Assembly: GCF_001577775.1 (NCBI RefSeq)
Contig: NZ_CP010835.1
Span: 310,001 to 374,000, forward strand
Length of the DNA: 64,000 bases
Source of the DNA: Pyrococcus kukulkanii
GTDB lineage: Archaea; Methanobacteriota_B; Thermococci; Thermococcales; Thermococcaceae
Direction: 5' to 3'
The translations under genes were made by a program, and so were the position numbers. The notes below the pieces were generated by a model. It was not told where the DNA came from and did not search any database. It worked only from the letters and a program-made list of their open reading frames with translations. Positions 1 to 64,000 of this stretch are shown here, piece by piece; the first letter of the stretch is position 1, and every line of letters begins with the position of its first letter.

Positions 1-735
1 CCGTACTTGGACGAGAACATGAACGAGTACAGGAAGCTTGAGGAGTTCCTGGGGGTTAAGGTTGGAGAGGAAATTGCAAGGGACAACTACAGATTGATTC
101 CCTTCGTAAGCGTTGATGCTGAAGGGATAGACAGGATGATCACCAGGAACGTCGTTAGGGAGGTCAAGGGAGGAGAGCCAATAGCCTGGGTTGGAGAGAA
201 GGTTGTTGGTGCCCTCGTCAAGAAGGGGAAAGGTTCTGCTGTGATCCTGGGTTTCAGGCTTCAGTACTACTCAAGCTATCATGACATGCACAGGAAGTTC
301 GTTGACAAGATCCTAGAGTTGCAGGGAGTTGAGAGGGACTTTAAAGTTACGGATAGGGATATCATCGTTATACCAAGGGGTAACTACCTTGCGGTTATCA
401 ATCCGAGGGGCCACACCGTCAAGGGCAGGATAAGCTACAACGGCATCGAGTTTCCCAAGCTTGCGGAGCTTGAGATGAGGAATAGGGGCGTGCTCTTTCT
501 GCCTGTGAACGTTAAGTACGGTAATTACGAGATCGTCTACTCAACCGCTACGGTCGTTGGTTACGAAGATGGCAAGATAACGTTCAGGAACCACCTAAGC
601 GACACTTCCGAAGTTGCCATTAAGGGGGACGTTAGGGGTGTTGAGAACGGTGAAATTATAGAGGAGAAGCAGGAGGGCGAAGTTACAACGTTGATTGTCA
701 GACACTCCAGCGAATTTACTCTTCTCCTTCGCTAA
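1..735 (+). CDS. glmA: C-terminal part of GH35-type exo-beta-D-glucosaminidase (5' partial)
   Basis: The frame is open from the left edge, so only about 244 C-terminal residues are present and no start can be assigned. The segment resembles the C-terminal beta-rich part of the Thermococcales exo-beta-D-glucosaminidase that removes glucosamine from chitosan oligosaccharides in chitin degradation. The motif GFRLQYYSSYHDMHRK (around residue 80) looks like the end of a glutamine-amidotransferase-like domain in large glycosidases. The catalytic glutamates would lie outside the window. Its last 20 bp overlap the convergent RIO2 gene. The name rests on memory of the family and of the neighbouring gene order, not on catalytic residues. 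Confidence 0.6.
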   Translation, partial: PYLDENMNEYRKLEEFLGVKVGEEIARDNYRLIPFVSVDAEGIDRMITRNVVREVKGGEPIAWVGEKVVGALVKKGKGSAVILGFRLQYYSSYHDMHRKFVDKILELQGVERDFKVTDRDIIVIPRGNYLAVINPRGHTVKGRISYNGIEFPKLAELEMRNRGVLFLPVNVKYGNYEIVYSTATVVGYEDGKITFRNHLSDTSEVAIKGDVRGVENGEIIEEKQEGEVTTLIVRHSSEFTLLLR

Positions 736-1657
736 CCTCTTTCCTTCCAACCAGCCATGCATCATAGAACCTTTTCCATTCTTCCTCAAAGTCCCTCTTT
801 ACTCCCCATCTTCTCCTGAAGGCATTTAGCAGGACGGTTATGTCCCTCTTCAGTAGGTTTAGGCTTTCGGGATTTGCGCAACTTGAGTATTGGGCCCAAT
901 CTATTATCAGAATATCATTATCGTCGGTTAGGACTATATTGAACTCGCTCATATCCCCGTGAACTATCCCGAACCTGACTATCTTTTCATACTCATCAAG
1001 AACTTTCCCCAGGATTTCACCTGCTTCCTCCCTCGTAAGATCGGTATCCCTTAGATCCGCAAGTTCAACTCCGCTGATGAACTCCATAACTATTGCATGT
1101 CTGTTCCAAGCTATCGGCTTTGGAACCTTTGCGAATGGGCTTAATAGAACGAGGGCCTCATGCTCCTTTTTCGCTATCAACCTTGAAACGTACAGCCAGC
1201 TCTTATGATGCTTATCCGCGAATACATCACTGTGGTAACCTGCCTTTCTCGCACTCGTCCTCTCCCCTATCCTATTGAACTTAACAGCAACCTTCTCTCC
1301 GGAGGGAGTTAGGGCAACGTATACGTCTGCATCCTTTCCAACCCCTATTTGAGTGGTCGATATCGCCTCGATGACACCCTTCTTTGCGAAGGCCCTAATG
1401 GCGAGTGCATCGTATCCATGTATCGTTAGTTGGTAACCTATGTATCCCATATCACTCCTCCTAATTACCAAGCCCCAGTTGTCTAATCTCCCAAGTCTGT
1501 GACTTGCGCTTTCTGCATCCATCCTGGCAAACTTGGCAATTTCCTCTAGGGGAACCCATTTATAATACCTCATCTTAAGCTCTACACCCCTGAGTAACCT
1601 GAAGTCTATGTCCTTAAGCTTGGGATAAGCTTCAAGGGCTAAGAGTTTGCTGACCAT
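716..1657 (-). CDS. rio2: RIO2 family atypical serine/threonine protein kinase
   Basis: A 313-residue protein with an N-terminal winged helix (about 1-85) followed by a RIO kinase domain. The nucleotide loop GVGKDADVY lies at 105-113, the catalytic loop HGDMSEFN at 233-240 and the metal-binding IDWAQ at 252-256; all key residues are intact. RIO2 acts in maturation of the small ribosomal subunit. The ATG at 1657 has a GAGGT box upstream and a TATA-like TTTAAAAA around 1676-1685. It is divergent from the DUF835 gene and overlaps the glycosidase gene tail to tail. Confidence 0.95.
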   Translation of the reverse strand: MVSKLLALEAYPKLKDIDFRLLRGVELKMRYYKWVPLEEIAKFARMDAESASHRLGRLDNWGLVIRRSDMGYIGYQLTIHGYDALAIRAFAKKGVIEAISTTQIGVGKDADVYVALTPSGEKVAVKFNRIGERTSARKAGYHSDVFADKHHKSWLYVSRLIAKKEHEALVLLSPFAKVPKPIAWNRHAIVMEFISGVELADLRDTDLTREEAGEILGKVLDEYEKIVRFGIVHGDMSEFNIVLTDDNDILIIDWAQYSSCANPESLNLLKRDITVLLNAFRRRWGVKRDFEEEWKRFYDAWLVGRKEVSEGEE

Positions 1658-1771
1658 CGGTACTACCTCTGCTAAGTTTTTTTAAACCTCTCCCTTTGTC
1701 CAGAAATATTTATTAGTTTAAAATGTTACAGTTTCCCTTTGACTTGGGAGGAACACGTAAGGTGGGTAGAT

Positions 1772-2833
1772 ATGGACGTGTTAACCATTGTTAGAATAAT
1801 AACGATATTGGTAAGGGTGGCCGGTGCATTTTGGTTGATACGCTTATACCACCAAGTTGGAAGGAAATCAGCTGTTGTTCTTGCTCTTGGGTTGCTTGCG
1901 TATTCTTTCCACACCCTAAGCGACATACTTGAGGCCACTTTAATGAATGAGATATCCATAGCCATGACATCTACCTTATTTATGCTGATGGCAAGCGTAA
2001 TTACAATAGAGGAGGAGGGAGAGTTCCCATCATTCTTCACGTTTGCATTGTTCTCTCTAACTCCGCTTATATTGATTACCTATACAATAGTAGTTGGAGA
2101 GATCTTTGATTCAAAGATGCTCACGATCTTGGGTGTTGTTTATGGGATCTCAGGATTTTTCATCTTTTTCTCTGGTGTCATAATATGGAGGCTAAAGGAG
2201 ATATTTGGAAGGAAGATGCTTGTACTTTCAGGATCCTTAGCTTTGATAGGACTTCACCAAATGGACTACCCATTCTTAAGGCCAATCCCCTGGTTCGCCC
2301 CGATAGGGTTTACTATAGCCACGGTACTAACTCTAACGCTCTTGTACGGTATATTTGTGGTGTTTAGAAGTGAGGTTTACTTTCGGCGTCATCCCCCTAC
2401 AACGTCTGAGCTTAAGGAGGGGTCTTTTCTTGTTAGCTCCGATTACTTTAACAGGACAATGATGCCAAAGCTCAAAGAGTTCCCGGTGTTGGCATTTGTA
2501 AGGAATATCCAAGGTTCCGACGCTTGGTATAAGTACTTCGTAACTAGGGCTGTATCCAATTATGAAAAGGACATAAGCCCTACGGATCTTCCTAGAATGC
2601 TTGAACTTTCAAAGAGATATCTACAAGCGTCTAAAGGAGGTGTTATCGTTATTGACTGTCCCGAGTACCTTGCCTTATACAATGGCTTCGAGGCTTTACT
2701 CAAATTCCTGGCAACTCTGAGGGATATGGTTGTTGTTTATAAAGGAACGCTGATAGTAATAACGGAGAGAGGGGTGTGGGAAGATAGGCAATGGGTATTG
2801 TTGACGAAAATACTTCGGGAAAAATCTCTCTAG
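1772..2833 (+). CDS. DUF835 membrane protein
   Basis: About 353 residues. The N-terminal two thirds hold roughly seven hydrophobic segments, including a paired transmembrane stretch at 95-150, and the C-terminal ~150 residues are a soluble DUF835 domain (motifs GSFLVSSDYF, KGGVIVIDCPEYL). A longer frame begins with TTG at 1739, but TAAGGTGGG at 1758-1765 sits six bases before ATG 1772, which decides the start. The AT-rich stretch near 1707-1720 can serve as TATA box. DUF835 proteins are archaeal and of unknown role; a membrane sensor is a guess. Confidence 0.75.
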   Translation: MDVLTIVRIITILVRVAGAFWLIRLYHQVGRKSAVVLALGLLAYSFHTLSDILEATLMNEISIAMTSTLFMLMASVITIEEEGEFPSFFTFALFSLTPLILITYTIVVGEIFDSKMLTILGVVYGISGFFIFFSGVIIWRLKEIFGRKMLVLSGSLALIGLHQMDYPFLRPIPWFAPIGFTIATVLTLTLLYGIFVVFRSEVYFRRHPPTTSELKEGSFLVSSDYFNRTMMPKLKEFPVLAFVRNIQGSDAWYKYFVTRAVSNYEKDISPTDLPRMLELSKRYLQASKGGVIVIDCPEYLALYNGFEALLKFLATLRDMVVVYKGTLIVITERGVWEDRQWVLLTKILREKSL

Positions 2834-2914
2834 ATTTTACGCGAATATGGAGAAAATTGAATTTCCCTGTTATATCAGTAAAGTTTTTAATGCTTGCATT
2901 ATGAACATTCAGCG

Positions 2915-4414
2915 ATGATTAGGAAGAGGAAAGCCATTGTGCTAACTTTGGCAATCGCTATCTTGGCAGTATCATTTGCTGGGTGGAAACACTCCACCAT
3001 CACACTTCAGGGAAGAAAGTGCCAAGCGTACGTAGTCTTGATGGGTGAGGATGGGTATTTCGAGCTTGCAGATTTTAATATATCCCTTGGGAATGTGAGT
3101 ATAACTCCCTTTAACGTGAATACTCCCTTTCTTTTAACTTCAGATACATGCAACGTTACAGTCTCTGGGACGGCAGTTGGGTGGAGCGGGGTAAGATTTA
3201 ACATCACGGGAAGTCTACACCTCCAACCTAGGACCGTTACCTTTCTCAAGCTTCACCACTATCCCAGCAGGTTTGTAGTGTTGGAAGGGGAGCGCATTCC
3301 ACTGTCATCTCTTCCTAGGACATTCTTTGCTAATCATAGTAAGTTGAAGGAGGAGATAATAGGAACCTACGGTGATGATATGATAAAAGATTTCCTTAGG
3401 AAGAATAAAGTCCTGAGGGAGAAGTACCTTAATCTATGGCTTAAAACAGGCAATCTCACGTATTTGCAGGCCTACAGGGATCTTTCCTACCACTTAGATA
3501 TGCTAGTTTTCTTGTACAGGCTGGGCAAATTGGACGAGAAAAGTTTTAGGTACATTTCGCTGGGTCTCATAGCAACGACGTATTATTATGAAACGTTCCA
3601 GAGGCCTGGGCATAAGGACATGTCCATGGTCTTCTCCAACTGGTCTCCTTACTATGGGACGATAAAGATCGTTGACGGTCCGATAAATTTAACCCTCCCC
3701 TTTGTTTATTATAGGGCGAGGGGATTTAATCTATATCCAGTCTCCGCGGTTCACTGGGCCGAGGAAAGTTGGAGAAAAGGTAAGATAAATGTGATGCTCT
3801 CAATATTAAACGACTTAACCCCATTTATACGGGAAGGAGAGTACCATGGGGTTAAATATACCTATCTTCCTGTATACTTCCACTTTCAGAACTCAAGCAT
3901 CCCCTGGGTTTCTGGATACTCTCAAGGGGTAGCCTGCGGTATGTATGCTATTGCTTATAATATCACAAAGGATGAACAATACCTAAGGCTTGCAACCCTG
4001 TTCTTCAACTCGTTTAAGGTTCCAGTTGACTATGGAGGCTTTGTAATTGAAAGTGAATTTGGACCATGGATACTTGAGTATCCTTATTACCCCACTCAGC
4101 TTGTTCTTAATGGCCACATAATATCGGCGAGGGGTTTGTATTATTACTATGAGGTAACGGGAGATCGGGAGGCTTTGAAACTTTTTTTGACCTACGTGGA
4201 GTCAGTTAAAAGAGCTCTACCCTATTTTGATACTGGAAATTGGAGCCGTTACGCCATCATTTACAATTCCTCGAGTGTTTTCTATCACAGGCTTCACATA
4301 AGGTTACTCTACTGGCTCTACAGGGTAACTGGGGATGAAACGTTCTTAGAGTACGCGAAAAAGTGGAATGAATACTTGGTTAAAAGAGGGTTAAAGCCGG
4401 AGAATCTTGTATAA
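2915..4414 (+). CDS. Secreted or membrane-anchored D-glucuronyl C5-epimerase-like protein
   Basis: About 499 residues. A positively charged N-terminus (MIRKRK) and a hydrophobic helix give a signal anchor, followed by a beta-rich region to about residue 125 and an alpha-helical repeat region resembling the C5-epimerase C-terminal family (PF06662-like; motifs YYGTIKI, GYSQGVA, YPTQLVLNGHI). Such proteins act on hexuronic acid residues of polysaccharides, so an outside role on surface glycans is inferred. TTG 2894 is in frame, but ATG 2915 lies one TATA distance below TTTTTAATG (2884-2892), suggesting a leaderless or short-leader start. It overlaps the UPF0200 gene by 24 bp at the 3' end. Confidence 0.7.
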   Translation: MIRKRKAIVLTLAIAILAVSFAGWKHSTITLQGRKCQAYVVLMGEDGYFELADFNISLGNVSITPFNVNTPFLLTSDTCNVTVSGTAVGWSGVRFNITGSLHLQPRTVTFLKLHHYPSRFVVLEGERIPLSSLPRTFFANHSKLKEEIIGTYGDDMIKDFLRKNKVLREKYLNLWLKTGNLTYLQAYRDLSYHLDMLVFLYRLGKLDEKSFRYISLGLIATTYYYETFQRPGHKDMSMVFSNWSPYYGTIKIVDGPINLTLPFVYYRARGFNLYPVSAVHWAEESWRKGKINVMLSILNDLTPFIREGEYHGVKYTYLPVYFHFQNSSIPWVSGYSQGVACGMYAIAYNITKDEQYLRLATLFFNSFKVPVDYGGFVIESEFGPWILEYPYYPTQLVLNGHIISARGLYYYYEVTGDREALKLFLTYVESVKRALPYFDTGNWSRYAIIYNSSSVFYHRLHIRLLYWLYRVTGDETFLEYAKKWNEYLVKRGLKPENLV

Positions 4415-4954
4415 CTTTTCCCTCAACTCTTCAATGGAACCTTCATTGACTATTACGAAATCGGCAATTTCCTTGAGTTTTGAAGTCTGGTACAGCTTCT
4501 CTTCCCATTCGTCGAACCTTAGTAGGTCTTCAAGTGTCTCTATAGTCTTGTCCTTATCTGCATTTCTTCTTCTTAGCCTTTCGAACCTTATTTCGGGCCT
4601 AGCTTCAACGTATATAAGCATTCCTCCCATCTCTTTGATTTTCTCTGACTCTCCTATGGATCTAACTCCATCTATTGCTATGTTCTTACAGTGCCTGAGC
4701 TTATCAACGGCAAGCCTTATTAGCACGTCCTCTCCGTACTTCTCCTTTAATATTCTGCCCAATTCAATCAAATTTTCCCTCGTTGGCTCTCCCTTGAACT
4801 CCACTTCGGGAACCCAGGAATAATCTTTAGTGTTGCCCGTGAGTATGTCAATTAAAGGCTCACTACAGCTTATCCTGCAAAAGCCACGTTCCTCAAGCAA
4901 CTTCGCCACCGTGGTTTTTCCGGCGGCAATTTTACCGGCTATACCTACTATCAT
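4391..4954 (-). CDS. UPF0200 dephospho-CoA kinase-like P-loop protein
   Basis: A small nucleoside/dephospho-CoA-kinase-like NTPase of about 187 residues. The Walker A motif GIAGKIAAGKTT is at the N-terminus, GVRS and a basic LID-like ERLRRRNADKDKT follow. I chose ATG 4954 because it overlaps the upstream stop as ATGA and places the P-loop at the usual distance; GTG 4969 is possible. UPF0200 is widespread in archaea, and its substrate is not settled; a role in CoA synthesis has been suggested for related proteins. It is the last gene of a run with the next three on the minus strand. Confidence 0.85.
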   Translation of the reverse strand: MIVGIAGKIAAGKTTVAKLLEERGFCRISCSEPLIDILTGNTKDYSWVPEVEFKGEPTRENLIELGRILKEKYGEDVLIRLAVDKLRHCKNIAIDGVRSIGESEKIKEMGGMLIYVEARPEIRFERLRRRNADKDKTIETLEDLLRFDEWEEKLYQTSKLKEIADFVIVNEGSIEELREKLYKILRL

Positions 4955-5742
4955 CTCTTCCAGCCCCACCTAATTATCCTTGCTCCATCAGTTGCCTCCA
5001 TAAGTCCCTCCGATATCATCTTAACAACGTAGTCAAGTAAATCGGCCTTGTTAAAGATAGCAGGCCTAGATTCGCCGAACAGATACTTGAGCTCAAAGTA
5101 CCCTATTCTTAGGAACCTTATAGGATTTATCAATACCACCTTATCAAACCTTGCCGGGAATGCGAACTCCGAGAGTATTATCTCCTCGTCCTTCACTAAA
5201 CTTTTCAAAAACTCTTCGCTTGGGAAAAATACTTCCCTTATCGATCTGTCCACCGGTATAAAGGACAGCTTGGGAAATGAATATCTAACTCCATAAACTT
5301 GGCTTTCGATTCCAAAGGTATTTGCGAAACCAAGCAATGCCTTCGCGTTAAAAGTCAAGAATACAATCCCTTTGGTGCTCTTTTTAGGATTAGGCCATTT
5401 CCTAGGGGGAAAGTTGAATTCAGCCTTTATAAAAGGGATAAGGAAGTCGAGGCCATGTTCCTCGGCAAAGTTTAGACTTCTTTCAAGTTGCATTCTCTTA
5501 AGTATTAAGTCCAGGGTCGTGTAAACGCTAACCATCTTCACGCCCAGGATCTCCTTGAGCTTGCCTATAACTAGGCTACTCCCGATTATGACGCTCTTGT
5601 CCGTTCTGTCGTGGGCTATTATAAACAGCTTGTCCTCTTCCCTGTCGTACCTCACCTCATCTATCTCAAAGGGAGTAACCGGCAGCCCATGCTCCCTTCT
5701 TATTTGAATGACTAACTCCTCAATCTCCTCCTTGCTGAACAT
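4951..5742 (-). CDS. Conserved hypothetical protein
   Basis: About 263 residues, soluble, without recognised motif. A short N-terminal helical part (MFSKEEIEELVIQIRREHG) is followed by a mixed alpha/beta region with a central RKWPNPKKSTKG basic loop. The start at 5742 has GAGGTG at 5750-5755; a TTG at 5757 is less likely. It overlaps the downstream kinase by the ATGA arrangement and sits close to the TauE-like permease, so the three are probably one transcript. I do not recognise the family and assign no function. Confidence 0.7.
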   Translation of the reverse strand: MFSKEEIEELVIQIRREHGLPVTPFEIDEVRYDREEDKLFIIAHDRTDKSVIIGSSLVIGKLKEILGVKMVSVYTTLDLILKRMQLERSLNFAEEHGLDFLIPFIKAEFNFPPRKWPNPKKSTKGIVFLTFNAKALLGFANTFGIESQVYGVRYSFPKLSFIPVDRSIREVFFPSEEFLKSLVKDEEIILSEFAFPARFDKVVLINPIRFLRIGYFELKYLFGESRPAIFNKADLLDYVVKMISEGLMEATDGARIIRWGWKR

Positions 5743-5743
5743 C

Positions 5744-6508
5744 TCATGGCACCTCAAAGCCGAGCCCTTTTAGTATCATCCTTAATGCGAGAATCACCAT
5801 TACCACGGCAAAGGCATTCTTTAAGCTCTTAGCCTTAATTCTCTTCGCTATCCTAGCTCCAAGCTGAGCTCCAACAATGAGCCCCGGAACTAGAAGGGGT
5901 AGCCATTGTACTTCAACGTTGCCAAGGAGGTAGTGCTTTATTGCGCTACTCGTCGATGTAAAAACTATCGTGAAGCTTGATGTGGCAACGGCGTAGTGTA
6001 TGGGCATTCCGAGCCAAGTTAAGAATGGAACGTTTATTATCCCTCCTCCAACTCCCAAAAGTCCACTCACTACCCCGGCAAAGAAGCCTCCTAGGGGAAT
6101 TACTTTTTCGTTTACCTTAACGTCCCTAATTCTAATTTGAGTTGGTTCTACGGGCTTCTTCTTGTAAACTCTGTAGGCCACGGGAATGAGGGCGAGCCCA
6201 AAGATGACCTTCAGTTGCCTCGCCGGGATGAAGGAGGTAAGCCAGGCCCCTATGTATGCACCTACTATTGCGGTGCTTGCAAGTAATAGGCCTGCCTTAT
6301 AGTGTATCCTTCGCTGCTTATGGTAGGCGTAGGAGGAGCTTAATGCGGTAAACACTATGCTCGCGCTTGAAGTCCCTATTGCGTGGTGAATTTCAACCCC
6401 GACTATGTTCAATATTGGAACTAGGAGGAAACCCCCACCGAGGCCGAATAAGGCTGCGAGGGTTCCAACGAGAATTCCAACTCCAAAGTAGCCCAGGTAC
6501 TCAATCAT
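5744..6508 (-). CDS. TauE/SafE family membrane permease
   Basis: A 254-residue integral membrane protein with about eight hydrophobic segments arranged as two similar halves. Each half carries a glycine-rich signature (FGLGGGFLLVP near 22-32, LGVGGGIINVP near 151-161) typical of the TauE/SafE (DUF81) family of anion or sulfite exporters. The substrate cannot be read from sequence. Its stop overlaps the leader of the next minus-strand gene, so co-transcription with 4951-5742 is likely. Confidence 0.88.
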   Translation of the reverse strand: MIEYLGYFGVGILVGTLAALFGLGGGFLLVPILNIVGVEIHHAIGTSSASIVFTALSSSYAYHKQRRIHYKAGLLLASTAIVGAYIGAWLTSFIPARQLKVIFGLALIPVAYRVYKKKPVEPTQIRIRDVKVNEKVIPLGGFFAGVVSGLLGVGGGIINVPFLTWLGMPIHYAVATSSFTIVFTSTSSAIKHYLLGNVEVQWLPLLVPGLIVGAQLGARIAKRIKAKSLKNAFAVVMVILALRMILKGLGFEVP

Positions 6509-6519
6509 TAGTGGCCCTC

Positions 6520-7512
6520 CTAGAGTTCGAAGGTTATCGCCTCTATGAGCTTTATCAGCGCTTCAAGATCCCTTAAGTGAAGCATCTCAACCTCGCTGTG
6601 AAGGTACTTTATTGGAACGCTTAAAGCGAGAACCTTTGCCTTGTGCTGGAACGCTGAGGCATCTGTTCCTCCCCCTGTAACGCCGATCTGTATTGGAATA
6701 TCGTTCTTCTCAGCTATCTCAAGCACATTTTTGACTAGATCCCTGGAGTAGATTGCAGAATTATCAACGGCCCTTATAACCGGCCCCTTGCCGAGAGCAA
6801 CATCACCCGTCAATTCATTACAGCAGGCGAAGGAGTCTATTGCGAAGGCGTACCTGGGGCTGTGAGTGTTCGCTAGGAACTTCGCGCCTTTAAGCCCTAC
6901 CTCCTCCTGAACAGTAAAGGCGAAGATGACCTTCTTTTCAAGCTCGTGGTCAACAAGGTCTTTTATTGCCTCAATTAATGCAACAACCCCAAATCTATCG
7001 TCGAGGGATCTTGTCGAGACGTACTTGCCGTTCAAGACAGCGAAGTGCTTCTTGAACACCGCGTAGTCGAGGGGCTTAATTCCTAGGGCATCAACTTCTT
7101 CCCTGCTCTCAGCTCCAACGTCAATAACCAGATCGTGCCAGGGCTTAACCCCTTTATCTCCCTTGATGTTTAGGTGGGGAGGGATTGCCCCAATAACTCC
7201 ATCCACCTTTCCATCTTCGGTTATAACATCTACATGCCTTCCGTACAACAGCCTGTCATCTATGCCTCCGATCTTCCTGAACCTTAGCTTTCCATCCTGG
7301 GTTACACCCGTGATTAAGAGGCCTATCTCATCCATGTGCGCCATGAATAGTATCTCCTCCTCTCCTTCCCCAACCTCCACTATCAGGTTTCCAATTTCAT
7401 CGATCTTGTAATCGGCGAAATCTTTTAGCTCCTCTATAATTACCTCCCTAACCTTTTCTTCGTAGCCTGAGATTCCTGGGGTTTGGGTCAGCTTTTTCAA
7501 CAACTCTATCAT
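6520..7512 (-). CDS. M42 family TET aminopeptidase (glutamyl/deblocking type)
   Basis: About 330 residues. Metal and catalytic residues of the M42 family are present: H and D in AHMDEIG, D in SLDDRFG, the EE pair in VQEEVGLKG, D in AIDSF and H in KYLHSEVEMLH. These enzymes form 12-subunit tetrahedral complexes that trim peptides in the cytosol. Gene position suggests the TET1 ortholog (acidic residue preference), which I recall as PH0519. ATG 7518 overlaps the upstream stop as ATGA but has GGAGGG directly against it; ATG 7512 has the proper spacing and is preferred. Operon with the dehydrogenase upstream. Confidence 0.92.
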   Translation of the reverse strand: MIELLKKLTQTPGISGYEEKVREVIIEELKDFADYKIDEIGNLIVEVGEGEEEILFMAHMDEIGLLITGVTQDGKLRFRKIGGIDDRLLYGRHVDVITEDGKVDGVIGAIPPHLNIKGDKGVKPWHDLVIDVGAESREEVDALGIKPLDYAVFKKHFAVLNGKYVSTRSLDDRFGVVALIEAIKDLVDHELEKKVIFAFTVQEEVGLKGAKFLANTHSPRYAFAIDSFACCNELTGDVALGKGPVIRAVDNSAIYSRDLVKNVLEIAEKNDIPIQIGVTGGGTDASAFQHKAKVLALSVPIKYLHSEVEMLHLRDLEALIKLIEAITFEL

Positions 7513-7514
7513 CT

Positions 7515-8519
7515 TCATCCCTCCAGCATCTTAACATCCTCTATGGGCCTGACCTTAACAACATCCCTATTCACTAAATCTTCGGGAATTTCTCCCCTAA
7601 GAATAGCGAGAAGGTTTTTAACTGCTTGAAATCCCATATCCTCCAACGCTTCCTTTGCCAGCCCGGCGTAGTGCGGTGTTAAGACGGTTTCCCATTCGTA
7701 CTCAAATAGTTCGTGCTCCTTAACTGGTTCCTCCTCGAATACGTCAGTTGCATAGCCTTTCAGCTTTCCCTCCCTCAATGCTTTCGTTAGTGCTTCCTCA
7801 TCAACTAAGGCTCCTCTTCCAATGTTGACGAGGTACTTTCCCTTTAGCTTCTCGATTCTCTCGGCGTTTATTATATGGTACGTCTCCTTGGTGAGCGGTA
7901 AAGCTAGGATTACTATGTCAACTTCCTCTAAGAGGTCATCTAAAGGTAGATACTTCACGCCTTTCCTTTCAACTTCCTCCTTCCTGTGCCTCGACCAGTA
8001 ATACAGGTCAACTCCGAAGGGGATCAGCCTTTTGGCTATGGCCCTTCCGATGGCTCCCATTCCAACTATCCCAACTTTCTTGCCGTAGAGCGTTTCTATC
8101 TCCTTGAACCCGCTCCAGACTACCCTGTGGCTCTCCCACTTTCCTTTCCTGAGGAATTTATCGGCGTAGTGTATCTTCCTCATGAGGTTTATGAGGAGGC
8201 CAACGGTGAACTCCGCCACGGCCTCGCTGAGAACCCCGGAAACCTTGGTTACGTATATACCCCTTCTCGTTGCTTCCTCAACGTCGACGTTGTCGTAACC
8301 CGCGGAGTGGCAGCTTATAACCTTCAGCTTCTCAGCCCTCTCCAAAACCCTTCTCGTAATCCTATTGAGGGGCGAAACTATTATCCCATCGTACTCCTTT
8401 ATCCTCTCGGCGAGCTCATCCTCGCTGGGGTAAAGGAGAACGTCAACGTCAACGTGCTTCTTTAACTCCTCAAGTGGTCTACTTTTCATCTTGAAAAGAA
8501 CGGCTACCTTAGGCCTCAT
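7515..8519 (-). CDS. D-isomer-specific 2-hydroxyacid dehydrogenase
   Basis: A 334-residue NAD(P)-dependent dehydrogenase. The Rossmann motif GIVGMGAIGRAIA is near residue 149; the catalytic set is R in NIGRGALVDEEAL, E in DVFEEEP and H in LTPHYAGL. It is a paralog of the glyoxylate reductase at 57848-58852 but differs in the substrate loop. GGTGGT lies before the ATG. The actual substrate (glycerate, phosphoglycerate or other 2-oxoacids) cannot be told. It probably shares a transcript with the TET aminopeptidase. Confidence 0.9.
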   Translation of the reverse strand: MRPKVAVLFKMKSRPLEELKKHVDVDVLLYPSEDELAERIKEYDGIIVSPLNRITRRVLERAEKLKVISCHSAGYDNVDVEEATRRGIYVTKVSGVLSEAVAEFTVGLLINLMRKIHYADKFLRKGKWESHRVVWSGFKEIETLYGKKVGIVGMGAIGRAIAKRLIPFGVDLYYWSRHRKEEVERKGVKYLPLDDLLEEVDIVILALPLTKETYHIINAERIEKLKGKYLVNIGRGALVDEEALTKALREGKLKGYATDVFEEEPVKEHELFEYEWETVLTPHYAGLAKEALEDMGFQAVKNLLAILRGEIPEDLVNRDVVKVRPIEDVKMLEG

Positions 8520-8590
8520 GAAACCACCGTTAAGATACTCATCGAAAAGAGATATAAGAAGGTTTTGATGAAGGAATTTTGGGTGGTTCT

Positions 8591-9100
8591 ATGGGCGTTG
8601 AGGAGCACAAAAAGGAGGCCCCCAGGACGTTTAAGTTCGGAGTAATAACGGTCAGCGATAAGGGAGCTAGGGGGGAAAGGGAGGACAAGGCGGGACCATT
8701 AATCGTGGAGGAGCTCTCTAAGCTCGGTGAAAATGTATACTACAAGATAGTCCCAGATGACAAGCTTGAGATTCTGGTAGCCTTGTTTGAGGCTGTGAAC
8801 AAGGGAGCAGATGTCGTCGTGACGACAGGAGGAACTGGAATAACGTCTACAGATGTAACGATAGAGGCCATAAGACCTTTATTCGACAAGGAGCTTAGCT
8901 TTGGCGAGATATTCAGACTGAAGAGCTATGAGGAGATAGGGAGTGCCGCAATCCTGACGAGGGCCACTGCAGGCATTATTAGGGGCAGGAACAGGATTGT
9001 CGTAGTGTTTGCCCTCCCAGGGAGCGTTAACGCAGTAAAAACTGGGCTGGAGATAATAAAGAGTGAGGCCTTCCACGTCCTCAAGCATGCCCGCGAGTGA
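8591..9100 (+). CDS. moaB: MoaB/Mog family molybdopterin (tungstopterin) adenylyltransferase
   Basis: About 169 residues of the MoaB/Mog fold. The motifs ITVSDKGARGEREDK and TTGGTGI, which bind molybdopterin and catalyse adenylation, are intact. In Thermococcales the product is the tungsten pterin cofactor of aldehyde oxidoreductases. GGGTGGT at 8580-8586 places the start at ATG 8591 rather than TTG 8579. It is divergent from the dehydrogenase; an AT-rich GATATAAG near 8550 can act as TATA box. Confidence 0.93.
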   Translation: MGVEEHKKEAPRTFKFGVITVSDKGARGEREDKAGPLIVEELSKLGENVYYKIVPDDKLEILVALFEAVNKGADVVVTTGGTGITSTDVTIEAIRPLFDKELSFGEIFRLKSYEEIGSAAILTRATAGIIRGRNRIVVVFALPGSVNAVKTGLEIIKSEAFHVLKHARE

Positions 9101-9116
9101 TTTTTCGAAACTTCTT

Positions 9117-9140
9117 TATATATAATCATGGTTATATATA
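9117..9140. promoter_or_regulatory. Palindromic operator over the TATA box of the DUF234 ATPase gene
   Basis: TATATATAA (9117-9125) and TTATATATA (9132-9140) are perfect inverted arms around TCATGG, and the inner CATG is itself self-complementary, so 22 of 24 positions are symmetrical. The element includes the TATA box and lies 11 bp before ATG 9152. AT-only arms could arise by chance in a promoter, but the same layout occurs at other ATPase genes in this window. Confidence 0.5.
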
Positions 9141-9151
9141 ATGGGGATTAG

Positions 9152-10477
9152 ATGGAGTTCATTGACAGGGAACTTGAGCTGAAGTTGCTTGAGAAGGAAT
9201 GGGGGAATAAGCCCTCGTTCGTTGTAGTATATGGAAGGAGAAGGGTCGGGAAGACGAGGCTACTCCAAGAATTCGCAAAAGGTAAGGATGCATTTTTCTT
9301 TACTTTTCCTCAGGCCGTTAAGGAGGTTCAAATTAGGGAGTTCCTTAGAGAGCTCTCCGCCTTCCTGGGAGATGAGACGGTACTGGAAATGAAACCGGAT
9401 AGCTGGTTACCCGTCCTTAAGTATATGGCCAAGGAAGTCGACGATGTATTGATAGTTCTCGATGAGTTCACTTACGCGATAAAATCTGACAGGACAATTT
9501 TAAGCCACCTCCAGCAGGTTTGGGATCACTATCTAAGCAACAAGGAGGTTATGCTCGTCCTCTCTGGCTCCCTCCTCGGCATGCTGTGGGATGACGTCCT
9601 CTCATATGCCTCTCCCCTTTACGGGCGGAGGACGAGGAGTATTCACTTAAAGCCCCTGAACTACGTTAATTCACTTAAATTCTTTGAGGACAATTTCTAT
9701 GGTATTGAAGCCTACATGCTGGTCGGTGGAATTCCTCCCTATTTGAGGTTAGCCTCCCGATATTCCTCACTTGAGGAGTTCGTTAGAGAGGAATTTTTGA
9801 GTGATTACGGCTTCTTCTACGATGAGCCCTACATTATCCTGGGGGAGGAACTTAGGGAGCTTAGGGTTTATTTTTCAATTCTAAGAGCGATCGCTGAAGG
9901 GAACAGGAGGCTTGAGGAGATTGCCAACTATCTTGGGCTTCCCGCTAGGAGCGTTTATCCCTACATTGACACCTTGATGAGGCTCGGTCTCGTTGAGAAG
10001 GAAACTCCTATCTTGGGTAGCAGGAGGGTTAGTCTGTACAGAATAGCTGATCCTGTGTTGCTGACTTGGTTCACCTTAACGTACCCGCAACTTGAGGAGA
10101 TATCCCAGGGAACTGCAAGCCTTGCGAATCTGTACAAGGTTCTCTCGAGGAGGTTTGAAGACTTAGCTAGGGAGTTTTTGATATTAAAAAGGCCCATAGA
10201 TTTTGAGAGAATTGGAAGGTGGTGGTTCAAGGGGGAGGAGATAGATATCCTCGCGTTGGACAAAAATGTTGCCTATCTAATTGAGGTTAAGTGGTCGGAT
10301 TTAAGGGAGAGGGACGCTAAGAAAGTCCTGTCTTCTTTAAAGGAGAAAGCCAAGAAAGTCAAGTTTGAGGGTGACATTAGGCTTGGACTGATTGCGAGGA
10401 GCGTGGAGAAGAAGGATGAGCTTAAGAGCGAGGGCTTCCTTGTTTGGGATCTCTCTGATATAGTTGCCTCTCGATAG
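9152..10477 (+). CDS. Archaeal AAA+ ATPase with DUF234 nuclease-like C-terminus
   Basis: A 441-residue ATPase of the archaeal ATPase_2/DUF234 type. Walker A GRRRVGKT is at 28-35, Walker B LIVLDE at 100-105 and the sensor-like SGS near 147. A winged helix lies around 250-310 (EIANYLGLPARSVYPYIDTL), followed by a DUF234 domain with PD-(D/E)XK-like residues (GEEIDILAL, LIEVKW). The cellular role of this family is unknown. The leaderless start follows a palindromic TATA element. The 3' end overlaps the toxin-like gene on the other strand by 56 bp. Confidence 0.88.
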   Translation: MEFIDRELELKLLEKEWGNKPSFVVVYGRRRVGKTRLLQEFAKGKDAFFFTFPQAVKEVQIREFLRELSAFLGDETVLEMKPDSWLPVLKYMAKEVDDVLIVLDEFTYAIKSDRTILSHLQQVWDHYLSNKEVMLVLSGSLLGMLWDDVLSYASPLYGRRTRSIHLKPLNYVNSLKFFEDNFYGIEAYMLVGGIPPYLRLASRYSSLEEFVREEFLSDYGFFYDEPYIILGEELRELRVYFSILRAIAEGNRRLEEIANYLGLPARSVYPYIDTLMRLGLVEKETPILGSRRVSLYRIADPVLLTWFTLTYPQLEEISQGTASLANLYKVLSRRFEDLAREFLILKRPIDFERIGRWWFKGEEIDILALDKNVAYLIEVKWSDLRERDAKKVLSSLKEKAKKVKFEGDIRLGLIARSVEKKDELKSEGFLVWDLSDIVASR

Positions 10478-10715
10478 CTTTGAGAACATCTTCTAAGGAG
10501 AGTTCTGTAGATGGATAGATATTTTCAGAGGATTCAATGTGTTTATGATGTGGGAATGTTTCTATTTGTTTATGATGTGGAGCGTTATCCCATCGAATTA
10601 ACATCTTATTTCCCTTTTGCCATTGAAATGAGTATTTGTAGTCATCTTCTGATACAAACTCCCTAAATGTATAGGACACTTCCATCAATGAGTTCTGCTC
10701 TAATTTTAAATTCAA
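10422..10715 (-). CDS. TumE-like (DUF6516) toxin
   Basis: A 97-residue protein matching the DUF6516/TumE toxin pattern: an N-terminal beta strand followed by LMEV.YTFREFV, then YSFQWQ, LIRWDNAPHHK and FPHHKHI. The WDNAPHH and PHHKH histidines are probably the active site of a ribonuclease-like toxin. The TTG at 10715 overlaps the antitoxin stop as TTGA and aligns with the family N-terminus; ATG 10685 would cut into the domain. The tail is antisense to the end of the DUF234 ATPase. Confidence 0.75.
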   Translation of the reverse strand: MNLKLEQNSLMEVSYTFREFVSEDDYKYSFQWQKGNKMLIRWDNAPHHKQIETFPHHKHIESSENIYPSTELSLEDVLKAIERQLYQRDPKQGSPRS

Positions 10716-10987
10716 GTAATTCTAACTCTCTGAGCATTTTGTATCTCCTCAAGTCTTCTTTGTAATTCCTCAAGTTTCTTACTGTATGCTTTCCATTCTA
10801 TGTAGTCGTCCCATGCCTCAAATGATTCTTCTCTTGAGTTTTCAAGCCATTTTTCAAATTCCTCAAGTGTCATTCCATATTTATTTTCAAATGCTCGTAT
10901 TTTTTCCCTAATTGGGGCTAGCTCTGATATTATCCTCAATCTCTCATAGAATAGGATGTCTTTCTTTGAGACTTTTATCTCTTCCAC
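10712..10987 (-). CDS. Putative antitoxin partner of the TumE-like toxin
   Basis: A 91-residue helical, charged protein with coiled-coil character. The segment KYGMTLEEFEKWLE...FEAWDDYIEWKAY is typical of small proteins encoded just before DUF6516 toxins. It starts with GTG 10987, with GGGGGATTAG upstream, and its stop overlaps the toxin start. The pairing and translational coupling point to a type II antitoxin; direct DNA binding is not obvious from the sequence. Confidence 0.7.
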   Translation of the reverse strand: MEEIKVSKKDILFYERLRIISELAPIREKIRAFENKYGMTLEEFEKWLENSREESFEAWDDYIEWKAYSKKLEELQRRLEEIQNAQRVRIT

Positions 10988-11094
10988 TATCTAATCCCCC
11001 ATAACTCTATTTGTCCATTTATTCAAAATACTTTTTGTTAGGCTTTGATGAAGTTAATGCTTTTAAAGCGTGAGCTGGGTTTTGTTGGGCAAGA

Positions 11095-11151
11095 ATGGAT
11101 CTTGAAAGGATCGCAAGAAATTTGGAAAAGGGTAGAGTGATAGTTTGTTGA
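11095..11151 (+). pseudogene. Possible remnant of a gene 5' end
   Basis: The intergenic stretch 10988-11215 contains an 18-codon frame (MDLERIARNLEKGRVIVC) that begins at ATG 11095 below an AT-rich TTTTAAAG and then stops. The amphipathic start resembles the N-terminus of small MNT or ATPase proteins in this zone, so it may be a leftover from a deletion. It could also be chance; the rest of the gap holds only the ATPase promoter. Confidence 0.25.
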
Positions 11152-11195
11152 GTGTTCCAAATTGACATTAAGCTAACAGCGTATTTATATACTCC

Positions 11196-11213
11196 TTGAC
11201 ACTATAGTATCAA
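11196..11213. promoter_or_regulatory. Palindromic operator before the AAA_14 ATPase gene
   Basis: The 18-bp sequence TTGACACTATAGTATCAA is symmetrical at 8 of 9 base pairs. It follows the TATA box (TATTTATAT at 11182-11190), covers the expected transcription start and ends two bases before the leaderless ATG 11216. A half-site TTGACA is repeated at 11162-11167 on the other side of the TATA box. Confidence 0.55.
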
Positions 11214-11215
11214 AT

Positions 11216-12514
11216 ATGATCGAAGAACTTGCAGTCCTCCAGAACCCATGGTGGAAAGATAAAGACGCAATATATGAAGATGAAAAAGTAAAATCCGCAA
11301 CATCCAAAGATCCAAAAATAATATTTGAGCCCTTAACGGAAAATGCCGTGATTATAGGACCAAGACAAGTAGGAAAAACCACGTACATGAAGCTCGCTAT
11401 TATGCAACTGATAAGCAGGGGAGTAGATCCCAGGAACATCCTGTATTTCTCTTGTGATCTGCTTAAAGATTACCGGGAAATCGTTGAACTGATAACATGG
11501 TTCCTGAGAAGGAGGAGAGGGCATGCCTTTGTGTTTTTGGATGAAGTAACTTTCTTGAATGATTGGGAGAGGGCTATTAAATTCCTGCTGGATTCTCCCC
11601 TATCCCCCCGGATGACCCTTCAAGTTACCGGTTCCACTTCTGCAGGCCTTAAAAGGGAGAGCTTCCCTGGGCGGAACATAAGAATAGTTGAGTTTCTTCC
11701 CCTTAGCTTTTCGGATGTAGTAGATCTACTTTATCCAGAGCTTAGGGAAATTCCATTGCCCCATCCCAATCCAGCAACCTCCAAAGACTTCTACGAGAAT
11801 GCTGAGGAGTTGTATCCTTACTTCGATGAGCTAATGAGGGCCTTCGAGGTCTACCTTGAAGTCGGGGGATATCCTGGTTCTATAAAGGGCAAGAACCTGA
11901 AGGATGCAGTAAGGGAATCAATTTTCTTGGACGTGCTTAAACTTGGCAGAAGTGAGAGGATAGCACTTTCAATAATCCTTGGCCTTCTTAGGAGGTATGG
12001 AGACAGAATAACCCTTAACTCGCTAGCAAAGGAGCTTGAAATAGGTTCCCATGTAACGATCAGGGACTACCTTGAGCTCTTTGAGGAATTAATGATTGGG
12101 AGGAACTACTTCCAAGTCCGGCCAGAGAACTTCACTCCGCTATTCAGGAAGGAGAGGAAGTTCTACTTCATGGATCCTCTTGTAGTCTCCTCTCTTTCAG
12201 AGATGTTTGGAATAGCAATCCCTACTTCAAAGATCGTTGAGGGCATAGTTGGGGAGCATTTGAGCCGGGCCTATCCAACGTACTATCTGGTAGCACGCAA
12301 GGAAGTTGATTTCGTAACCAAGTATTTTGGTGTTGAAGTTAAGTGGCAGTCCACCGTTACTCCATCTGACTTTCCCAGGGTTCCAATCAGGGAGAAAATC
12401 CTCCTGTCTAAGCATGATTTGGCTTTCCATGAGCCCAGGAACCTCGCCGTGATTCCTCTCCCTCTGTTTCTCTATCAGATCCGAAAGTCCCATATATCAA
12501 TTAGGCCAACCTAA
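11216..12514 (+). CDS. AAA_14/DUF4143 family ATPase
   Basis: A 432-residue ATPase. Walker A GPRQVGKT is at 48-55, Walker B FLDE at 106-109 and the sensor TGSTS near 138. A winged helix (around 265-290) and a DUF4143 C-terminal domain with the nuclease-like residues EVDF and EVKW follow. The family is common in Thermococcales and of unknown role. The ATG is leaderless and directly preceded by an 18-bp palindrome. The downstream ZnuA-like gene begins only five bases after its stop. Confidence 0.88.
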   Translation: MIEELAVLQNPWWKDKDAIYEDEKVKSATSKDPKIIFEPLTENAVIIGPRQVGKTTYMKLAIMQLISRGVDPRNILYFSCDLLKDYREIVELITWFLRRRRGHAFVFLDEVTFLNDWERAIKFLLDSPLSPRMTLQVTGSTSAGLKRESFPGRNIRIVEFLPLSFSDVVDLLYPELREIPLPHPNPATSKDFYENAEELYPYFDELMRAFEVYLEVGGYPGSIKGKNLKDAVRESIFLDVLKLGRSERIALSIILGLLRRYGDRITLNSLAKELEIGSHVTIRDYLELFEELMIGRNYFQVRPENFTPLFRKERKFYFMDPLVVSSLSEMFGIAIPTSKIVEGIVGEHLSRAYPTYYLVARKEVDFVTKYFGVEVKWQSTVTPSDFPRVPIREKILLSKHDLAFHEPRNLAVIPLPLFLYQIRKSHISIRPT

Positions 12515-12519
12515 CTCAG

Positions 12520-13476
12520 GTGGTGAAGGTGAAGGAGAAAATATTAATCCTCATGCTAATCTTTGTCCTCCTTACCCCGGTAACTGCTCAGGAAAAGCCT
12601 CTCGTAGTGACAAGCCTCCCCCCACTGGCTTCAATAATTAAGGAGGCCCTTGGCGACAGCGTTGATGTGGTATACCTTGTTCCTCCAGGAGTTGAGCCTC
12701 ACCAGTACCAGCTTTCGCCCGATCAAATTAAGTTGCTCAAGAGGGCAGCCGTTATCGTAACAACGGGGCACCTTCCAGCCGAGATGAAGATAGTCGAGCT
12801 CAAAAAGGAAGGAGAGATCCCTGGGGTAGTCCTCACAATTGAAGATTACAGGAAGTATGGCTTCCGCTACCTACCCGAGAGGTGGTACACTGGCAAGAAC
12901 AATCCCCACGGAATATGGCTCGATCCCGTGAACGCTTTGGCAATGGCCGAGGCCACCGCAGATGCCTTAAACCTTCACCCAAGGAGCTTGGACGAGTTCA
13001 AGCTTAAAGTCGAGGCGATAATGGACGCTTATGCTGGCATCCTTAACGGAACGAAAGCTGTTATAGAGCTCCCCTCCCAGCAGTATGCACTGGAGTGGCT
13101 TGGCATTAGAGTAGTATCCTCGATAAAGCCTGAAGCAGAGGTTCCGGCGAAGAGCGTTGATGAGCTTTCCTCGGTTAAAGCGGATATCGTAGTCTATGAC
13201 CAAGGTACTCCAGAAACCTTAAAGAACGCTACCTTCAAGCTCTCGGAGAGGCTTGGAGTTCCCGTCGCAAACGTAACCGTCCTATGGGTTGACAAGCCCT
13301 ATACCCAAGTTCTCACCGAGAACGCTAAATCAGTTATAAGCGCACTAACTAAGGAGAAGAAAGTCGTTATTAGGGAAACTTCCTACGGCTACCAGTATTC
13401 AATCCTCGCCCTGATAATAGGCCTCGTTGTGGGGATTTCAGTTGGCGTTGTTTTGAGAAGGTGCCCTGTGCTCTAA
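12520..13476 (+). CDS. Zinc/manganese ABC transporter substrate-binding protein (ZnuA-like), C-terminally anchored
   Basis: A 318-residue cluster A-I metal-binding protein. An N-terminal signal peptide (about 1-23) precedes the binding domain with candidate ligands H61 (GVEPHQY), H84 (TTGHLP) and H near 129 (NPHGIWLDP). A C-terminal transmembrane helix (ILALIIGLVVGISVGVVL) anchors it outside the membrane, replacing the lipid anchor of bacterial proteins. GTG 12529 has a better spaced GGTGGTG than GTG 12520, so the true start may be nine bases later. The permease and ATPase are not in this window. Confidence 0.85.
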   Translation: MVKVKEKILILMLIFVLLTPVTAQEKPLVVTSLPPLASIIKEALGDSVDVVYLVPPGVEPHQYQLSPDQIKLLKRAAVIVTTGHLPAEMKIVELKKEGEIPGVVLTIEDYRKYGFRYLPERWYTGKNNPHGIWLDPVNALAMAEATADALNLHPRSLDEFKLKVEAIMDAYAGILNGTKAVIELPSQQYALEWLGIRVVSSIKPEAEVPAKSVDELSSVKADIVVYDQGTPETLKNATFKLSERLGVPVANVTVLWVDKPYTQVLTENAKSVISALTKEKKVVIRETSYGYQYSILALIIGLVVGISVGVVLRRCPVL

Positions 13477-13515
13477 CCTTTTATACCTCCACGTTAATTC
13501 TTGAAGGGGGATAAA

Positions 13516-14709
13516 ATGGAGATAGGTGTCGTCGGTAAGCCAAACGTTGGGAAGTCAACTTTCTTCTCGGCGGCAACTTTAGTTGACGTTGACATAGCGA
13601 ATTATCCATTCACTACTATAGATGCAAACGTTGGGGTTACTTACGCCATAGCGGATCACCCATGCAAAGAGCTAAACTGCACTCCAAACCCCCAGAACTA
13701 CGAGTACAGGGATGGGAAAGCACTCATTCCAGTAAAGATGATAGATGTTGCCGGTTTAGTCCCTGGAGCCCACGAGGGCAGGGGACTCGGTAACAAGTTC
13801 CTTGATGACCTGAGGATGGCTTCAGCCCTAATCCACGTTGTCGACGCCACCGGGAAGACCGATGCGGAGGGACAGCCCACGGATTACCACGATCCCGTTG
13901 AGGACATAGATTTCCTTGAAAAGGAGATAGACTATTGGATCTATGGGATACTCAGCAAGGGATGGGATAAGTTCGCTAAGAGGATAAAGTTGCAGAAGAT
14001 GAAGCTTGAAACGGCTATAGCTGAGCATTTGAGCGGAATTGGGGTTAGCGAAAACGACGTCTGGGAGGCCATGCACAGGCTCGGCTTGAGCGATGACCCT
14101 ACTAAGTGGAGTGAGGAAGACCTCCTTTCGTTTGCAAGTGAAATAAGGAAGATAAACAAGCCCATGATAATAGCTGCAAATAAGGCTGATGCTGCGAGCG
14201 ATGAGCAGATCGAGAGGCTGAAGAGGGAGGGGGAGAAGAGGGGCTACATAGTGGTTCCAACTTCTGCTGCAGCTGAACTTACATTAAGAAAAGCCGCAAA
14301 GGCGGGTTTCATTGACTACATCCCTGGGAGCCCCGATTTTAAGATTCTAAAACCAATGAGCGGCAAGCAGGAGAGGGCCCTTAAGATGATCAAGGAGAAG
14401 GTGCTAGACAGGTTCGGCTCTACTGGGGTTCAGGAGGTTATAAACAGGGCTGTCTTTGAGCTTCTCCAGCTAGTTCCAGTTTATCCAGTTCAAGATGAGA
14501 ATAAGCTGACCGATCAGTTCGGCAACGTCCTACCCCACGTCTTCTTGATGAAGAGGGGTTCAACGCCCAGGGATTTAGCGTTTAAGGTTCACACAGACCT
14601 AGGGAGGGGCTTCCTCTACGCGATAAACGCAAGGACGAAGAGGAGGATCGGGGAGGACTATGAGCTGCAGTTCAACGATATAATCAAGATAGTTGCAGTA
14701 ACTCGCTGA
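13516..14709 (+). CDS. ychF: YchF/Obg-related GTP-binding protein with TGS domain
   Basis: About 397 residues. G1 GKPNVGKST is at 7-15, G3 is [14 protein letters not shown] and G4 is NKAD, followed by a C-terminal TGS domain ([22 protein letters not shown]). The archaeal NKAD suggests GTP preference, unlike bacterial YchF. These proteins associate with ribosomes. GGGGGAT before ATG 13516 decides against TTG 13501. Confidence 0.93.
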
Positions 14710-14710
14710 A

Positions 14711-15193
14711 CTACTTTTCTTCTGTTTTTATTTCGTAGAGCTTCTCTTTGCTGTCGATGAGTGTGATTCCTTCTTTTTTGCATGCTTCTTTGAAGTCGCT
14801 GTCGAAGGATATTAAGTATTTGATTCCGTAGAATTTGCAGGTTGCTAGGATTATGGCGTTGTTGGGTAGGAGGCCGTGAATGTCCATTAAGGTTATGGCA
14901 TCTTCTCCAATAAGCACGTTATCTGGGAGGTACAAAAACTTATCAAGAACTGCGTAGAGCGGGCTTTTATCTACGTTTTTAACGAGTTCTGGCTTGTGCT
15001 TCAAAGTATAACTCTTCTCGCCAGTCTTGTCCTTCAAATATCTTATTGAGACTTCAGTTGGGACAATTCCATTTATGAAAATCTCGCCAATACTTTCTGC
15101 ACTCTCTATTAACTCCCTAGCATTCTCATCCCCGTAGAAATAGTTCACTATAACATTACTGTCGATAAAGAACCTAAACTTCCCACTCGTCAT
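14711..15193 (-). CDS. PIN domain toxin (VapC-like)
   Basis: About 160 residues. The PIN acidic residues are visible as D in FIDSNVIVNYF, E in VPTEVSIRYL and the late pair ISFDSDFKEA. PIN toxins are Mg-dependent ribonucleases. ATG 15193 lies inside the end of the antitoxin gene (20 bp overlap) with GAGGCTGAT upstream; a start at 15220 is less likely. The gene ends one base from the YchF stop, tail to tail. Confidence 0.8.
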   Translation of the reverse strand: MTSGKFRFFIDSNVIVNYFYGDENARELIESAESIGEIFINGIVPTEVSIRYLKDKTGEKSYTLKHKPELVKNVDKSPLYAVLDKFLYLPDNVLIGEDAITLMDIHGLLPNNAIILATCKFYGIKYLISFDSDFKEACKKEGITLIDSKEKLYEIKTEEK

Positions 15194-15371
15194 AAATATC
15201 AGCCTCGAACTCCCTAACACTCTTTTTCTTTTCCCTTAAGATTCCAAACGTACTCTCAAAGTCAGTCCTTGAAAGCCTTCTAATAATTAGCTTCGCCTCC
15301 CTCTCAAGTATAGACTTAACTTCTTTCTCCATCCCATCCGGAACATTAACCGTAATAACAACCTTGCCCAA
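15174..15371 (-). CDS. VapB-like antitoxin
   Basis: A 65-residue protein with an N-terminal beta strand (KVVITVNVPDGMEKEV) like RHH-type antitoxins and a charged C-terminus (REFEADIYDEWEV) of the kind that wraps the PIN toxin. It begins with TTG 15371 close to GGAAGG; the spacing is short, so the start is uncertain. It overlaps the PIN gene. An inverted repeat region at 15436-15470 lies upstream. Confidence 0.7.
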   Translation of the reverse strand: MGKVVITVNVPDGMEKEVKSILEREAKLIIRRLSRTDFESTFGILREKKKSVREFEADIYDEWEV

Positions 15372-15435
15372 CCTTCCGCACCCTGACTACACCTTAATAA
15401 CTTGGAAGTAATTAAAGATTATGACGAGAACAGAA

Positions 15436-15470
15436 TTATACCTAGCAAGTATAATACCTGACAGGTATAA
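15436..15470. promoter_or_regulatory. Nested inverted repeats upstream of the VapBC-like pair
   Basis: ATACCTG-A-CAGGTAT (15454-15468) is a perfect 15-bp palindrome. In addition TTATACCT (15436-15443) is inverted as AGGTATAA (15463-15470). The elements lie 65-100 bp upstream of the antitoxin start, just after the prefoldin alpha gene, and contain TATA-like sequences, so they suit an autoregulated toxin-antitoxin promoter. Confidence 0.45.
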
Positions 15471-15505
15471 AAATTTCACTGCCTCAGAAATGAAACTAAA
15501 AAGAG

Positions 15506-15943
15506 TCACTTCTTAACGGAGAAGCTCATCGCCTGCTTCCGCTGAAGCTCCTGAGCCTTCTTTGCAACTTCTCCGACCTTCTTTTCAAGCTCCGCTAGGG
15601 CTTCCTGGGTCTTTCTTATAGCCTCATCGTACTCCCTAATCCTCTCCTCGAGGAATGCAATAGCATCGTCGATGTTCTTCTCCACTGCGTACCCGCTACC
15701 GACGCTAACTATCGCATTGTTCTTGTCAACTATAACGCCTTTCAGAAAGGAGCCGGCCCCTATGGGAACCAAGATTTCAGGCTTTTCCTCCTCAACCTTC
15801 TTCAAGTTTTCAAGGGTTTCCTTAACGGTCTGAACCTCAGCCCTAGCCAAGTTCAAAAGCTCAAGGTTTTGGGCTAATAGTTGGGCCTGGGCCTGCAACA
15901 CTTGGTATTCGTAAGCTAGCTTTTCCAACTCTTTCTGACTCAT
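15506..15943 (-). CDS. pfdA: Prefoldin alpha subunit
   Basis: About 145 residues: two long coiled-coil helices (about 5-55 and 95-140) around a central beta hairpin with [13 protein letters not shown]. With the beta subunit (20416-20769) it forms the jellyfish-shaped holdase that passes unfolded proteins to the thermosome. It is the last gene of the L39e-L31e-aIF6-LX operon. ATG 15943 is preferred for its spacing from GGTGAGG. Confidence 0.93.
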
Positions 15944-15963
15944 CATCCTCACCAAAAATGATG

Positions 15964-16197
15964 TTAGAGCTCGAGGCTGAGCCTCCTAACTATAACGTCT
16001 TCAGCTTCCTCGGGCTTTATCTCCTTGATCTCCTTAATGTATATCTTGTTCCTCTTGACCTTGTGCTTGCTTCCTATGTCGGAGTAGACGAGCTCCTTCA
16101 CGTGCTCCTCCTTAACTGCCCTGTACTCCTTGGTGAACTTGAACTTCTTTCCGTTCTTCTCGAAGTACCCGAGGACGCGGAAGACCTTAACATTCAT
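15964..16197 (-). CDS. rplX: Ribosomal protein L18a/LX (eL20)
   Basis: A 77-residue large-subunit protein ([18 protein letters not shown]...). Length and sequence fit archaeal LX. A complete AGGAGGTGA precedes ATG 16197. It lies between aIF6 and prefoldin alpha in the conserved archaeal operon. Confidence 0.93.
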
Positions 16198-16210
16198 TGG
16201 CCTCACCTCC

Positions 16211-16894
16211 TCAGATTAAGCCAAGGGCTTCCTCAATCTTAACTATTTCGGGACCAGTCGTGAGGTGACCAACAACTACGCCATTTGAATTGGCAAGCAT
16301 GCATGAGCCAACGTAAGGAACGCCCATGTTTGCGGTTCCAACGTACACGTCAACCTTGAAGAGTTCGCTCAGCCACTTCAGCTCCTCATCGCTTGCCTCG
16401 GGGTGAACCAATCCGCCCTTGTTAGTTACAACTCCGGCGCTTCCAACCGCATGCAGGCCAGCTATAACCCCCCTTTCAACCTCAACCCCCAGGATATCAC
16501 CTATCTTCTTCGCCTCTTCCCTTGAGAACTTGGTGCTAACGAGGGCAGCCTTATCATTAACTAAGACTAGGTTTCCAAGGGCGGTGTATTTGGTCTCGAA
16601 TGGAACTATCTCAGTGTCAATTCCGTACTCCTTAAACTTCCCCCTTATCTCCTCAAGCTCGGTATCCCAGATGTACCAGGGGACAATTATCGCGTTCGAG
16701 TTGCCGGCCGCGAGGATTCCAATAATTCTTGACTTCATAATGCTCGCTTCAATGACGGGAACTTTCAAAACTTCCCTAATAACATCTAACTTTTTCTCCT
16801 GAAGGCCTTCCCTAATCAACACTACTCTATCGGTTGCTACTCCAAACACGCCCAAATATGGAGAGTTTTCAAAGTCGAGCCTTTCTATGTGCAT
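16211..16894 (-). CDS. eif6: Translation initiation factor aIF6
   Basis: A 227-residue protein with the fivefold pseudo-repeat (pentein) of IF6; conserved parts include [21 protein letters not shown] and GNLVLVND. It binds the 50S subunit and prevents premature subunit joining. Flanked by L31e and LX in one transcript. Confidence 0.95.
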
Positions 16895-16923
16895 CCCTTC
16901 CCCTCCAAATTAAAGAGGAGAAA

Positions 16924-17208
16924 TCAGGCAAGGGTTACGTAGGCAATTCTAACCTTGCCTTCTTCCCTCTCTTCCTCTTCAACCTTAACCTTGACCCTGA
17001 GCTTGCTCGGTGGCTTCTCAATTCCCCTCTCCCATATCTTCTCGTTAACCTTTGGGTCGATGATGACTTCTTGGGCCTTTGCGTGCCTTGCCACGAACTC
17101 CCTCACGAATTTCACTGCCCTCGGTGCTCTCTTCCACCTTGGCACTATCTTCTTGATCTTCCTAATTGGGACGGTGAATATAACCTCCTGACCAGCCTCA
17201 ATGGGCAT
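16924..17208 (-). CDS. rpl31e: Ribosomal protein L31e
   Basis: A 94-residue basic ribosomal protein ([32 protein letters not shown]). ATG 17208 lies below GGAGTGAGGTGAGG, which argues against GTG 17217. It is coupled to L39e upstream with 10 bases between the genes. Confidence 0.94.
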
Positions 17209-17218
17209 TTTCCTCACC

Positions 17219-17374
17219 TCACTCCTTCAGCTTTGTCCTCCTCCAGTATCTTCTCTTTGGATGGGTGAGAACTCTCCTGTTGGTTTTAACTATAACCCAA
17301 ACTGGAACTCTCCTATTCTGCTTAAGGGCCTTTGCGAGCCTGAGCTTCTTTGCGAGTGGCTTGTTCCTCGCCAT
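17219..17374 (-). CDS. rpl39e: Ribosomal protein L39e
   Basis: A 51-residue, very basic protein ([20 protein letters not shown], then [20 protein letters not shown]). It lines the peptide exit tunnel. The ATG at 17374 follows AGGAGGGATC. It is the first gene of the ribosomal protein-aIF6-prefoldin operon and matches the usual length of the family. Confidence 0.95.
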
Positions 17375-17420
17375 TTTGATCCCTCCTTAATTAGAATGCC
17401 TGTTCACCTTAGCGGAGGGT

Positions 17421-17438
17421 AACTTAAAAGTATTTCGC
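17421..17438 (-). promoter_or_regulatory. BRE/TATA promoter of the L39e operon
   Basis: On the minus strand GAAATACTTTTAAG forms a BRE/TATA element about 50 bases before the L39e start, leaving a leader of some 25 bases with the ribosome binding site. The divergent HAD gene has its own TATA-like TTTAAAAG at 17449-17457. Confidence 0.6.
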
Positions 17439-17487
17439 AATGCTCATGTTTAAAAGTGAGCTCAAGGAAAGGCTTTGGGAGTTGGCG

Positions 17488-18282
17488 ATGATAGGGATAA
17501 TCTTCGATATGGATGGAGTTTTGTACAGGGGCAACAAGCCGATACCTGGGGCCAAGGAAGTTGTGGAGTTCTTGAAGGAAAATAACGTGCCCTTCCTCTT
17601 CTTAACGAACAATTCAACGAAAACGCCGGAGATGTACAGAGAAAAATTGGCTAAGATGGGAATAGAGGTCTCTGCGGATAGAATTGTTACATCCGGCTTG
17701 GCCACTAGGCTATACATGGAGAGGCACTTTACCCCAGGAAAGGTGTTTGTTATCGGTGGTGAGGGCTTAGTTAAGGAGATGGATGAGCTTGGCTGGGGCC
17801 TCGTTACGGTGGAAGATGCCAGAAAGGGGAAATGGAGGGAAGTTAAGTACGTGGTGGTTGGCCTCGATCCTGGGCTAACATACGAGAAGCTCAAGTATGG
17901 AACCCTTGCGATAAGGAATGGAGCTAGGTTTATAGGTACGAACCCAGACACAACTTTCCCAGGGGAGGAAGGTGTTTATCCTGGGGCAGGCTCAATAATT
18001 GCCGCTTTAAGGGCTTCCACTGAGAGGGAACCCCTTATAATCGGCAAGCCCAATGAGCCCATGTACGAGATAGTCAGGGAGAAGCTCGGTGTAGAGGAGA
18101 TCTGGATGGTTGGGGACAGGCTTGACACTGACATAGCCTTCGCTAAGAAGTTTGGGATGCAGGCGATAATGGTTCTAACTGGAGTTCATACCCTGAACGA
18201 CATTGAAAAGCTCAACATAAAGCCTGATTTAGTCTTGGACAGCGTTGCAAGGTTGATCGATTATCTGAAGGTGATAGAATGA
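17488..18282 (+). CDS. HAD superfamily phosphatase, NagD-like (class IIA)
   Basis: About 264 residues. HAD motif I is FDMDGVLYRG, motif II TNNSTK, motif III K in GKPNEP and motif IV GDRLDTDIAFA. The C2A cap sits between motifs II and III. Substrates of this subfamily include sugar phosphates, p-nitrophenyl phosphate and phosphoglycolate. ATG 17488 begins right before motif I; the 16-residue extension from 17440 overlaps the promoter and is rejected. It is coupled to the next gene by ATGA. Confidence 0.9.
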   Translation: MIGIIFDMDGVLYRGNKPIPGAKEVVEFLKENNVPFLFLTNNSTKTPEMYREKLAKMGIEVSADRIVTSGLATRLYMERHFTPGKVFVIGGEGLVKEMDELGWGLVTVEDARKGKWREVKYVVVGLDPGLTYEKLKYGTLAIRNGARFIGTNPDTTFPGEEGVYPGAGSIIAALRASTEREPLIIGKPNEPMYEIVREKLGVEEIWMVGDRLDTDIAFAKKFGMQAIMVLTGVHTLNDIEKLNIKPDLVLDSVARLIDYLKVIE

Positions 18283-18653
18283 GGGACGAGCTGATTGCAA
18301 TAGAGAGGAAGCTGTACAATTTATACAAGCTTGGAGAGATGTTCGCGAGTCAGGAGGATCCCTCTCTTGTAGATACTTTCCAGCTCTTGGCTGAGGAAAG
18401 CCTCAGGCATCAGAAAACCCTGTCCACGGTTGATCTCAACTTAAAGGGAGAACTAATATTTCCTGAAATAAGAGATAAGCCTCCATCGCTTGAAGAACTT
18501 ATAAGGGAAGCCATAATTGCCGAGGAGTTGTTAGCTAGAATATACTTAGAGCTCTCGGCCCAAGCTAATGGTAGCGTTAGGGACATCCTGAAGATGATGG
18601 GCGAGGAGTGTTTAAGGCACTCTTACAGGCTCAAGCTGATGTACGCGAAATGA
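18279..18653 (+). CDS. Ferritin-like diiron-type four-helix protein
   Basis: A 124-residue all-helical protein. Two ExxRH-like elements (EESLRHQ near 39-45 and EECLRHSYR near 108-116) plus E in IAIER and EELL give the ligand pattern of the ferritin/rubrerythrin superfamily. Iron binding or oxidative stress function is inferred. The ATGA overlap with the HAD gene suggests translational coupling. Confidence 0.65.
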   Translation: MRDELIAIERKLYNLYKLGEMFASQEDPSLVDTFQLLAEESLRHQKTLSTVDLNLKGELIFPEIRDKPPSLEELIREAIIAEELLARIYLELSAQANGSVRDILKMMGEECLRHSYRLKLMYAK

Positions 18654-18712
18654 CAATTCCCGTCCCCCAAAGCTTTAATACGTTTTATGGATTTAAAATA
18701 GTGGTGGTTGTC

Positions 18713-19441
18713 ATGGGTGTCGAGAAGGTTCCTAAGTACGACATTCCAGTTAAGAAGGTTGAATACGTATTCATCGAGCTTGACAAGATGAAGCCGCACG
18801 AGCAGCTTGTTCAGAGGGAGCTTGAGGACTTCATAGAGAGCGTTACCGGTAGTGGCATATTCTGGAAGCCAATGCTCCTAGCTAAGATCCCAGGAACCGA
18901 TGAGTACTTGATAGTTGACGGTCACCACCGCTGGGCCGGCCTCCAGAAGCTCGGCGCAAAGAGGGCCCCCTCGGTAATTCTTGACTACTTCGATGAGGGG
19001 GTTAAGGTCTACACATGGTATCCGGCATTTAAGGGGGACGTTAACAAGGTCATAGAGAGGCTAAAGGCTGAGGGCCTGGAGGTAATTGAAGATCCAGAGG
19101 CTGAAGAAAAGGCTGAGAGGGGAGAGATAGCCTTTGCTCTCGTAGGAGAGAAGAGCTATGCAATCCCAGGGAAGCTTGAGGAGCAGAAGAAGGTGAGCAA
19201 GGTTCTGGACGAGATGGATCAGGCGGGAGAGATAGAGCTCGTCTACTACGGCCTTAAGGAAGATGCTAAGGCGGATATGGAGAAGGGGGGGATAGATTAC
19301 GTCTTCATTAGGAAGGCCCCAACGAAGGAAGAGGTTATGGAGCTCGTGAAGAAGGGTGAAGTGTTCTCGCCTAAGACAACGAGGCACGTCCTTCCATTCA
19401 TTCCCGACAAGATCGACGTTAAGCTCGAGGATCTCTTCTGA
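18713..19441 (+). CDS. serK: Free L-serine kinase SerK (ADP-dependent, ParB-like fold)
   Basis: About 242 residues with the ParB/sulfiredoxin-like motif VDGHHRWAGLQKLGAKR near 75-92. In Thermococcus the ortholog phosphorylates free serine with ADP to O-phosphoserine for cysteine synthesis. The upstream frame extends to 18608 inside the previous gene, but GTGGTGG before ATG 18713 and TATA-like TTTAAAAT at 18691-18698 place the start here. Identification rests on recall of the family and the HHRW signature. Confidence 0.82.
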   Translation: MGVEKVPKYDIPVKKVEYVFIELDKMKPHEQLVQRELEDFIESVTGSGIFWKPMLLAKIPGTDEYLIVDGHHRWAGLQKLGAKRAPSVILDYFDEGVKVYTWYPAFKGDVNKVIERLKAEGLEVIEDPEAEEKAERGEIAFALVGEKSYAIPGKLEEQKKVSKVLDEMDQAGEIELVYYGLKEDAKADMEKGGIDYVFIRKAPTKEEVMELVKKGEVFSPKTTRHVLPFIPDKIDVKLEDLF

Positions 19442-19489
19442 GCGAAAGCCGTATATCCTTCTTTTCTTACACTTTTTAGGTGAAACGTC

Positions 19490-20395
19490 ATGAAGGTTTC
19501 TAAGCTTGCCGTGAAGATTTTAGAGAACGAGAGCGTGGTGTACTATGACCCAATATACCATGGAAGAACCCTGAAAGTGATAGGGATAGATGATGATCCC
19601 GTGGAGGTCATGGAATATCTCTTAGCTCAGTACAAGGAGAAAGGTTACTCTATAGTTGTCTTTGACACCTCGGGCCACTTTCCAACTGGGCTCTTCGAGA
19701 GCGTCCTTAGAATAGAAGAGGGAAACCCGGCTGGATTGGATCCGTTAAAGATGGCGAGGATGGGCATAATAAAGGACCCATACTCGGCCGTTACCATAGT
19801 CCAGACGATTTACGAGCTTGATTCCGCCTCAACCGATAAGCTCTACGCTGACTTCGTAACTGGAAAAGTTAACTCCATAGCAGATGCTGTCAAGGCCAAG
19901 AAGAACTACAGCGAGATAATCTTGGAGGGCTACACTGATCTTGACGAGATGCTCTTTTCTGGAGATCCGGTTAGGATCCCTGAGAGTGGGCTTATAGACC
20001 TTAGCGGGCTGAACAGCGTGACGCTAACTGGAATGGCCTTTCTTATTCTGGCTGCGGCAATGGAGGAGAGGAGGAGGGTTGTTTACGGTCTTTACGACAT
20101 TGCCGTTCTAACTTTCACTGGGGCCGGCAACGCTGGGTTGCCCCTCCTGACGAGGCCTGCGAGAAGAAGGGTTGCGATATTGGGGACAAAGTATCCTTTA
20201 GATCAAGTCCTCTCAATTCCTGGGCCCACCTTACTCTTATACAACGATCCCGATGTTCAATCTGCAATATATGAGAGCCAAGGTGTTCCCGCTGGTTTAA
20301 GAGCGTTCATAGACAAGGGGGAAGGGGCCTACATCTGGAGGTCTCCGGAGACGATAAACGTTGAGTTCGGTAAGGTTCTTAAGTTGCAACCTTAA
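19490..20395 (+). CDS. Conserved hypothetical, possibly degenerate HerA/VirB4-like
   Basis: A 301-residue soluble protein. The segments VVFDTSGHFPTGLFESV and PAGLDPLKMARMG resemble the region after the P-loop of HerA/VirB4 ATPases (DP.GEY and NPL), but there is no Walker A motif. The C-terminal half contains SIPGPTLLLYNDPDVQ. It lies directly before prefoldin beta. I do not assign a function; the relation to HerA is a weak inference. Confidence 0.6.
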   Translation: MKVSKLAVKILENESVVYYDPIYHGRTLKVIGIDDDPVEVMEYLLAQYKEKGYSIVVFDTSGHFPTGLFESVLRIEEGNPAGLDPLKMARMGIIKDPYSAVTIVQTIYELDSASTDKLYADFVTGKVNSIADAVKAKKNYSEIILEGYTDLDEMLFSGDPVRIPESGLIDLSGLNSVTLTGMAFLILAAAMEERRRVVYGLYDIAVLTFTGAGNAGLPLLTRPARRRVAILGTKYPLDQVLSIPGPTLLLYNDPDVQSAIYESQGVPAGLRAFIDKGEGAYIWRSPETINVEFGKVLKLQP

Positions 20396-20415
20396 CATAG
20401 GCTGGGGGTGTTAAA

Positions 20416-20769
20416 ATGCAGAACGTTCCTCCCCAGGTTCAGGCCATGCTTGGTCAGCTTGAAAGCTATCAGCAACAGCTTCAGCTTGTGATCCAGCAGA
20501 AGCAAAAGGTTCAGGCTGATTTGACGGAAGCAAAGAAGGCTTTGGAGGAGATAGAGAAGCTGCCAGATGATGCTATCATATACAAGACAGTTGGAACTTT
20601 AATAGTTAAGACTACGAAGGATAAGGCTCTCCAAGAGCTCAAGGAGAAAGTTGAAACCCTTAATGTCAGGCTCAACGCCCTCAACAGGCAGGAGCAGAAG
20701 ATCAACGAGAAGGTTAAAGAGCTAACCCAGAAGATCCAGGCAGCCTTGAGACCACCAACTGCCGGTTGA
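20416..20769 (+). CDS. pfdB: Prefoldin beta subunit
   Basis: A 117-residue protein with two coiled-coil helices around a short hairpin (DDAIIYKTVGTLIVKTTKDKA). It completes the prefoldin hexamer with the alpha subunit. GCTGGGGGTG precedes the ATG. It lies next to the DUF3194 and DHH genes, a common arrangement in Thermococcales. Confidence 0.95.
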   Translation: MQNVPPQVQAMLGQLESYQQQLQLVIQQKQKVQADLTEAKKALEEIEKLPDDAIIYKTVGTLIVKTTKDKALQELKEKVETLNVRLNALNRQEQKINEKVKELTQKIQAALRPPTAG

Positions 20770-20793
20770 TTTCTTTTATTTTTGGTGATCCTG

Positions 20794-21138
20794 ATGAGGA
20801 AAGTTGTCCACATAGGCCTTCCGAAGTTGAGTGAGGAAGAGCTGATTGAGGTAGGTAGCATAGCCCAGGAGGTCATCATTGATTATATATTCGACCATCT
20901 TGCGAAGAGCGAAGTTAGAGACATGGAAGTTACGGCGAGGATAAACCAGGGTGAAACCCTCGATTTGGAGATAGAGGTTTTCATTGAAGTCCCGATCTTT
21001 GTCAAGGTTGATGTTGATTCCTTAATTGAGGAGGCCATAGACAAGGCTTACGAGGCCGTTGAGAGGTACCTAAGGAGGAAATCAAATGAAAGGAGAGAGG
21101 AAGCTGAAGAACTTTCTGAAGAACTTGGAGAAGGATGA
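20794..21138 (+). CDS. DUF3194 protein
   Basis: A 114-residue alpha/beta protein (MRKVVHIGLPKLSEEELIEV). GGTGATCCTG directly before ATG 20794 identifies the start. The acidic C-terminal tail (RREEAEELSEELGEG) is translated from the region that also encodes the start of the DHH protein, a 53-bp overlap in another frame. Function unknown; linkage to prefoldin beta is conserved in the group. Confidence 0.75.
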   Translation: MRKVVHIGLPKLSEEELIEVGSIAQEVIIDYIFDHLAKSEVRDMEVTARINQGETLDLEIEVFIEVPIFVKVDVDSLIEEAIDKAYEAVERYLRRKSNERREEAEELSEELGEG

Positions 21139-22072
21139 GGGAATAATACTTTTATGTCACCACAACGCCGATCCCGATTCTTTAGGCTCCGCAATAGCGT
21201 TTTCGAACTTTCTCCTCTCCCTGGGATTTACTAGAGTTAGGATTGGCGTCGCCCAGAGCGTGGCGAGCTATTCTAGGCGTTTAATGGCTTTCTCTAAGGT
21301 TCCAATAGAGAAGAACCCCAGAATAGATGAAAGGGTCGTGTTCATCTTTGACACATCGTCCCTTGAGCAACTTGAGCCAATCGAAATTCCCCCCTCCTCT
21401 ACCATACTGGTCTTTGACCATCACGTCGAGAAGGAGAATCCTATACCTGCCGACATAGCTATAGTTGATCCAACTAGGACTTCTACAGCTGAGATAGTTT
21501 GGGAGCTCTTCAAAAAATTCAAGTACAGGGATGAGGACTCTGCAAGGGTTCTCCTCGCTGGAATAATATCGGATACATCGAACTTTAGGTATGCAAACGC
21601 CAAGACCTTCAAGACCGTGTACGAGATACTAAACCTATACAACTTCTCGATACCTGAGATCTCCCAGCTTGTCGCTCCGGTTAGCGATGAGAACACCGAG
21701 CAGGCGAAGAGGATGGCTATCCTCAAAGCTTGTCAGAGGATGGAGATCCACAAGGTCGGGAGGTTTGTGGTTGTGACGTCTAGGGTTTCCGCATATGAAG
21801 CCTTAGCCTGTAAGGTTTTCCTCCAGCTGGGAGCTGACGTTGCCATAGTCGGGAGCGAGAAAGGTGGGGTTAGGATTTCTGCAAGGGCCAAGGATTACCT
21901 CGTTAAGAGGGGACTTCATCTTGGCAAAATTATGGAGAAGGTCGGGCCGATAATTGAGGGTTCCGGCGGAGGGCATGCTGGGGCCGCGGGAGCTAATGGC
22001 AAGAAGAACTTAAGTGAGGCGATAAAGTTCTTGGTTAAGGAGATTGAGAAGTTTTTGAGGGGTCTATCTTAG
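21086..22072 (+). CDS. DHH family phosphoesterase (NrnA/RecJ-like)
   Basis: A 328-residue enzyme with the DHH signatures CHHNADPDSLGSA (near 24-36), VFIFDTSS, VFDHHVEK and a DHHA1 C-terminus ending in GSGGGHAGAAG. These bind Mn and cleave small oligonucleotides, nucleotides or cyclic dinucleotides. AGGAGGAAATC before the ATG confirms a start inside the DUF3194 gene. The 3' end overlaps the convergent HEPN-MNT gene by 38 bp. Confidence 0.9.
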   Translation: MKGERKLKNFLKNLEKDEGIILLCHHNADPDSLGSAIAFSNFLLSLGFTRVRIGVAQSVASYSRRLMAFSKVPIEKNPRIDERVVFIFDTSSLEQLEPIEIPPSSTILVFDHHVEKENPIPADIAIVDPTRTSTAEIVWELFKKFKYRDEDSARVLLAGIISDTSNFRYANAKTFKTVYEILNLYNFSIPEISQLVAPVSDENTEQAKRMAILKACQRMEIHKVGRFVVVTSRVSAYEALACKVFLQLGADVAIVGSEKGGVRISARAKDYLVKRGLHLGKIMEKVGPIIEGSGGGHAGAAGANGKKNLSEAIKFLVKEIEKFLRGLS

Positions 22073-22805
22073 CTAGCTTCACCTTTAGAACATCCCTATA
22101 GTACTTGAATCCTTCGCCATCAACTATGTGGAACTCAAACGGATGATTGTCGGGAAGTTCGGCGAGCTCTTCAATTTTCTCCCTGATATCGTTTTCATCT
22201 GGAAGTTTTTTGACCTTTACTAGAACATCAACGTCGCTCCCCGCGGTGAATTTTCCAGTTAGGACGCTTCCGAAAATGTATATTTCACACTCTCCAAAAA
22301 TCTCCCTGCATGCCCTCTCTATGGCAGGGAGGTACTTGCGGTAGTTTTTAATCACATGATGTACCTTTCCCTTCCCTTCTTTATCATCTTCTTCACTAAT
22401 TCTTCTCTCGAATTCATCAGCAAGAACCTCCACGAATTTAATGACGTCCTTTGCAAGCTTTGATAACTCTTCCGCATCCTCCTTCTCATAAACCTTGGGC
22501 TCGTACCTCGCGAGGATGTGCGCTGATTCTAGCTCTTTCAAAATACTCCTGTTTTCTTTTATGAACTCGCTTATCTTATCTTGGGCTTCTATCGCCTCAC
22601 TGAGGAACTCAAGTAGCTCCCTCAATGAATGCGTCTTAGGCTTGATTCCCGAGTACTTCACCAATAGGGCTTTGAGGTACAGCTGAAGTCCCTGCTCAGC
22701 CAAGAACACCGCGCTATCATATTTTTCCCTGGCCAGTGCAACTTCTGCAAGTTCAAGGAACTCGGCGGATTTATTTAACAGCACTTCGACTTCATCGTAA
22801 TGCAT
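22035..22805 (-). CDS. HEPN-MNT fusion protein
   Basis: A 256-residue protein with an N-terminal HEPN domain (about 1-120; KSAEFLELAEVALAREKYDSA, KTHSLRELLEFL) and a C-terminal minimal nucleotidyltransferase (about 145-256; FGSVLTGKFTAGSDVDVLV). In two-gene systems the MNT AMPylates and neutralises the HEPN RNase. Here both parts are one chain, and I do not see the RX4-6H toxin motif, so the HEPN part may be inactive. Starts at ATG 22805. Confidence 0.8.
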   Translation of the reverse strand: MHYDEVEVLLNKSAEFLELAEVALAREKYDSAVFLAEQGLQLYLKALLVKYSGIKPKTHSLRELLEFLSEAIEAQDKISEFIKENRSILKELESAHILARYEPKVYEKEDAEELSKLAKDVIKFVEVLADEFERRISEEDDKEGKGKVHHVIKNYRKYLPAIERACREIFGECEIYIFGSVLTGKFTAGSDVDVLVKVKKLPDENDIREKIEELAELPDNHPFEFHIVDGEGFKYYRDVLKVKLAKIDPSKTSQSP

Positions 22806-22876
22806 TCCACCACCTAAAATTTCCTATCTCAAATAACGTTTTTAACGTTCCCTTCAAAATTCCTCGGGGTGAGGTT

Positions 22877-23212
22877 ATGGCGAAGTGTCCTGTTTGCGGT
22901 TCGCCCCTTGACTGGAGGGAGCTCATCGATCAAATGCTAACCCTTGAAAACTTCAGCGAACTCCTTAAGAGCAAGGATGACTTCATAAATGCTTTGGAGA
23001 ACTTTGCATTTAAATGTCCCCATTGCGGCGAAGAGTTTTACGGTAAGTTCCTGCCCAGGGATGAGGCTGAGAAAGTCTTTGATTTACTGAACGACTTTAA
23101 GGGGTCGATAGACTGGGAGAAGAAGAAGGTAAGGATAAGGCTGAATCAGCTGTTGGCTTTGGATAAAATGCTTGAGGAGTGGGATAAGAGGGTTAAAACT
23201 GGGAAATTTTAA
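22877..23212 (+). CDS. Small zinc-ribbon protein
   Basis: A 111-residue protein with two CxxC pairs (CPVCGS at 4-9 and CPHCGE around 52-57) that form one zinc ribbon, separated by a helical insert, and a helical C-terminus. GGGGTGAGG precedes ATG 22877; the longer upstream frame overlaps the divergent gene's start and is rejected. Function unknown. Confidence 0.7.
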   Translation: MAKCPVCGSPLDWRELIDQMLTLENFSELLKSKDDFINALENFAFKCPHCGEEFYGKFLPRDEAEKVFDLLNDFKGSIDWEKKKVRIRLNQLLALDKMLEEWDKRVKTGKF

Positions 23213-23247
23213 TATACTTTTCCGTTTTACTTTGGTTTGGTGGGATA

Positions 23248-23487
23248 ATGGAAGTCAAAATGGACTCTAAGGGAAGACTCTACATTCCGAAGGACGTTAG
23301 AAAAGGAATTGGCAAAGAGTTCTATCTTGTAAGGATGGACAATGAGATAATTCTTGTTCCAAAGCCGAAAGATCCTGTTAAAAAATTAGAAGAATTGGGC
23401 CGTTCTTTGCCGGATGTTCCGATAAAAGACCTTAAAAAAATGATTCGAAAAGCGATGCTGGAGGAAATTGAGGAGGAGTTGAAATGA
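23248..23487 (+). CDS. vapB: AbrB-family VapB antitoxin
   Basis: A 79-residue protein with a swapped-hairpin AbrB N-terminus (MEVKMDSKGRLYIPKDVRK) and a C-terminal tail predicted to bind the toxin. A TATA-like TTTTAATATAC lies at 23206-23217. The stop overlaps the PIN start as ATGA, so the pair is translationally coupled. Confidence 0.85.
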   Translation: MEVKMDSKGRLYIPKDVRKGIGKEFYLVRMDNEIILVPKPKDPVKKLEELGRSLPDVPIKDLKKMIRKAMLEEIEEELK

Positions 23488-23864
23488 TTTATGCGGATAC
23501 GGATTTCTTCCTTGCTCTTTTAAAGCCCCAAGATTGGCTAAAAGAAAACGCCAAGAGAATTCTTAAGGAGTATGGGGGACAAATAACTACCTCCGTTGCA
23601 ACATTCATTGAGCTAATGTTTCTGTCGAAGAAGTTTAACCTTGATCCGGTGGAGCTTACCGTGTCCGTTATGGAGATATGCAAAATAAGGGACGAGAGGC
23701 TGATAAAAGCGGCCCTGTACATTAAGCATTATGGTCTTACGGTTCTCGATGCATTTCACGCTGCGTTCAGTGAAGGGGTGATAATAAGTTCTGACTCGGT
23801 TTTTGATAAGATAGGACTAAAAAGGATAAGGCTTGAGGGTGATGGAAATGTGGGACACGAGTAA
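23484..23864 (+). CDS. vapC: PIN domain VapC toxin
   Basis: A 126-residue PIN domain with [10 protein letters not shown] at the N-terminus, E in [11 protein letters not shown] in LDAFHAAF and D in ISSDSVFD, so the acidic active site is intact. The AbrB antitoxin is directly upstream. The end overlaps the leader of the EMAP-domain gene. Confidence 0.85.
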
Positions 23865-24573
23865 GGATTACAGGTTATTGGTCGCTGAGAAGGCCGTTGA
23901 GTTATTCTTGAGAACTATAGAGGGGGCAAAGTTCAGGGGGCAGTGGGACAAGAAGAAGGCGGTTAAGCTTGCTAAAGAAATGATCCCCGAGATACAGGCC
24001 ATGAGGTACAGCTACCTTGACCCCCAGGAGTTGGTTGACACCCCCCAGATGAGGGCCCTCAAGGAGAAGGCCCAGGGGATAATTGAAGCCCTGGGCGGAG
24101 AGGACTGGCACCACAAGTTCATAAGTCAGGCCAGCAAGGATGAGAGGGAAAAAGTTGAGGAGCAGGTTGCGAAGATAAGGTTCTTCCTCAACACGATCCT
24201 GGGGCTGGACAGGAGGTTAAAGCTTGGAAAAATCAACGATCCAGTAATTGCCGTCGATATAGTTGTTGGCGAGGTGATGAGCGTGGGAAAGCATCCTAAT
24301 GCAGATAAGCTACTCGTCACCAACGTGAACATCGGGGAGAGGGCTGTAACCGTCGTCACCAACGATCTCACCGTGAAGGAAGGGAACAGGGTTGCAGTTG
24401 CGTTACTGCCCCCGAGGAGCTTCTTCGGGATAGTGAGTGAGGGGATGTTCCTGGGTGCCGGCCAGGGAGTCCTCAAGGATGTGAAGGGTGAGATAGGTGG
24501 TTTGCCCAAGGGGATTCCCTTGGAAGCGTTGAATGAAACAAGAAACCTCGTGGAGGCGTTCTTGAAGGGATGA
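23848..24573 (+). CDS. tRNA-binding (EMAP/tRNA_bind) domain protein, COG2517-like
   Basis: About 241 residues. A helical N-terminal region (1-130) precedes an OB-fold tRNA-binding domain (about 135-240; [26 protein letters not shown]) like the C-terminus of methionyl-tRNA synthetase or EMAPII. GGGTGAT before ATG 23848 sets the start. Its stop overlaps the start of the broken MNT gene as ATGA. Confidence 0.85.
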
Positions 24574-24855
24574 ACAGGGAGAAAGAGCTTAGATAGGATA
24601 CTAAGAAAAGTTCAAGAGAATGAATCCGTTAGGTTAGTCATACCCTTTGGCTCCCTAGAGAAACAAGTGATCTTACTTGATAATAGTGAAGGAAACTGAG
24701 AAGAGGTTCCTTGACAGGTTGGATGAGTACTATGAAATCGTTGGAGTTGCAGTTGCTCCAGAGGAGTTGAGGCCATGAAAGAGAGTCCCTTTATTAAGAG
24801 GGCTTTAAGGGAGGGTATCGTCGTTTATGAGAAGGGATCCCAGGGAAGAGGCTGA
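24570..24855 (+). pseudogene. Decayed MNT nucleotidyltransferase (antitoxin) gene
   Basis: Pieces of an MNT protein appear in three frames: an ATG start (MNREKEL), DRILRKVQENESVRLV with PFGSL, then IVKETEKRFLDRLDEYYEIV with GVAVA and PEEL, and finally [20 protein letters not shown]. The GSxxxG...DxD active site is mostly deleted. At least two frameshifts and one deletion are needed to explain it. It overlaps the broken HEPN gene as in intact MNT/HEPN pairs. Confidence 0.75.
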
Positions 24856-25140
24856 AAGGTGGTGGAGGCAGGCAGTGAGGGATCTTGAAGATGCAAAATT
24901 CGTGTTCCATGGAAAAAGGTACAACTTAGCGTGCTTCTTGGCTCAGCAGGCCGCTGAGAAAGCACTGAAAGCTTACCTCTATTATATGGGGGAAGAGTTC
25001 GTGCCTGGGAATTCCGTGTCGGATCTTGCAAGGCAGGTGTCCTGGATAAGTATTATATCCCCACCAGGTATCCAAATGGGCTCCCTGGGGGAGTTCCTTA
25101 TGAGGCTTTTGATGAGTACGATGCGGAGAGAGCTATCCGT
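24827..25140 (+). pseudogene. Decayed HEPN domain gene
   Basis: The first 70 residues read as a normal HEPN protein ([39 protein letters not shown]). After ARQ the frame is lost and a later part ([20 protein letters not shown], then [12 protein letters not shown]) continues in another frame, with about 30 residues missing. The homology stops exactly where the GC-rich element at 25138 begins, so the tail was probably replaced. Confidence 0.75.
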
Positions 25141-25253
25141 TTCCGCTATCGGTTGCGTTTGTTGCAACCGGTGCGGTTGGTTTCGCGCTCCCGCTCACAT
25201 TAGGATCATAGGCTCAAGCGGGAGGTCATCAACCTCCGGGCCGAACGGAAACG
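25138..25253. other. GC-rich structured element (candidate ncRNA or IS200/605-type end remnant)
   Basis: The stretch is clearly richer in G+C than its neighbours and folds: CGTTTCCG (25138-25145) pairs with CGGAAACG (25246-25253); CGGTTGC (25150-25156) with GCAACCG (25164-25170); CTCCCGCT (25188-25195) with AGCGGGAG (25217-25224); and, alternatively, GGAGGT (25221-25226) with ACCTCC (25232-25237). High GC plus closed stems is typical of ncRNAs in hyperthermophiles. A remnant of a transposon end with its structured RNA is an alternative. No promoter is evident. Confidence 0.45.
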
Positions 25254-25399
25254 ACCCCAATAAAAAACATACACCCAGAACTTAAAAAAACCTTACAGTA
25301 ACAAAAATACACAAACACAACAAAAGAAACCACTGAAAGAACAGCCTTTAGCTGAAATGGTTATTAAATTTGTCAAGGATAAGGTAGAGGGGATCCAAG
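25254..25399. other. A+C-rich intergenic stretch
   Basis: Between the structured element and the cupin gene the plus strand is strongly enriched in A and C with very few G or T (25262-25335). I see no frame, promoter or repeat array in it. GAGGGGATCC at its end is the ribosome binding site of the cupin gene. Confidence 0.4.
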
Positions 25400-25738
25400 G
25401 TGAAGGCCAAGATCGAGAAGAAGATTGACAGGGGAAGCTACGTTAAGATACCACTGTTTGAGGGCAAACTTCCAGAGGGCAATTATGCTCAGATAGTTGA
25501 GATAAAGCCTAAGGCTGAGGTTGGGAAGCACTACCACAAGTTTCAGTACGAGCTCTTCTACATAATCTCCGGAACAGCGAGGCTGGGAATAGGGGAAGAA
25601 GAATTTGAAGCAAAGCCTGGGGAAATTTACCTCGTCACTCCAGGGGCGGTTCATTGGGTAATTAACGAAAGCGATGAGCCCTTCAAGTTGCTCGTGGTTA
25701 AGATGAACTACCGCGGGGAAGATACGGTGTGGCTTTAG
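25400..25738 (+). CDS. Cupin domain protein
   Basis: A 112-residue single-domain cupin. Motif 1 is KHYHKFQYELFYIISG and motif 2 is PGEIYLVTPGAVHWVIN; two histidines, a glutamate and the late histidine can form the metal site. The substrate is unknown. It starts with GTG after the strong GAGGGGATCC. It lies just before an AbrB-type gene. Confidence 0.85.
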   Translation: MKAKIEKKIDRGSYVKIPLFEGKLPEGNYAQIVEIKPKAEVGKHYHKFQYELFYIISGTARLGIGEEEFEAKPGEIYLVTPGAVHWVINESDEPFKLLVVKMNYRGEDTVWL

Positions 25739-25754
25739 AGAGGAGGGTCTTCAA

Positions 25755-26027
25755 ATGCCGCTCGTAAAAGTCACAAAGAACTATCGAATAACGATACCTT
25801 CTAAAATTAGAAATGCCCTGAGGATAAGGGAGGGAGAGTATCTCAGAGTAGAGCTAAGGGGAAATGAGATCGTTATTAGGAAGATTAATCTGGAATGGCC
25901 AACTATAGACCTTGGTCGAGATTTTTCACCGGAAGATATTGAAGGAATTATAAGGAAAGTGCTATCAGAGGTTTCAAATTGGGAAACTAATCATTGGCCA
26001 AAGGCCCCAGGGATTAAGAATTTCTGA
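25755..26027 (+). CDS. Orphan AbrB/SpoVT-type DNA-binding protein
   Basis: A 90-residue protein with an AbrB hairpin (LVKVTKNYRITIPSKIRNAL, RIREGEYLRVELRGNEIVI) and a short tail with FSPEDIEGIIRKVL. It looks like a VapB antitoxin, but no PIN gene follows; the tRNA-Gly gene lies 45 bp downstream. It could be an orphan antitoxin whose toxin was lost, or an independent regulator. Confidence 0.75.
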   Translation: MPLVKVTKNYRITIPSKIRNALRIREGEYLRVELRGNEIVIRKINLEWPTIDLGRDFSPEDIEGIIRKVLSEVSNWETNHWPKAPGIKNF

Positions 26028-26072
26028 CGAAAGTCTTATAAAATGGGTGTTGGTGAGTATGTATCGGCTTGT

Positions 26073-26150
26073 GCGGTGGTAGTCTAGCCTGGCCTAGGAC
26101 GCCACCCTGCCAAGGTGGAGACCCGGGTTCAAATCCCGGCCACCGCACCA
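26073..26150 (+). tRNA. tRNA-Gly (GCC), copy 1, CCA encoded
   Basis: A complete 78-nt cloverleaf: acceptor GCGGTGG/CCACCGC, anticodon loop CTGCCAA giving GCC, T-loop GGTTCAAATCC, discriminator A and an encoded CCA. TATA-like CTTATAAAA lies at 26035-26043 and a T-rich terminator follows. The sequence is identical to the copy at 29469-29546. Confidence 0.97.
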
Positions 26151-26238
26151 CAACTTTTCTTTGATCTTTAATGAATGCGCCAGTCGAAACGGAATAGGTT
26201 CAAAAGGAGTATTCTATGGGCACCAACTATTTATAAGC

Positions 26239-26256
26239 TGGTCATCTTAATGACCA
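26239..26256. promoter_or_regulatory. Palindromic operator of the broken ATPase gene
   Basis: TGGTCAT (26239-26245) and ATGACCA (26250-26256) are perfect 7-bp arms around CTTA. The palindrome directly follows the TATA box TATTTATAAG (26228-26237) and covers the expected transcription start, the same layout as at the intact ATPase genes. Confidence 0.5.
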
Positions 26257-26283
26257 AATAGGTTGGGCTTATGGTTCATCCAG

Positions 26284-27327
26284 ATGACTATAATTGTGGA
26301 ACACCTGTTAACCCAACCGTCACTCCTCCAACCCTACAACAAACCCGAAAAGAGGGATCTGTACCGTTGGTTAATATCGAGGGTTGACTCGTACATCGAG
26401 AGAGGAAAATCCACACCATATTGCTTCTTGGTGTTAGGGGCGTCGGTAAAACTACTCTTCTAGCCCAGCTCTACTTCTATGCGACCTCAAAGATGCCTCA
26501 GAATCACGTCCTTTACTTATCATTGGATCGGCTTCAGGCCTTCGGTTTAGACCTTTTAGAGGTTTTGGAGACGTATAAAAGGATTGTAAAGCCTGAAAAG
26601 GCGATAATATTGCTTGATGAAGTCCAGTACGAGGAAAAATGGGATCTGAAGCTTAAGCTACTTCACGATGAAAAGAGATTCCTCGTAATTGCAACGGGAT
26701 CTTCCGCGATAAAGCTTAAGGAGAGTCCGACCTGGCTAGAAGGGCCCTCCACAGGGAACTCTTCCCAATGACTTTCAGGGAGTATCATCGGCTTAAAACG
26801 GGCAACTCTCTCCCTGAGCTCATGCCCAAAATCCTCGAGCTGAAGGAGGTGCCTCTAGCTGTTTTGGATGATGTGGTCGAGTATGTGAAGGTTGGCTCGA
26901 TGCCCCTATCCCTTGAAATGGAGGAGTGGGCGGTCTACGAGAGGCTCGTGACGATGCTCGACAGGGTCATCTACCGTGACCTCAGGGAGGTCTATGACTT
27001 TGATGCTGAAACTCTCGACAAGGCTTTCAACTTACTCTATCTACTCGCGAACCCGAAGGGAGAAAGGTTCAGCTATGAAAAGCTCTCAAAGACCTTGGGC
27101 TTGGCCAAGGGGACGGTTATAAAGCTCGTTGATGCCCTTGAGAAAGCAGGCATCGTTCAGAAGATCCCGGTTCATGGCTCAATCTCCAAGGCCACCCGCA
27201 AAAGCCCCAAGGTTAAGTACCTAACGGTTCCCATAAAGTCCGCCCTGCTCTAGTGGTGGGAAGGAAGTACGAGGTCGGGGATAGGATTGCTTTCTATCCC
27301 TGGCAACTCTTCGTGTCTGCACTTTAG
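26284..27327 (+). pseudogene. Broken AAA_14/DUF4143 ATPase gene
   Basis: The ATPase is split over frames. MTIIVEHLLTQPSLLQPYN runs to IERGK, where an A run at 26406-26409 is one base short; LLLGVRGVGKTT (Walker A) and IILLDEVQY (Walker B) continue in the next frame to about 26725, where another base is missing before ARRALHRELFPMTFREY. The C-terminal DUF4143 part is largely deleted, with only VVGRKYEVGDRIAFYPWQL left. The lesions leave no functional product. Confidence 0.88.
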
Positions 27328-27384
27328 TTGGTTCAGTTAACTAGACCAATATTTATAAAGAGATGGTTCAGAATATTGAACCAT
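27328..27384. promoter_or_regulatory. Paired palindromes flanking the TATA box of the intact ATPase gene
   Basis: An upstream 22-bp palindrome (27328-27349; arms TTGGT/ACCAA and inner AGTT/AACT, two mismatched pairs) and a downstream one (27363-27384; perfect arms ATGGTTCA and TGAACCAT around GAATAT) flank the TATA box ATTTATAAAG (27351-27360). Both contain the half-site TGGTTCAG. The downstream one runs into the leaderless ATG 27383. Confidence 0.6.
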
Positions 27385-28684
27385 GGGCACCAACGTTGAG
27401 GACGTTAAGAGGTACATCCGACTATTCCACGAAAGGGAGCTACCCAATGTACTCGAGCGGGAACTCAAGCTCGGCTTAATCGAAGGGAAAGCAACTATCA
27501 TAGCAGGTCCAAGGCGTTCTGGGAAGACTTACCTTCTTTATTCTCTAATCAAAGGAGATAAGGAGAGGTACATTTACCTGAACTTTGAAAATCCTCTCCT
27601 CTTTGGCGTGTCTGGCAGGGACTTTCCTAGAATCCTTGATGCATACTTCGACCTGTATCCGGAAAATGTTGGTGTAGAGTTGGTGTTTCTCCTCGATGAG
27701 ATACAAAATGTTCAAAGCTGGGAAATTGGGGTTAGATATCTGTTAGATGAGGGTTTTAGGGTTGCAGTGACGGGTTCTTCTTCAAAGCTACTTTCAAAGG
27801 AGATAGCTACCCAGCTTAGAGGTCGGGGGATTAGTTATACACTTCTACCCCTATCCTTTAGGGAATTCTTGAACTTCAAGGGCTTCGAGGTTAAAACTAG
27901 TGACCTTTATGGGAGAAAGGTTCACAAGGTTAAGGGTCTCCTCATGGAGTACCTGCGGTTCGGTGGATTCCCTGAGGTCGTTCTCCTGTCCGATAAGGTG
28001 AGGATACTTGAGGAGTACCTCTCGGTCATGGCTGTTAGGGATGTTGTGGAGAGGCACGGAATAAGGAACGTTGCCCTTATGGAGATGATAATTAAGGTGT
28101 TGCTCTCCAACTATGTGAAGTACACCTCTTATTCATCGATATACAGGTTCTTGAAGTCCGAGTTTGGAACTTCAAAAGCCACTGTGCTCGAGTACTTAAG
28201 GGCCCTCGAAGATTCATTTCTGTTCTTCTTTCTGCCAAAGTATTCCTATTCTGAGAAAGAATCCCAAAGGGCTCCCAAAAAGGTGTACTTAGTGGACACT
28301 GGCTTTTCCCTTTTCACCAAGAAGGATGTTGCTAGGGATATGGAGAATGTCGTTTTCCTTGAGCTTTTGAGGAGAAAGTACTACGACGATCCGCTACTTG
28401 ACCTGTACTATTACGGAGGTTCGGGAGAAAGGGAAGTTGATTTTATCTTGACTAAGGCCGGAAAAGTCGTGGAGTTAATTCAGGTGACCTTGACCTTGGA
28501 GGAGAGCTACGAGAGGGAAGTTTCGGCCCTAATAAAAGCTGGGAAGAACCTGGGATGTAGGAACTTGATGATAGTGACGCTGGATGAAGAGGGAGAGATA
28601 AAGGTTGGCTCCTTTGTTGTGAATATAATCCCGCTTTGGAAGTTCCTCTTGATGAGGTGGGATCCTAGTGGGAAAGCATTATAA
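27383..28684 (+). CDS. AAA_14/DUF4143 family ATPase
   Basis: A 433-residue ATPase with Walker A GPRRSGKT at 42-49, Walker B FLLDE at 102-106 and sensor TGSSSK near 130. A winged-helix region (SIYRFLKSEFGTSKATVLEYL) leads to the DUF4143 C-terminus with nuclease-like REVDFIL and ELIQV. It is leaderless, starting in the right arm of a palindrome. It lies within the interval between the two tRNA-Gly copies. Confidence 0.88.
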   Translation: MGTNVEDVKRYIRLFHERELPNVLERELKLGLIEGKATIIAGPRRSGKTYLLYSLIKGDKERYIYLNFENPLLFGVSGRDFPRILDAYFDLYPENVGVELVFLLDEIQNVQSWEIGVRYLLDEGFRVAVTGSSSKLLSKEIATQLRGRGISYTLLPLSFREFLNFKGFEVKTSDLYGRKVHKVKGLLMEYLRFGGFPEVVLLSDKVRILEEYLSVMAVRDVVERHGIRNVALMEMIIKVLLSNYVKYTSYSSIYRFLKSEFGTSKATVLEYLRALEDSFLFFFLPKYSYSEKESQRAPKKVYLVDTGFSLFTKKDVARDMENVVFLELLRRKYYDDPLLDLYYYGGSGEREVDFILTKAGKVVELIQVTLTLEESYEREVSALIKAGKNLGCRNLMIVTLDEEGEIKVGSFVVNIIPLWKFLLMRWDPSGKAL

Positions 28685-28709
28685 AGTGGGATAGCAAGAT
28701 ATAGTGGGA
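28657..28709. promoter_or_regulatory. Iterated GTGGGA boxes before the AbrB/PIN pair
   Basis: GTGGGA occurs at 28657, 28668, 28686 and 28704, with spacings of 11, 18 and 18 bp. The last three are extended as AGTGGGA. They surround the TATA-like ATTATAAAG (28679-28687). Direct repeats of this kind suit binding by the AbrB antitoxin encoded just after them. Confidence 0.45.
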
Positions 28710-28718
28710 TGGGAGATT

Positions 28719-28972
28719 ATGGGAAAGAAAGTAAGAATAGACAAAAAGGGAAGAATTGTAATTCCGAAAGAGATGCGGGAAAAATAGGGATAACTGAGGG
28801 TTCCTATGTGGAGCTTGAAGTTTACAATAAAAACGCGATAATAATAAAGCCCCTTGAATCTATTGCTGATAGATATTTTGGAATATTCAAGGTTGAGGAG
28901 TATCCTGATGACATAGACGAATTTTTAAAGAAGGAGGTAATAAGAAAATGGTTAAGAGACCAAAGTATGTAG
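28719..28972 (+). pseudogene. Frameshifted AbrB-family antitoxin gene
   Basis: From ATG 28719 the frame reads MGKKVRIDKKGRIVIPKEM, a normal AbrB N-terminus, and stops after MREK at the A run 28780-28784. One more A would join it to the frame IGITEGSYVELEV that continues to 28972 with the toxin-binding tail FKVEEYPDDIDEF. So a single missing base breaks the gene, unless this is a sequencing error or is bypassed by slippage. Confidence 0.75.
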
Positions 28973-29365
28973 ATGTGAATGTTTTTATTTATTGGCTCAC
29001 TTCTCATCCAGAATTTGGAAAGAAGGCAAAAATGTGGATAAAGAGGATGGAAAGAGGAGGAGAGTACATAACATCATCATTAACACTTTATGAAGTTGCG
29101 ATAATAATTTCTGGTTTGGTTAATAAGTCGTTGAGAGATAGAGAATTTTTAGAAAAAACATTGACACCACTTCTTGAGATTCAGAATTTAAGAATAGAGC
29201 CCCTTCTCAAGCAAGACTTTGTGAACGCCCTGAGCATTGCAAAAAAAGTATAAGCTAGATTTGGAAGACTCTCTGCATCTCTCTGTGGCAATTAGGACAG
29301 GATGTGAAAGTATAATTTCTAACGACAAAGATTTTGATAAAACAGAACTCAAAAGGATATTTTAG
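28948..29365 (+). pseudogene. Frameshifted PIN domain toxin gene
   Basis: MVKRPKYVDVNVFIYWL begins a PIN domain that runs to SIAKKV and stops at 29251. Removing one A from the run of seven at 29241-29247 restores KKYKLDLEDSLHLSVAIRTG and the last acidic motif ISNDKDFDKTELKRIF to the stop at 29363. The gene overlaps the antitoxin end by 25 bp. Both partners carry A-run indels. Confidence 0.78.
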
Positions 29366-29468
29366 GAAAGCTAAAGCTTAGTTTCATAAAATCACTTAAA
29401 AGCTCCGTTTTGGTTATCCACGGCGAAACCCTTATAAACCGACTAATGATGACTAAATAACGGCCCGT

Positions 29469-29546
29469 GCGGTGGTAGTCTAGCCTGGCCTAGGACGCCA
29501 CCCTGCCAAGGTGGAGACCCGGGTTCAAATCCCGGCCACCGCACCA
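29469..29546 (+). tRNA. tRNA-Gly (GCC), copy 2, CCA encoded
   Basis: Identical over all 78 nt to the copy at 26073-26150, including the encoded CCA. The identity continues into CAACTTTT downstream and GT upstream, whereas the promoters differ (here CTTATAAACC near 29431). A T run follows as terminator. Together the copies form direct repeats around a 3.3 kb accessory segment. Confidence 0.97.
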
Positions 29547-29588
29547 CAACTTTTTTGTAAACAGTTCTAAATACAGATGGGATAGAAA

Positions 29589-30569
29589 ATGTTCTTTGAT
29601 AGGGAGAAAGAGCTCTCGTACTTAAGGAGCCTGCTGAACTCTGAGCCAAACCAGATCCTCTTCATTTATGGGCCCATAAACTCGGGAAAGACTACTTTAC
29701 TCCTGAAATTCCTTGAATCCCTGGGCGATGAAGGAATTGGAATCTATGTTAACCTTAGATCAAGACCCATATTGAGATTCGATGATTTTAAGGATCTGCT
29801 TTTCTCACGAACGAGATCAAGAGATGTGTTACCCCTTGTGCTAGCTTCCATGGAAGTTATCTTTGGAATTCCAGTGCCAAAGAAAATCTGGGAAACAATT
29901 GAAAGTCCCAGGGATGCTTTCGACTACATAACAGATTTCCTAGGTAAATTGAGAAAGAAGGGCAGACTTCCGATAATAGTCTTCGATGAGCTCCAGGTGT
30001 TGAAGGATCTGAAAGTTAATGGGCCACTAATATATGAGCTGTTCAACTTCTTCATCCACTTAACCAAGGAACTTCACCTTGCTCACGTGATAGTTTCAAC
30101 TTCGGACGGTCTTTTCCTTAGTAATGTCTATACACATGCTTCACTCTACGGGAGGGCGAAGTACTTCTTGGTTGATGACTTCGACGAGGAAACCGCTCTA
30201 GCGTTTCTCATTAGCAATGGACTAACCGAGGAAGAATCAAAAATCGTTGTTGAATACTTTGGGGGAAAGCCCGTCTATTTAGTTGAGGTAATTAATGAGA
30301 AGAGGGCCGGAAGGGACATAGAAGAGTACTGCAGGGAACAGTTCATGGTGAGGCTAAACCAGGTGAAGCCGTTAGTGAGAAAGTTAAATGATCCCTCTAT
30401 ATTAATTGACCTCGGCGAGAGGGAAGTTTTGGAGTACGATGAATTAACTGAGGACATGCTCATGCTCGCCAGGGAAAACGTGATTTTCATCGATCCCGTC
30501 AGGGGAGTTATAAGGCCCCAGGGGAGGCTTGAGCTGAAGGTCATTAGGTTTATAAGTGAGAAGCTTTAG
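29589..30569 (+). CDS. Archaeal ATPase_2 family AAA+ ATPase (PH-type)
   Basis: A 326-residue ATPase. Walker A GPINSGKT is at 28-35, Walker B IIVFDE near 130 and the sensor VSTSDG near 170. The C-terminal part is winged-helix-like (VIRPQGRLELKVIRF). It is a clear paralog of 33723-34733, sharing NGPLIYELFNFFIHLTKEL-type segments. No palindrome was seen before it. It lies between the tRNA-Gly and tRNA-Arg genes. Function unknown. Confidence 0.87.
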   Translation: MFFDREKELSYLRSLLNSEPNQILFIYGPINSGKTTLLLKFLESLGDEGIGIYVNLRSRPILRFDDFKDLLFSRTRSRDVLPLVLASMEVIFGIPVPKKIWETIESPRDAFDYITDFLGKLRKKGRLPIIVFDELQVLKDLKVNGPLIYELFNFFIHLTKELHLAHVIVSTSDGLFLSNVYTHASLYGRAKYFLVDDFDEETALAFLISNGLTEEESKIVVEYFGGKPVYLVEVINEKRAGRDIEEYCREQFMVRLNQVKPLVRKLNDPSILIDLGEREVLEYDELTEDMLMLARENVIFIDPVRGVIRPQGRLELKVIRFISEKL

Positions 30570-30582
30570 GTAACCCTGGGAT

Positions 30583-30660
30583 GCCCCGGTGGCCTAGCCT
30601 GGATAGGGCGCGAGGCTGCGGACCTCGAGGTCCGGGGTTCAAATCCCCGCCGGGGCGCCA
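30583..30660 (+). tRNA. tRNA-Arg (GCG), CCA encoded
   Basis: Acceptor GCCCCGG/CCGGGGC, anticodon stem GAGG/CCTC around the loop CTGCGGA (anticodon GCG), T-loop GGTTCAAATCC, discriminator G and an encoded CCA. A T run follows at 30663-30668. It begins 13 bases after the stop of the preceding ATPase gene. Confidence 0.96.
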
Positions 30661-30705
30661 CACTTTTTAAAAGCCTCCCGGCATTAACTATTAAGGTGGT
30701 ACCTT

Positions 30706-31746
30706 TTGTACTTTGACGACAGGCCCAAGGAGAGGAGGGAGGATTTGTACGATAGGGAGAGGGAGATCAAGGATATACTAAGCCTAATAGATGAGAACAG
30801 GCCTTTAATAGTTATAACCGGGATTAGGAGACTTGGCAAAACCTCACTTCTTAGGGTGGCCCTAAACGAGGCTGGTAGGGAGTACGTTATAGTGGATCTT
30901 AGGGGGATAAATCCTAGATCCAAGAGGGACTTAATCCTTAGGTTCCAGTACGGGATTAACGAGAGCTTAAGGAAGTTTTCCAGGATAAGGGATTACCTTA
31001 AGTTCGTTGAAGGAGTTGAGATCGCAGGTTTAAGGGTCAAGTTATCTTGGAAATCTCCGGAAACTCTGTATGAGGTGTTGTCCTCCCTTCAGGAGAGGGG
31101 AGTTGTAATAGCTATTGACGAAGTTCAAGATGCCAGGGGACCCGTGGGGAAGGAATTGGCTCCAGCTATAGCCCACTTCTATGACTACGGTAGTTCAACT
31201 TTCATCTTAACCGGCTCTCAAGTTGGGCCGTTGTACGACTTTTTAGGTGTTGCGCTGTACGGGAGAGTCTGGCATGAGGTTAAGCTTGAGAGGTTCTCGA
31301 GGGAGGAAAGCATTGAGTTCCTTAAGCTGGGCTTCTCTCAAGTTAACCTAACTCCCCCAGGATGGTTCCTTGAGGAGGCAGTTGAGACGCTCGATGGGAT
31401 AGTTGGCTGGTTGGTTAAGCTCGGTGTCATCGCGATGAGGGAAGGCTTTACACGCCAGGTAATCACGAGGATGCTTGAGGAGTCATCTAAGCTCGTTTTG
31501 GAAGAGTTAAACTCCTTCCTAGCGAAAAGGGGGCGGGCAAGGGAGAAGTACAGGGAGCTATTAAGGGCCATAGCCCAGGGGAAGGACACTTGGGATGAGC
31601 TCAAAGAGACCTTGAGAATAGGGGATTCAAGCCTCGCTAAGCTTTTGGACAATCTCGCAAAGGCCTCCTTCATAGAAAAAGTTGGGGGGAGGTATAGAAT
31701 TCAAGATCCAGTCCTCAAGTTCAGCCTGTTATCGCGATGGCCCTGA
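30706..31746 (+). CDS. Archaeal ATPase_2 family AAA+ ATPase (SSO-type)
   Basis: A 346-residue ATPase with Walker A GIRRLGKT at 39-46, Walker B IAIDEV at 135-140 and sensor LTGSQ near 170. A C-terminal winged helix (ELKETLRIGDSSLAKLLDNL) could bind DNA; there is no nuclease domain. It starts with TTG 30706, six bases after GGTGGT; that site lies in AAGGT-GGT-ACCTT, which might fold over it. The 3' end overlaps the cyclase gene by 26 bp. Confidence 0.86.
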   Translation: MYFDDRPKERREDLYDREREIKDILSLIDENRPLIVITGIRRLGKTSLLRVALNEAGREYVIVDLRGINPRSKRDLILRFQYGINESLRKFSRIRDYLKFVEGVEIAGLRVKLSWKSPETLYEVLSSLQERGVVIAIDEVQDARGPVGKELAPAIAHFYDYGSSTFILTGSQVGPLYDFLGVALYGRVWHEVKLERFSREESIEFLKLGFSQVNLTPPGWFLEEAVETLDGIVGWLVKLGVIAMREGFTRQVITRMLEESSKLVLEELNSFLAKRGRAREKYRELLRAIAQGKDTWDELKETLRIGDSSLAKLLDNLAKASFIEKVGGRYRIQDPVLKFSLLSRWP

Positions 31747-32290
31747 CCGGACTTCCAGAACCTTTCTCAATCTTCAGGGGTAGCCCTATGAAGAGGAACT
31801 CCTTTCCTATGAGCTTGTCAAGGTTAACGAGGTTCTCGTATATGGGTATGCCCGCCAAGAGGAGGATCCTGTGAACTTCCTCGCTTCCAATGCTCATTGC
31901 ATCGGTTCCAACCGCCTTTACTTTCCCCCTAATGAGCTTCTCCGCGGCCTCCCTCGAGAGCTCCCTACCCTCGGTGAGGAACAGGACTATCTTCCCACTA
32001 ACTTTATCCGGAACCTCCTCGGGCTTTACGAGACCTTCTCCTTTCCGTACATCGACGACCATGCCAATTCCCATGAACCTTTCAAGGGGGACCTTATCTA
32101 TAGTTCTCCCTCCCTTAATAAAATGGGCTGGAGCATCAACGTGGGTTCCGGAGTGCTCTCCCATCTTTATAACGTTCATGTAGAAGCCATTATCCTCTAT
32201 CTCAGACCAAGGAGTAATCTCGATTTCGGGGTCTCCGGGAAAAGTAGGGGTTTCTTTTCCAAGCCCCATGGTTAAATCCACTATGCCCAT
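31721..32290 (-). CDS. Cyclase/kynurenine formamidase family metal hydrolase
   Basis: A 189-residue protein with the family signature HSGTHVDAPAHF near 47-58 and the N-terminal DLT.GL..ETPTFPGDP. These residues bind a metal and hydrolyse amide or ester bonds, as in arylformamidase and isatin hydrolase. The substrate is unknown. A TATA box (CTTATAAATAAAAG on the minus strand, 32309-32322) lies just upstream of a nearly leaderless ATG. Confidence 0.88.
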   Translation of the reverse strand: MGIVDLTMGLGKETPTFPGDPEIEITPWSEIEDNGFYMNVIKMGEHSGTHVDAPAHFIKGGRTIDKVPLERFMGIGMVVDVRKGEGLVKPEEVPDKVSGKIVLFLTEGRELSREAAEKLIRGKVKAVGTDAMSIGSEEVHRILLLAGIPIYENLVNLDKLIGKEFLFIGLPLKIEKGSGSPVRAIAITG

Positions 32291-32348
32291 ACATTATTTG
32301 TTCCACACTTTTATTTATAAGTATGATGCTCCTTGCCCATATCCTTAA

Positions 32349-32369
32349 TAGGGGAAGCCCCCTTCCCTA
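32349..32369. other. Inverted repeat in the gap before ahcY
   Basis: TAGGGGAAG (32349-32357) can pair with CTTCCCTA (32362-32369) with one bulged G, in the 216-bp gap between two divergent genes. A second GC cluster (GGGGTTTCCC) follows. The position does not suit a terminator for either gene; a leader element or chance are both possible. Confidence 0.25.
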
Positions 32370-32506
32370 TAGAATGGGGTTTCCCGTAGTTTACTTTGAA
32401 AAAGCGTAATCTGCAGAAAGAGTTTCTAAATAAATCCTGAGGGGTGTCTTGCAGGAAGCCAAGTAGAGGTTTTAAACCCCAAGACTTAAGCTAACAAGGT
32501 GATAGT

Positions 32507-33772
32507 ATGGACTGCACGAAGGATTACTGCGTTAAGGACATAAAGCTCGCCCCCGAGGGCTGGAAGAAGATTGACTGGGTCTCGAGGTTCATGCCCGTTC
32601 TCCAGCTCATAAGGAGGGACTTCGAAAAGAGGAAGCCGTTCAAGGGGGTAAGGATTGCCGCAACGTTGCACCTCGAGATGAAGACTGCCTTTCTCCTGCT
32701 AACGCTTAAGGCCGGGGGCGCGGAAGTTTCTGCCACTGCCAGCAACCCCCTAAGCACCCAGGACGACGTTGTCGCAGCGTTGGCGGAGGCTGGGGTTAAA
32801 GTTTACGCGATAAGGGGTGAGAGCAGGGAGGAATATTACGAGAACATGCACAGGGCCTTGGACATTAGGCCGAACATAATCATAGACGATGGGGCTGACA
32901 TGATAAGCCTGGTCCACAGGGAGAGGCAGGAGTTGATAGACGAAATATGGGGGGCAAGCGAGGAAACTACCACTGGAGTGATAAGGCTGAGGGCGATGGA
33001 GAGGGATGGCGTTCTAAGGTTCCCGGTTATTGCTGTGAACGATTCGTACACAAAGTACCTCTTCGACAACCGCTACGGAACGGGGCAATCTACCTGGGAT
33101 GGGATAATAAGGACTACAAACCTTTTGGTTGCAGGAAAGAACGTTGTTGTAGTCGGCTACGGCTGGTGCGGCAGGGGAATCGCCATGAGGGCGAGGGGCC
33201 TTGGTGCAACTGTGATAGTGGTCGAGGTGGATCCAATTAGGGCATTGGAGGCTAGGATGGACGGATTTTTGGTTATGGACATGAAGGATGCTGCAAAGGT
33301 TGGGGATATATTCATAACGGCAACCGGGAACATAAAGTGCATAAGAAAAGAGCACTTCGAGCTTATGAAGGATGGAGTAATCCTCGCCAATGCGGGGCAC
33401 TTCGACGTGGAGATATGGAAGCCCGACCTTGAGGAATTGGCCGTTGAGATAAATAATCCAAGGCCGAACATAACCGAGTACAAGCTTAGGGATGGGAGGA
33501 GATTATACCTCCTCGCCGAGGGTAGGCTTGTCAACCTCGTCGCCGCCGACGGCCATCCGGCGGAGATAATGGACATGAGCTTTGCCTTGCAGGCTAAAGC
33601 GGCCGAGTACATAAAGGAGAACCACAAAAGGCTGGAGCCAAGGGTTTACGTCCTCCCCAGGGAGATAGACGAGATGGTGGCCAGGATAAAGCTCGAATCT
33701 ATGGGGATAAAGATAGAGGAGCTCACCGAGGAGCAGAGGAAGTACCTGGAGAGCTGGGAGCACGGGACTTGA
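32507..33772 (+). CDS. ahcY: S-adenosyl-L-homocysteine hydrolase
   Basis: A 421-residue NAD-dependent enzyme of the methyl cycle. Substrate-site motifs ([22 protein letters not shown]) and the NAD-binding GYGWCGRG near 216-223 are intact; the C-terminus is the usual archaeal type. TTTTAAA around 32470 is the TATA box and AAGGTGATAGT the ribosome binding site. It removes the product of methyltransferases such as the one at 37020-37985. Confidence 0.96.
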
Positions 33773-34733
33773 GTGATCTTATCGCGAGCAGCTCAAGCCT
33801 GCCCTGGGGGGAGAGGGTTCCTTTAAGGGGGTCGTAGAAGAGGACGTTTTCCCTTATTAGCTCCTTCTCCTCCCCTCCCAGCTCTTCCACTTCAACCTCT
33901 TCCCTCTCGAGGAACTTATCCAGTATTTTGTAGCCCTTGAACTTCCTTATCTCCCTAATCCTGAGCCTCAGCTTTAGCTCGCACCACTCCCTAACCTTCC
34001 CCCTCCTCTTCGCTCCCTCTATTAGATAGCCCGGCTTCCCTCCGAAGTACTCCCATAGGAGTTCAGCTTCCTCCCCGCTAACGCCAAGCGTCCTTAGGAG
34101 CTCCATTGATGCTTCCCTTGAGAGATCGTAGACCGGGAAGTACTCCGCCCTTCCCGTTAGCTTTGCATTTCCATATACTTCCCCAATGAAGAGGCTGTCC
34201 GAGGTTACCACGAAAACGTGGGCTAAGTGAATCTCCTTCGTCAAGTGGATTAAAAAGTTGAAGAGCTGGTATATCAGGGGACCATCAACCTTCAAGTCCT
34301 TTATCACCTGGATCTCATCAAAAACCAAGACTGGCCTTTTGCCAGATTCAATTATTTCAAGCATGAGGTCTTTCAGGTAGGAGAACGCGTTTATCGGTTC
34401 TTTTTCTTTTAATATTACCTCCAAGATCTCTTGAGGAATCGGTATTCCGGTGTTGATCTTGGCCAGTCCCTTTACGATTTCTTTAATTGTTTTCTTGATT
34501 CCCCCGTACTCGGTAGAGAATAAAACCCTCGAGAACTCTTCGTAAGAGCTGACTGGGGTTGCCCTAAAATTTACGTAAAAGCCAACGTGATCCTGGGGCA
34601 GCCTCTTCAGGAATTCGAGCATTAAAGCTGTCTTCCCGGAGTTCATCGGGCCGTAGACGAAGTTTATGACGTTGGGCTCGAACCTAATTAACTTAAGGAG
34701 CTCTCCAAGTTCCTCCTCCCTATCAATGAACAT
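33723..34733 (-). CDS. Archaeal ATPase_2 family AAA+ ATPase (PH-type)
   Basis: About 336 residues. Walker A GPMNSGKT near 28-35, Walker B VLVFDE near 130 and sensor VTSDS. It is the closest relative of 29589-30569, with [19 protein letters not shown] and [11 protein letters not shown] at matching positions. TTGGTGGTCGA before ATG 34733 sets the start, against the longer frame from 34748. The C-terminal serine-proline tail is translated from sequence antisense to the end of ahcY (50 bp). Confidence 0.87.
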
Positions 34734-34790
34734 TCGACCACCAAACATTTATTTTTTGAAGCTCAGATTTTAAGGTTAGGGGTGTGAGAG

Positions 34791-35543
34791 GTGGAGGAAG
34801 AGTTAGACATAAGGGAGTCACTGGCGAACAGCGAAAACCTCGATAAAATACTGATAATGGCCAAGTACGAGGAAGAGGTTTTGAAAAAGTTGATAGAGTT
34901 ACTAGATGATGATCTCTGGACCGTTGCAAAGAACGCCCTCTCCATAATCCTCGTCATAGCCAAGGGCAAGCCTGAGTTGTATGAACCCCTGATAAAGAAG
35001 CTGTTCGCGATGATAAAGAAGAGCGAGGCCATTCCACTAACCCAGGAAATAGCCAAAGCCTTTGGGCAGATAGCCAAGGAGAGGCCCGAGCTTATAAGGT
35101 CAATGATCCCAGTCCTCTTCGCCAATTACAGAATAGGGGACGCGAAGACGAAGATAAATGTGAGCTACGCCCTTGAGGAGATAGCGAGGGCCAATCCCGA
35201 GCTCATGGGGATAATAGCGAGGGACTTCGCCGAGATGCTCACCTCCAAGAGGAGGGAGGACAAGCTTGCCGCGTTGAACTTCATAGAGGCCATGGGTGAG
35301 AACAATTTCAAGTTCGTCAGCCCCTACCTCCCCAGGATAATAAGCCTGCTACACGACAGGGACGAGATAGTTAGGGCGAGCGCCGTTGAGGCCTTAGTTC
35401 ACTTGGCGACCTTAAACGATAAGCTCAGGAAGGTCATAATACGCAGGTTAGAAGAGTTCCAGGATCAGAGCAAGTTAGTCATGAAGACCGTTAGGGAAGG
35501 CCTTTCAAGGCTCACCCTTCTTGAGAGGTCTCAGCCTCAATGA
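34791..35543 (+). CDS. HEAT-repeat protein
   Basis: A 250-residue protein made of paired helices of the HEAT/Armadillo type (for example [36 protein letters not shown]). Such solenoids bind other proteins. The GTG start follows GTGTGAGAGG. It lies in the group of genes before the archaellum locus and overlaps the coiled-coil gene by 32 bp; a link with motility is only a neighbourhood guess. Confidence 0.75.
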
Positions 35544-36492
35544 TCCCCTCTTCAACTAGCATCTTCACCGCCTGAGTAATCCTATCAAGCTCTTTCTTTA
35601 ACCTCTCGTTCTCCCTCTTCAACTCCTCGTTCTCCTTCATTAGGCTCTTGACGGTCTTCGCTAGTTCCTCGACTTTTGACCTTGGGATGTAGTTCCTCTC
35701 TATTATCCTGAGGGCCTCCTTTGGATCGTAGCTCCCGGTTATCTTCGCTAACCTAATCCTTATCTCCCTCAGCTCCTCTGCAAGCCTCCCGTACTCCTCC
35801 ACCTTCTTCTCTATGGCTTCCACCTCCTTGACCCCCTCCTGAAGCTTTGCGAGCTTCTCCCTTAGATCCTTGATTACCCTCTCCCTCGCCTCGAGCTTCC
35901 TTCTAAGCTCAACGTTCTCCCTGACTAGGGAGTCGTACTTAGCTATTATCTCCCTTATTACCTCCGGATTTACCGAATTCATCCTCTCCTCTAACTCTCC
36001 CAGCTTTTCCCTGACTATCTCCTCAAGCCTCTCCTCTATCCTCTCCCTGAGCCTCTTCTCTATGCTCTCCGCGACCTCCAGCGGATAGGAGAGCATCCTT
36101 TCCTCCATCTCCGTTATCCTCGGGAGGACCCTCTCGAGGTTTGAAACTACCAACGTTCTCCTGTCGAGTTCGTCAATTGCCTCCTTTAAGGATTCGATTT
36201 CCTTCTCTATCCTCTTGAAGTTGTTGTCTGTATCTGTCTTTAGTGCGTCAAGCTTTGAGAATAGGGAGTAGATCTTCTCCCTCACGTCATCTATATCTTG
36301 GTTTATCTCCCTCTTCATGGCAACCAAAGCTGCTAGGGCAAGGATCGAGTAATCTCCAAGCCTCTCCGAGTCAGCTAATGCACTCTTAACGCTCTCCCAC
36401 TCCTTTAGCTCCTTCAGCCCCTCGACTACCTCTGGATAGTGCTCTTGAAAGAACGCCCAGTTTGCCCTCTCCTCCTTCTTGCCGCCGAACAT
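35512..36492 (-). CDS. Coiled-coil protein
   Basis: About 326 residues. An N-terminal globular part ([18 protein letters not shown], ending near 65) is followed by long heptad-rich coiled coils (about 65-300) and a small helical end ([15 protein letters not shown]). GGAGAGATT before ATG 36492 supports this start over ATG 36504. It is not a known SMC; no ATPase motif is present. Located just before the archaellum locus on the other strand. Confidence 0.7.
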
Positions 36493-36631
36493 AATCTCTC
36501 CCATTGTAGATAGGCCAATGTCCTATTTAAGGCTTCCCTGGGGTATCTGCTAATTATCCCATAACTTGTTAATATGTCCTGCAATTGTAAAATATTCAAT
36601 AGTGCTGCGAAACCTTTATTAGTTTTGCAGT

Positions 36632-36646
36632 CGTTATAGTATAACG
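36632..36646. promoter_or_regulatory. 15-bp palindrome before the EarA-like regulator gene
   Basis: CGTTATA-G-TATAACG is a perfect palindrome with a one-base centre, 38 bp before GTG 36684. A TATA-like TTTATTAG lies at 36615-36622, so the palindrome covers the expected transcription start. Autoregulation of the winged-helix gene is possible. Confidence 0.4.
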
Positions 36647-36683
36647 GTAAAGATAACCCAATAACGTAACACGGTGGTGCCCA

Positions 36684-37010
36684 GTGCCGCCAGTGATAGA
36701 TCCTCACGTTCTCAGGTCTTTGCACAGGAGCGAGCTCAGGAGAAGGATACTCCAGTATCTGTACGAGATTTATCCCTCCGCGACTTATCTGAGCGAGATA
36801 GCTAGGGTAGTTGGTTCCGATCCCTCTAACGTTAGGGGTGCCCTCGTTGGTTTGGGCAATCGTTATAACGGTGAGAGCTCCCTGGTCTATTTGGGACTGG
36901 TTGAGGAGATCGTTAATAACGGCTTCAAGTACTACCGCCTAACCGAGTACGGGAAGAAGGTTGTTGAGATGCTCAAGGACTACCAGGCCTACTACAGGAA
37001 GTTCATGTGA
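36684..37010 (+). CDS. earA: Winged-helix regulator, EarA-like (archaellum regulator)
   Basis: A 108-residue winged-helix protein (ELRRRILQYLYEIYPSATYL, SEIARVVGSDPSNVRGALVG). It matches the size and position expected for euryarchaeal archaellum regulator A, which activates the fla/arl operon in Methanococcus and is conserved in Thermococcales. GTG 36684 has GGTGGTG five bases upstream. Two TACATA boxes, the motif reported for EarA, lie before the archaellins (38009-38026). The symbol rests on context and recall. Confidence 0.7.
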   Translation: MPPVIDPHVLRSLHRSELRRRILQYLYEIYPSATYLSEIARVVGSDPSNVRGALVGLGNRYNGESSLVYLGLVEEIVNNGFKYYRLTEYGKKVVEMLKDYQAYYRKFM

Positions 37011-37019
37011 GGTGGTAGC

Positions 37020-37985
37020 ATGGGGAGGACTGAAGAGCTAATCAAGGTCATCGATACCAACATAAACCACATGATTAGCCTAAGCGTCCTCCACTTAGCT
37101 CAATTGGGTATAAAGTACGGGATATTCAAGATAGTCGCAGGGAGGCCGAGCTATTCTGAGTTGCTCTCCCAGATAGGGGTTCCCAACAAGCCCCTCCTAA
37201 AGAGGCTGGTTGAGCACCTGAAGGGCCTCGGTATCATCGAGGAAACTCCAAACAGCTTAATACTAAACGGCTTCTCCTACGAGCTGAAGTTTCCGAAAGA
37301 GGAGTACATGCTTCTCCTCCCGGACTGGATCCCGATATTCGAGGAGATCTACAAGATGGTCGACTTCGCGCTGATTTCTCCAGATCACCCTTACGTGCTT
37401 ATGGACTTCGATAAGGACGCTGACTTCTGGGACATGAGGCTGTCATCATCCTTCCACTCCGCGTACAGGGAGCTCGTGCTCAGGCTGACCGGGCTTAAAG
37501 AGGGTAGCTACGTCCTCGACCTTGGTTGCGGCTCGGTTTCACCGGCCTACTTCGGAAGGTTCATAGGTGAGGACGGGAGGTACCTCGGTGTGGACTATTC
37601 GCCGGCTTTGCTTGAGATTGCAAGGGCAAGGGTAGAGAAGATGAACCTTCCCGTTGAGTTGAAGGAGATGGATGTAGGCTTGATAAAGCCGAGGACATCA
37701 TATGATGTGGCTATAATGACGTTTACCATGGAGTACTTAACCAACAGGAGGGAAGTCCTGAGGAAGGTCATGGACAGCTTGAACTCGGGTGGGAAGCTCG
37801 TAGTTGTGGACGCCTTCAGGGACGAGTTCAAGAACGTTGAGGCGTTGGAGTTCTTCGAGGGGCTAAACGATTCCTTCGTTGGCTTCCCGAGCAGGGCTGA
37901 GGTTAAGGAGTACATCCTTGGGGAGGGATTCGACGCGAGCTTTGAAGAGCACGGCAAATCGGTTCTCGTGGTCAAGAAGCTTTAG
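37020..37985 (+). CDS. SAM-dependent methyltransferase with N-terminal winged helix
   Basis: A 321-residue protein. The first 100 residues resemble the dimerisation/winged-helix domain of O-methyltransferases; the class I Rossmann domain begins with VLDLGCGS near 168, followed by [12 protein letters not shown]. It may methylate a small molecule or a protein. GGTGGTAGC gives the start, nine bases after the regulator stop, so they are one transcript. A T run at 37992-37997 ends it before the archaellin promoter. Confidence 0.85.
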
Positions 37986-38003
37986 GGCTTTCTTTTTTGT
38001 TGT

Positions 38004-38078
38004 GCACCTACATATGCACCTACATAAGCACTTCAATTTTTACAAGCACTTCCACACGCAAAAAATCGCTTTATATCC
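38004..38078 (+). promoter_or_regulatory. Archaellum operon promoter with TACATA activator boxes
   Basis: A 12-bp tandem repeat GCACCTACATA(T/A) occupies 38004-38015 and 38016-38027; each copy holds TACATA (38009-38014 and 38021-38026). The weaker GCACTTC element recurs at 38028 and 38046. BRE-like AAAAATCG (38061-38068) and TATA box TTTATATCC (38070-38078) follow. TACATA is the box bound by EarA upstream of the BRE in Methanococcus. Confidence 0.65.
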
Positions 38079-38125
38079 AGCTAATTTTAGAGATTATTGA
38101 AAAAATTCCAAGGGGGTGCGTGGTA

Positions 38126-38788
38126 GTGGCAAGAAGGGGTGCAGTGGGTATTGGTACACTTATAGTGTTCATTGCTATGGTGTTGGTGGCTGCAGTTGCT
38201 GCAGCAGTGCTCATTAACACTTCAGGATACCTCCAGCAGAAGGCTTCAAGCACGGGTAGGGCAAGTACTCAGCAGGTTGCTAGTGGTATACAGGTCGAGA
38301 GAATTGTCGGTAAAGCTAATGGGAGCCTTGAATACATTCAGCAGTTGGCAATTTATGTCACGCCAAATGCCGGATCAGCAGGCATTGATCTAAAGAACAC
38401 AAAGATCGTACTTAGCAATGGTACAGTTGAGGCAGTTTTAATGTACAATACTACAGCTGGCGCGTTTACTAATGGACCAGTATCTAACGTCTTTAGTACA
38501 GACCTTGATGCTTGGAAGAACATTACACAGAACAAGACTAACTATGGAATAATTGTGATTCAAGATGCTGACAGTAGCTTAAGTAAAGATTACCCAACAC
38601 TTAACCAAGGGGATATAGTAGTTCTAACAGTTAAAGTTGGAACTGACGACAATACAGGAGTCTTTGGATATGGTATCCCACCAGGAAAGAAAGTCACTGG
38701 TGAGGTGGTTCCAGAGTTTGGTGCTCCAGGAGTTATAGAATTTACAACACCTTCAACTTATACAGAGCAAGTTATGGAGCTTCAGTGA
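38126..38788 (+). CDS. arlB1: Archaellin 1 (flagellin)
   Basis: About 220 residues. A very short class III signal peptide (MARRG) is followed by the cleavage site and the hydrophobic assembly helix [19 protein letters not shown]. The outer domain carries about five N-glycosylation sequons (NGS, NGT, NTT, NIT, NKT). The frame is open upstream, but GTG 38126 with GGGGTG at 38112-38117 gives a leader like the other three. It is the first archaellin after the promoter. Confidence 0.92.
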
Positions 38789-38827
38789 TTTCCTTTCCAA
38801 ATTTATTTTTAAGAAGGAGGTGAGGGT

Positions 38828-39472
38828 ATGAGGAGAGGTGCGGTTGGTATTGGGACCCTCATAGTGTTCATTGCTATGGTGTTGGTTGCTGCAGTAGCGG
38901 CAGCAGTACTCATCAACACCTCAGGCTACCTACAGCAAAAGAGTCAAGCGACAGGTAGAGAGACAACACAAGAAGTAGCTAGTGGTATAAAGATAATGGG
39001 TGTTGTAGGATACGCCGAAAAGAACGCAGATGGAACTTTCACCAACATAACTAAACTGGCTATCTATGTCACGCCAAATGCAGGTTCAACAGGTATTGAT
39101 CTCAGGAAAGTTAGAATAATTCTCTCAAACGACAAAATTGAAGCAACTCTCAAGTATAACTCAAGTGTTTACACAAATAACCCGGTTTCAGATGTATTTA
39201 GCGCAGTAGATTGGTCGGCCCTTAAGGCCACAGGGTTTGGAATAATAGTTATTCAAGACAGTGACGGATCAGTCAAGCAAACATATCCGACACTTAATAC
39301 TGGTGACATTGTCGTCCTTGCTGTTAATGCGAGTGCTGTGTTTAGTGATACTAATGGAATACCTCCAGGAACAAGGATAACTGGGGAAGTTGTTCCAGAA
39401 TTCGGTGCTCCTGGAGTCATTGAGTTTACAACCCCAAGCACTTACACTGAAAGTGTCATGGAGCTTCAGTGA
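38828..39472 (+). CDS. arlB2: Archaellin 2 (flagellin)
   Basis: A 214-residue archaellin with leader MRRG and assembly helix [19 protein letters not shown]. Sequons NIT, NSS and NAS occur in the outer domain. The C-terminus ([21 protein letters not shown]) is shared with archaellin 1, so these two form the closest pair. GGAGGTGAGGGT precedes the ATG. Confidence 0.94.
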
Positions 39473-39527
39473 TTTCTCTTCCTGCTTTCCATCTTTAGCT
39501 CTTTAATAATTTTTAGGAGGTGATAGA

Positions 39528-40187
39528 GTGAAGAAGGGAGCGATAGGCATTGGCACGCTGATAGTCTTCATCGCAATGGTGCTAGTAGCTGCAGTAGCTG
39601 CAGGGGTTATCATCGGTACAGCAGGTTACTTGCAACAGAAAGCCCAAGCTGCAGGAAGACAAACAACGCAAGAAGTAGCAAGCGGAATCAAGATCATCAA
39701 CATCTACGGCTATATTAACACAACTCCTCCAAGCAATGGGACAATTGTTAGGATGGCAATAGTCATAACGCCTAATGCAGGATCCTCTGGAATTGACTTG
39801 AGCAACGTCAAGATCGTGCTTAGTGACGGTGCAAAGCTTGCAGTCTACAACTATAGTGGAATACTATACAGGGGCAGAATACTTGATCTCTTCAATGGAA
39901 CCAACGAGACCAGTGAAATATGGGACAAGTTAGCCACTGGTGAGTTTGCGATTGCAGTAATAAACGACATCGGTGCAAAGATGGAAGATAACCATCCAAC
40001 ATTGGAGTGGGGTGACACGGTGGCATTGCTGATAAAGACTGATGATGTCTTCAACTATAGCGGGAAACCAGGAATTGGACCATCAACGAAGATCGTTGGA
40101 AAGGTAATTCCTGAGGCGGGAGCTGCAGGTGTCATTGACTTCACGACACCACCAACGTTTGGATATAACGTGTTAGAACTGCAGTGA
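39528..40187 (+). CDS. arlB3: Archaellin 3 (flagellin)
   Basis: A 219-residue archaellin starting with GTG (MKKG leader) after AGGAGGTGATAGA. The assembly helix is [20 protein letters not shown]. Six sequons (two NYS, NTT, two NGT, NET) give heavy predicted N-glycosylation. The C-terminus ([22 protein letters not shown]-like) differs from the first two. It sits 55 bp after archaellin 2. Confidence 0.93.
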
Positions 40188-40198
40188 GGTGATGTAAG

Positions 40199-40978
40199 AT
40201 GAGGAGGGGTGCGATTGGAATTGGCACGCTCATCGTCTTCATTGCAATGGTGCTAGTGGCTGCAGTAGCTGCAGGAGTTCTAATAGCAACGAGCGGTTAC
40301 CTCCAACAGAAGGCAATGGCTACTGGTAGGCAGACCACCCAAGAAGTAGCAAGCGGAATCAAGGTCATGAACGTCTACGGTTACATCAACGGAACACCTC
40401 CAGGGGCTCATAACATAACTAGGCTTGTGATATACGTAGCACCAAACGCTGGAAGTGGAGGCATTGACCTTGCTCATGTAAGGATTGTCCTAAGTAATGG
40501 AGAGCAAATGGCAGTGTATAGGTACTACAGTGGTGATGAAGATTCAAAAGTCATGAACGGTACTTATGTCCACTACTGGGGTGACATAGCTGATATATTT
40601 GCATACAATGAGAACCTTGAACCCTACGGTTCAACTAACATAACTACTTGGAACACAAACGAGAGTATTGAAGCCGTATGGGAGAATCTGTACCTTGCCT
40701 ACAAGAACTATTCAAAGATAGTCTTTGGAGTTGCTGCGGTTAAGGACAGTGATGACAGCTTAAAAGATGCAGAACACCCTACCCTAAGCTGGGGAGACAT
40801 GGCAGCTTTAATGCTATGGCTTATGCCATTCGACGACAATGACAATCCAAGCGATGGGTTTGGATTTCCACCAGGGACTAAGGTAGTAGGCAAGGTAATT
40901 CCAGAGAACGGCGCAGCTGGAGTTATAGACTTCACGACTCCATCAACTTACACACAGAACATAATGGAGCTACAGTGA
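40199..40978 (+). CDS. arlB4: Archaellin 4 (flagellin), larger outer domain
   Basis: A 259-residue archaellin with leader MRRG and helix [20 protein letters not shown]. It is about 40 residues longer than the others because of an insertion in the outer domain (around 110-165, rich in Y, N and E). Sequons include NGT, NIT, NES and NYS. It is separated from archaellin 3 by only 11 bases, and arlC follows immediately. Confidence 0.93.
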
Positions 40979-40988
40979 GGTGGGGTCT

Positions 40989-41471
40989 ATGGCCCTTGAG
41001 TTCCTTTCATCTTTATTCAAGAAGAAAAAGAAGGAGGAAACAACGACTGAAGAGACCTTCGAGGAGGTAACCGTTGAAGAACTAGAGGAGAGGGTTGAGA
41101 ACAGGGAGCAGGAGGAACAAATAAGCCAGATAATGGAGAGGCTCAACGAGATCGAGAACGACCTACCGAGGGTGAAGATAAGCATCGACAACGTAAAGAA
41201 GCAGATCCAGGAGCTCAGGGAGGAAATAGAGAGGCTCGACAAGACGATAAAGGATATCATGATGCTCTACGAAGTAGTTTCCCAGGAGATCAACCCCTTC
41301 AAGGAGCAACTAAGTCAGGAGTCATCACTGAGCAGTGAGATACAGGAGCTCAAGAAGCAGATTGACGAGCTAAAGATGGAGCTCGCCAAGGTCAAGAACG
41401 ACATAAAGGTGCTCGCGGGTTATGGTGTTGATATAGACTCGATCTTGTATGAAGTCCTCGCGGAGGTGTGA
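40989..41471 (+). CDS. arlC: Archaellum protein ArlC
   Basis: About 160 residues: a lysine-rich N-terminus, an acidic stretch and a coiled coil (about 40-150). ArlC belongs to the cytoplasmic ring-like complex that links the archaellum motor to the chemotaxis adaptor. ATG 40989 has GGTGGGG upstream. The order arlB-arlC-arlD is the usual euryarchaeal one. Confidence 0.88.
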   Translation: MALEFLSSLFKKKKKEETTTEETFEEVTVEELEERVENREQEEQISQIMERLNEIENDLPRVKISIDNVKKQIQELREEIERLDKTIKDIMMLYEVVSQEINPFKEQLSQESSLSSEIQELKKQIDELKMELAKVKNDIKVLAGYGVDIDSILYEVLAEV

Positions 41472-41474
41472 TGT

Positions 41475-42725
41475 ATGGAGGTCGGCTACGTCACGGATGC
41501 AGAGATCAATGCAAAGCTATCTGAACTTAAGGGCAAGGTTCCCAGCGTCGTCATTGAAGAGCTGAGGGAGAAGCTAATGGCCAAGAAGGATTCCCTAACC
41601 CCACAGCAACTTGACGAGATAATCAAGAGGGTTCTTGATGCCTACGGAAGCCAGGCTGCAAAGTACGAGCAGATAAGCAAGAGGGTTGATGAGCTCGGCA
41701 AGAAGCTTAGTGATCTGAGTGCTCAGCTCGCGAGGCTTGTTGAGGCTTTAGAGGAGAAGAAGTTTGCCGTCCACGAGAAGAAGGCCGAAGCTGTTGCCGA
41801 GAAGGCAGCTGAAGTTAGTGAGAAAATCGAGAGAATTGAGGAGTTGCTCGAGGAGAAGCCCAAGGAGGAAAAGGTCCCCAGGGAGGTAACTGAGAAGATT
41901 GAAGAGTTACATGAGAAGCTTGAGAAGCTCGAGGCCAAAATAGCTGGAGAGAAAATTGAGGAGGCAAAGGCCAAGGTTGAGGAGCTCGAGGAGAAGATTG
42001 AGAAGGGGGAGGAGGTCAAGCCCGAGGAAGTTGAGGAGTTGCATGAGAAGATTGAGGAGCTTGAGGCTGAAGCTGAAAAGCCCGCTGAAGAGGAGATCAA
42101 GGTTGAGGAAGTTAAGCCCGAGGAAGTTGTTGTAGAGGAAGAAGCCAAGCCTGAAGAAGTTGTTGAAAAAGAGGAAGTTGTTGAGGAAGTTAAGCCCGAG
42201 GAAATTGAAGAGGTAACTCCTGAAGAAGTTGTTGAAGAAGTTGAGGAAATTCCCGCTCATCCTGAAGAAGAAAAAGTTGAGGAGGGTGGTGTTGAGATGG
42301 CCGAAAAGATGAAGATCCCGGAGGACATCGCGAGCATCCTCTTCGAGGAAGAGCCCAAGAAGGCAAGGCTTGAGGAAATACCTGAGGATGTAGTTTCCAT
42401 AATGATAGCACTCAAGTGGCTCGGCTTCCTCATAGACAGGGTCGGCATGCAGAACCTTGAGAAGGTCCTCGAGTTCTACTACGAGATCGGCTGGATAAGC
42501 GAGAAAGTCCTTAACCAGCTCCTCAGGTTCGCAAGAGGAACCAGGCCACACCACAGGGATCCTGAATGGAAGCCCGCTGAGAAGCTTACCGTTCAGGATC
42601 ACCTAATAAGCCTGCTGTTCATCGAGAGGCTTAGGGGTCTAAGGATTACGAGGGACGTCCTCGACAAGCTTGAAAGGGAAGTCAAGATGCTAGAAAAAAC
42701 CTTGGATGAGTTCTACGGTGTCTGA
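41475..42725 (+). CDS. arlD: Archaellum protein ArlD (ArlD/E domain) with acidic repeats
   Basis: A 416-residue protein. An N-terminal helical part (1-95), a charged coiled coil, an extremely acidic repetitive linker (about 205-275, built of variations of EEVKPEEVVEE) and a conserved C-terminal ArlD/E domain (about 280-416; ILLALKWLGFLIDRVG-like, WKPAEKLTVQDHLISLLFIE) can be seen. It acts with ArlC in switching between motor and chemotaxis. Only the C-terminal domain is typical; the linker is unusually long. Confidence 0.88.
   Translation: MEVGYVTDAEINAKLSELKGKVPSVVIEELREKLMAKKDSLTPQQLDEIIKRVLDAYGSQAAKYEQISKRVDELGKKLSDLSAQLARLVEALEEKKFAVHEKKAEAVAEKAAEVSEKIERIEELLEEKPKEEKVPREVTEKIEELHEKLEKLEAKIAGEKIEEAKAKVEELEEKIEKGEEVKPEEVEELHEKIEELEAEAEKPAEEEIKVEEVKPEEVVVEEEAKPEEVVEKEEVVEEVKPEEIEEVTPEEVVEEVEEIPAHPEEEKVEEGGVEMAEKMKIPEDIASILFEEEPKKARLEEIPEDVVSIMIALKWLGFLIDRVGMQNLEKVLEFYYEIGWISEKVLNQLLRFARGTRPHHRDPEWKPAEKLTVQDHLISLLFIERLRGLRITRDVLDKLEREVKMLEKTLDEFYGV
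42099..42290 (+). repeat. Acidic KPEEV-type coding repeats within arlD
   Basis: Short degenerate repeats of GAGGAAGTTAAGCCCGAGGAAGT occur several times in tandem and encode imperfect EVKPEEV units, almost without hydrophobic residues other than valine. Such tracts vary in length by replication slippage or recombination. Confidence 0.6.
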
Positions 42726-42740
42726 CTGGAGGGATTACTA

Positions 42741-43214
42741 TTGGGGTTCAGCGTTTCAGCGAGTGCAGCGATAGTCTTTATATCTTTTTTAATCGCGATA
42801 GGAACCCTTTACACAGCGTGGGACAACACCTACAGTGAGGTTCAAGCCGCTAGAGAGTTTTGGTATTCCCTCAAGCTTTCCCAGTTAAATTTTAAGATTG
42901 GGGATGTTTCGGTTTCCCCCTCTACAAATAATAGTAATGTTGACCTTACTTTCAAGTTCCTGGGTCAGACTATTCCTGGGAGGGTTGATATCTTACATAA
43001 CGGGACTTACGTTGATTCCACCGATCTCGACTATCTGATACCTGGCAACGATTACACCGTTACAATATCTGGTGGTGCCGATACGAGTGGTAGCTTAAAT
43101 CAGGTTGTTTTGGCCTTTGATAACGGTTGCCTCCTCATAGTCACTTATCATTACAATGGTACCGATTACGTTGTTGACTCTAGCTCAACCCAGTGCCCAG
43201 TGGAGGTGAGCTGA
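42741..43214 (+). CDS. arlF: Archaellum stator protein ArlF
   Basis: A 157-residue protein with one N-terminal transmembrane helix (SASAAIVFISFLIAIGTLYT) and a beta-sandwich outer domain. ArlF and ArlG form the stator attached to the S-layer. It begins with TTG, 15 bases after the arlD stop, with GGAGGGATTACT upstream. Confidence 0.88.
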   Translation: MGFSVSASAAIVFISFLIAIGTLYTAWDNTYSEVQAAREFWYSLKLSQLNFKIGDVSVSPSTNNSNVDLTFKFLGQTIPGRVDILHNGTYVDSTDLDYLIPGNDYTVTISGGADTSGSLNQVVLAFDNGCLLIVTYHYNGTDYVVDSSSTQCPVEVS

Positions 43215-43697
43215 ATGGCTGCAGGTGGACCAGCGAGTGAGCTCATCATGTTCATCGTTGCAGTGATAATAGCGGGTAGTGTGGCCGGTGCCCTAGCTTA
43301 TGTCACCAACGACATAGCCAACAGCATGAAGGTCAAGGGTGCTGACCTTGCCGACCAACTTCGCATCGACTTTGCAATAATCAATGATCCTAACGCGGTA
43401 GTTGAAGAAGGGACAGGTCCTTATTATTACACGTTTTACATCAAGAACATAGGCCAAGAGCCAATTTCATTCAACGCCGAGTCAATTCAGGTTTTCATAG
43501 ACGGTAACCTGGTCCCCTCCTCAAACCTCACTTTTACTGATACCGCTGGAAATGCGATAACCAGCCTTCAGCCATACCAAGTGGGCATCATCAAAGTTAC
43601 CCTGGGAACGGCATTGAATACCACAGTCTCACACAGGATCCAGGTGGTGCTTGAGAACGGTAAGAAGAGGGTCCTGATATTCAGGGTCAAGAGTTAA
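43215..43697 (+). CDS. arlG: Archaellum stator protein ArlG
   Basis: A 160-residue protein with an N-terminal membrane helix (ELIMFIVAVIIAGSVAGALA) and a beta-sandwich domain. It forms filaments capped by ArlF. Starts with ATG immediately after the arlF stop; GAGGTGAGCTGA provides the binding site. Confidence 0.9.
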   Translation: MAAGGPASELIMFIVAVIIAGSVAGALAYVTNDIANSMKVKGADLADQLRIDFAIINDPNAVVEEGTGPYYYTFYIKNIGQEPISFNAESIQVFIDGNLVPSSNLTFTDTAGNAITSLQPYQVGIIKVTLGTALNTTVSHRIQVVLENGKKRVLIFRVKS

Positions 43698-43722
43698 AAT
43701 CAGTAACCTGGGGGTGATCATC

Positions 43723-44421
43723 TTGGTCGAGGAGCTGCTAAGGATCGACCTAAAGGGCGATGAGCTTCACAGGAGGCTTGGCGGTGGCATTCCCGCGGGT
43801 ACAATAATGCTTATTGAGGGGGACAGGGGGACTGGGAAGTCAATCCTCTCCCAGAGGCTCCTTTATGGTTTCCTGATGAACGGCTACACCGCAAGTTACA
43901 TCTCCTCCCAGTATACAACCGTAGAGTATGTCAAGCAGATGATGTCAATTAGCTATGATGTAATCCCTTTCCTCATAAGGAAAAAGCTAGTTTTCGTCTC
44001 GCTATACCCTTTACTTAGTGGTGTGAGCGAGGAGAGGAAGTTCCTAAGTAGGTTGTTGGGCGAGCCAAGGTTGTGGGAACAGGATATTGTCGTTATAGAT
44101 TCATTCTCATCTGTGCTTTCGCGAGAGCAGGAAGTTAGGAGCGTCAGGAACTTCCTCATGTACATAAAAAGGCTCTCAAGTTTGGGGAAGGTCATAGTCC
44201 TCACGGCAAATCCAGAAGAGCTCCCCAGGGACATCCTTTTCCTCCTTGAAGAGGCATCAACCCTCCTTATGCGCCTTAATGTTAGGGTCTTTGGCGGCGA
44301 CCTGAAGAATTCAGCAACGATAGTCAAGTACAACAACGCCAAGGGGGTATTCCAAAAGATTATACCCTTCAGGGTTGAACCTAAGGTAGGGCTCGTGGTT
44401 GAGATTGCGGCCGTGGTGTGA
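43723..44421 (+). CDS. arlH: Archaellum motor regulator ArlH (KaiC-like)
   Basis: About 232 residues of the RecA/KaiC fold. Walker A GDRGTGKS is at 33-40 and Walker B VVIDSFSS near 125. ArlH binds ArlI and controls assembly of the motor by its nucleotide state. GGGGGTGATCATC is a near perfect ribosome binding site, which makes TTG 43723 the start. Confidence 0.92.
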   Translation: MVEELLRIDLKGDELHRRLGGGIPAGTIMLIEGDRGTGKSILSQRLLYGFLMNGYTASYISSQYTTVEYVKQMMSISYDVIPFLIRKKLVFVSLYPLLSGVSEERKFLSRLLGEPRLWEQDIVVIDSFSSVLSREQEVRSVRNFLMYIKRLSSLGKVIVLTANPEELPRDILFLLEEASTLLMRLNVRVFGGDLKNSATIVKYNNAKGVFQKIIPFRVEPKVGLVVEIAAVV

Positions 44422-44441
44422 AGCGAGAGGGGGTGGTGAGG

Positions 44442-46055
44442 ATGGCTGAAGCTGTTTCCCAAACATTGGAGGATGCAATGAGGAGGAACCCCCACCTTAG
44501 GAAGTACGTTGAGCAGTTTAGGAAGAAGTATGGTAAAATCCCTGAGTTCCACGTTCAACTAAGTAGGGATATGAAGGAGATCCCTTATCCGAACATAATA
44601 TATCCAGTTGGTGATCCGATATTCATTCACATCTACGGTGACCCTCAGACCGAGAAGCAGTACATAGTTATTGAGCCCAGGATAGAGACGAGGGAAGAGG
44701 AAGAGAAGTACAGGCTAATAAAAGATAGAATCCTTGAGCTAGCCCCTAACAGGGATATACCGGAGGAACAGGAGGAGTTTGAGAGGTTTCTTGACTCGCT
44801 TTTTGAGGAGGCTGTTCTCTCCCTTGTTAAAGGTAGGAAGGGGATCACGATAACCAAGGAAGAGATGGAAAAGTTCCGTTACTTGATTAAGAGGGACATC
44901 ATCGGAATCGGTCCCCTCGAGCCTTTGGCGAGAGACCCGTACATCGAGGATATCCACATAATAGGTGCCCACTATGTTTCCCTGGTTCACAAGATATTCG
45001 AGCACCTACCAACGAACATAAGGTGGAAGGACAACGTTGAACTAGCTGATTACTTTAAGAACCTCTCCGAGAGAATTGGAAGGCCAGTGAGCGACAGGAA
45101 CCCAATAGTTGACGGTTCTCTTCCAGATGGATCGCGTATAAACATAATATACTCTCCCGATATCTCGTTGAAGGGTCCAAGTGCTACCATAAGAAAGTTC
45201 GCCGCAACACCACTGAGCATTACTCAGTTGGTTGCCTGGGGAACCATGAGTGCCGAGATTGCGGCATACCTTTGGCTCGCCATAGAGTACGGCATGAGTA
45301 TATTCGTGTGCGGTGAGACCGCCTCAGGTAAAACTACAACCCTTAACGCTATAATTCCATTCATAAAACCCGGTTCAAAGGTGTTCACCGCCGAGGATAC
45401 CCCCGAGGTTCAAGTACCCCATCCAACATGGCAAAGACTCGTGACGAGGGAGAGGGGTCCTGAGGAGAGCAGGGTAACGCTGTTCGACCTGCTTAAGGCA
45501 GCGTTAAGATCGAGGCCCAACTACATCATAGTCGGTGAGATCAGAGGTGCCGAGGGTGCAATTGCATTCCAGGCTATGCAGACAGGTCACCCGGTTATGA
45601 GTACTTTCCACGCCGGTGACGTTAAGAAGATGATCCAGCGTTTCACGGGTTCTCCAATAAACGTCCCGATAACCTTCATAGACAATCTTAACATCGCACT
45701 CTTCCAGCAGGCCGTTTACGTTAAGGGTAAGTTCCTCAGGAGGGTTCTTACGGTAGTTGAGATTGAAGGTTACTATGAGGAGCTCGGTGGAGTTGCCACG
45801 AGGAACGTCTTCGAGTGGGATCCAGTAAGTGACAAGCACATATTCAGGGGTATGAACAACTCCTACATCCTCGAGAGGAAGATAGCCGAGATTGCCGGTT
45901 ACGAGGATCCCAAGGATATCTACGATGAGCTCTTCCTTAGGGCGAGGATAATCCAGAGGATGGTTGAGTTGAAGATATTCAACTACTGGGACGTGTACAG
46001 GGAGATCAAGGCCTTCTACCAGAGGGGTATCGAGGGCCTGAGCTTCAGGCTGTGA
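44442..46055 (+). CDS. arlI: Archaellum motor ATPase ArlI
   Basis: About 537 residues of the type IV filament ATPase family. Walker A GETASGKTT starts at 291; the Asp box, Walker B (IIVGEIRG) and His box (MSTFHAGD) are all present. It powers both assembly and rotation. GGGTGGTGAGG sets ATG 44442; the frame from 44418 overlaps the arlH end. Confidence 0.95.
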   Translation: MAEAVSQTLEDAMRRNPHLRKYVEQFRKKYGKIPEFHVQLSRDMKEIPYPNIIYPVGDPIFIHIYGDPQTEKQYIVIEPRIETREEEEKYRLIKDRILELAPNRDIPEEQEEFERFLDSLFEEAVLSLVKGRKGITITKEEMEKFRYLIKRDIIGIGPLEPLARDPYIEDIHIIGAHYVSLVHKIFEHLPTNIRWKDNVELADYFKNLSERIGRPVSDRNPIVDGSLPDGSRINIIYSPDISLKGPSATIRKFAATPLSITQLVAWGTMSAEIAAYLWLAIEYGMSIFVCGETASGKTTTLNAIIPFIKPGSKVFTAEDTPEVQVPHPTWQRLVTRERGPEESRVTLFDLLKAALRSRPNYIIVGEIRGAEGAIAFQAMQTGHPVMSTFHAGDVKKMIQRFTGSPINVPITFIDNLNIALFQQAVYVKGKFLRRVLTVVEIEGYYEELGGVATRNVFEWDPVSDKHIFRGMNNSYILERKIAEIAGYEDPKDIYDELFLRARIIQRMVELKIFNYWDVYREIKAFYQRGIEGLSFRL

Positions 46056-46064
46056 GGTGATGCC

Positions 46065-47771
46065 ATGCCCGAGGAGAGGATCAGCATATTCGTCAAGGCA
46101 GACGTTGATCCAAAGGAGTACGTGAGGAAAATATTGATTCCGGGGTTAGCTGGCTCTGCTGTAATCTTTATAGTTATAAACGTCTTCAACAAGCTGATAG
46201 CTTTACCCACGGGGTTAAGGCTGTTCATGTATCTCATTCCCATAATCTTGGCATTGTACGTCGTTGCCTATCCTTACTTGATGGCTGACTCCAAGAGGAT
46301 AAGCATAAACTCCAAGCTGCCCTTCTTCATAACTTATTTTGCCGTACTCTCGACGAGCGAGATAGGTAGGAGTGACTTACTCAAGGTTCTCGCGAGCGAC
46401 CCAAAGCTTGGAGCAATAGCTAGTGAGTTGAAGAAGGTATACATAATAGTTGATAAGCTCCACCGCTCGATGCCCGAGGCATTTAGATTCCTCGCGAGGA
46501 GAACCCCAAGCAGGGTTTTTGCAGATTTCCTTGATAGGCTCGCATATTCTCTTGATAGCGGTGTCGAGCTTAAGGACTATTTATTCCAAGAGCAGCAAAC
46601 GGTCATGGACGACTTCCAGACATTTTACGAGGGTGCACTCTACGACCTTGACATCTTCAAGGAGATCTACGAGTCGATCATAATCTCGGTGGTATTCGCG
46701 GCGGCCTTCATAATCATTGGTCCCCTTATCACGGGACAAAATATAGGGAGGCTCGCCCTCTACCTAATCTTCCTGATCTTGGCTGCAGAGATAGGAACGC
46801 TACTCGTCATAAAGTACAGGATGCCCGAAGATCCCATATGGGCCGAGGTTAAGGTCAAGACCCCGAGGCAGGAGAAGATAAAGAGGGCTCTAATCATATC
46901 CATCGCGCTTATTCCAGTGGTTTTTCTTGTTTATATGGCCTTCATAAGGCCGAGGTTCTCCATTCCAACTCCGTTCGTGATAGCCCTAACATTGACTCCC
47001 CTAATATACGTTGGCAATGTCGTGAGGAAGGAGGAGGCCTCGATATTCAGGAAAGATGAGAACTTCCCGGCCTTCATAAGGAGCCTTGCCTCCTCCCTTG
47101 CGGCAAGTGGTGCATCCCTACTCTTGGTCTTGAAGTACCTTAGCGCCCATGACTTCGGAACACTAACCGAGGATATAAGGGCCCTCTACAGGAGGTTGGC
47201 CGTTAGAGTCGACTCCCAAAGGGCTTGGGACTTCTTCATAGCTGAAACTGGTAGCTGGCTTATCGGAATATTCTCGGAGATATTCAGGGAGAGCCTAAGG
47301 CTCGGTGCTGAACCGGACTACGTTGGTAAGGTCATAAGCAGGAACTTCGAGAGGTTAGTAAGGCTTAGGAGGAAGAGGCAGCAGAGTGTTTCAAACTTCA
47401 TCGGAATAATCCTCGGTTTAACTGGTGCATTCGCCTTCGCCTTAGCTGCATCGTTCCAGGTTGCAGTGTCAATTAACGATCTCTTCAGCAAGCTCCAGGT
47501 ACCAACCGAATACATTGGGGACATAATCCACGTTATTCCCCCATCAGGAATGCAACTGCTCACGATCTCCATGTTGGTCATGATGATAGCCCACTCCCTG
47601 CTTTCGGCCATGGCCATAAAGATTGCGGATGGTGGGCACATACTCGGCTCCCTCTACTACTTCGTAATCCTGCTTTGGGTCTTCGCTACTGGAATGTACG
47701 TAGGTCAGGAGTTGATGGGGAGGTTCATGCAGCTTGGCAGCGGTGAGTTAATACTACTCCTCGTGAGGTGA
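46065..47771 (+). CDS. arlJ: Archaellum membrane platform protein ArlJ
   Basis: A 568-residue polytopic protein with about nine transmembrane segments and two GspF-like cytoplasmic helical domains. It is the membrane platform on which ArlI works. GAGGTGATGCC precedes the ATG. The next gene overlaps its stop, so both are translationally coupled. Confidence 0.94.
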   Translation: MPEERISIFVKADVDPKEYVRKILIPGLAGSAVIFIVINVFNKLIALPTGLRLFMYLIPIILALYVVAYPYLMADSKRISINSKLPFFITYFAVLSTSEIGRSDLLKVLASDPKLGAIASELKKVYIIVDKLHRSMPEAFRFLARRTPSRVFADFLDRLAYSLDSGVELKDYLFQEQQTVMDDFQTFYEGALYDLDIFKEIYESIIISVVFAAAFIIIGPLITGQNIGRLALYLIFLILAAEIGTLLVIKYRMPEDPIWAEVKVKTPRQEKIKRALIISIALIPVVFLVYMAFIRPRFSIPTPFVIALTLTPLIYVGNVVRKEEASIFRKDENFPAFIRSLASSLAASGASLLLVLKYLSAHDFGTLTEDIRALYRRLAVRVDSQRAWDFFIAETGSWLIGIFSEIFRESLRLGAEPDYVGKVISRNFERLVRLRRKRQQSVSNFIGIILGLTGAFAFALAASFQVAVSINDLFSKLQVPTEYIGDIIHVIPPSGMQLLTISMLVMMIAHSLLSAMAIKIADGGHILGSLYYFVILLWVFATGMYVGQELMGRFMQLGSGELILLLVR

Positions 47772-47776
47772 GGGAA

Positions 47777-49723
47777 ATGAGAAAAGCACTCGCTGTAATA
47801 TTAATGCTAACTTTCCTTCCCCAGGTCCTTGCATCTTCGTTCATTGGCTGGGTGAGCTTGGGAGAGGGGATAACGTTTGGGAACGTTACCTTAGGATTCA
47901 TCGACGTTGACATGGGCGGGGAAGTTTACGTTCAGGAGGAGTTCAACGGATCCATAAGCTCGTACTCCATTTCATTGGGTGAGCTCTACAAATTTACCCA
48001 CTCCAATGTCACCGTACTTAGGGTCTTCTTAGGAGAGCCCCCGATGCTCTACGTTAATGCGACATTTCCCCCAATTTTCGTTGGCGAGAAAGTTGAGGTT
48101 GGTAACTTAACTTTGAAGGTTGATAATGTTAATGTGGACTCTTTTGAGGTTCTTGCCTCGTATAACGGTGAGGAGAAGACGTTTAAAGATACAAAGTTTG
48201 ACTTTGCCAACTACTCGATAACGATAACCCCAAGGCCCCTCCTGTTTAGGGGAGAGGTCAAGATAGGGGATAACGTTACGTATGGAGACCTTAGGCTTGA
48301 GATCAAGGGGATAAACATGACCCTTGTCAATAACAAAACCTCAAGCGTCATCTCCGTTGAATACAATGGTGAAGAATACAAGATCGAGGAAGGGGAAACG
48401 AAGGTAGTTGGTAAGTTCATAGTCAAGTACATCGGCTTCAGATGTGTCATGGTTAACAACATGTGCGATCCGAGGATATCCATCGAGGTCTACTTGAGGG
48501 CCCTTCAGATCAACGTTTCCTACGATCCATCGAGGGAATTCACGGTTTATGAAGGCAAGGATCACGCCATTGGCCCCTACATGGTGAGGGTGAAGGGCAT
48601 AGCTGATGGCGTAGCCTACATCTCCATCCTCAACTCCTGTCACGACGAGCTTAAGGACGGAGTGGTTAGGGCGAGTTCCCAATGGATAAGTCCGATGACT
48701 TACGACGGGATAAGCATTGGCCTGTTGAACACGAGTGAGGATTCGGGAGGTAAGAAAGCTACCTTCATAACCTTCTACAATCCAAGGGAGAAGCCAAGGT
48801 ACCTTGCCCTCCTAAACGTAACCGTTTTACCCCAGGAAAACTTTACTGCGCTCGTTCCTGGGGTTGTGAAGATAGTTGTTAAGAACGTAGGAACGAGTCC
48901 AGTTTATAATGCCCTCCTGACGTTCTCCCCAGGGGAAGGTTTTGATGTCCTTGGCGATAACGAGGCTTACATAGATAAACTTGATCCCGGAAAAGAAAAG
49001 ATCATTGAGCTTAGGGTTGTTCCATTAAGAAACGGGACGATTTCCCTGGGTAAAGCAGAAGTTGTGGCTCCTATTCCCTATCCTCTGGCTTGTGGTGGCC
49101 TTAAGGTGATTGGCTTTACATCAAATGAGCCAATCGTTAGGGTTAGTCCCGTAAGTGTTAACTTCGTTGTAACATCTCCAAGCGAGGTACCGGCGGGAAT
49201 GCCGTTTGATGTGAACTTCACCCTCAAAGCTCCAACGGGCTTCCTGGGGAACTTAACGCTGAAGCTTCCAAAGGGTATCGGCTTGATATCCCAGGGAGAG
49301 GTAATTGGTGGAGAAGTCAAGGTCCCGGTGATCCCAGGAAACTCAACGATAAAGCTTGTAGCCGTTACCCCGGGCAACTACACGCTAACCGGAGAGCTTG
49401 AGTCATTTGGTAAGGTTATCTATGGGATCAAATTCAACGTAACCGTCCTTAAGCCAAGTAATGAAGCTTCAGTTATCACGATTACGGAGACCAGGGAAGT
49501 TACTAAGACGATAAGCGTTGGTAACGTCACGAAGACAATGACAGTAACTCAGACGGTAACTACCACAACCCAGGTGACGAAGCAAGTCTCGGTAACCTTC
49601 ACCACAACGACAACGGTCAAAGAGGTGGTAACCAGGTGGAGTTGGCTGACCTTTATAATAGGAATAGCGATAGGGGCCGGGATAATAATCCTCATTGCTT
49701 GGATTCAGGCTCAGCGCTCTTAA
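47777..49723 (+). CDS. Large S-layer-like surface protein linked to the archaellum operon
   Basis: About 648 residues. Signal peptide (RKALAVILMLTFLPQVLA), a long beta-rich outer region with repeated S-layer/COG1361-like units, many sequons, a Thr/Val stalk (about 585-620) and a C-terminal membrane anchor (WLTFIIGIAIGAGIIILIAW) followed by a short tail. GAGGTGAGGGAA makes ATG 47777 the start. It directly follows arlJ without gap, so it is expressed with the motor; an archaellum envelope or anchor role is an inference. Confidence 0.75.
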   Translation: MRKALAVILMLTFLPQVLASSFIGWVSLGEGITFGNVTLGFIDVDMGGEVYVQEEFNGSISSYSISLGELYKFTHSNVTVLRVFLGEPPMLYVNATFPPIFVGEKVEVGNLTLKVDNVNVDSFEVLASYNGEEKTFKDTKFDFANYSITITPRPLLFRGEVKIGDNVTYGDLRLEIKGINMTLVNNKTSSVISVEYNGEEYKIEEGETKVVGKFIVKYIGFRCVMVNNMCDPRISIEVYLRALQINVSYDPSREFTVYEGKDHAIGPYMVRVKGIADGVAYISILNSCHDELKDGVVRASSQWISPMTYDGISIGLLNTSEDSGGKKATFITFYNPREKPRYLALLNVTVLPQENFTALVPGVVKIVVKNVGTSPVYNALLTFSPGEGFDVLGDNEAYIDKLDPGKEKIIELRVVPLRNGTISLGKAEVVAPIPYPLACGGLKVIGFTSNEPIVRVSPVSVNFVVTSPSEVPAGMPFDVNFTLKAPTGFLGNLTLKLPKGIGLISQGEVIGGEVKVPVIPGNSTIKLVAVTPGNYTLTGELESFGKVIYGIKFNVTVLKPSNEASVITITETREVTKTISVGNVTKTMTVTQTVTTTTQVTKQVSVTFTTTTTVKEVVTRWSWLTFIIGIAIGAGIIILIAWIQAQRS

Positions 49724-50618
49724 GCCCCCACCACTCGTATATTACGCTTCCATCTATCACCCCGTAAACGTCGATTCCATCAAGTGTGTAGTGGATAATT
49801 GGGCTTCCAATTATCTTAGCTATCTTCTTCAGGCTCTTCTCGTCGTTAACAAGAACCCTTGAGCTTATTCCCTTTGGTATTCCCTCTATTGCATTTATCT
49901 TCCTCTTCGGCCTGGGCTTCCAAAGTGCAAGGAGGGCTATTCCCGAAATTAGTGTCAATATAGGGAACACAACCCTTGCAGTCGAAACGTTCATGCCAAG
50001 TAGCTTATTGTTTACCGTACTCGTCTCAACGATGTTCCTCTTCTTCTCAAGCTCCGTGTTCTTGATGTAAGTTAACCCGCTCGTATCTTCAACTATCGGC
50101 ATTTCCTGAGAGAACTCACCTTCCCTTGTCCTGACCTTGGCGGTAACCTTGACCTCGTACTGAATCCTTGGAAGCTGTAGTGCCTCGGCGAGCTCTTTCC
50201 TTCTCTCCTTAATTTTTGTCAAGTTTACGCTGAAGCTTTGGCTAAAAGTTCCATTAAGTAGCTTTCCCTTAGTTGAGAACAAGGTTTCATTTACCAGGTA
50301 GATCTTGTCCTGCCCCTTGGTTACGTAGTATGAAGCCGTGCCGAGTATGTAGTATGAGCCGCTCTCACTAGGCTCTATGGAGTATGTGTAGTTCCCGTAT
50401 ATTGCCTCAAGTATCCTCGTTGGATAGTACTCTAGGCTCGCGATTCTCCCATAGACAGTATCGTTCGCTAAGTAAGCTGAGTGCTTGAGCTCTCCCCTTT
50501 GAATTACTTGCTCAATTAAGGTTGTCTTCTCGTACCCCTCGCTCTTTAAATAGGAGGCGAGGCTCATCGTGAGTAACAACACAAATATGGCCCCTATAAC
50601 GTACTCCTTCCTCATCAT
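49692..50618 (-). CDS. DUF5305 membrane protein of the pilus-like operon
   Basis: A 308-residue protein with an N-terminal membrane helix, an outer domain (about 30-205, sequons NYT, NET, NLT), a second helix near 215-235 (ARVVFPILTLISGIALLAL) and a cytoplasmic C-terminal domain. It fits DUF5305, often found near signal peptidases in archaea. Its start overlaps the upstream stop as ATGA. The tail overlaps the S-layer-like gene by 32 bp. Confidence 0.75.
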   Translation of the reverse strand: MMRKEYVIGAIFVLLLTMSLASYLKSEGYEKTTLIEQVIQRGELKHSAYLANDTVYGRIASLEYYPTRILEAIYGNYTYSIEPSESGSYYILGTASYYVTKGQDKIYLVNETLFSTKGKLLNGTFSQSFSVNLTKIKERRKELAEALQLPRIQYEVKVTAKVRTREGEFSQEMPIVEDTSGLTYIKNTELEKKRNIVETSTVNNKLLGMNVSTARVVFPILTLISGIALLALWKPRPKRKINAIEGIPKGISSRVLVNDEKSLKKIAKIIGSPIIHYTLDGIDVYGVIDGSVIYEWWGLKSAEPESKQ

Positions 50619-50989
50619 CCTTTACAACTCCTTCTATGGTGGTGACAGTGAGGAATACAGCATCCTTTTATCTTCGCTCCTCCTCCGTCCCACTCTGCCT
50701 TGATACAGTAAAATAAACATATATCAATCATTTTCTCATCTCCCGGCATCAACGTGAACTCTCTGGGTATCAAGCATGGAAAGCAGAAGACCCTGAAGTC
50801 AACGGGAACGTTCATATTGTTCGTAATGACAACGCTTCCGTTCTTTAAGCATTCAACGTCTATCAGGGGATCATTACCAATCTTTACGATGATCTCCCTT
50901 TCCGCGGTGTAGCTCCTGAACGTAGATGCAGAGCCCGAAATGGTTAAGGCGAGTGCTATGAGCAATATTCCAAATATTTTCCTAATCAT
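50615..50989 (-). CDS. Small secreted Cys/His-rich protein related to TasA-like subunits at its N-terminus
   Basis: A 124-residue protein with a signal peptide (MIRKIFGILLIALALTISGS) and, right after it, STFRSYTAERE, comparable to ANFRYFEASRD and ANFRDYNASRS of the two DUF1102 genes. It contains nine cysteines and ends in CCIPHCHHHRRSC, a likely metal or disulfide cluster. It is coupled by ATGA overlaps with its neighbours on both sides. A minor subunit or assembly adaptor is a reasonable guess. Confidence 0.65.
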   Translation of the reverse strand: MIRKIFGILLIALALTISGSASTFRSYTAEREIIVKIGNDPLIDVECLKNGSVVITNNMNVPVDFRVFCFPCLIPREFTLMPGDEKMIDICLFYCIKAEWDGGGAKIKGCCIPHCHHHRRSCKG

Positions 50990-51966
50990 TTCTTAGATCT
51001 CCTAACAGCTATTACCTCGGGTTCCCCGAGGAGTGGTTTTATCGCGAGCATGCCGAAGAACACCATTAGTCCCTCAATAATGAGGGGAAGGTGGGGCTCT
51101 ATTGAGTAAAGTCTCTCCACGATCGAGGGGGGTAGTATTGGGTAGTAGGAGTATACGCTTATCCTCTCCCTGTATACCCTCGTTTCCTCCGGAACCTCTA
51201 TCCTTATTGGAACTGAAATCTCTTCGTGACCTTTCAGCACGAAGGCCGTTCTATCCAGAACCTTCCCTTCAGCTATTATGAGCATTGGGATGTAACTTGG
51301 ATTACTTATGGTAACGTTCTTCTCAACCACGCTCCCAGGGAGGTACCAGCCCTCCTTTTGGCCTCCAGCTAGCGTAGAGGCGTAGGTTACATCTATTCCT
51401 CCCCAGCTCATCGAGCCTACAAAGATCATGGTCATCGCCAGCAAACCAGCGAGGCCAATATATACCTGTTCAGTCGTTATTACAACCCTTCTCTTTCTTC
51501 TTCTCTTTACTTCTGAATCCGAAACTATCGACAACAAACCTGCAACGCCGAGTAGAGCCATTCCGAGCGGTGAATTTACGTGCTTCCCGAGTCCCGGAAT
51601 CTTTACTGGTTTTCCCCGTACCGTTATCACCTTCCCAATTACTTGATCCCTTGGAATTGGCGGATTCTTGCCATCCTGCTGATCGGTGGCAACGTTATTG
51701 TCTCCTTTGGTTATGTAACCCTCTTCGGTTATCGCGTACACCCTGTGAACCGTCCACTTGCCCGAGAGGTTGAAGACTATTATATCACCAACATCCCCCT
51801 TGGATAGGGGATTTATGAAGAAGACGTCCCATCTCTTAAGGGTGGGATACATGCTATCGGAGTAAACGTATGAAACGAACACGGGCCTCCCTAAGAAGAA
51901 GCCAATTATCGACGGAATTACTAAGCTGAAGATAACAACTGAGAGCAAGATTTCGGAGGCCCTCAT
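50986..51966 (-). CDS. Signal peptidase I (S26B, SipW-like) with extra C-terminal domain
   Basis: A 326-residue membrane protease. The catalytic Ser is in SDSMYPTL, the His in TVHRVY and the Asp in TKGDNN, the Ser-His-Asp set of the archaeal/ER type. After about residue 150 there are further membrane helices and an outer beta domain (about 195-290), so it is twice the normal length. Position in the DUF1102 operon suggests a dedicated enzyme for the TasA-like precursors, like SipW for TasA. Confidence 0.85.
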   Translation of the reverse strand: MRASEILLSVVIFSLVIPSIIGFFLGRPVFVSYVYSDSMYPTLKRWDVFFINPLSKGDVGDIIVFNLSGKWTVHRVYAITEEGYITKGDNNVATDQQDGKNPPIPRDQVIGKVITVRGKPVKIPGLGKHVNSPLGMALLGVAGLLSIVSDSEVKRRRKRRVVITTEQVYIGLAGLLAMTMIFVGSMSWGGIDVTYASTLAGGQKEGWYLPGSVVEKNVTISNPSYIPMLIIAEGKVLDRTAFVLKGHEEISVPIRIEVPEETRVYRERISVYSYYPILPPSIVERLYSIEPHLPLIIEGLMVFFGMLAIKPLLGEPEVIAVRRSKK

Positions 51967-52009
51967 GGCTTAAACCACCAAGATTTAAAAAGAAGGGACA
52001 AAAGTCCCT

Positions 52010-52546
52010 TCATTGAGTACATTCACCTGCTACGGCGTTTATATCGATCTGAATTTGCTGGCCTCCAAGTCCCTGGCCTGTAGTGTTAAAGATCATTCCT
52101 ATCTTTACTGGACTTCCATGGTATACCGTAACCTTAATGGTTTCTGCTGGGCCCGCTGTTGGATTGTCAAATGAACCTGCGAATAGTTTAACTCCTCCAC
52201 CCTCGTCGGCCTTTAAGGTTACGCAGATTGGGTAATCCTCATCGGCATTTTCCCATAGCTCGTTGCTGACCTCAAACATTTCCTCAAACACGTAGATGCT
52301 GTCAGGGCTGAGGCCGGCTCCATATCCTGGGTACTGGGGGTGGTTTGACGATATCTCAACGGTCATTTTTCCATTGTTCATGTAAACATAGGGCTGTAGT
52401 GGCGTAAGGTCAATTAGCTCAGTATCATCCGACACTATGGCAACATTCACATCCCTACTTGCCTCAAAGTACCTGAAGTTGGCTCCAGCGCCAACCGCTA
52501 ACATTAGCCCTGCAAAGAACAGGGCAAACCCAAATAACTTATTCAT
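52010..52546 (-). CDS. DUF1102/TasA-like surface subunit 2
   Basis: A 178-residue secreted protein: signal peptide (to about 22, LAVGAGA), then NFRYFEASRDVNVAIVSDD and a beta-rich domain with DDTELIDLTPLQPY. It shares this pattern with the next gene (52563-53165). DUF1102 is an archaeal family comparable to TasA/camelysin, members of which form donor-strand filaments (AbpA-type bundling pili). Filament formation here is an inference. Confidence 0.8.
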   Translation of the reverse strand: MNKLFGFALFFAGLMLAVGAGANFRYFEASRDVNVAIVSDDTELIDLTPLQPYVYMNNGKMTVEISSNHPQYPGYGAGLSPDSIYVFEEMFEVSNELWENADEDYPICVTLKADEGGGVKLFAGSFDNPTAGPAETIKVTVYHGSPVKIGMIFNTTGQGLGGQQIQIDINAVAGECTQ

Positions 52547-52562
52547 TTCTCATACCTCCTTT

Positions 52563-53165
52563 TCACGGCTGCCCGCACTTGCCCGCTAAGTAAGCAGGCT
52601 CAGTGCCAAGCCTGTATGCCTTAATAACTATATCTCCAGTCCAAACATCTCCTGGGCTGTCTCCATTGGCTGATAGATCAACCCCTATCTTGACCATGTC
52701 GTTGTGGGGAACTACGAAACAAACCCAATCTCTTGCTGAGTCACTGGCTGATGCCGGAGTTCCATCGTATGCTGCATATACGTTTCCATCTGCTCCATAC
52801 AGCTCTATATGGCTGTTAGTGGACTTAATCTCTACTACGATATCCATGTCTTCCCAAAGGTGGTTGCTAACCCCGAAAACCTCGTCGAAGTTGTACTCTG
52901 CACTTGGGCTAATTCCGTCACCGTACCCTGGGTAGTTGGGGTTGTTTGGTGAGAAGTCAATAACTAACTTTCCAGTGGTTTCGTTGATGTACGAGTATGG
53001 CTGGATTGGTGTTAGGTCGATTAGCTCAGTGTCATCAGTTACTACGTCCCAATGGACGCTTCTGCTTGCGTTGTAGTCTCTAAAATTGGCCCCAGCCCCG
53101 AGAACGAGGCCGAATATGGCCACTAAGCCAAATATGGCAAGTCCAAATTTATTCACTTTCTCCAT
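52563..53165 (-). CDS. DUF1102/TasA-like surface subunit 1
   Basis: About 200 residues, with signal peptide, ANFRDYNASRSVHWDVVTDD and DDTELIDLTPIQPYSYINE. It is a paralog of the 52010-52546 protein and lies 16 bp before it, the first structural gene of the operon. ATG 53165 is preferred over GTG 53171. Its promoter (minus-strand CTATATAC at 53218-53227) is flanked by two palindromes. Confidence 0.8.
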   Translation of the reverse strand: MEKVNKFGLAIFGLVAIFGLVLGAGANFRDYNASRSVHWDVVTDDTELIDLTPIQPYSYINETTGKLVIDFSPNNPNYPGYGDGISPSAEYNFDEVFGVSNHLWEDMDIVVEIKSTNSHIELYGADGNVYAAYDGTPASASDSARDWVCFVVPHNDMVKIGVDLSANGDSPGDVWTGDIVIKAYRLGTEPAYLAGKCGQP

Positions 53166-53178
53166 CTCCACTCATTCT

Positions 53179-53197
53179 GGGCCTCATGATGAGACCC
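53179..53197. promoter_or_regulatory. Palindrome in the leader of the TasA-like operon
   Basis: GGG-C-CTCAT-G-ATGAG-A-CCC is a 19-bp palindrome with one mismatched pair (53179-53197). It covers the expected transcription start of the minus-strand operon, 14 bp upstream of ATG 53165. The matching layout with a second palindrome upstream of the TATA box suggests a repressor or a looped complex. Confidence 0.45.
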
Positions 53198-53247
53198 AAT
53201 CATGGATTTGGCTGACCTTGTATATAGGTAGTTCCGAATTAAAATCT

Positions 53248-53266
53248 TGGTAATGGGTAATTACCA
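53248..53266. promoter_or_regulatory. Palindrome upstream of the TasA-like operon promoter
   Basis: TGGTAAT (53248-53254) and ATTACCA (53260-53266) are perfect arms around GGGTA. The element overlaps the stop codon of the HTH regulator gene and lies about 25 bp upstream of the operon TATA box on the minus strand. Confidence 0.45.
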
Positions 53267-53719
53267 TTGTTCAGAAGCTTTAATCCAGTGGAAAATTGCC
53301 ACTCCAAGGAGGAGAAGGGATATTATAACCCCCTCGCTACTATTCCTAAGTAAGGAAGCTATCAAGGCTATTCCTGAGAAGGTTACATAAATCAGAGGCC
53401 AGGTGACAGATGTTTTTTTAATCTTCATATACCTATCAACTTCTTTGGGTACATCTAGTAGCTCAACGGTGCCCCTATTAACCTTAACTATCCCTTCCCT
53501 TTCCATCTTAGGAAGGTGGGTCTGAACCAGGCTTACGTAGATACTCTTCCTGTGCCTCCTTGTGTTATTTCCTTCCAAGTTGGCTATGTAATCAACGATC
53601 TCCCCAATTTCGGCCTTTCCATGATTTTTTCTTAAACATTCAACAACCCACATCCTCCTATCATTTCCCAGAATAGTCTTAGAAGATTGGGGTTGAGTGA
53701 AAAATATTGGAGGTATCAT
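53261..53719 (-). CDS. Membrane-bound winged-helix regulator (DUF7344-like)
   Basis: A 152-residue protein. The winged helix (about 22-90; RRMWVVECLRKNHGKAEIGE, RKSIYVSLVQTHLPKMEREG) is of the DUF7344 type, followed by two hydrophobic helices (105-122 and 128-145) that put it in the membrane. GGTGAGAT precedes ATG 53719. It lies 95 bp before the TasA-like genes on the same strand, so it is the likely local regulator. Confidence 0.75.
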   Translation of the reverse strand: MIPPIFFTQPQSSKTILGNDRRMWVVECLRKNHGKAEIGEIVDYIANLEGNNTRRHRKSIYVSLVQTHLPKMEREGIVKVNRGTVELLDVPKEVDRYMKIKKTSVTWPLIYVTFSGIALIASLLRNSSEGVIISLLLLGVAIFHWIKASEQW

Positions 53720-53847
53720 AATATCTCACCTTTCATTCAACTTCTTCCTTCTCTTATATTAACCTTTTGGAGACACTTCCAGTTTTTATCTTTCCCTATA
53801 GCACCGTAAAGTTTAAAAATCCCGATTATCGAGAGAAAAATGGCTAT

Positions 53848-53923
53848 AGCCCCGTGGTGTAGCGGCCAAGCATGCGGGACTCTGGATCCCGCGACCGGGG
53901 TTCGAATCCCCGCGGGGCTACCA
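53848..53923 (+). tRNA. tRNA-Gln (CTG), CCA encoded
   Basis: 76 nt. Acceptor AGCCCCG/CGGGGCT, anticodon loop ACTCTGGAT with CTG, T-loop GGTTCGAATCC, discriminator A and encoded CCA. A TATA-like GTTTAAAAA lies at 53811-53819. Confidence 0.96.
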
Positions 53924-53983
53924 TCTTCTCATCCGGGCTTAAAATTTATAAGGCTCTTTTGTACTTTTCATGATTGGATAAGA

Positions 53984-54071
53984 GCGGGGGTTGCCGAGCC
54001 TGGTCAAAGGCGGGGGACTCAAGATCCCCTCCCGTAGGGGTTCCGGGGTTCAAATCCCCGCCCCCGCACCA
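53984..54071 (+). tRNA. tRNA-Leu (CAA), CCA encoded
   Basis: 88 nt with the long variable arm of a type II tRNA (CCCTCCCGTAGGGG). Acceptor GCGGGGG/CCCCCGC, anticodon CAA, T-loop GGTTCAAATCC and encoded CCA. TATA-like TTTATAAGG at 53945-53953. The HEPN gene on the other strand runs into its 3' half. Confidence 0.96.
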
Positions 54072-54498
54072 ACTTCCCAATTTTCTCCACGAATTGTTTA
54101 GCTAACCTTAATGCATCCTCAGCCTCCTCTTTTGTAGGCGAGTAGCTGACGTCGTACTGGTCGGCATGTCTAATTTCTCTCATTCTGTCAAGCAAGTCTA
54201 CCCATTCTTGTTCTAGTTCTCCCGTTTTCACATAGAATTCCTCAAGGAACCTAGCCACACAGAAGTGGCTCTTTTCTCTCCACCCATCTTTGAAAAGTAA
54301 AGCCCTTGCAGAATGAAACATGGCAAGGTATGACGCAATTAATGAAGTTCTGTATGAACCAAATTTTAAATTCATTTCAGCTTCCACAAGCCACTCTTCG
54401 GCCCTTTTTAGACTGAGAAAAGCTTTTTCAGTTGAAGGAGGAACTCTTCTCAGAAGTCCTTTCTCTATACAAACTTTAAAGTTGTCTAAGGTTTTCAC
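54019..54498 (-). CDS. hepT: HEPN domain protein (putative RNase toxin)
   Basis: A 159-residue HEPN protein (SLKRAEEWLVEAEMNLKFGS, LAMFHSARALLF). The candidate RX4-6H motif is seen in DRMREIRHADQYD near 105-115. The last 17 codons (VRGRGFEPRNPYGRGS) are antisense to the tRNA-Leu 3' half, so the original end was probably replaced by recombination at the tRNA. Its start overlaps the MNT gene, forming an HEPN/MNT pair. Confidence 0.82.
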   Translation of the reverse strand: MKTLDNFKVCIEKGLLRRVPPSTEKAFLSLKRAEEWLVEAEMNLKFGSYRTSLIASYLAMFHSARALLFKDGWREKSHFCVARFLEEFYVKTGELEQEWVDLLDRMREIRHADQYDVSYSPTKEEAEDALRLAKQFVEKIGKLVRGRGFEPRNPYGRGS

Positions 54499-55015
54499 CC
54501 CATATTATTATCGACCCATAGATCAAGCTATAGTAAAAAATTGGATCTTCTTTTTTTAGTCTTTCGATTTTTTTCGGCGTAAGGACAAGCAAATCAACCT
54601 CCCTTTTTAAAGTGTCCCTGAGCTTCCTTTGGAACTTTGCTACCCTTATCATATCTTCTTCTTGGGTGTATATCCAGATATCTACATCACTACCTTCTTT
54701 ATTCTCTCCCCTTGAGAAACTTCCGTATATGCCTAAACCCTCTATCCACTCTTCTCTTAGTTGCGAAAGTTTTGGGTATAAGGTTAAGAAGTTTAGAAAT
54801 CTCTTGAGTTCCCTTGTTTTTGGGTTCAGGATTACTTTGAAATACCTCCCCTCTTTTTTTACAATACCTTCCTTTTCTAACATATGGAGAAGCTTTGATA
54901 CAAGCCCTTTACTAACTCCGAGCTTTTTTGCCGTTTCCTCTACCCTAATGGTATCTCGTTCGAGAATGTACCTCAAGATTTCAACTCGCTCCTTTGTTGA
55001 AATTAGCTTGTACAT
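54476..55015 (-). CDS. mntA: Winged-helix MNT nucleotidyltransferase (putative antitoxin and regulator)
   Basis: About 179 residues. An N-terminal winged helix (KERVEILRYILERDTIRVEE, KKLGVSKGLVSKLLHML) is fused to an MNT domain with IYGSFSRGENKEGSDVDIWI; the second acidic residue is in VDLLVL. The MNT would AMPylate the HEPN partner. ATG 55015 is one TATA distance from TTCATAAATT (55036-55045), so the mRNA is leaderless; a GTG at 55057 would extend into the operators. Three 17-bp palindromes lie upstream. Confidence 0.82.
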   Translation of the reverse strand: MYKLISTKERVEILRYILERDTIRVEETAKKLGVSKGLVSKLLHMLEKEGIVKKEGRYFKVILNPKTRELKRFLNFLTLYPKLSQLREEWIEGLGIYGSFSRGENKEGSDVDIWIYTQEEDMIRVAKFQRKLRDTLKREVDLLVLTPKKIERLKKEDPIFYYSLIYGSIIIWGENLRQL

Positions 55016-55029
55016 ATTGGGTGGATTTC

Positions 55030-55090
55030 GTTCACAATTTATGAACTTTTCTTTCACATTTTGTGAACGAATTGTTCACGAATCGTGAAC
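55030..55090. promoter_or_regulatory. Three tandem 17-bp palindromic operators between mntA and nikR
   Basis: The palindromes are 55030-55046 (GTTCA...TGAAC, one mismatched pair), 55052-55068 (TTCACA...TGTGAA) and 55074-55090 (GTTCACGAATCGTGAAC, perfect around the centre base). Their centres are exactly 22 bp apart. The first contains the TATA box of the HTH-MNT gene; the third lies directly before the nikR TATA box (CATAAATATT, 55094-55103). Consensus GTTCAC-N5-GTGAAC. Confidence 0.75.
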
Positions 55091-55136
55091 GTGCATAAAT
55101 ATTTAACTTTCCTCGAAACTTTATCATGGTGATTGC

Positions 55137-55553
55137 ATGAACTTGGTTAGATTTGGAGTTTCCATACCTGAGGAGCTCCTAGAAAAGTTCGACAGGATAA
55201 TCGAGGAGAAAGGCTATGCCAATAGGAGCGAGGCGATAAGGGATCTAATAAGGGACTTCATAGTTAGGCACGAGTGGGAAGTTGGAAATGAGGAAGTTGC
55301 GGGAACGATAACCATGGTCTACAACCACGACGAAGCTGACGTCGTAAAGGAGCTTCTTGATTTGCAACATGAGTACCTTGATGAGATAGTGGCAAGCCTG
55401 CACGTTCACATGGATGAGCACAACTGCTTGGAGGTAGTGGTCGTTAAAGGGGAGGCTAAGAAGATAAAGAAGATCGCTGACAGGCTTCTAAGCCTTAAGG
55501 GTGTCAAGCACGGTAAACTCGTGATGACTACCACGGGTAAGGAGCTCGTCTAG
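55137..55553 (+). CDS. nikR: Nickel-responsive regulator NikR
   Basis: A 138-residue RHH-ACT regulator: [20 protein letters not shown] (RHH) and the C-terminal nickel site with H in LQHEYLD, the pair SLHVHMD and C in EHNCLEV. It matches the structurally known P. horikoshii protein (PH0601 from memory). No nickel transporter gene is in the window. TGGTGATTGC precedes the ATG. Confidence 0.93.
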
Positions 55554-55652
55554 CGAAAGTTTTATTAACCTTTTCTTACTAAAATCTTATCGGAGTCAAT
55601 AGGTTTAAATTGAGCGAAAACCAAAATAATAATTGTCAGGAGGTGGCCAGGA

Positions 55653-56831
55653 ATGGTCGGAATACAGGTGCAGGAAGTTATGACGGACAAGTACGCGAAG
55701 ATAGATATAAGCGCGCCTCTTTCTGAGGCAATTGGAATTATTGAGAAGGAAGACCCAGATCTAATTCTCGTGTTTGATGACAACGTGTACAAAGGCGTCC
55801 TAACCCAGGATTTAATTATAAGATCCCACCTCAAGTGGGATCCAACTAAGGCAAAGGTTAGGGACGTGTATAAGCCTGCCCCCGTTGTTAAGCCTAACGA
55901 TGATCTAAGCCACGCAGCTAAGCTCATGCTTGAGACCGATTTAAGATCCCTTCCCGTTGGTGAAAGCAAGGCGGAGATAATGGGTGTAATAAGTGATATG
56001 GCCCTCCTCGAAAGGGTAGTCGCTGAAGAGTTCGGTAAGAGGAAGGTTGAGGAGTTCATGACGAAGGATGTTATAACCCTGAGCCCAGATGACACCGTTG
56101 CAAAGGCTTTAGCTACAATGAGAGATCACGGCATTTCAAGGATTCCAGTGGTTGATGAGGAAGGGAAGCTTGAGGGCCTCGTAACGCTCCACGACCTAAT
56201 AATAAGGTTCATCAAGCCTAGGTTCAAGGCACAGGCAGGAGAACTCGTTGGAGAAAAGATACCGCCGTTCAGCATGAAGCTCAGGGAGGCAATGATAAAG
56301 GGAGTCATAACCATACTGCCAGATGCCACCGTTAGAGAGGCCGTGGCGGCGATGAAGGACAACAACATAGACGGTCTAATTGTAGTGGATGAGAACAACA
56401 AGGTCGTTGGAGTGCTCACGGTTAAGGACCTCCTGCTACCAATATCAAGGATGGTCGAGAAGGAGGCTAAATTCTACCTACAGCTCGGTGGTGACGCTTC
56501 AGCTCTCAGCGAGTTCACGAGGGAGAGGATAATCAACGACATAAAGAGGTTCGTTGACGGCTACTCTGACCTCTTAGGCAACGAGGGAATAATATACCTC
56601 TACATAAGGAGGTTCAACGAGAAGTTCAGGGGAGTCCACCTCTACCAGGCAAGGATGAGGGTGGTTACCGATAAGGGAGTGTTCGTGGCTAAGGGAGAAA
56701 CCTGGGGTGCCATTCAAGCTGTACACGATGCCATAAGGGCAATTGAGAGGCAACTCCTCCAGAAGGCCGAACTTGAGAGGGACATCCGCTACGCCAAGAG
56801 GTTCATAGAGAAGCTTGAGCTTTGGCGCTGA
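55653..56831 (+). CDS. Four-CBS-domain protein with HPF-like C-terminal domain
   Basis: A 392-residue protein. Four CBS motifs (about 1-60, 70-125, 130-190, 205-270; TVREAVAAMKDNNIDGLIVVD) sense adenosyl ligands; the C-terminus (about 290-375; HLYQARMRVVTDKGVFVAKG, AIQAVHDAIRAIERQL) resembles the ribosome hibernation promoting factor fold. GGAGGTGGCC precedes GTG/ATG near 55653. A ribosome-protecting role controlled by nucleotides is an inference. Confidence 0.85.
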   Translation: MVGIQVQEVMTDKYAKIDISAPLSEAIGIIEKEDPDLILVFDDNVYKGVLTQDLIIRSHLKWDPTKAKVRDVYKPAPVVKPNDDLSHAAKLMLETDLRSLPVGESKAEIMGVISDMALLERVVAEEFGKRKVEEFMTKDVITLSPDDTVAKALATMRDHGISRIPVVDEEGKLEGLVTLHDLIIRFIKPRFKAQAGELVGEKIPPFSMKLREAMIKGVITILPDATVREAVAAMKDNNIDGLIVVDENNKVVGVLTVKDLLLPISRMVEKEAKFYLQLGGDASALSEFTRERIINDIKRFVDGYSDLLGNEGIIYLYIRRFNEKFRGVHLYQARMRVVTDKGVFVAKGETWGAIQAVHDAIRAIERQLLQKAELERDIRYAKRFIEKLELWR

Positions 56832-57805
56832 GCTTCCTTAAATAGTTTTCTTGACTTTTCTATCAATTTTGGATTGTTAAGTCTCTTTCCTTCTTCCAAA
56901 AGCTCAAAGGAGAAAAACTTTAGCAGTCTTATGAACTTCCCTGGGTTTCTATACTTTAAGTCCTCGAATATAAGCTCAAGCATTGGGAAAGAGTCTTCTT
57001 CTGGAAGCAGGAGTAATAACCTATAGGCCAAGAGAACCTTATCTATTGGCCTAACGACCTTTGTAACATCATGGTTCTTCCCCAGGAAAAAGAGTAACCT
57101 AGGTAGCGGCCCTCCCACCTTTATTCTCTCTAAAATTTCAACTGCCTTATCTACTTCTCCTTTCTCAAGATACTCAAGCCCAATGTGCTCCAAGAGGGAT
57201 GACCTAAAGGGCTCGGGGAGAGTTTCGGGAGTGAGATTTTCCTGGGTTAACTCTTCCAGTTCAGGGCTTTCTAATCCTCCCCCATCACCTCCAACCTCAA
57301 CGACTTCATTGTGAAACTCTCCGCTCGCCTTAATAATCTCAGCATCCACAAGGAACTTCCCGTCCTCGTACTTGATCCCCTCCGGGAGGGGCTTAAGCAA
57401 CTCCACATCCGCTTCATCCAGTCCTAAGTCGCTTAGTTTTACCTCTAGAATGTTCTTGCTCTTTAGGGCGTCTGCTATAGCAGAGCTTATACTCTTTAGG
57501 GCTTTCTTCTTCGTGTAGGAATCCGGAATAAGCTTGGCACTCTCAATAGCATCTTTAAACTTCTCCATCTTCGAAAGTTCGTAAGATAAGTAGAGAAGGG
57601 TCTCGCTCCTAAGTGAGGCAATCGGGATTGAGCTGGCTATCTCCCTCGCCTTTTTAGGATCCCTCTTAACTAATTCCTGGGAGATCCACTTTAGGGCGTA
57701 GGAACGCCAATATTGATCCTTTATTTTTTCAGATAAATGCAGTGCTTTGTCGATATTTCCACTTTCAATTGCCTCTTTGACCTTCAGCAAATCTTCTATC
57801 ATCAT
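56789..57805 (-). CDS. TPR-like helical repeat protein
   Basis: A 338-residue protein with TPR/SEL-like helical repeats at the N-terminus (about 1-120) and C-terminus (about 210-330), separated by a loop rich in G, E and P (about 165-200). Comparable in style to the protein at 62438-63466. Starts ATG-ATG at 57805. The 3' end overlaps the CBS gene by 43 bp. No function can be stated. Confidence 0.7.
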   Translation of the reverse strand: MMIEDLLKVKEAIESGNIDKALHLSEKIKDQYWRSYALKWISQELVKRDPKKAREIASSIPIASLRSETLLYLSYELSKMEKFKDAIESAKLIPDSYTKKKALKSISSAIADALKSKNILEVKLSDLGLDEADVELLKPLPEGIKYEDGKFLVDAEIIKASGEFHNEVVEVGGDGGGLESPELEELTQENLTPETLPEPFRSSLLEHIGLEYLEKGEVDKAVEILERIKVGGPLPRLLFFLGKNHDVTKVVRPIDKVLLAYRLLLLLPEEDSFPMLELIFEDLKYRNPGKFIRLLKFFSFELLEEGKRLNNPKLIEKSRKLFKEAQRQSSSFSMNLLA

Positions 57806-57847
57806 GATTTATTTGCCCTCCAGGAATAAAATGTTTTGGTGGTAAGG

Positions 57848-58852
57848 ATGAAGCCGAAGGTATTCATTACGAGGGAAATTCCAGAAAATGGAATAAGGTT
57901 GCTGGAGAAAGAATTTGAAGTTGAAATCTGGGAAGAGGAAAGCGAGATCCCCAGGGACGTACTCTTGGAGAGGGTTAAAGACGTTGACGCATTGGTTACA
58001 ATGTTAAGCGAGAAAATTGACAGGGAAGTGTTCGAGAATGCCCCAAGGCTCAGAATAGTTGCAAATTACGCGGTTGGCTACGACAACATCGACGTTGAAG
58101 AGGCTACGAAGAGAGGGATTTATGTAACGAACACGCCAGATGTTCTTACCGACGCAACGGCCGACCTAGCGTTCGCTTTACTGTTGGCAACGGCGAGGCA
58201 CCTGGTCAAAGGGGATAAGTTCGTTAGGACGGGGGAGTGGAAGAGAAAGGGTGTAGCTTGGCATCCAAAATGGTTCCTGGGTTACGACGTTTACGGAAAA
58301 ACGATAGGGATAGTGGGCTTTGGGAGGATAGGGCAAGCCGTAGCCAGGAGGGCTAAAGGCTTTGGGATGAGAATCCTCTACTACTCAAGGACAAGGAAGC
58401 CCGAGGTGGAGAAAGAGCTGAATGCGGAGTTTAAACCCTTGGAAGAACTCTTGAGGGAGAGCGATTTCGTGGTCTTGGCAGTCCCCCTAACGAAGGAAAC
58501 CATGTACATGATAAACGAGGAGAGGCTTAAGCTGATGAAGCCCACAGCAATCCTGGTGAACGTAGCTAGGGGCAAGGTAGTCGATACTAGGGCGTTGATA
58601 AAGGCCCTGAAGGAAGGATGGATAGCCGGGGCTGGACTTGACGTCTATGAGGAGGAGCCGTACTACAATGAGGAGCTCTTCAGCCTTGAGAACGTGGTTC
58701 TAACTCCACATATAGGAAGCGCAACCTTCGGGGCTAGGGAGGGGATGGCCGAGTTGGTTGCGAGGAATTTAATAGCATTCAAGAGAGGAGAAGTCCCTCC
58801 AACCTTGGTGAACAGGGAGGTCATCAAGATTAGGAAGCCTGGATTCTTCTGA
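57848..58852 (+). CDS. gyaR: Glyoxylate reductase
   Basis: About 334 residues, the exact length of the well-studied Pyrococcus enzyme. NAD(P)-binding [13 protein letters not shown] near 150-163; catalytic R in [14 protein letters not shown] in DVYEEEP and H in LTPHIGSAT. Reduces glyoxylate and hydroxypyruvate. GGTGGTAAGG makes ATG 57848 the start, not TTG 57836. Confidence 0.94.
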
Positions 58853-58881
58853 TAATTCTTTTGTCGAAAGCCATATAAATT

Positions 58882-58901
58882 TGTGCAACATATGTGTCAC
58901 A
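58882..58901. promoter_or_regulatory. Palindromic operator of the RHH/PIN pair
   Basis: TGTG-CA-ACATATGT-GT-CACA is a 20-bp palindrome with two mismatched pairs, directly after the TATA box CATATAAATT (58872-58881), over the expected transcription start and 11 bp before ATG 58913. Confidence 0.5.
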
Positions 58902-58912
58902 GTGATGAGGAA

Positions 58913-59206
58913 ATGGGGACCCTAGTTAAAAAGAAAAAATCGACAAGAAAAACTGTGCATATAAGTGTTAGAGTTCCGGAAAATGTCGTTAAGGCTATTG
59001 AGATATTAGTGGAGCTTGGCTTCTTTAAAGACAAGAGTGACTTTGTTAACTATGCCCTTCAGGAAACGCTGAAAGAGTATCTTTCAAATGTAAGGATTAA
59101 GATGACTTCTGAATTAGTCGAGAAGTACTTTGAGTTACTAGAGAAAGCAAGTCCAAAACTTTCTGAGAAAGAGGTTCTTAAAATTCTGGAGGAAGTCCGG
59201 AAATGA
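58913..59206 (+). CDS. RHH-type antitoxin
   Basis: About 97 residues. A ribbon-helix-helix domain (VHISVRVPENVVKAIEILVE, KDKSDFVNYALQETL) follows a basic N-terminus; the C-terminal helices (ELVEKYFELLEKA) would bind the toxin. GATGAGGA precedes ATG 58913; ATG 58892 is in the palindrome. It overlaps the PIN gene as ATGA. Confidence 0.8.
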   Translation: MGTLVKKKKSTRKTVHISVRVPENVVKAIEILVELGFFKDKSDFVNYALQETLKEYLSNVRIKMTSELVEKYFELLEKASPKLSEKEVLKILEEVRK

Positions 59207-59648
59207 AAAGAAAGAGAGTTGTCGTTGATACAAGCGTTATAGTCTCTGCGGTATTGGGGAATCCCAAAGCGGCGCCAGCAAAGATCTTGAAACACATGTT
59301 TGCTGGAAAATTTGAGGCGTATTCTTCGAACGAGGCAATGAAAGAATTGTATGACGTCCTCTTCAGTAAGAAGATTCTGAAGCTCCTTGGAGGTAATGCG
59401 GAAATCGCAATTTTGACGTATCTTTTTGTGAATAGCTCTGTTGTTTTAGTGAGTCCAAAAAGCAAGTTCTTCTATGTAGGGATCCGAAGGATAACAAGTT
59501 TTTAGAAATAGCTTATGAAGCCAAAGCTGAATACATAGTGACCTTGGATAATGACCTTCTAGATTTAAGGGATGAGAACAAGGAAGTTCAAATATATGGG
59601 CATAGAATAAAAATCTTAAGGCCTGAAGAGTTTCTTGAAATAATCTAA
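59203..59648 (+). pseudogene. PIN domain toxin gene with one-base frameshift
   Basis: VVVDTSVIVSAVLG begins a PIN_3-type toxin. The frame ends early after FYVGIRRITSF (stop 59503). Adding one base near 59470 (AAGTT for AAGGTT) restores CRDPKDNKFLEIAYEA and VTLDNDLLDL with the last acidic residues to the stop at 59646. Real inactivation or a sequence error are both possible. Confidence 0.78.
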
Positions 59649-59706
59649 AGCGATGATGAGCTCCATCCCTGTCTGAAAAAATGATGAATGTAGCGCGCTC
59701 TGAGCT
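59649..59706 (+). ncRNA. C/D box small guide RNA
   Basis: All four boxes are perfect: C ATGATGA (59653-59659), D' CTGA (59673-59676), C' ATGATGA (59681-59687) and D CTGA (59700-59703), with a short AGC/GCT terminal stem. The guides are 13 nt (59660-59672, GCTCCATCCCTGT) and 12 nt (59688-59699, ATGTAGCGCGCT), and the D'-C' spacer is 4 nt, typical of Pyrococcus sRNAs. By the N+5 rule they would direct 2'-O-methylation of G in ACAGGGATGGAGC and C in AGCGCGCTACAT targets. It sits between the broken PIN gene and the convergent peptidase. Confidence 0.9.
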
Positions 59707-61567
59707 ACTCCTTCATTATCTTCTCCACGTCGAAGCCTTCCTCGTACTTCTTGAGCTTCCTCTCGAAGAACTCCATGAATAGCTTGTACCTCTTCATCCT
59801 GTGCTTTGGACTTCCGGTGATGCTGTGGCCGTGCGGACCGCGCTTGAATATAGCTATGTAAGCTTCCTTCCCTAAGTCCTTGAGCACGTGGTAGAACATA
59901 ACTGACTGATCGAGCGGACAGCGGTAGTCCTCGAGTGAATGTATGAGCAATATCGGAGCTTTAACGTTCTTTGCGTAGAACAGTGGGCTTAGCTTCCTAA
60001 AGTTCTCGTTCTCCAATGGATTCTCTCCTATAACCTCTTTATCAAACCATAGGCCTATGTCGGAGAAAGCGTAGCTGGTCAGCCAGTAGCTTATGCCGTT
60101 CTCGCTTATTCCTGCCTTGAACAGCTCGGATTGGGTCAAGGCCCAGTTAGTCATAAACCCTCCGTAGCTTATTCCAGTAATACCAACCCTCTCCCTATCG
60201 GCTTGAGGTTCAAGCTTGAAGAACTCTTCTATCCCGTTCATTATATCCTGGAAGTCCTCTAGACCAGTCCTGTTTAAAACCCTCAGCGCGAAGTCCTCGC
60301 TGTAACCGTTGCTCCCCCTCGGGTTGACGAAGACTATGTAATAACCTTTACTCGCCATTAGCTGCATCTCGTACTTGAAGTAATAACCGTACATCCCCTT
60401 TGGCCCACCGTGGACGAAGACTATTACTGGAGCCTTCTCTCCCTCCTTGATCTCCGGCTTTATGTACCATCCATCTATCTCAAGGTCGAGTGACTTAAAG
60501 CGGAAGTGCTTCGGCTCGAACGTCTTAAGCTTCTTGAATATCAGCCCGTTGTAATCCGTTAGTTGCCTCTCTTCTCCGTCCCAGACGTAGAGCTCCCTTA
60601 GCCTTGTGGCAGTTTCCTTTAGGTAGACGACTACCTTATCAACGTCAAACCCCATTATCCAGTGCTTTCCTTTGGCTATCTCCTTAACCTCTCCATCCCA
60701 GACGTAAAGATTGACGCTACCCTCCTCGTAGAGCGTGAAGTAGACTTTTCCGTCCTTAATCTTTGCCTGTCCTGCCTCCCTGTCGATTTCATCCATTATT
60801 CCAGTAATTTTGCCGTCCTCGTAGATGTAGAGCTTGTCGTGCTCGCTCATGTACTTCTTCTCCGGCTTTCCATATAGGAGAATCCTCTTGCCGTCGGAGT
60901 CTATAGCTTGGAACGAGACCTTCTCAAGCACCTTTTCTTCCTCTCCATCTTTCCAGATGTAGATGTCCCAGAACTTGAAGTACTGTGGGATTCCCTCCCT
61001 GTGCGGAACACTAACAACAATTGAATCTCCATGCCATATTCCCGAGGAGAACCTTGGCTTCTCGAACTCCTCTATTACTTCCTCAGCCTCGGTATCTAAG
61101 ACCCAGAATGTAGTCTTCTCCCCGTCGAAGAAGCCTAGCCTGTCGAACCACACCGGAACGTCATCGTCAAACACGAAGTCTTCATCGTCCCTCCTCTTGA
61201 ATCCTACAACTAGAAGCCTCCTTGAGTCTTCGTTCCACTCTATAGACCTCACGTTCTTGGCCTCAAGAACCTTCTTTGCGGTAAGGGTTTCTATGTCGGC
61301 AACCCAAATCTCGCTCTTCTTTTTCTCCTCGTTGACTCTCATGAATGCTATCCTCTTTCCATCTGGAGAAATCCTGGGCATTGAGGCGTTCTCTATGTAC
61401 CTCCTCTTTCCTGTTTCTAGGTCTTCAATCACTATAGTGCTCTCGTACTTGTTGTTCTCAAGGTTTGCTTTAGTTAGTACGTAGGCCACCAAGTTACCCC
61501 TAGTCCTGGGGTCATCCAAATATGCAAACTTGGCGAAGGTCTTCTCGTTCCATTCGATACTGCTCAT
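59705..61567 (-). CDS. Acylaminoacyl peptidase (S9 family)
   Basis: About 620 residues: N-terminal beta propeller (to about 360) and C-terminal alpha/beta hydrolase. The catalytic Ser is in GISYGG (about 467), the Asp in SLEDYRCP and the His in GPHGHS; HGGP forms the oxyanion hole. It releases N-acylated amino acids or cleaves peptides. GGTGATAGCG before ATG 61567 fixes the start. The gene ends at the sRNA. Confidence 0.92.
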   Translation of the reverse strand: MSSIEWNEKTFAKFAYLDDPRTRGNLVAYVLTKANLENNKYESTIVIEDLETGKRRYIENASMPRISPDGKRIAFMRVNEEKKKSEIWVADIETLTAKKVLEAKNVRSIEWNEDSRRLLVVGFKRRDDEDFVFDDDVPVWFDRLGFFDGEKTTFWVLDTEAEEVIEEFEKPRFSSGIWHGDSIVVSVPHREGIPQYFKFWDIYIWKDGEEEKVLEKVSFQAIDSDGKRILLYGKPEKKYMSEHDKLYIYEDGKITGIMDEIDREAGQAKIKDGKVYFTLYEEGSVNLYVWDGEVKEIAKGKHWIMGFDVDKVVVYLKETATRLRELYVWDGEERQLTDYNGLIFKKLKTFEPKHFRFKSLDLEIDGWYIKPEIKEGEKAPVIVFVHGGPKGMYGYYFKYEMQLMASKGYYIVFVNPRGSNGYSEDFALRVLNRTGLEDFQDIMNGIEEFFKLEPQADRERVGITGISYGGFMTNWALTQSELFKAGISENGISYWLTSYAFSDIGLWFDKEVIGENPLENENFRKLSPLFYAKNVKAPILLIHSLEDYRCPLDQSVMFYHVLKDLGKEAYIAIFKRGPHGHSITGSPKHRMKRYKLFMEFFERKLKKYEEGFDVEKIMKE

Positions 61568-61593
61568 AACGCTATCACCAAAACTTAATTGCA

Positions 61594-62436
61594 TCAGTTC
61601 CTATTAAGCTTTTCTTTGTACAACTCTATCCATATCGCCGACATTATTAGGAGTGCCCCTAGGTAGCCTTTTACCGAAAGCATCTCACCCAGGGTTACCA
61701 GGGAGAGCAAATGTCCGAATACGGGTTCAGCAGAGTAGAGTATCGCAGCTCTGTAGGCTTCAACCTTAGGCTGGTACTTGACCTGGGCGAAGAAAGCTAA
61801 TGCCGTGGCGAATATTCCGGTGTAGAGGATAGCGAGGAGAACGCTTCCCTCCGGCGTTGGCAGGCCTTCCGCAATTAGGGCATAGGCCGTTGAAAGCACA
61901 GCATTCCAGAAGACTTGCCAGAAGGCTATTCCTATCCCATATCTGCTGAAATACTCCACGAGAACTATCTGGAAGGCGAAGCTTAATGCCGCTATTATTG
62001 TAAGGAGATCCCCATAGTTTAGGGACAGCCTCGCGTTGGAGATTAGGTAAAGGCCCAAAATTGCAAGGATCAACGCTACTGAATCTTCAACCTTTATGAT
62101 CTTTCTTAGGATTAAATAAGCGACGAAAGGAGTAAAGACCACGTAGAGGGATGTTATAAAGGCCGAATTTGATGCTGTGGTGTACTTTAATCCGACAATC
62201 TGAAACCCATGCCCCAGGAACAGGGTAACTCCCAGAATTAGCCCAGGGATTATTTGATCTCCCCTCAACTCCTTTTTGAGTAAGAAAAGCATTAGCAGGG
62301 AAGCTACCGTGAATCTAATGGCTATGAATGTTATTGGGGGAAAATCCTTGACTGCAACCTTCATTACGGGAAACGTTGAGCCCCAAATCACAGAGATTCC
62401 AAGGAGCACAAGTGATGCCTTTGCTTTTTCCTTCAT
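61594..62436 (-). CDS. EamA/DMT family transporter
   Basis: A 280-residue protein with ten hydrophobic segments in two EamA halves (GSTFPVMKVAVKDFPP, AFFAQVKYQPKVEAYRAAIL, SAEPVFGHLLSL). Exports metabolites of unknown type. It begins with ATG two bases from the stop of the TPR gene, and the peptidase follows, so a common transcript is likely. Confidence 0.88.
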   Translation of the reverse strand: MKEKAKASLVLLGISVIWGSTFPVMKVAVKDFPPITFIAIRFTVASLLMLFLLKKELRGDQIIPGLILGVTLFLGHGFQIVGLKYTTASNSAFITSLYVVFTPFVAYLILRKIIKVEDSVALILAILGLYLISNARLSLNYGDLLTIIAALSFAFQIVLVEYFSRYGIGIAFWQVFWNAVLSTAYALIAEGLPTPEGSVLLAILYTGIFATALAFFAQVKYQPKVEAYRAAILYSAEPVFGHLLSLVTLGEMLSVKGYLGALLIMSAIWIELYKEKLNRN

Positions 62437-62437
62437 G

Positions 62438-63466
62438 TCATAACTTTGATAGCAGTTCTTTCTTAACTTCTTCGCTCTCGATCTTTGGGATTATTTCCCT
62501 GAGTGCCTCCACCTCTCCTAACTCTATGAGCCTCTCCCCTATAATTGCTAATGCCTCATCCCTTATTTTTCCGTTCTTTATACTCTCCGCGAACTCCATT
62601 GCCCGTTGAAATTCTTCTAAGTCGACCAAGACCTCTACCGCTCTTTTGATTTCTTCATCATTGAGCTTTAACGGGTCTATCTCCCTAAGTGCCATATCAA
62701 GTAACTCTATTCTCTCGGGCATGTTGTTCTCCTTCGCCCAAAGTGCTATCTCTAACATGGCAAGGCCTCTCTTTCCCTTTCCGAACTTCTCGTGTACCTT
62801 GTATACAGCCTGTTTGAACCTCCCCTCGTACGTTAACCTCCTTATCTCAGGATCTTTTGTGAAAGAGAGAACCTTCGATAGTCTTATCTTCTTCTCAAGC
62901 ATTCCAGCTCTGTGGCCAACCTTCAGCTTGTCAAATATGTCGTAAGCCCTCTCATAGAACTTGAGCGCTATATCCGAGGCTAATTCGTCTCCCGTTTTCT
63001 CTATTACGTCAGCTAAGCTCAATATTAGATCCGTTTTCTTAGATATTTCAATGTCGAGGTCGATTATCATGTCAAAGGAATACTCAAAGGTGTCAAACGC
63101 TGAATCATAAAAGCCTGCCCTTGCTAGTCTCGTTCCAAGGAACATCGCGGAAACCGCTGCATTGTACTTATCAAGTTTGTTGAGGAGAGAAATTGCCTTG
63201 TTAAAATATTCAGTAGATTCTTCGTAGTACCCAATTTTAGCGAGAGCAAAGGCTATCTCGGAATATCCGATGATCCTGTCTTCCACTCTTTTGATGTATT
63301 TCTCTAAGATGTAAATGGCCTCCTCTATAAACTCGAGATTCCTTGTGACTACGGTGGCTTCCGATAGGACTATCACCTTATCGATATCCTCAAGTCCCTC
63401 AAGGTACCGTAGGGCCTCGTCTATGAGGCCCCTTCTAACCAGCTCAATTATCTCTTTAATTTCCAT
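62438..63466 (-). CDS. TPR-like helical repeat protein
   Basis: A 342-residue alpha-helical protein with TPR-like units (YSEIAFALAKIGYYEESTEY, AFDTFEYSFDMIID, DIALKFYERAYDIFDKL) along nearly the full length. Such proteins act as scaffolds. Related in style to 56789-57805. GAAATTAAAGAG at the N-terminus follows ATG 63466. First gene of the minus-strand group with EamA and the peptidase. Confidence 0.72.
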   Translation of the reverse strand: MEIKEIIELVRRGLIDEALRYLEGLEDIDKVIVLSEATVVTRNLEFIEEAIYILEKYIKRVEDRIIGYSEIAFALAKIGYYEESTEYFNKAISLLNKLDKYNAAVSAMFLGTRLARAGFYDSAFDTFEYSFDMIIDLDIEISKKTDLILSLADVIEKTGDELASDIALKFYERAYDIFDKLKVGHRAGMLEKKIRLSKVLSFTKDPEIRRLTYEGRFKQAVYKVHEKFGKGKRGLAMLEIALWAKENNMPERIELLDMALREIDPLKLNDEEIKRAVEVLVDLEEFQRAMEFAESIKNGKIRDEALAIIGERLIELGEVEALREIIPKIESEEVKKELLSKL

Positions 63467-63539
63467 GATTCTCAGTTCGTTGCTCTAAGTATTAAACGCT
63501 TCGCTGTGCAAACTTTTAAGTCCCAAATTGAAATTTTGA

Positions 63540-64000
63540 ATGATGCTCACGATAGCCCTCTACAACACTTACGATGTAAAAAAAGTTGCATGAAGCTCAC
63601 ATAAGGGCAATAGCAAGGGCGGCCCCAGTTGCCTACGCTTTCGGTTTCCACTTGGCCTTGGTGGGATTTCCCTTTGAAAAAGATGATCCAAAAGTAGTTG
63701 CGGAGGAGGTAGCTTCAACCACAACGATAGGGGAGGGAGGCAAATACTTGCTGGAGCTCTCGAACGCCAATAAGTTCCACCTAATGGACTTCCCCAGGAA
63801 AGGATTTCCTCCCCAGTTCGGGATCCCAATAGCCACCACATCTAAGCCATCCCGGGAAAAATTCATAACCACAGAAGAAGCAGCTAGGATGGCGCTTGAG
63901 GGAAGAAGCTTGCTACTGATTATAGGGCTTGGTAGGCATGGGCTTCCAAAAGACGTTTTAAAGATATCAAAGTACCACCTCGATATAACGGACGGTATGG
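63540..64000 (+). CDS. DUF531 family protein (3' partial, apparent frameshift)
   Basis: MLTIALYNTYDVKK is followed by a run of seven A (63578-63584) and a premature stop at 63591. With one A less the frame continues as LHEAHIRAIARAAPVAYAFG through LVGFPFEKDDPKVVAEEV to IIGLGRHGLPKDVLKIS at the window end, which matches archaeal DUF531. The glycine-rich GLGRHGLP near the end recalls SPOUT methyltransferases, a weak hint. ATG 63540 or 63543 is leaderless below CTTTTAAG (63512-63519). A conserved gene with this lesion may signal an assembly error. Confidence 0.75.

Follow-up and report, generated by a model that had tools for sequence, protein, structure and literature searches.

A conserved DUF1102 operon of Pyrococcus kukulkanii as the probable locus of a donor-strand surface pilus related to haloarchaeal Taf fimbriae

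When analyzing a 64,000-nucleotide stretch of the Pyrococcus kukulkanii genome (NZ_CP010835.1, positions 310,001 to 374,000; here called the window), we asked what is made by an operon of six genes that lies next to the archaellum locus. A first-pass annotation of the DNA letters had read it as a complete second filament system of the TasA type, independent of type IV pilin machinery.

Layout and conservation of the operon

The six open reading frames (ORFs) occupy positions 49692 to 53719 on the minus strand, all where the first-pass annotation had placed them, and were assigned to families with Pfam and NCBIfam profiles. The regulator gene (53261 to 53719) encodes a DUF7344 winged-helix protein with two C-terminal membrane helices (PF24035, 62 bits). 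Two DUF1102 proteins follow, subunit A (202 amino acids; 52563 to 53171), present in 20/20 loci, and subunit B (178 amino acids; 52010 to 52546), both above the PF06510 gathering cutoff (186 and 177 bits, respectively, versus 22.2). The ORF of subunit A is listed from a GTG, and an ATG start at 53165 is equally possible. The next gene (50986 to 51966) encodes a signal peptidase I of the endoplasmic reticulum (ER) type with 326 residues (TIGR02228, 66.6 bits; cutoff, 51.9 bits). A small secreted protein with nine cysteines (50615 to 50989) had no Pfam or NCBIfam match and is recognized by its N-terminal motif and its position in the locus. The last protein (49692 to 50618) belongs to DUF5305 (PF17231, 38.5 bits; cutoff, 29 bits) and consists of a membrane helix, an outer domain, a second membrane helix, and a cytoplasmic tail. 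The ORFs and profile scores thus bear out the list of six parts drawn up from the letters, and the tight one-strand packing described there is seen in two ATGA overlaps, between the signal peptidase and Cys-rich genes (50986 to 50989) and between the Cys-rich and DUF5305 genes (50615 to 50618). The operon has no class III signal peptide, ATPase, or platform protein of type IV pili or the archaellum. Directly after subunit B, on the same strand, lies a hairpin, GAAGGGAC-TTTT-GTCCCTTC, followed by TTTTT (51992 to 52011), and all 21 Thermococcaceae loci tested have it, with paired changes.

DUF1102 is carried by 87 of the 94 Thermococcaceae genomes, and by 72 of the 74 near-complete ones, mostly as adjacent copies, and the gene order was identical in all 20 Thermococcaceae loci read, so the cluster is not a product of chance. 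The same order is seen in Archaeoglobi. In Thermococcus, the slot of the Cys-rich gene holds an adhesin-like, tip- or adaptor-like DUF11 protein. A search of viral contigs for DUF1102 relatives found none.

A two-domain signal peptidase

Ser38, His74, and Asp89/Asp95 of the operon signal peptidase, one of just two signal peptidases I in the genome, fall in invariant alignment columns. As the first-pass annotation had noticed, the enzyme carries a large extra outer domain (51097 to 51408, minus strand), which AlphaFold2 modeled as a beta-sandwich between two membrane helices (pLDDT, 91.7). From the topology, this domain would face the catalytic side of the membrane. It occurs as a single copy in each of 85 of the 94 genomes, and the two near-complete genomes without DUF1102 lack it too. 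At a probability of 0.99, the only fold matches listed were two VAP MSP domains, with weak E values of 0.015 to 0.036; VAP MSP domains belong to the PapD-like superfamily. The position between membrane helices, the VAP MSP folds, and the presence alongside the subunits across almost all genomes lead us to put forward, as a tentative and rather doubtful proposal, that the domain acts as an Ig chaperone of the PapD/MSP type joined to the protease; a single membrane protein would then cleave each subunit, shield its groove, and deliver it to the thread as this grows. If this is true, a fused peptidase-chaperone would replace both the chaperone and the usher of pili in a single-membrane cell. The weak MSP/PapD-like match, the conserved hairpin, and the DUF11 protein in the Cys-rich slot are additions of this analysis.

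A shared mature N terminus

A motif scan located F-x4-A-x-R, the presumed donor strand, in subunit A (53061 to 53084), subunit B (52454 to 52477), and the Cys-rich protein (50897 to 50920), all on the minus strand. The common mature N terminus NFRxxxASR that the first-pass annotation ascribed to the two DUF1102 proteins is indeed present, with starts of ANFRDYNASR in A and ANFRYFEASR in B, and the Cys-rich protein has a related one, STFRSYTAER. Among the 232 ORFs of at least 50 amino acids in the window, only these three have the motif behind a hydrophobic stretch; across 1,053 ORFs from 20 loci, the same combination gave 48 matches, all of them operon subunits or the slot protein. In subunit A, the signal peptide is probably cut just upstream of the motif, before N-F.

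Relationship to haloarchaeal Taf fimbriae

With the NCBIfam families NF052520 to NF052523 (TafA, TafC, TafE, and TafF) as reference, five haloarchaeal loci containing all four were compared with the operon. DUF7344 and a two-domain signal peptidase were present in 5/5, and DUF5305, by BLASTP, in 3/5, with PF17231 scores of 148 to 209 bits for the DUF5305 proteins of Taf loci. The signal peptidases of the two systems are homologs from end to end (hhalign, 100%; E value, 1.9e-42), and the outer domain alone gave 97.8% (E value, 8e-13). For the subunits, the hhalign probability between the DUF1102 set and Taf pilins was 96.5%; it was 66% for the mature part (reversed control, 0.2%) and only 11% for the body without the N-terminal motif. 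The TafA profile match on the window protein covers the N terminus only, and the DUF1102 subunits stay below the NCBIfam TafA and TafE cutoffs (best TafA E value, 6.7e-4, far under 190 bits). Some haloarchaeal ORFs join the two families: their N terminus matches TafA, whereas their body matches DUF1102 (e.g., G139:C1 1775038-1775574). TafF had no match among the operon proteins scanned and a weak one (E value, 0.013) in one subunit member. A haloarchaeal structure deposited as "Pilin" (PDB 9P0A) is near-identical to the L103/L112 pilin, the locus of which has DUF7344, the signal peptidase, and DUF5305; no match to its N terminus was found in a plasmid collection.

Both kinds of locus thus share DUF7344, pilins and a larger tip-like protein that all start with F-x4-A-x-R, DUF5305, and a signal peptidase with the extra outer domain. 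They differ in that the Taf tip-like protein has laminin-G, while the operon counterpart ends in DUF11 or is a Cys-rich remnant, and in that the operon is fixed and codirectional, with two or three DUF1102 paralogues. The closest gene-for-gene match of the operon is the haloarchaeal Taf fimbria locus. We found no paper on Taf fimbriae, DUF5305, or DUF7344 and no mention of DUF1102 in the literature searched.

Subunit fold

AlphaFold2 modeled subunit B as a beta-sandwich (pLDDT, 83.7) in which residues 21 to 28, the region of the N-terminal motif, are disordered (pLDDT, <50). Foldseek returned five PDB matches with E values of ≤1e-3, four of them FimA, including N-terminally reversed variants, and the fifth 7ueg_A from the bundling pili of Pyrobaculum (E value, 7.8e-4; probability, 0.99; TM-score, 0.33). 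Since TM-scores to FimA and AbpA are low (0.33 to 0.43) and root mean square deviations are high, the matches support a fold class and not an assembly. In the model, then, the nearest solved folds appear to be those of donor-strand pilins, AbpA included.

An alternative is that A and B form no filament and, once secreted and processed by a private signal peptidase, act in the cell envelope as monomers, as proteins associated with the S-layer, or as a sheath. This would agree with the low TM-scores to pilins and with the commonness of secreted Ig-like proteins. However, the top folds are FimA and AbpA, the subunits and the slot protein have one common start, the operon has a dedicated ER-type peptidase, and the same parts occur in haloarchaeal fimbria loci and in the locus type of the solved pilin 9P0A, and we regard this alternative as unlikely.

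Comparison with TasA and other filaments

AbpA of Pyrobaculum calidifontis (PDB 7UEG) forms bundling pili that are donor-strand filaments (PMC9715654, PMC9674648), and archaeal bundling pili have been related to TasA in print (PMC9674648). In Bacillus subtilis, a Phe at P2' of TasA accompanies the ER-type peptidase SipW, and TapA, which has the first residues of TasA, contains cysteines and is encoded by a gene overlapping sipW (PMC10269814, PMC10151520). The operon resembles this system in that its secreted subunit, a beta-sandwich in the model, has Phe at P2', in its own ER-type peptidase, and in a Cys-containing accessory protein with the subunit N terminus, encoded by a gene that overlaps the peptidase gene. 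The operon peptidase also gave a weak score against the NCBIfam SipW profile (27 bits; cutoff, 190 bits). We know of no outer domain in SipW comparable to that of the operon peptidase.

A true TasA/camelysin system shared with Firmicutes, with A and B as TasA, the signal peptidase as SipW, and the Cys-rich protein as TapA, is nevertheless quite improbable. A, B, and their profiles had no significant TasA or AbpA match among PDB sequences; the 50 fold matches listed for subunit B include no TasA entry; and the operon proteins had no TasA/camelysin match in PDB or Pfam/NCBIfam. The gene set, including DUF5305 and DUF7344, which the TasA system lacks, fits Taf loci instead. The TasA identity proposed in the first-pass annotation thus lacks support in the form given there, and the name may be applied to the operon by analogy only.

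Two other systems offer partial parallels. Chaperone-usher pili share the donor-strand logic, and their FimA gave the best PDB matches of subunit B, but the operon has neither an usher nor a separate chaperone gene and belongs to a single-membrane cell. Sulfolobus threads (Saci_0406) are likewise donor-strand filaments with a class I signal peptide, independent of the class III peptidase, but differ in gene set and in motif (YYY, isopeptide Asp) (PMC9715654). An archaellum sheath, anchor, or minor filament component was rejected on synteny and is most improbable, as the flaI/flaJ-type genes that adjoin the operon in Pyrococcus are an incidental neighborhood, seen in Pyrococcus loci only, as none of the 13 non-Pyrococcus loci read, where the operon is kept, has archaellum genes next to it, and as its signal peptidase is of class I and not class III.

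Proposed assembly

Gene content, gene order, co-occurrence, motif, fold class, and homology between the operon parts and those of Taf loci are shown here, and the reading that we favor, with a probability of roughly 75%, is that the operon makes a thin donor-strand surface pilus, an AbpA-like Thermococcales/Archaeoglobi branch of the group that contains Taf. The putative pilus, as yet without a name, would be related to known archaeal pili and would not be a new kind of machine. The second filament system of the first-pass annotation stands in so far as the operon brings a dedicated ER-type signal peptidase, lacks the parts of type IV pilin machinery, and has a modeled subunit whose nearest solved folds are donor-strand pilins; "complete" goes too far for a system whose assembly factors are putative. 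In the literature searched, we found no thin non-archaellum filament of Pyrococcus, and the passages on P. furiosus tomography describe archaella only.

In the assembly that we propose for this pilus, subunits A and B would exit via Sec, and the ER-type signal peptidase, judging from the motif position, would cut at A|N-F and bare the F-x4-A-x-R strand. The freed strand would fill the open groove of a neighboring DUF1102 subunit, and the thread could grow without ATPase or usher. The Cys-rich protein, or the Thermococcus DUF11 protein with the same start, would contribute a strand at one end only and may be a tip adhesin or initiator. The outer Ig-like domain of the peptidase and the DUF5305 protein, presumably an anchor or assembly factor, would hold subunits at the membrane and pass them on. 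The DUF7344 regulator would govern expression, and the hairpin after the subunit genes may keep subunits in excess of machinery.

Implications

The analysis links DUF1102 and DUF5305, together with a signal peptidase of two domains that has no name so far, to haloarchaeal pili and offers a testable function for these proteins of nearly every Thermococcaceae genome. The outer domain of the peptidase makes donor-strand pilus assembly free of chaperone and usher directly testable in single-membrane archaea. A second surface filament is predicted in the genetically tractable hyperthermophiles Pyrococcus furiosus and Thermococcus kodakarensis, in which adhesion and cell-cell contacts are credited to archaella.

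Organization and conservation of the operon

By open reading frame (ORF) and family searches, all six genes of the minus-strand cluster at 49692-53719 were found as the first-pass annotation had described them. Family matches identify a DUF7344 winged-helix protein with two membrane helices, two DUF1102 secreted subunits, A (52563-53171) and B (52010-52546), a signal peptidase I (50986-51966), and a DUF5305 protein, and a further window ORF on the same strand encodes a Cys-rich protein of 124 amino acids with nine cysteines (50615-50989). ATGA overlaps are indeed present at two junctions, signal peptidase/Cys-rich protein and Cys-rich protein/DUF5305, and the gaps are 16 bases between A and B and 43 bases between B and the signal peptidase gene.

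DUF1102 is represented by two genes in the window genome and occurs in 87 of the 94 Thermococcaceae genomes (72 of the 74 good ones), with copies usually adjacent. The order winged-helix gene, A, B, an optional third paralogue (C), signal peptidase, an optional gene in the slot filled here by the Cys-rich protein, and DUF5305 was identical in all 20 Thermococcaceae loci read, including one (L047) with two ORFs in place of a single signal peptidase gene. Named metagenome-assembled genomes of Archaeoglobus and Geoglobus also carry the operon. The adjacency to the archaellum locus, proposed from the window, holds for the Pyrococcus loci; elsewhere among the 20 loci, no archaellum genes flank the operon.

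Immediately upstream lies a tRNA-Gln gene (53848-53923, plus strand), which is found upstream of the operon in 17 of the 20 Thermococcaceae loci (L033-L051 set), while its strand and the other neighbors vary. Also upstream is a HEPN/nucleotidyltransferase (MNT) toxin-antitoxin-like pair (54019-55057, minus strand), the HEPN ORF of which overlaps a tRNA-Leu at 53984-54071. On the other side, behind flaJ, a Thr-rich secreted or anchored protein of 651 amino acids (47768-49723, plus strand) overlaps the 3' end of the DUF5305 gene by 32 bases; it is fast evolving (34 to 83% identity) and, among the loci read, was seen in Pyrococcus only. A second DUF5305 match in the window genome (G000:C1:190786-191142, locus L088) has two in-frame stops and is a decayed copy.

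A hairpin follows subunit B (51992-52011, minus strand, in the window) in every one of the 21 Thermococcaceae loci whose coordinates were used, that is, the window and 20 others, with a stem of 5 to 9 pairs and a loop of 3 to 5. Shuffle tests of single loci gave P values of 0 to 0.14. In an alignment of 15 sequences, 91% of the cells were paired, a figure biased by the choice of alignment rows by their hairpin, and two-sided changes, which are less affected by this choice, occurred at four of the six pairs; in slid controls pairing fell to 42 to 64%. The hairpin was not found in the Thermococci loci L053 and L071 nor in the Archaeoglobi loci, some of which have T-runs in its place. Since it stands between the subunit genes and the machinery genes, the simplest role for it would be partial 3'-end formation.

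Subunits and variable members

The first-pass annotation had reported a common mature N terminus of the subunits, and this motif is real: only 3 of the 232 window ORFs, namely, A, B, and the Cys-rich protein, have F-x4-A-x-R following a hydrophobic segment, and so do 48 of 1,053 ORFs across 20 loci, every one of them an operon protein. A structure model of subunit B, built from 49 sequences (pLDDT of 83.7), has a signal helix at residues 2 to 19, disorder at residues 21 to 28, and a beta-sandwich thereafter. Five PDB entries matched its fold with an E value of ≤1e-3, four of FimA and 7ueg_A, the Pyrobaculum bundling-pilus subunit AbpA; as the TM-scores are low, these matches support the predicted fold class of subunit B only. 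The proposed assignment to TasA was not supported; the 50 listed fold matches include no TasA entry.

Paralogue C is present in most non-Pyrococcus loci (e.g., L041:6012-6521), including most of those of Thermococcus, and was not found in the Pyrococcus loci read. It retains a hydrophobic N terminus and lacks the F-x4-A-x-R start; it could take up a strand but not give one, which would fit a terminal or anchoring subunit. In Thermococcus, the slot occupied by the Cys-rich protein in Pyrococcus encodes a protein of 300 to 460 amino acids with a subunit-like start followed by one or more DUF11 domains, a plausible candidate for a tip adhesin; a short version of 142 amino acids is found in the Archaeoglobaceae locus L062.

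The signal peptidase and its outer domain

Judged from their sequences, cleavage of the subunits would presumably place Phe at P2'. In the TasA system, Phe at P2' accompanies the ER-type peptidase SipW (PMC10269814). Besides the operon enzyme, the genome has exactly one signal peptidase I, a housekeeping enzyme of 163 amino acids (G000:C1:374083-374517, 83 bases past the window end).

The outer domain of the operon peptidase was found, as a single copy in each, in 85 of the 94 genomes. It is absent from both near-complete genomes without DUF1102 and is interrupted by stops in genome G028. Its model (pLDDT of 91.7) consists of a helix, a beta-sandwich, and a helix. A comparison with the PDB gave no match at 1e-3; among the matches listed, the only ones at a probability of 0.99 were two VAP MSP domains, members of the PapD-like superfamily. 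We hypothesize that the outer domain may act as a chaperone.

Relation to haloarchaeal Taf fimbriae

Weak matches of the operon proteins to NCBIfam TafA and TafE led to haloarchaeal genomes with Taf fimbria loci. TafF, TafE, TafA, TafC, DUF7344, and a two-domain signal peptidase were present in five of five such loci, and DUF5305, also a member of the Pyrococcus operon, was detected by blastp in three. F-x4-A-x-R recurs in the haloarchaeal TafA, TafE, and TafC proteins. By hhalign, in pairwise comparisons whose E values carry no database calibration, the operon and Taf-locus signal peptidases aligned with a probability of 100%, and the outer domain alone with its Taf counterpart at 97.8%. For the subunits against the Taf pilins, the values were 96.5% for the entire proteins, 66% for the mature part, and 11% for the body alone, with reversed controls at 0.2%. 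Some haloarchaeal ORFs match TafA in the N terminus and DUF1102 in the body. The PDB entry 9P0A, named Pilin, aligns over its full length with the pilin of locus L103 (395 bits), and its own locus (L112) holds DUF7344, the signal peptidase, and DUF5305.

As to newness, no function was found for the operon's families in the literature and databases searched; that the operon is a predicted pilus operon, ordinary in kind, is well supported.
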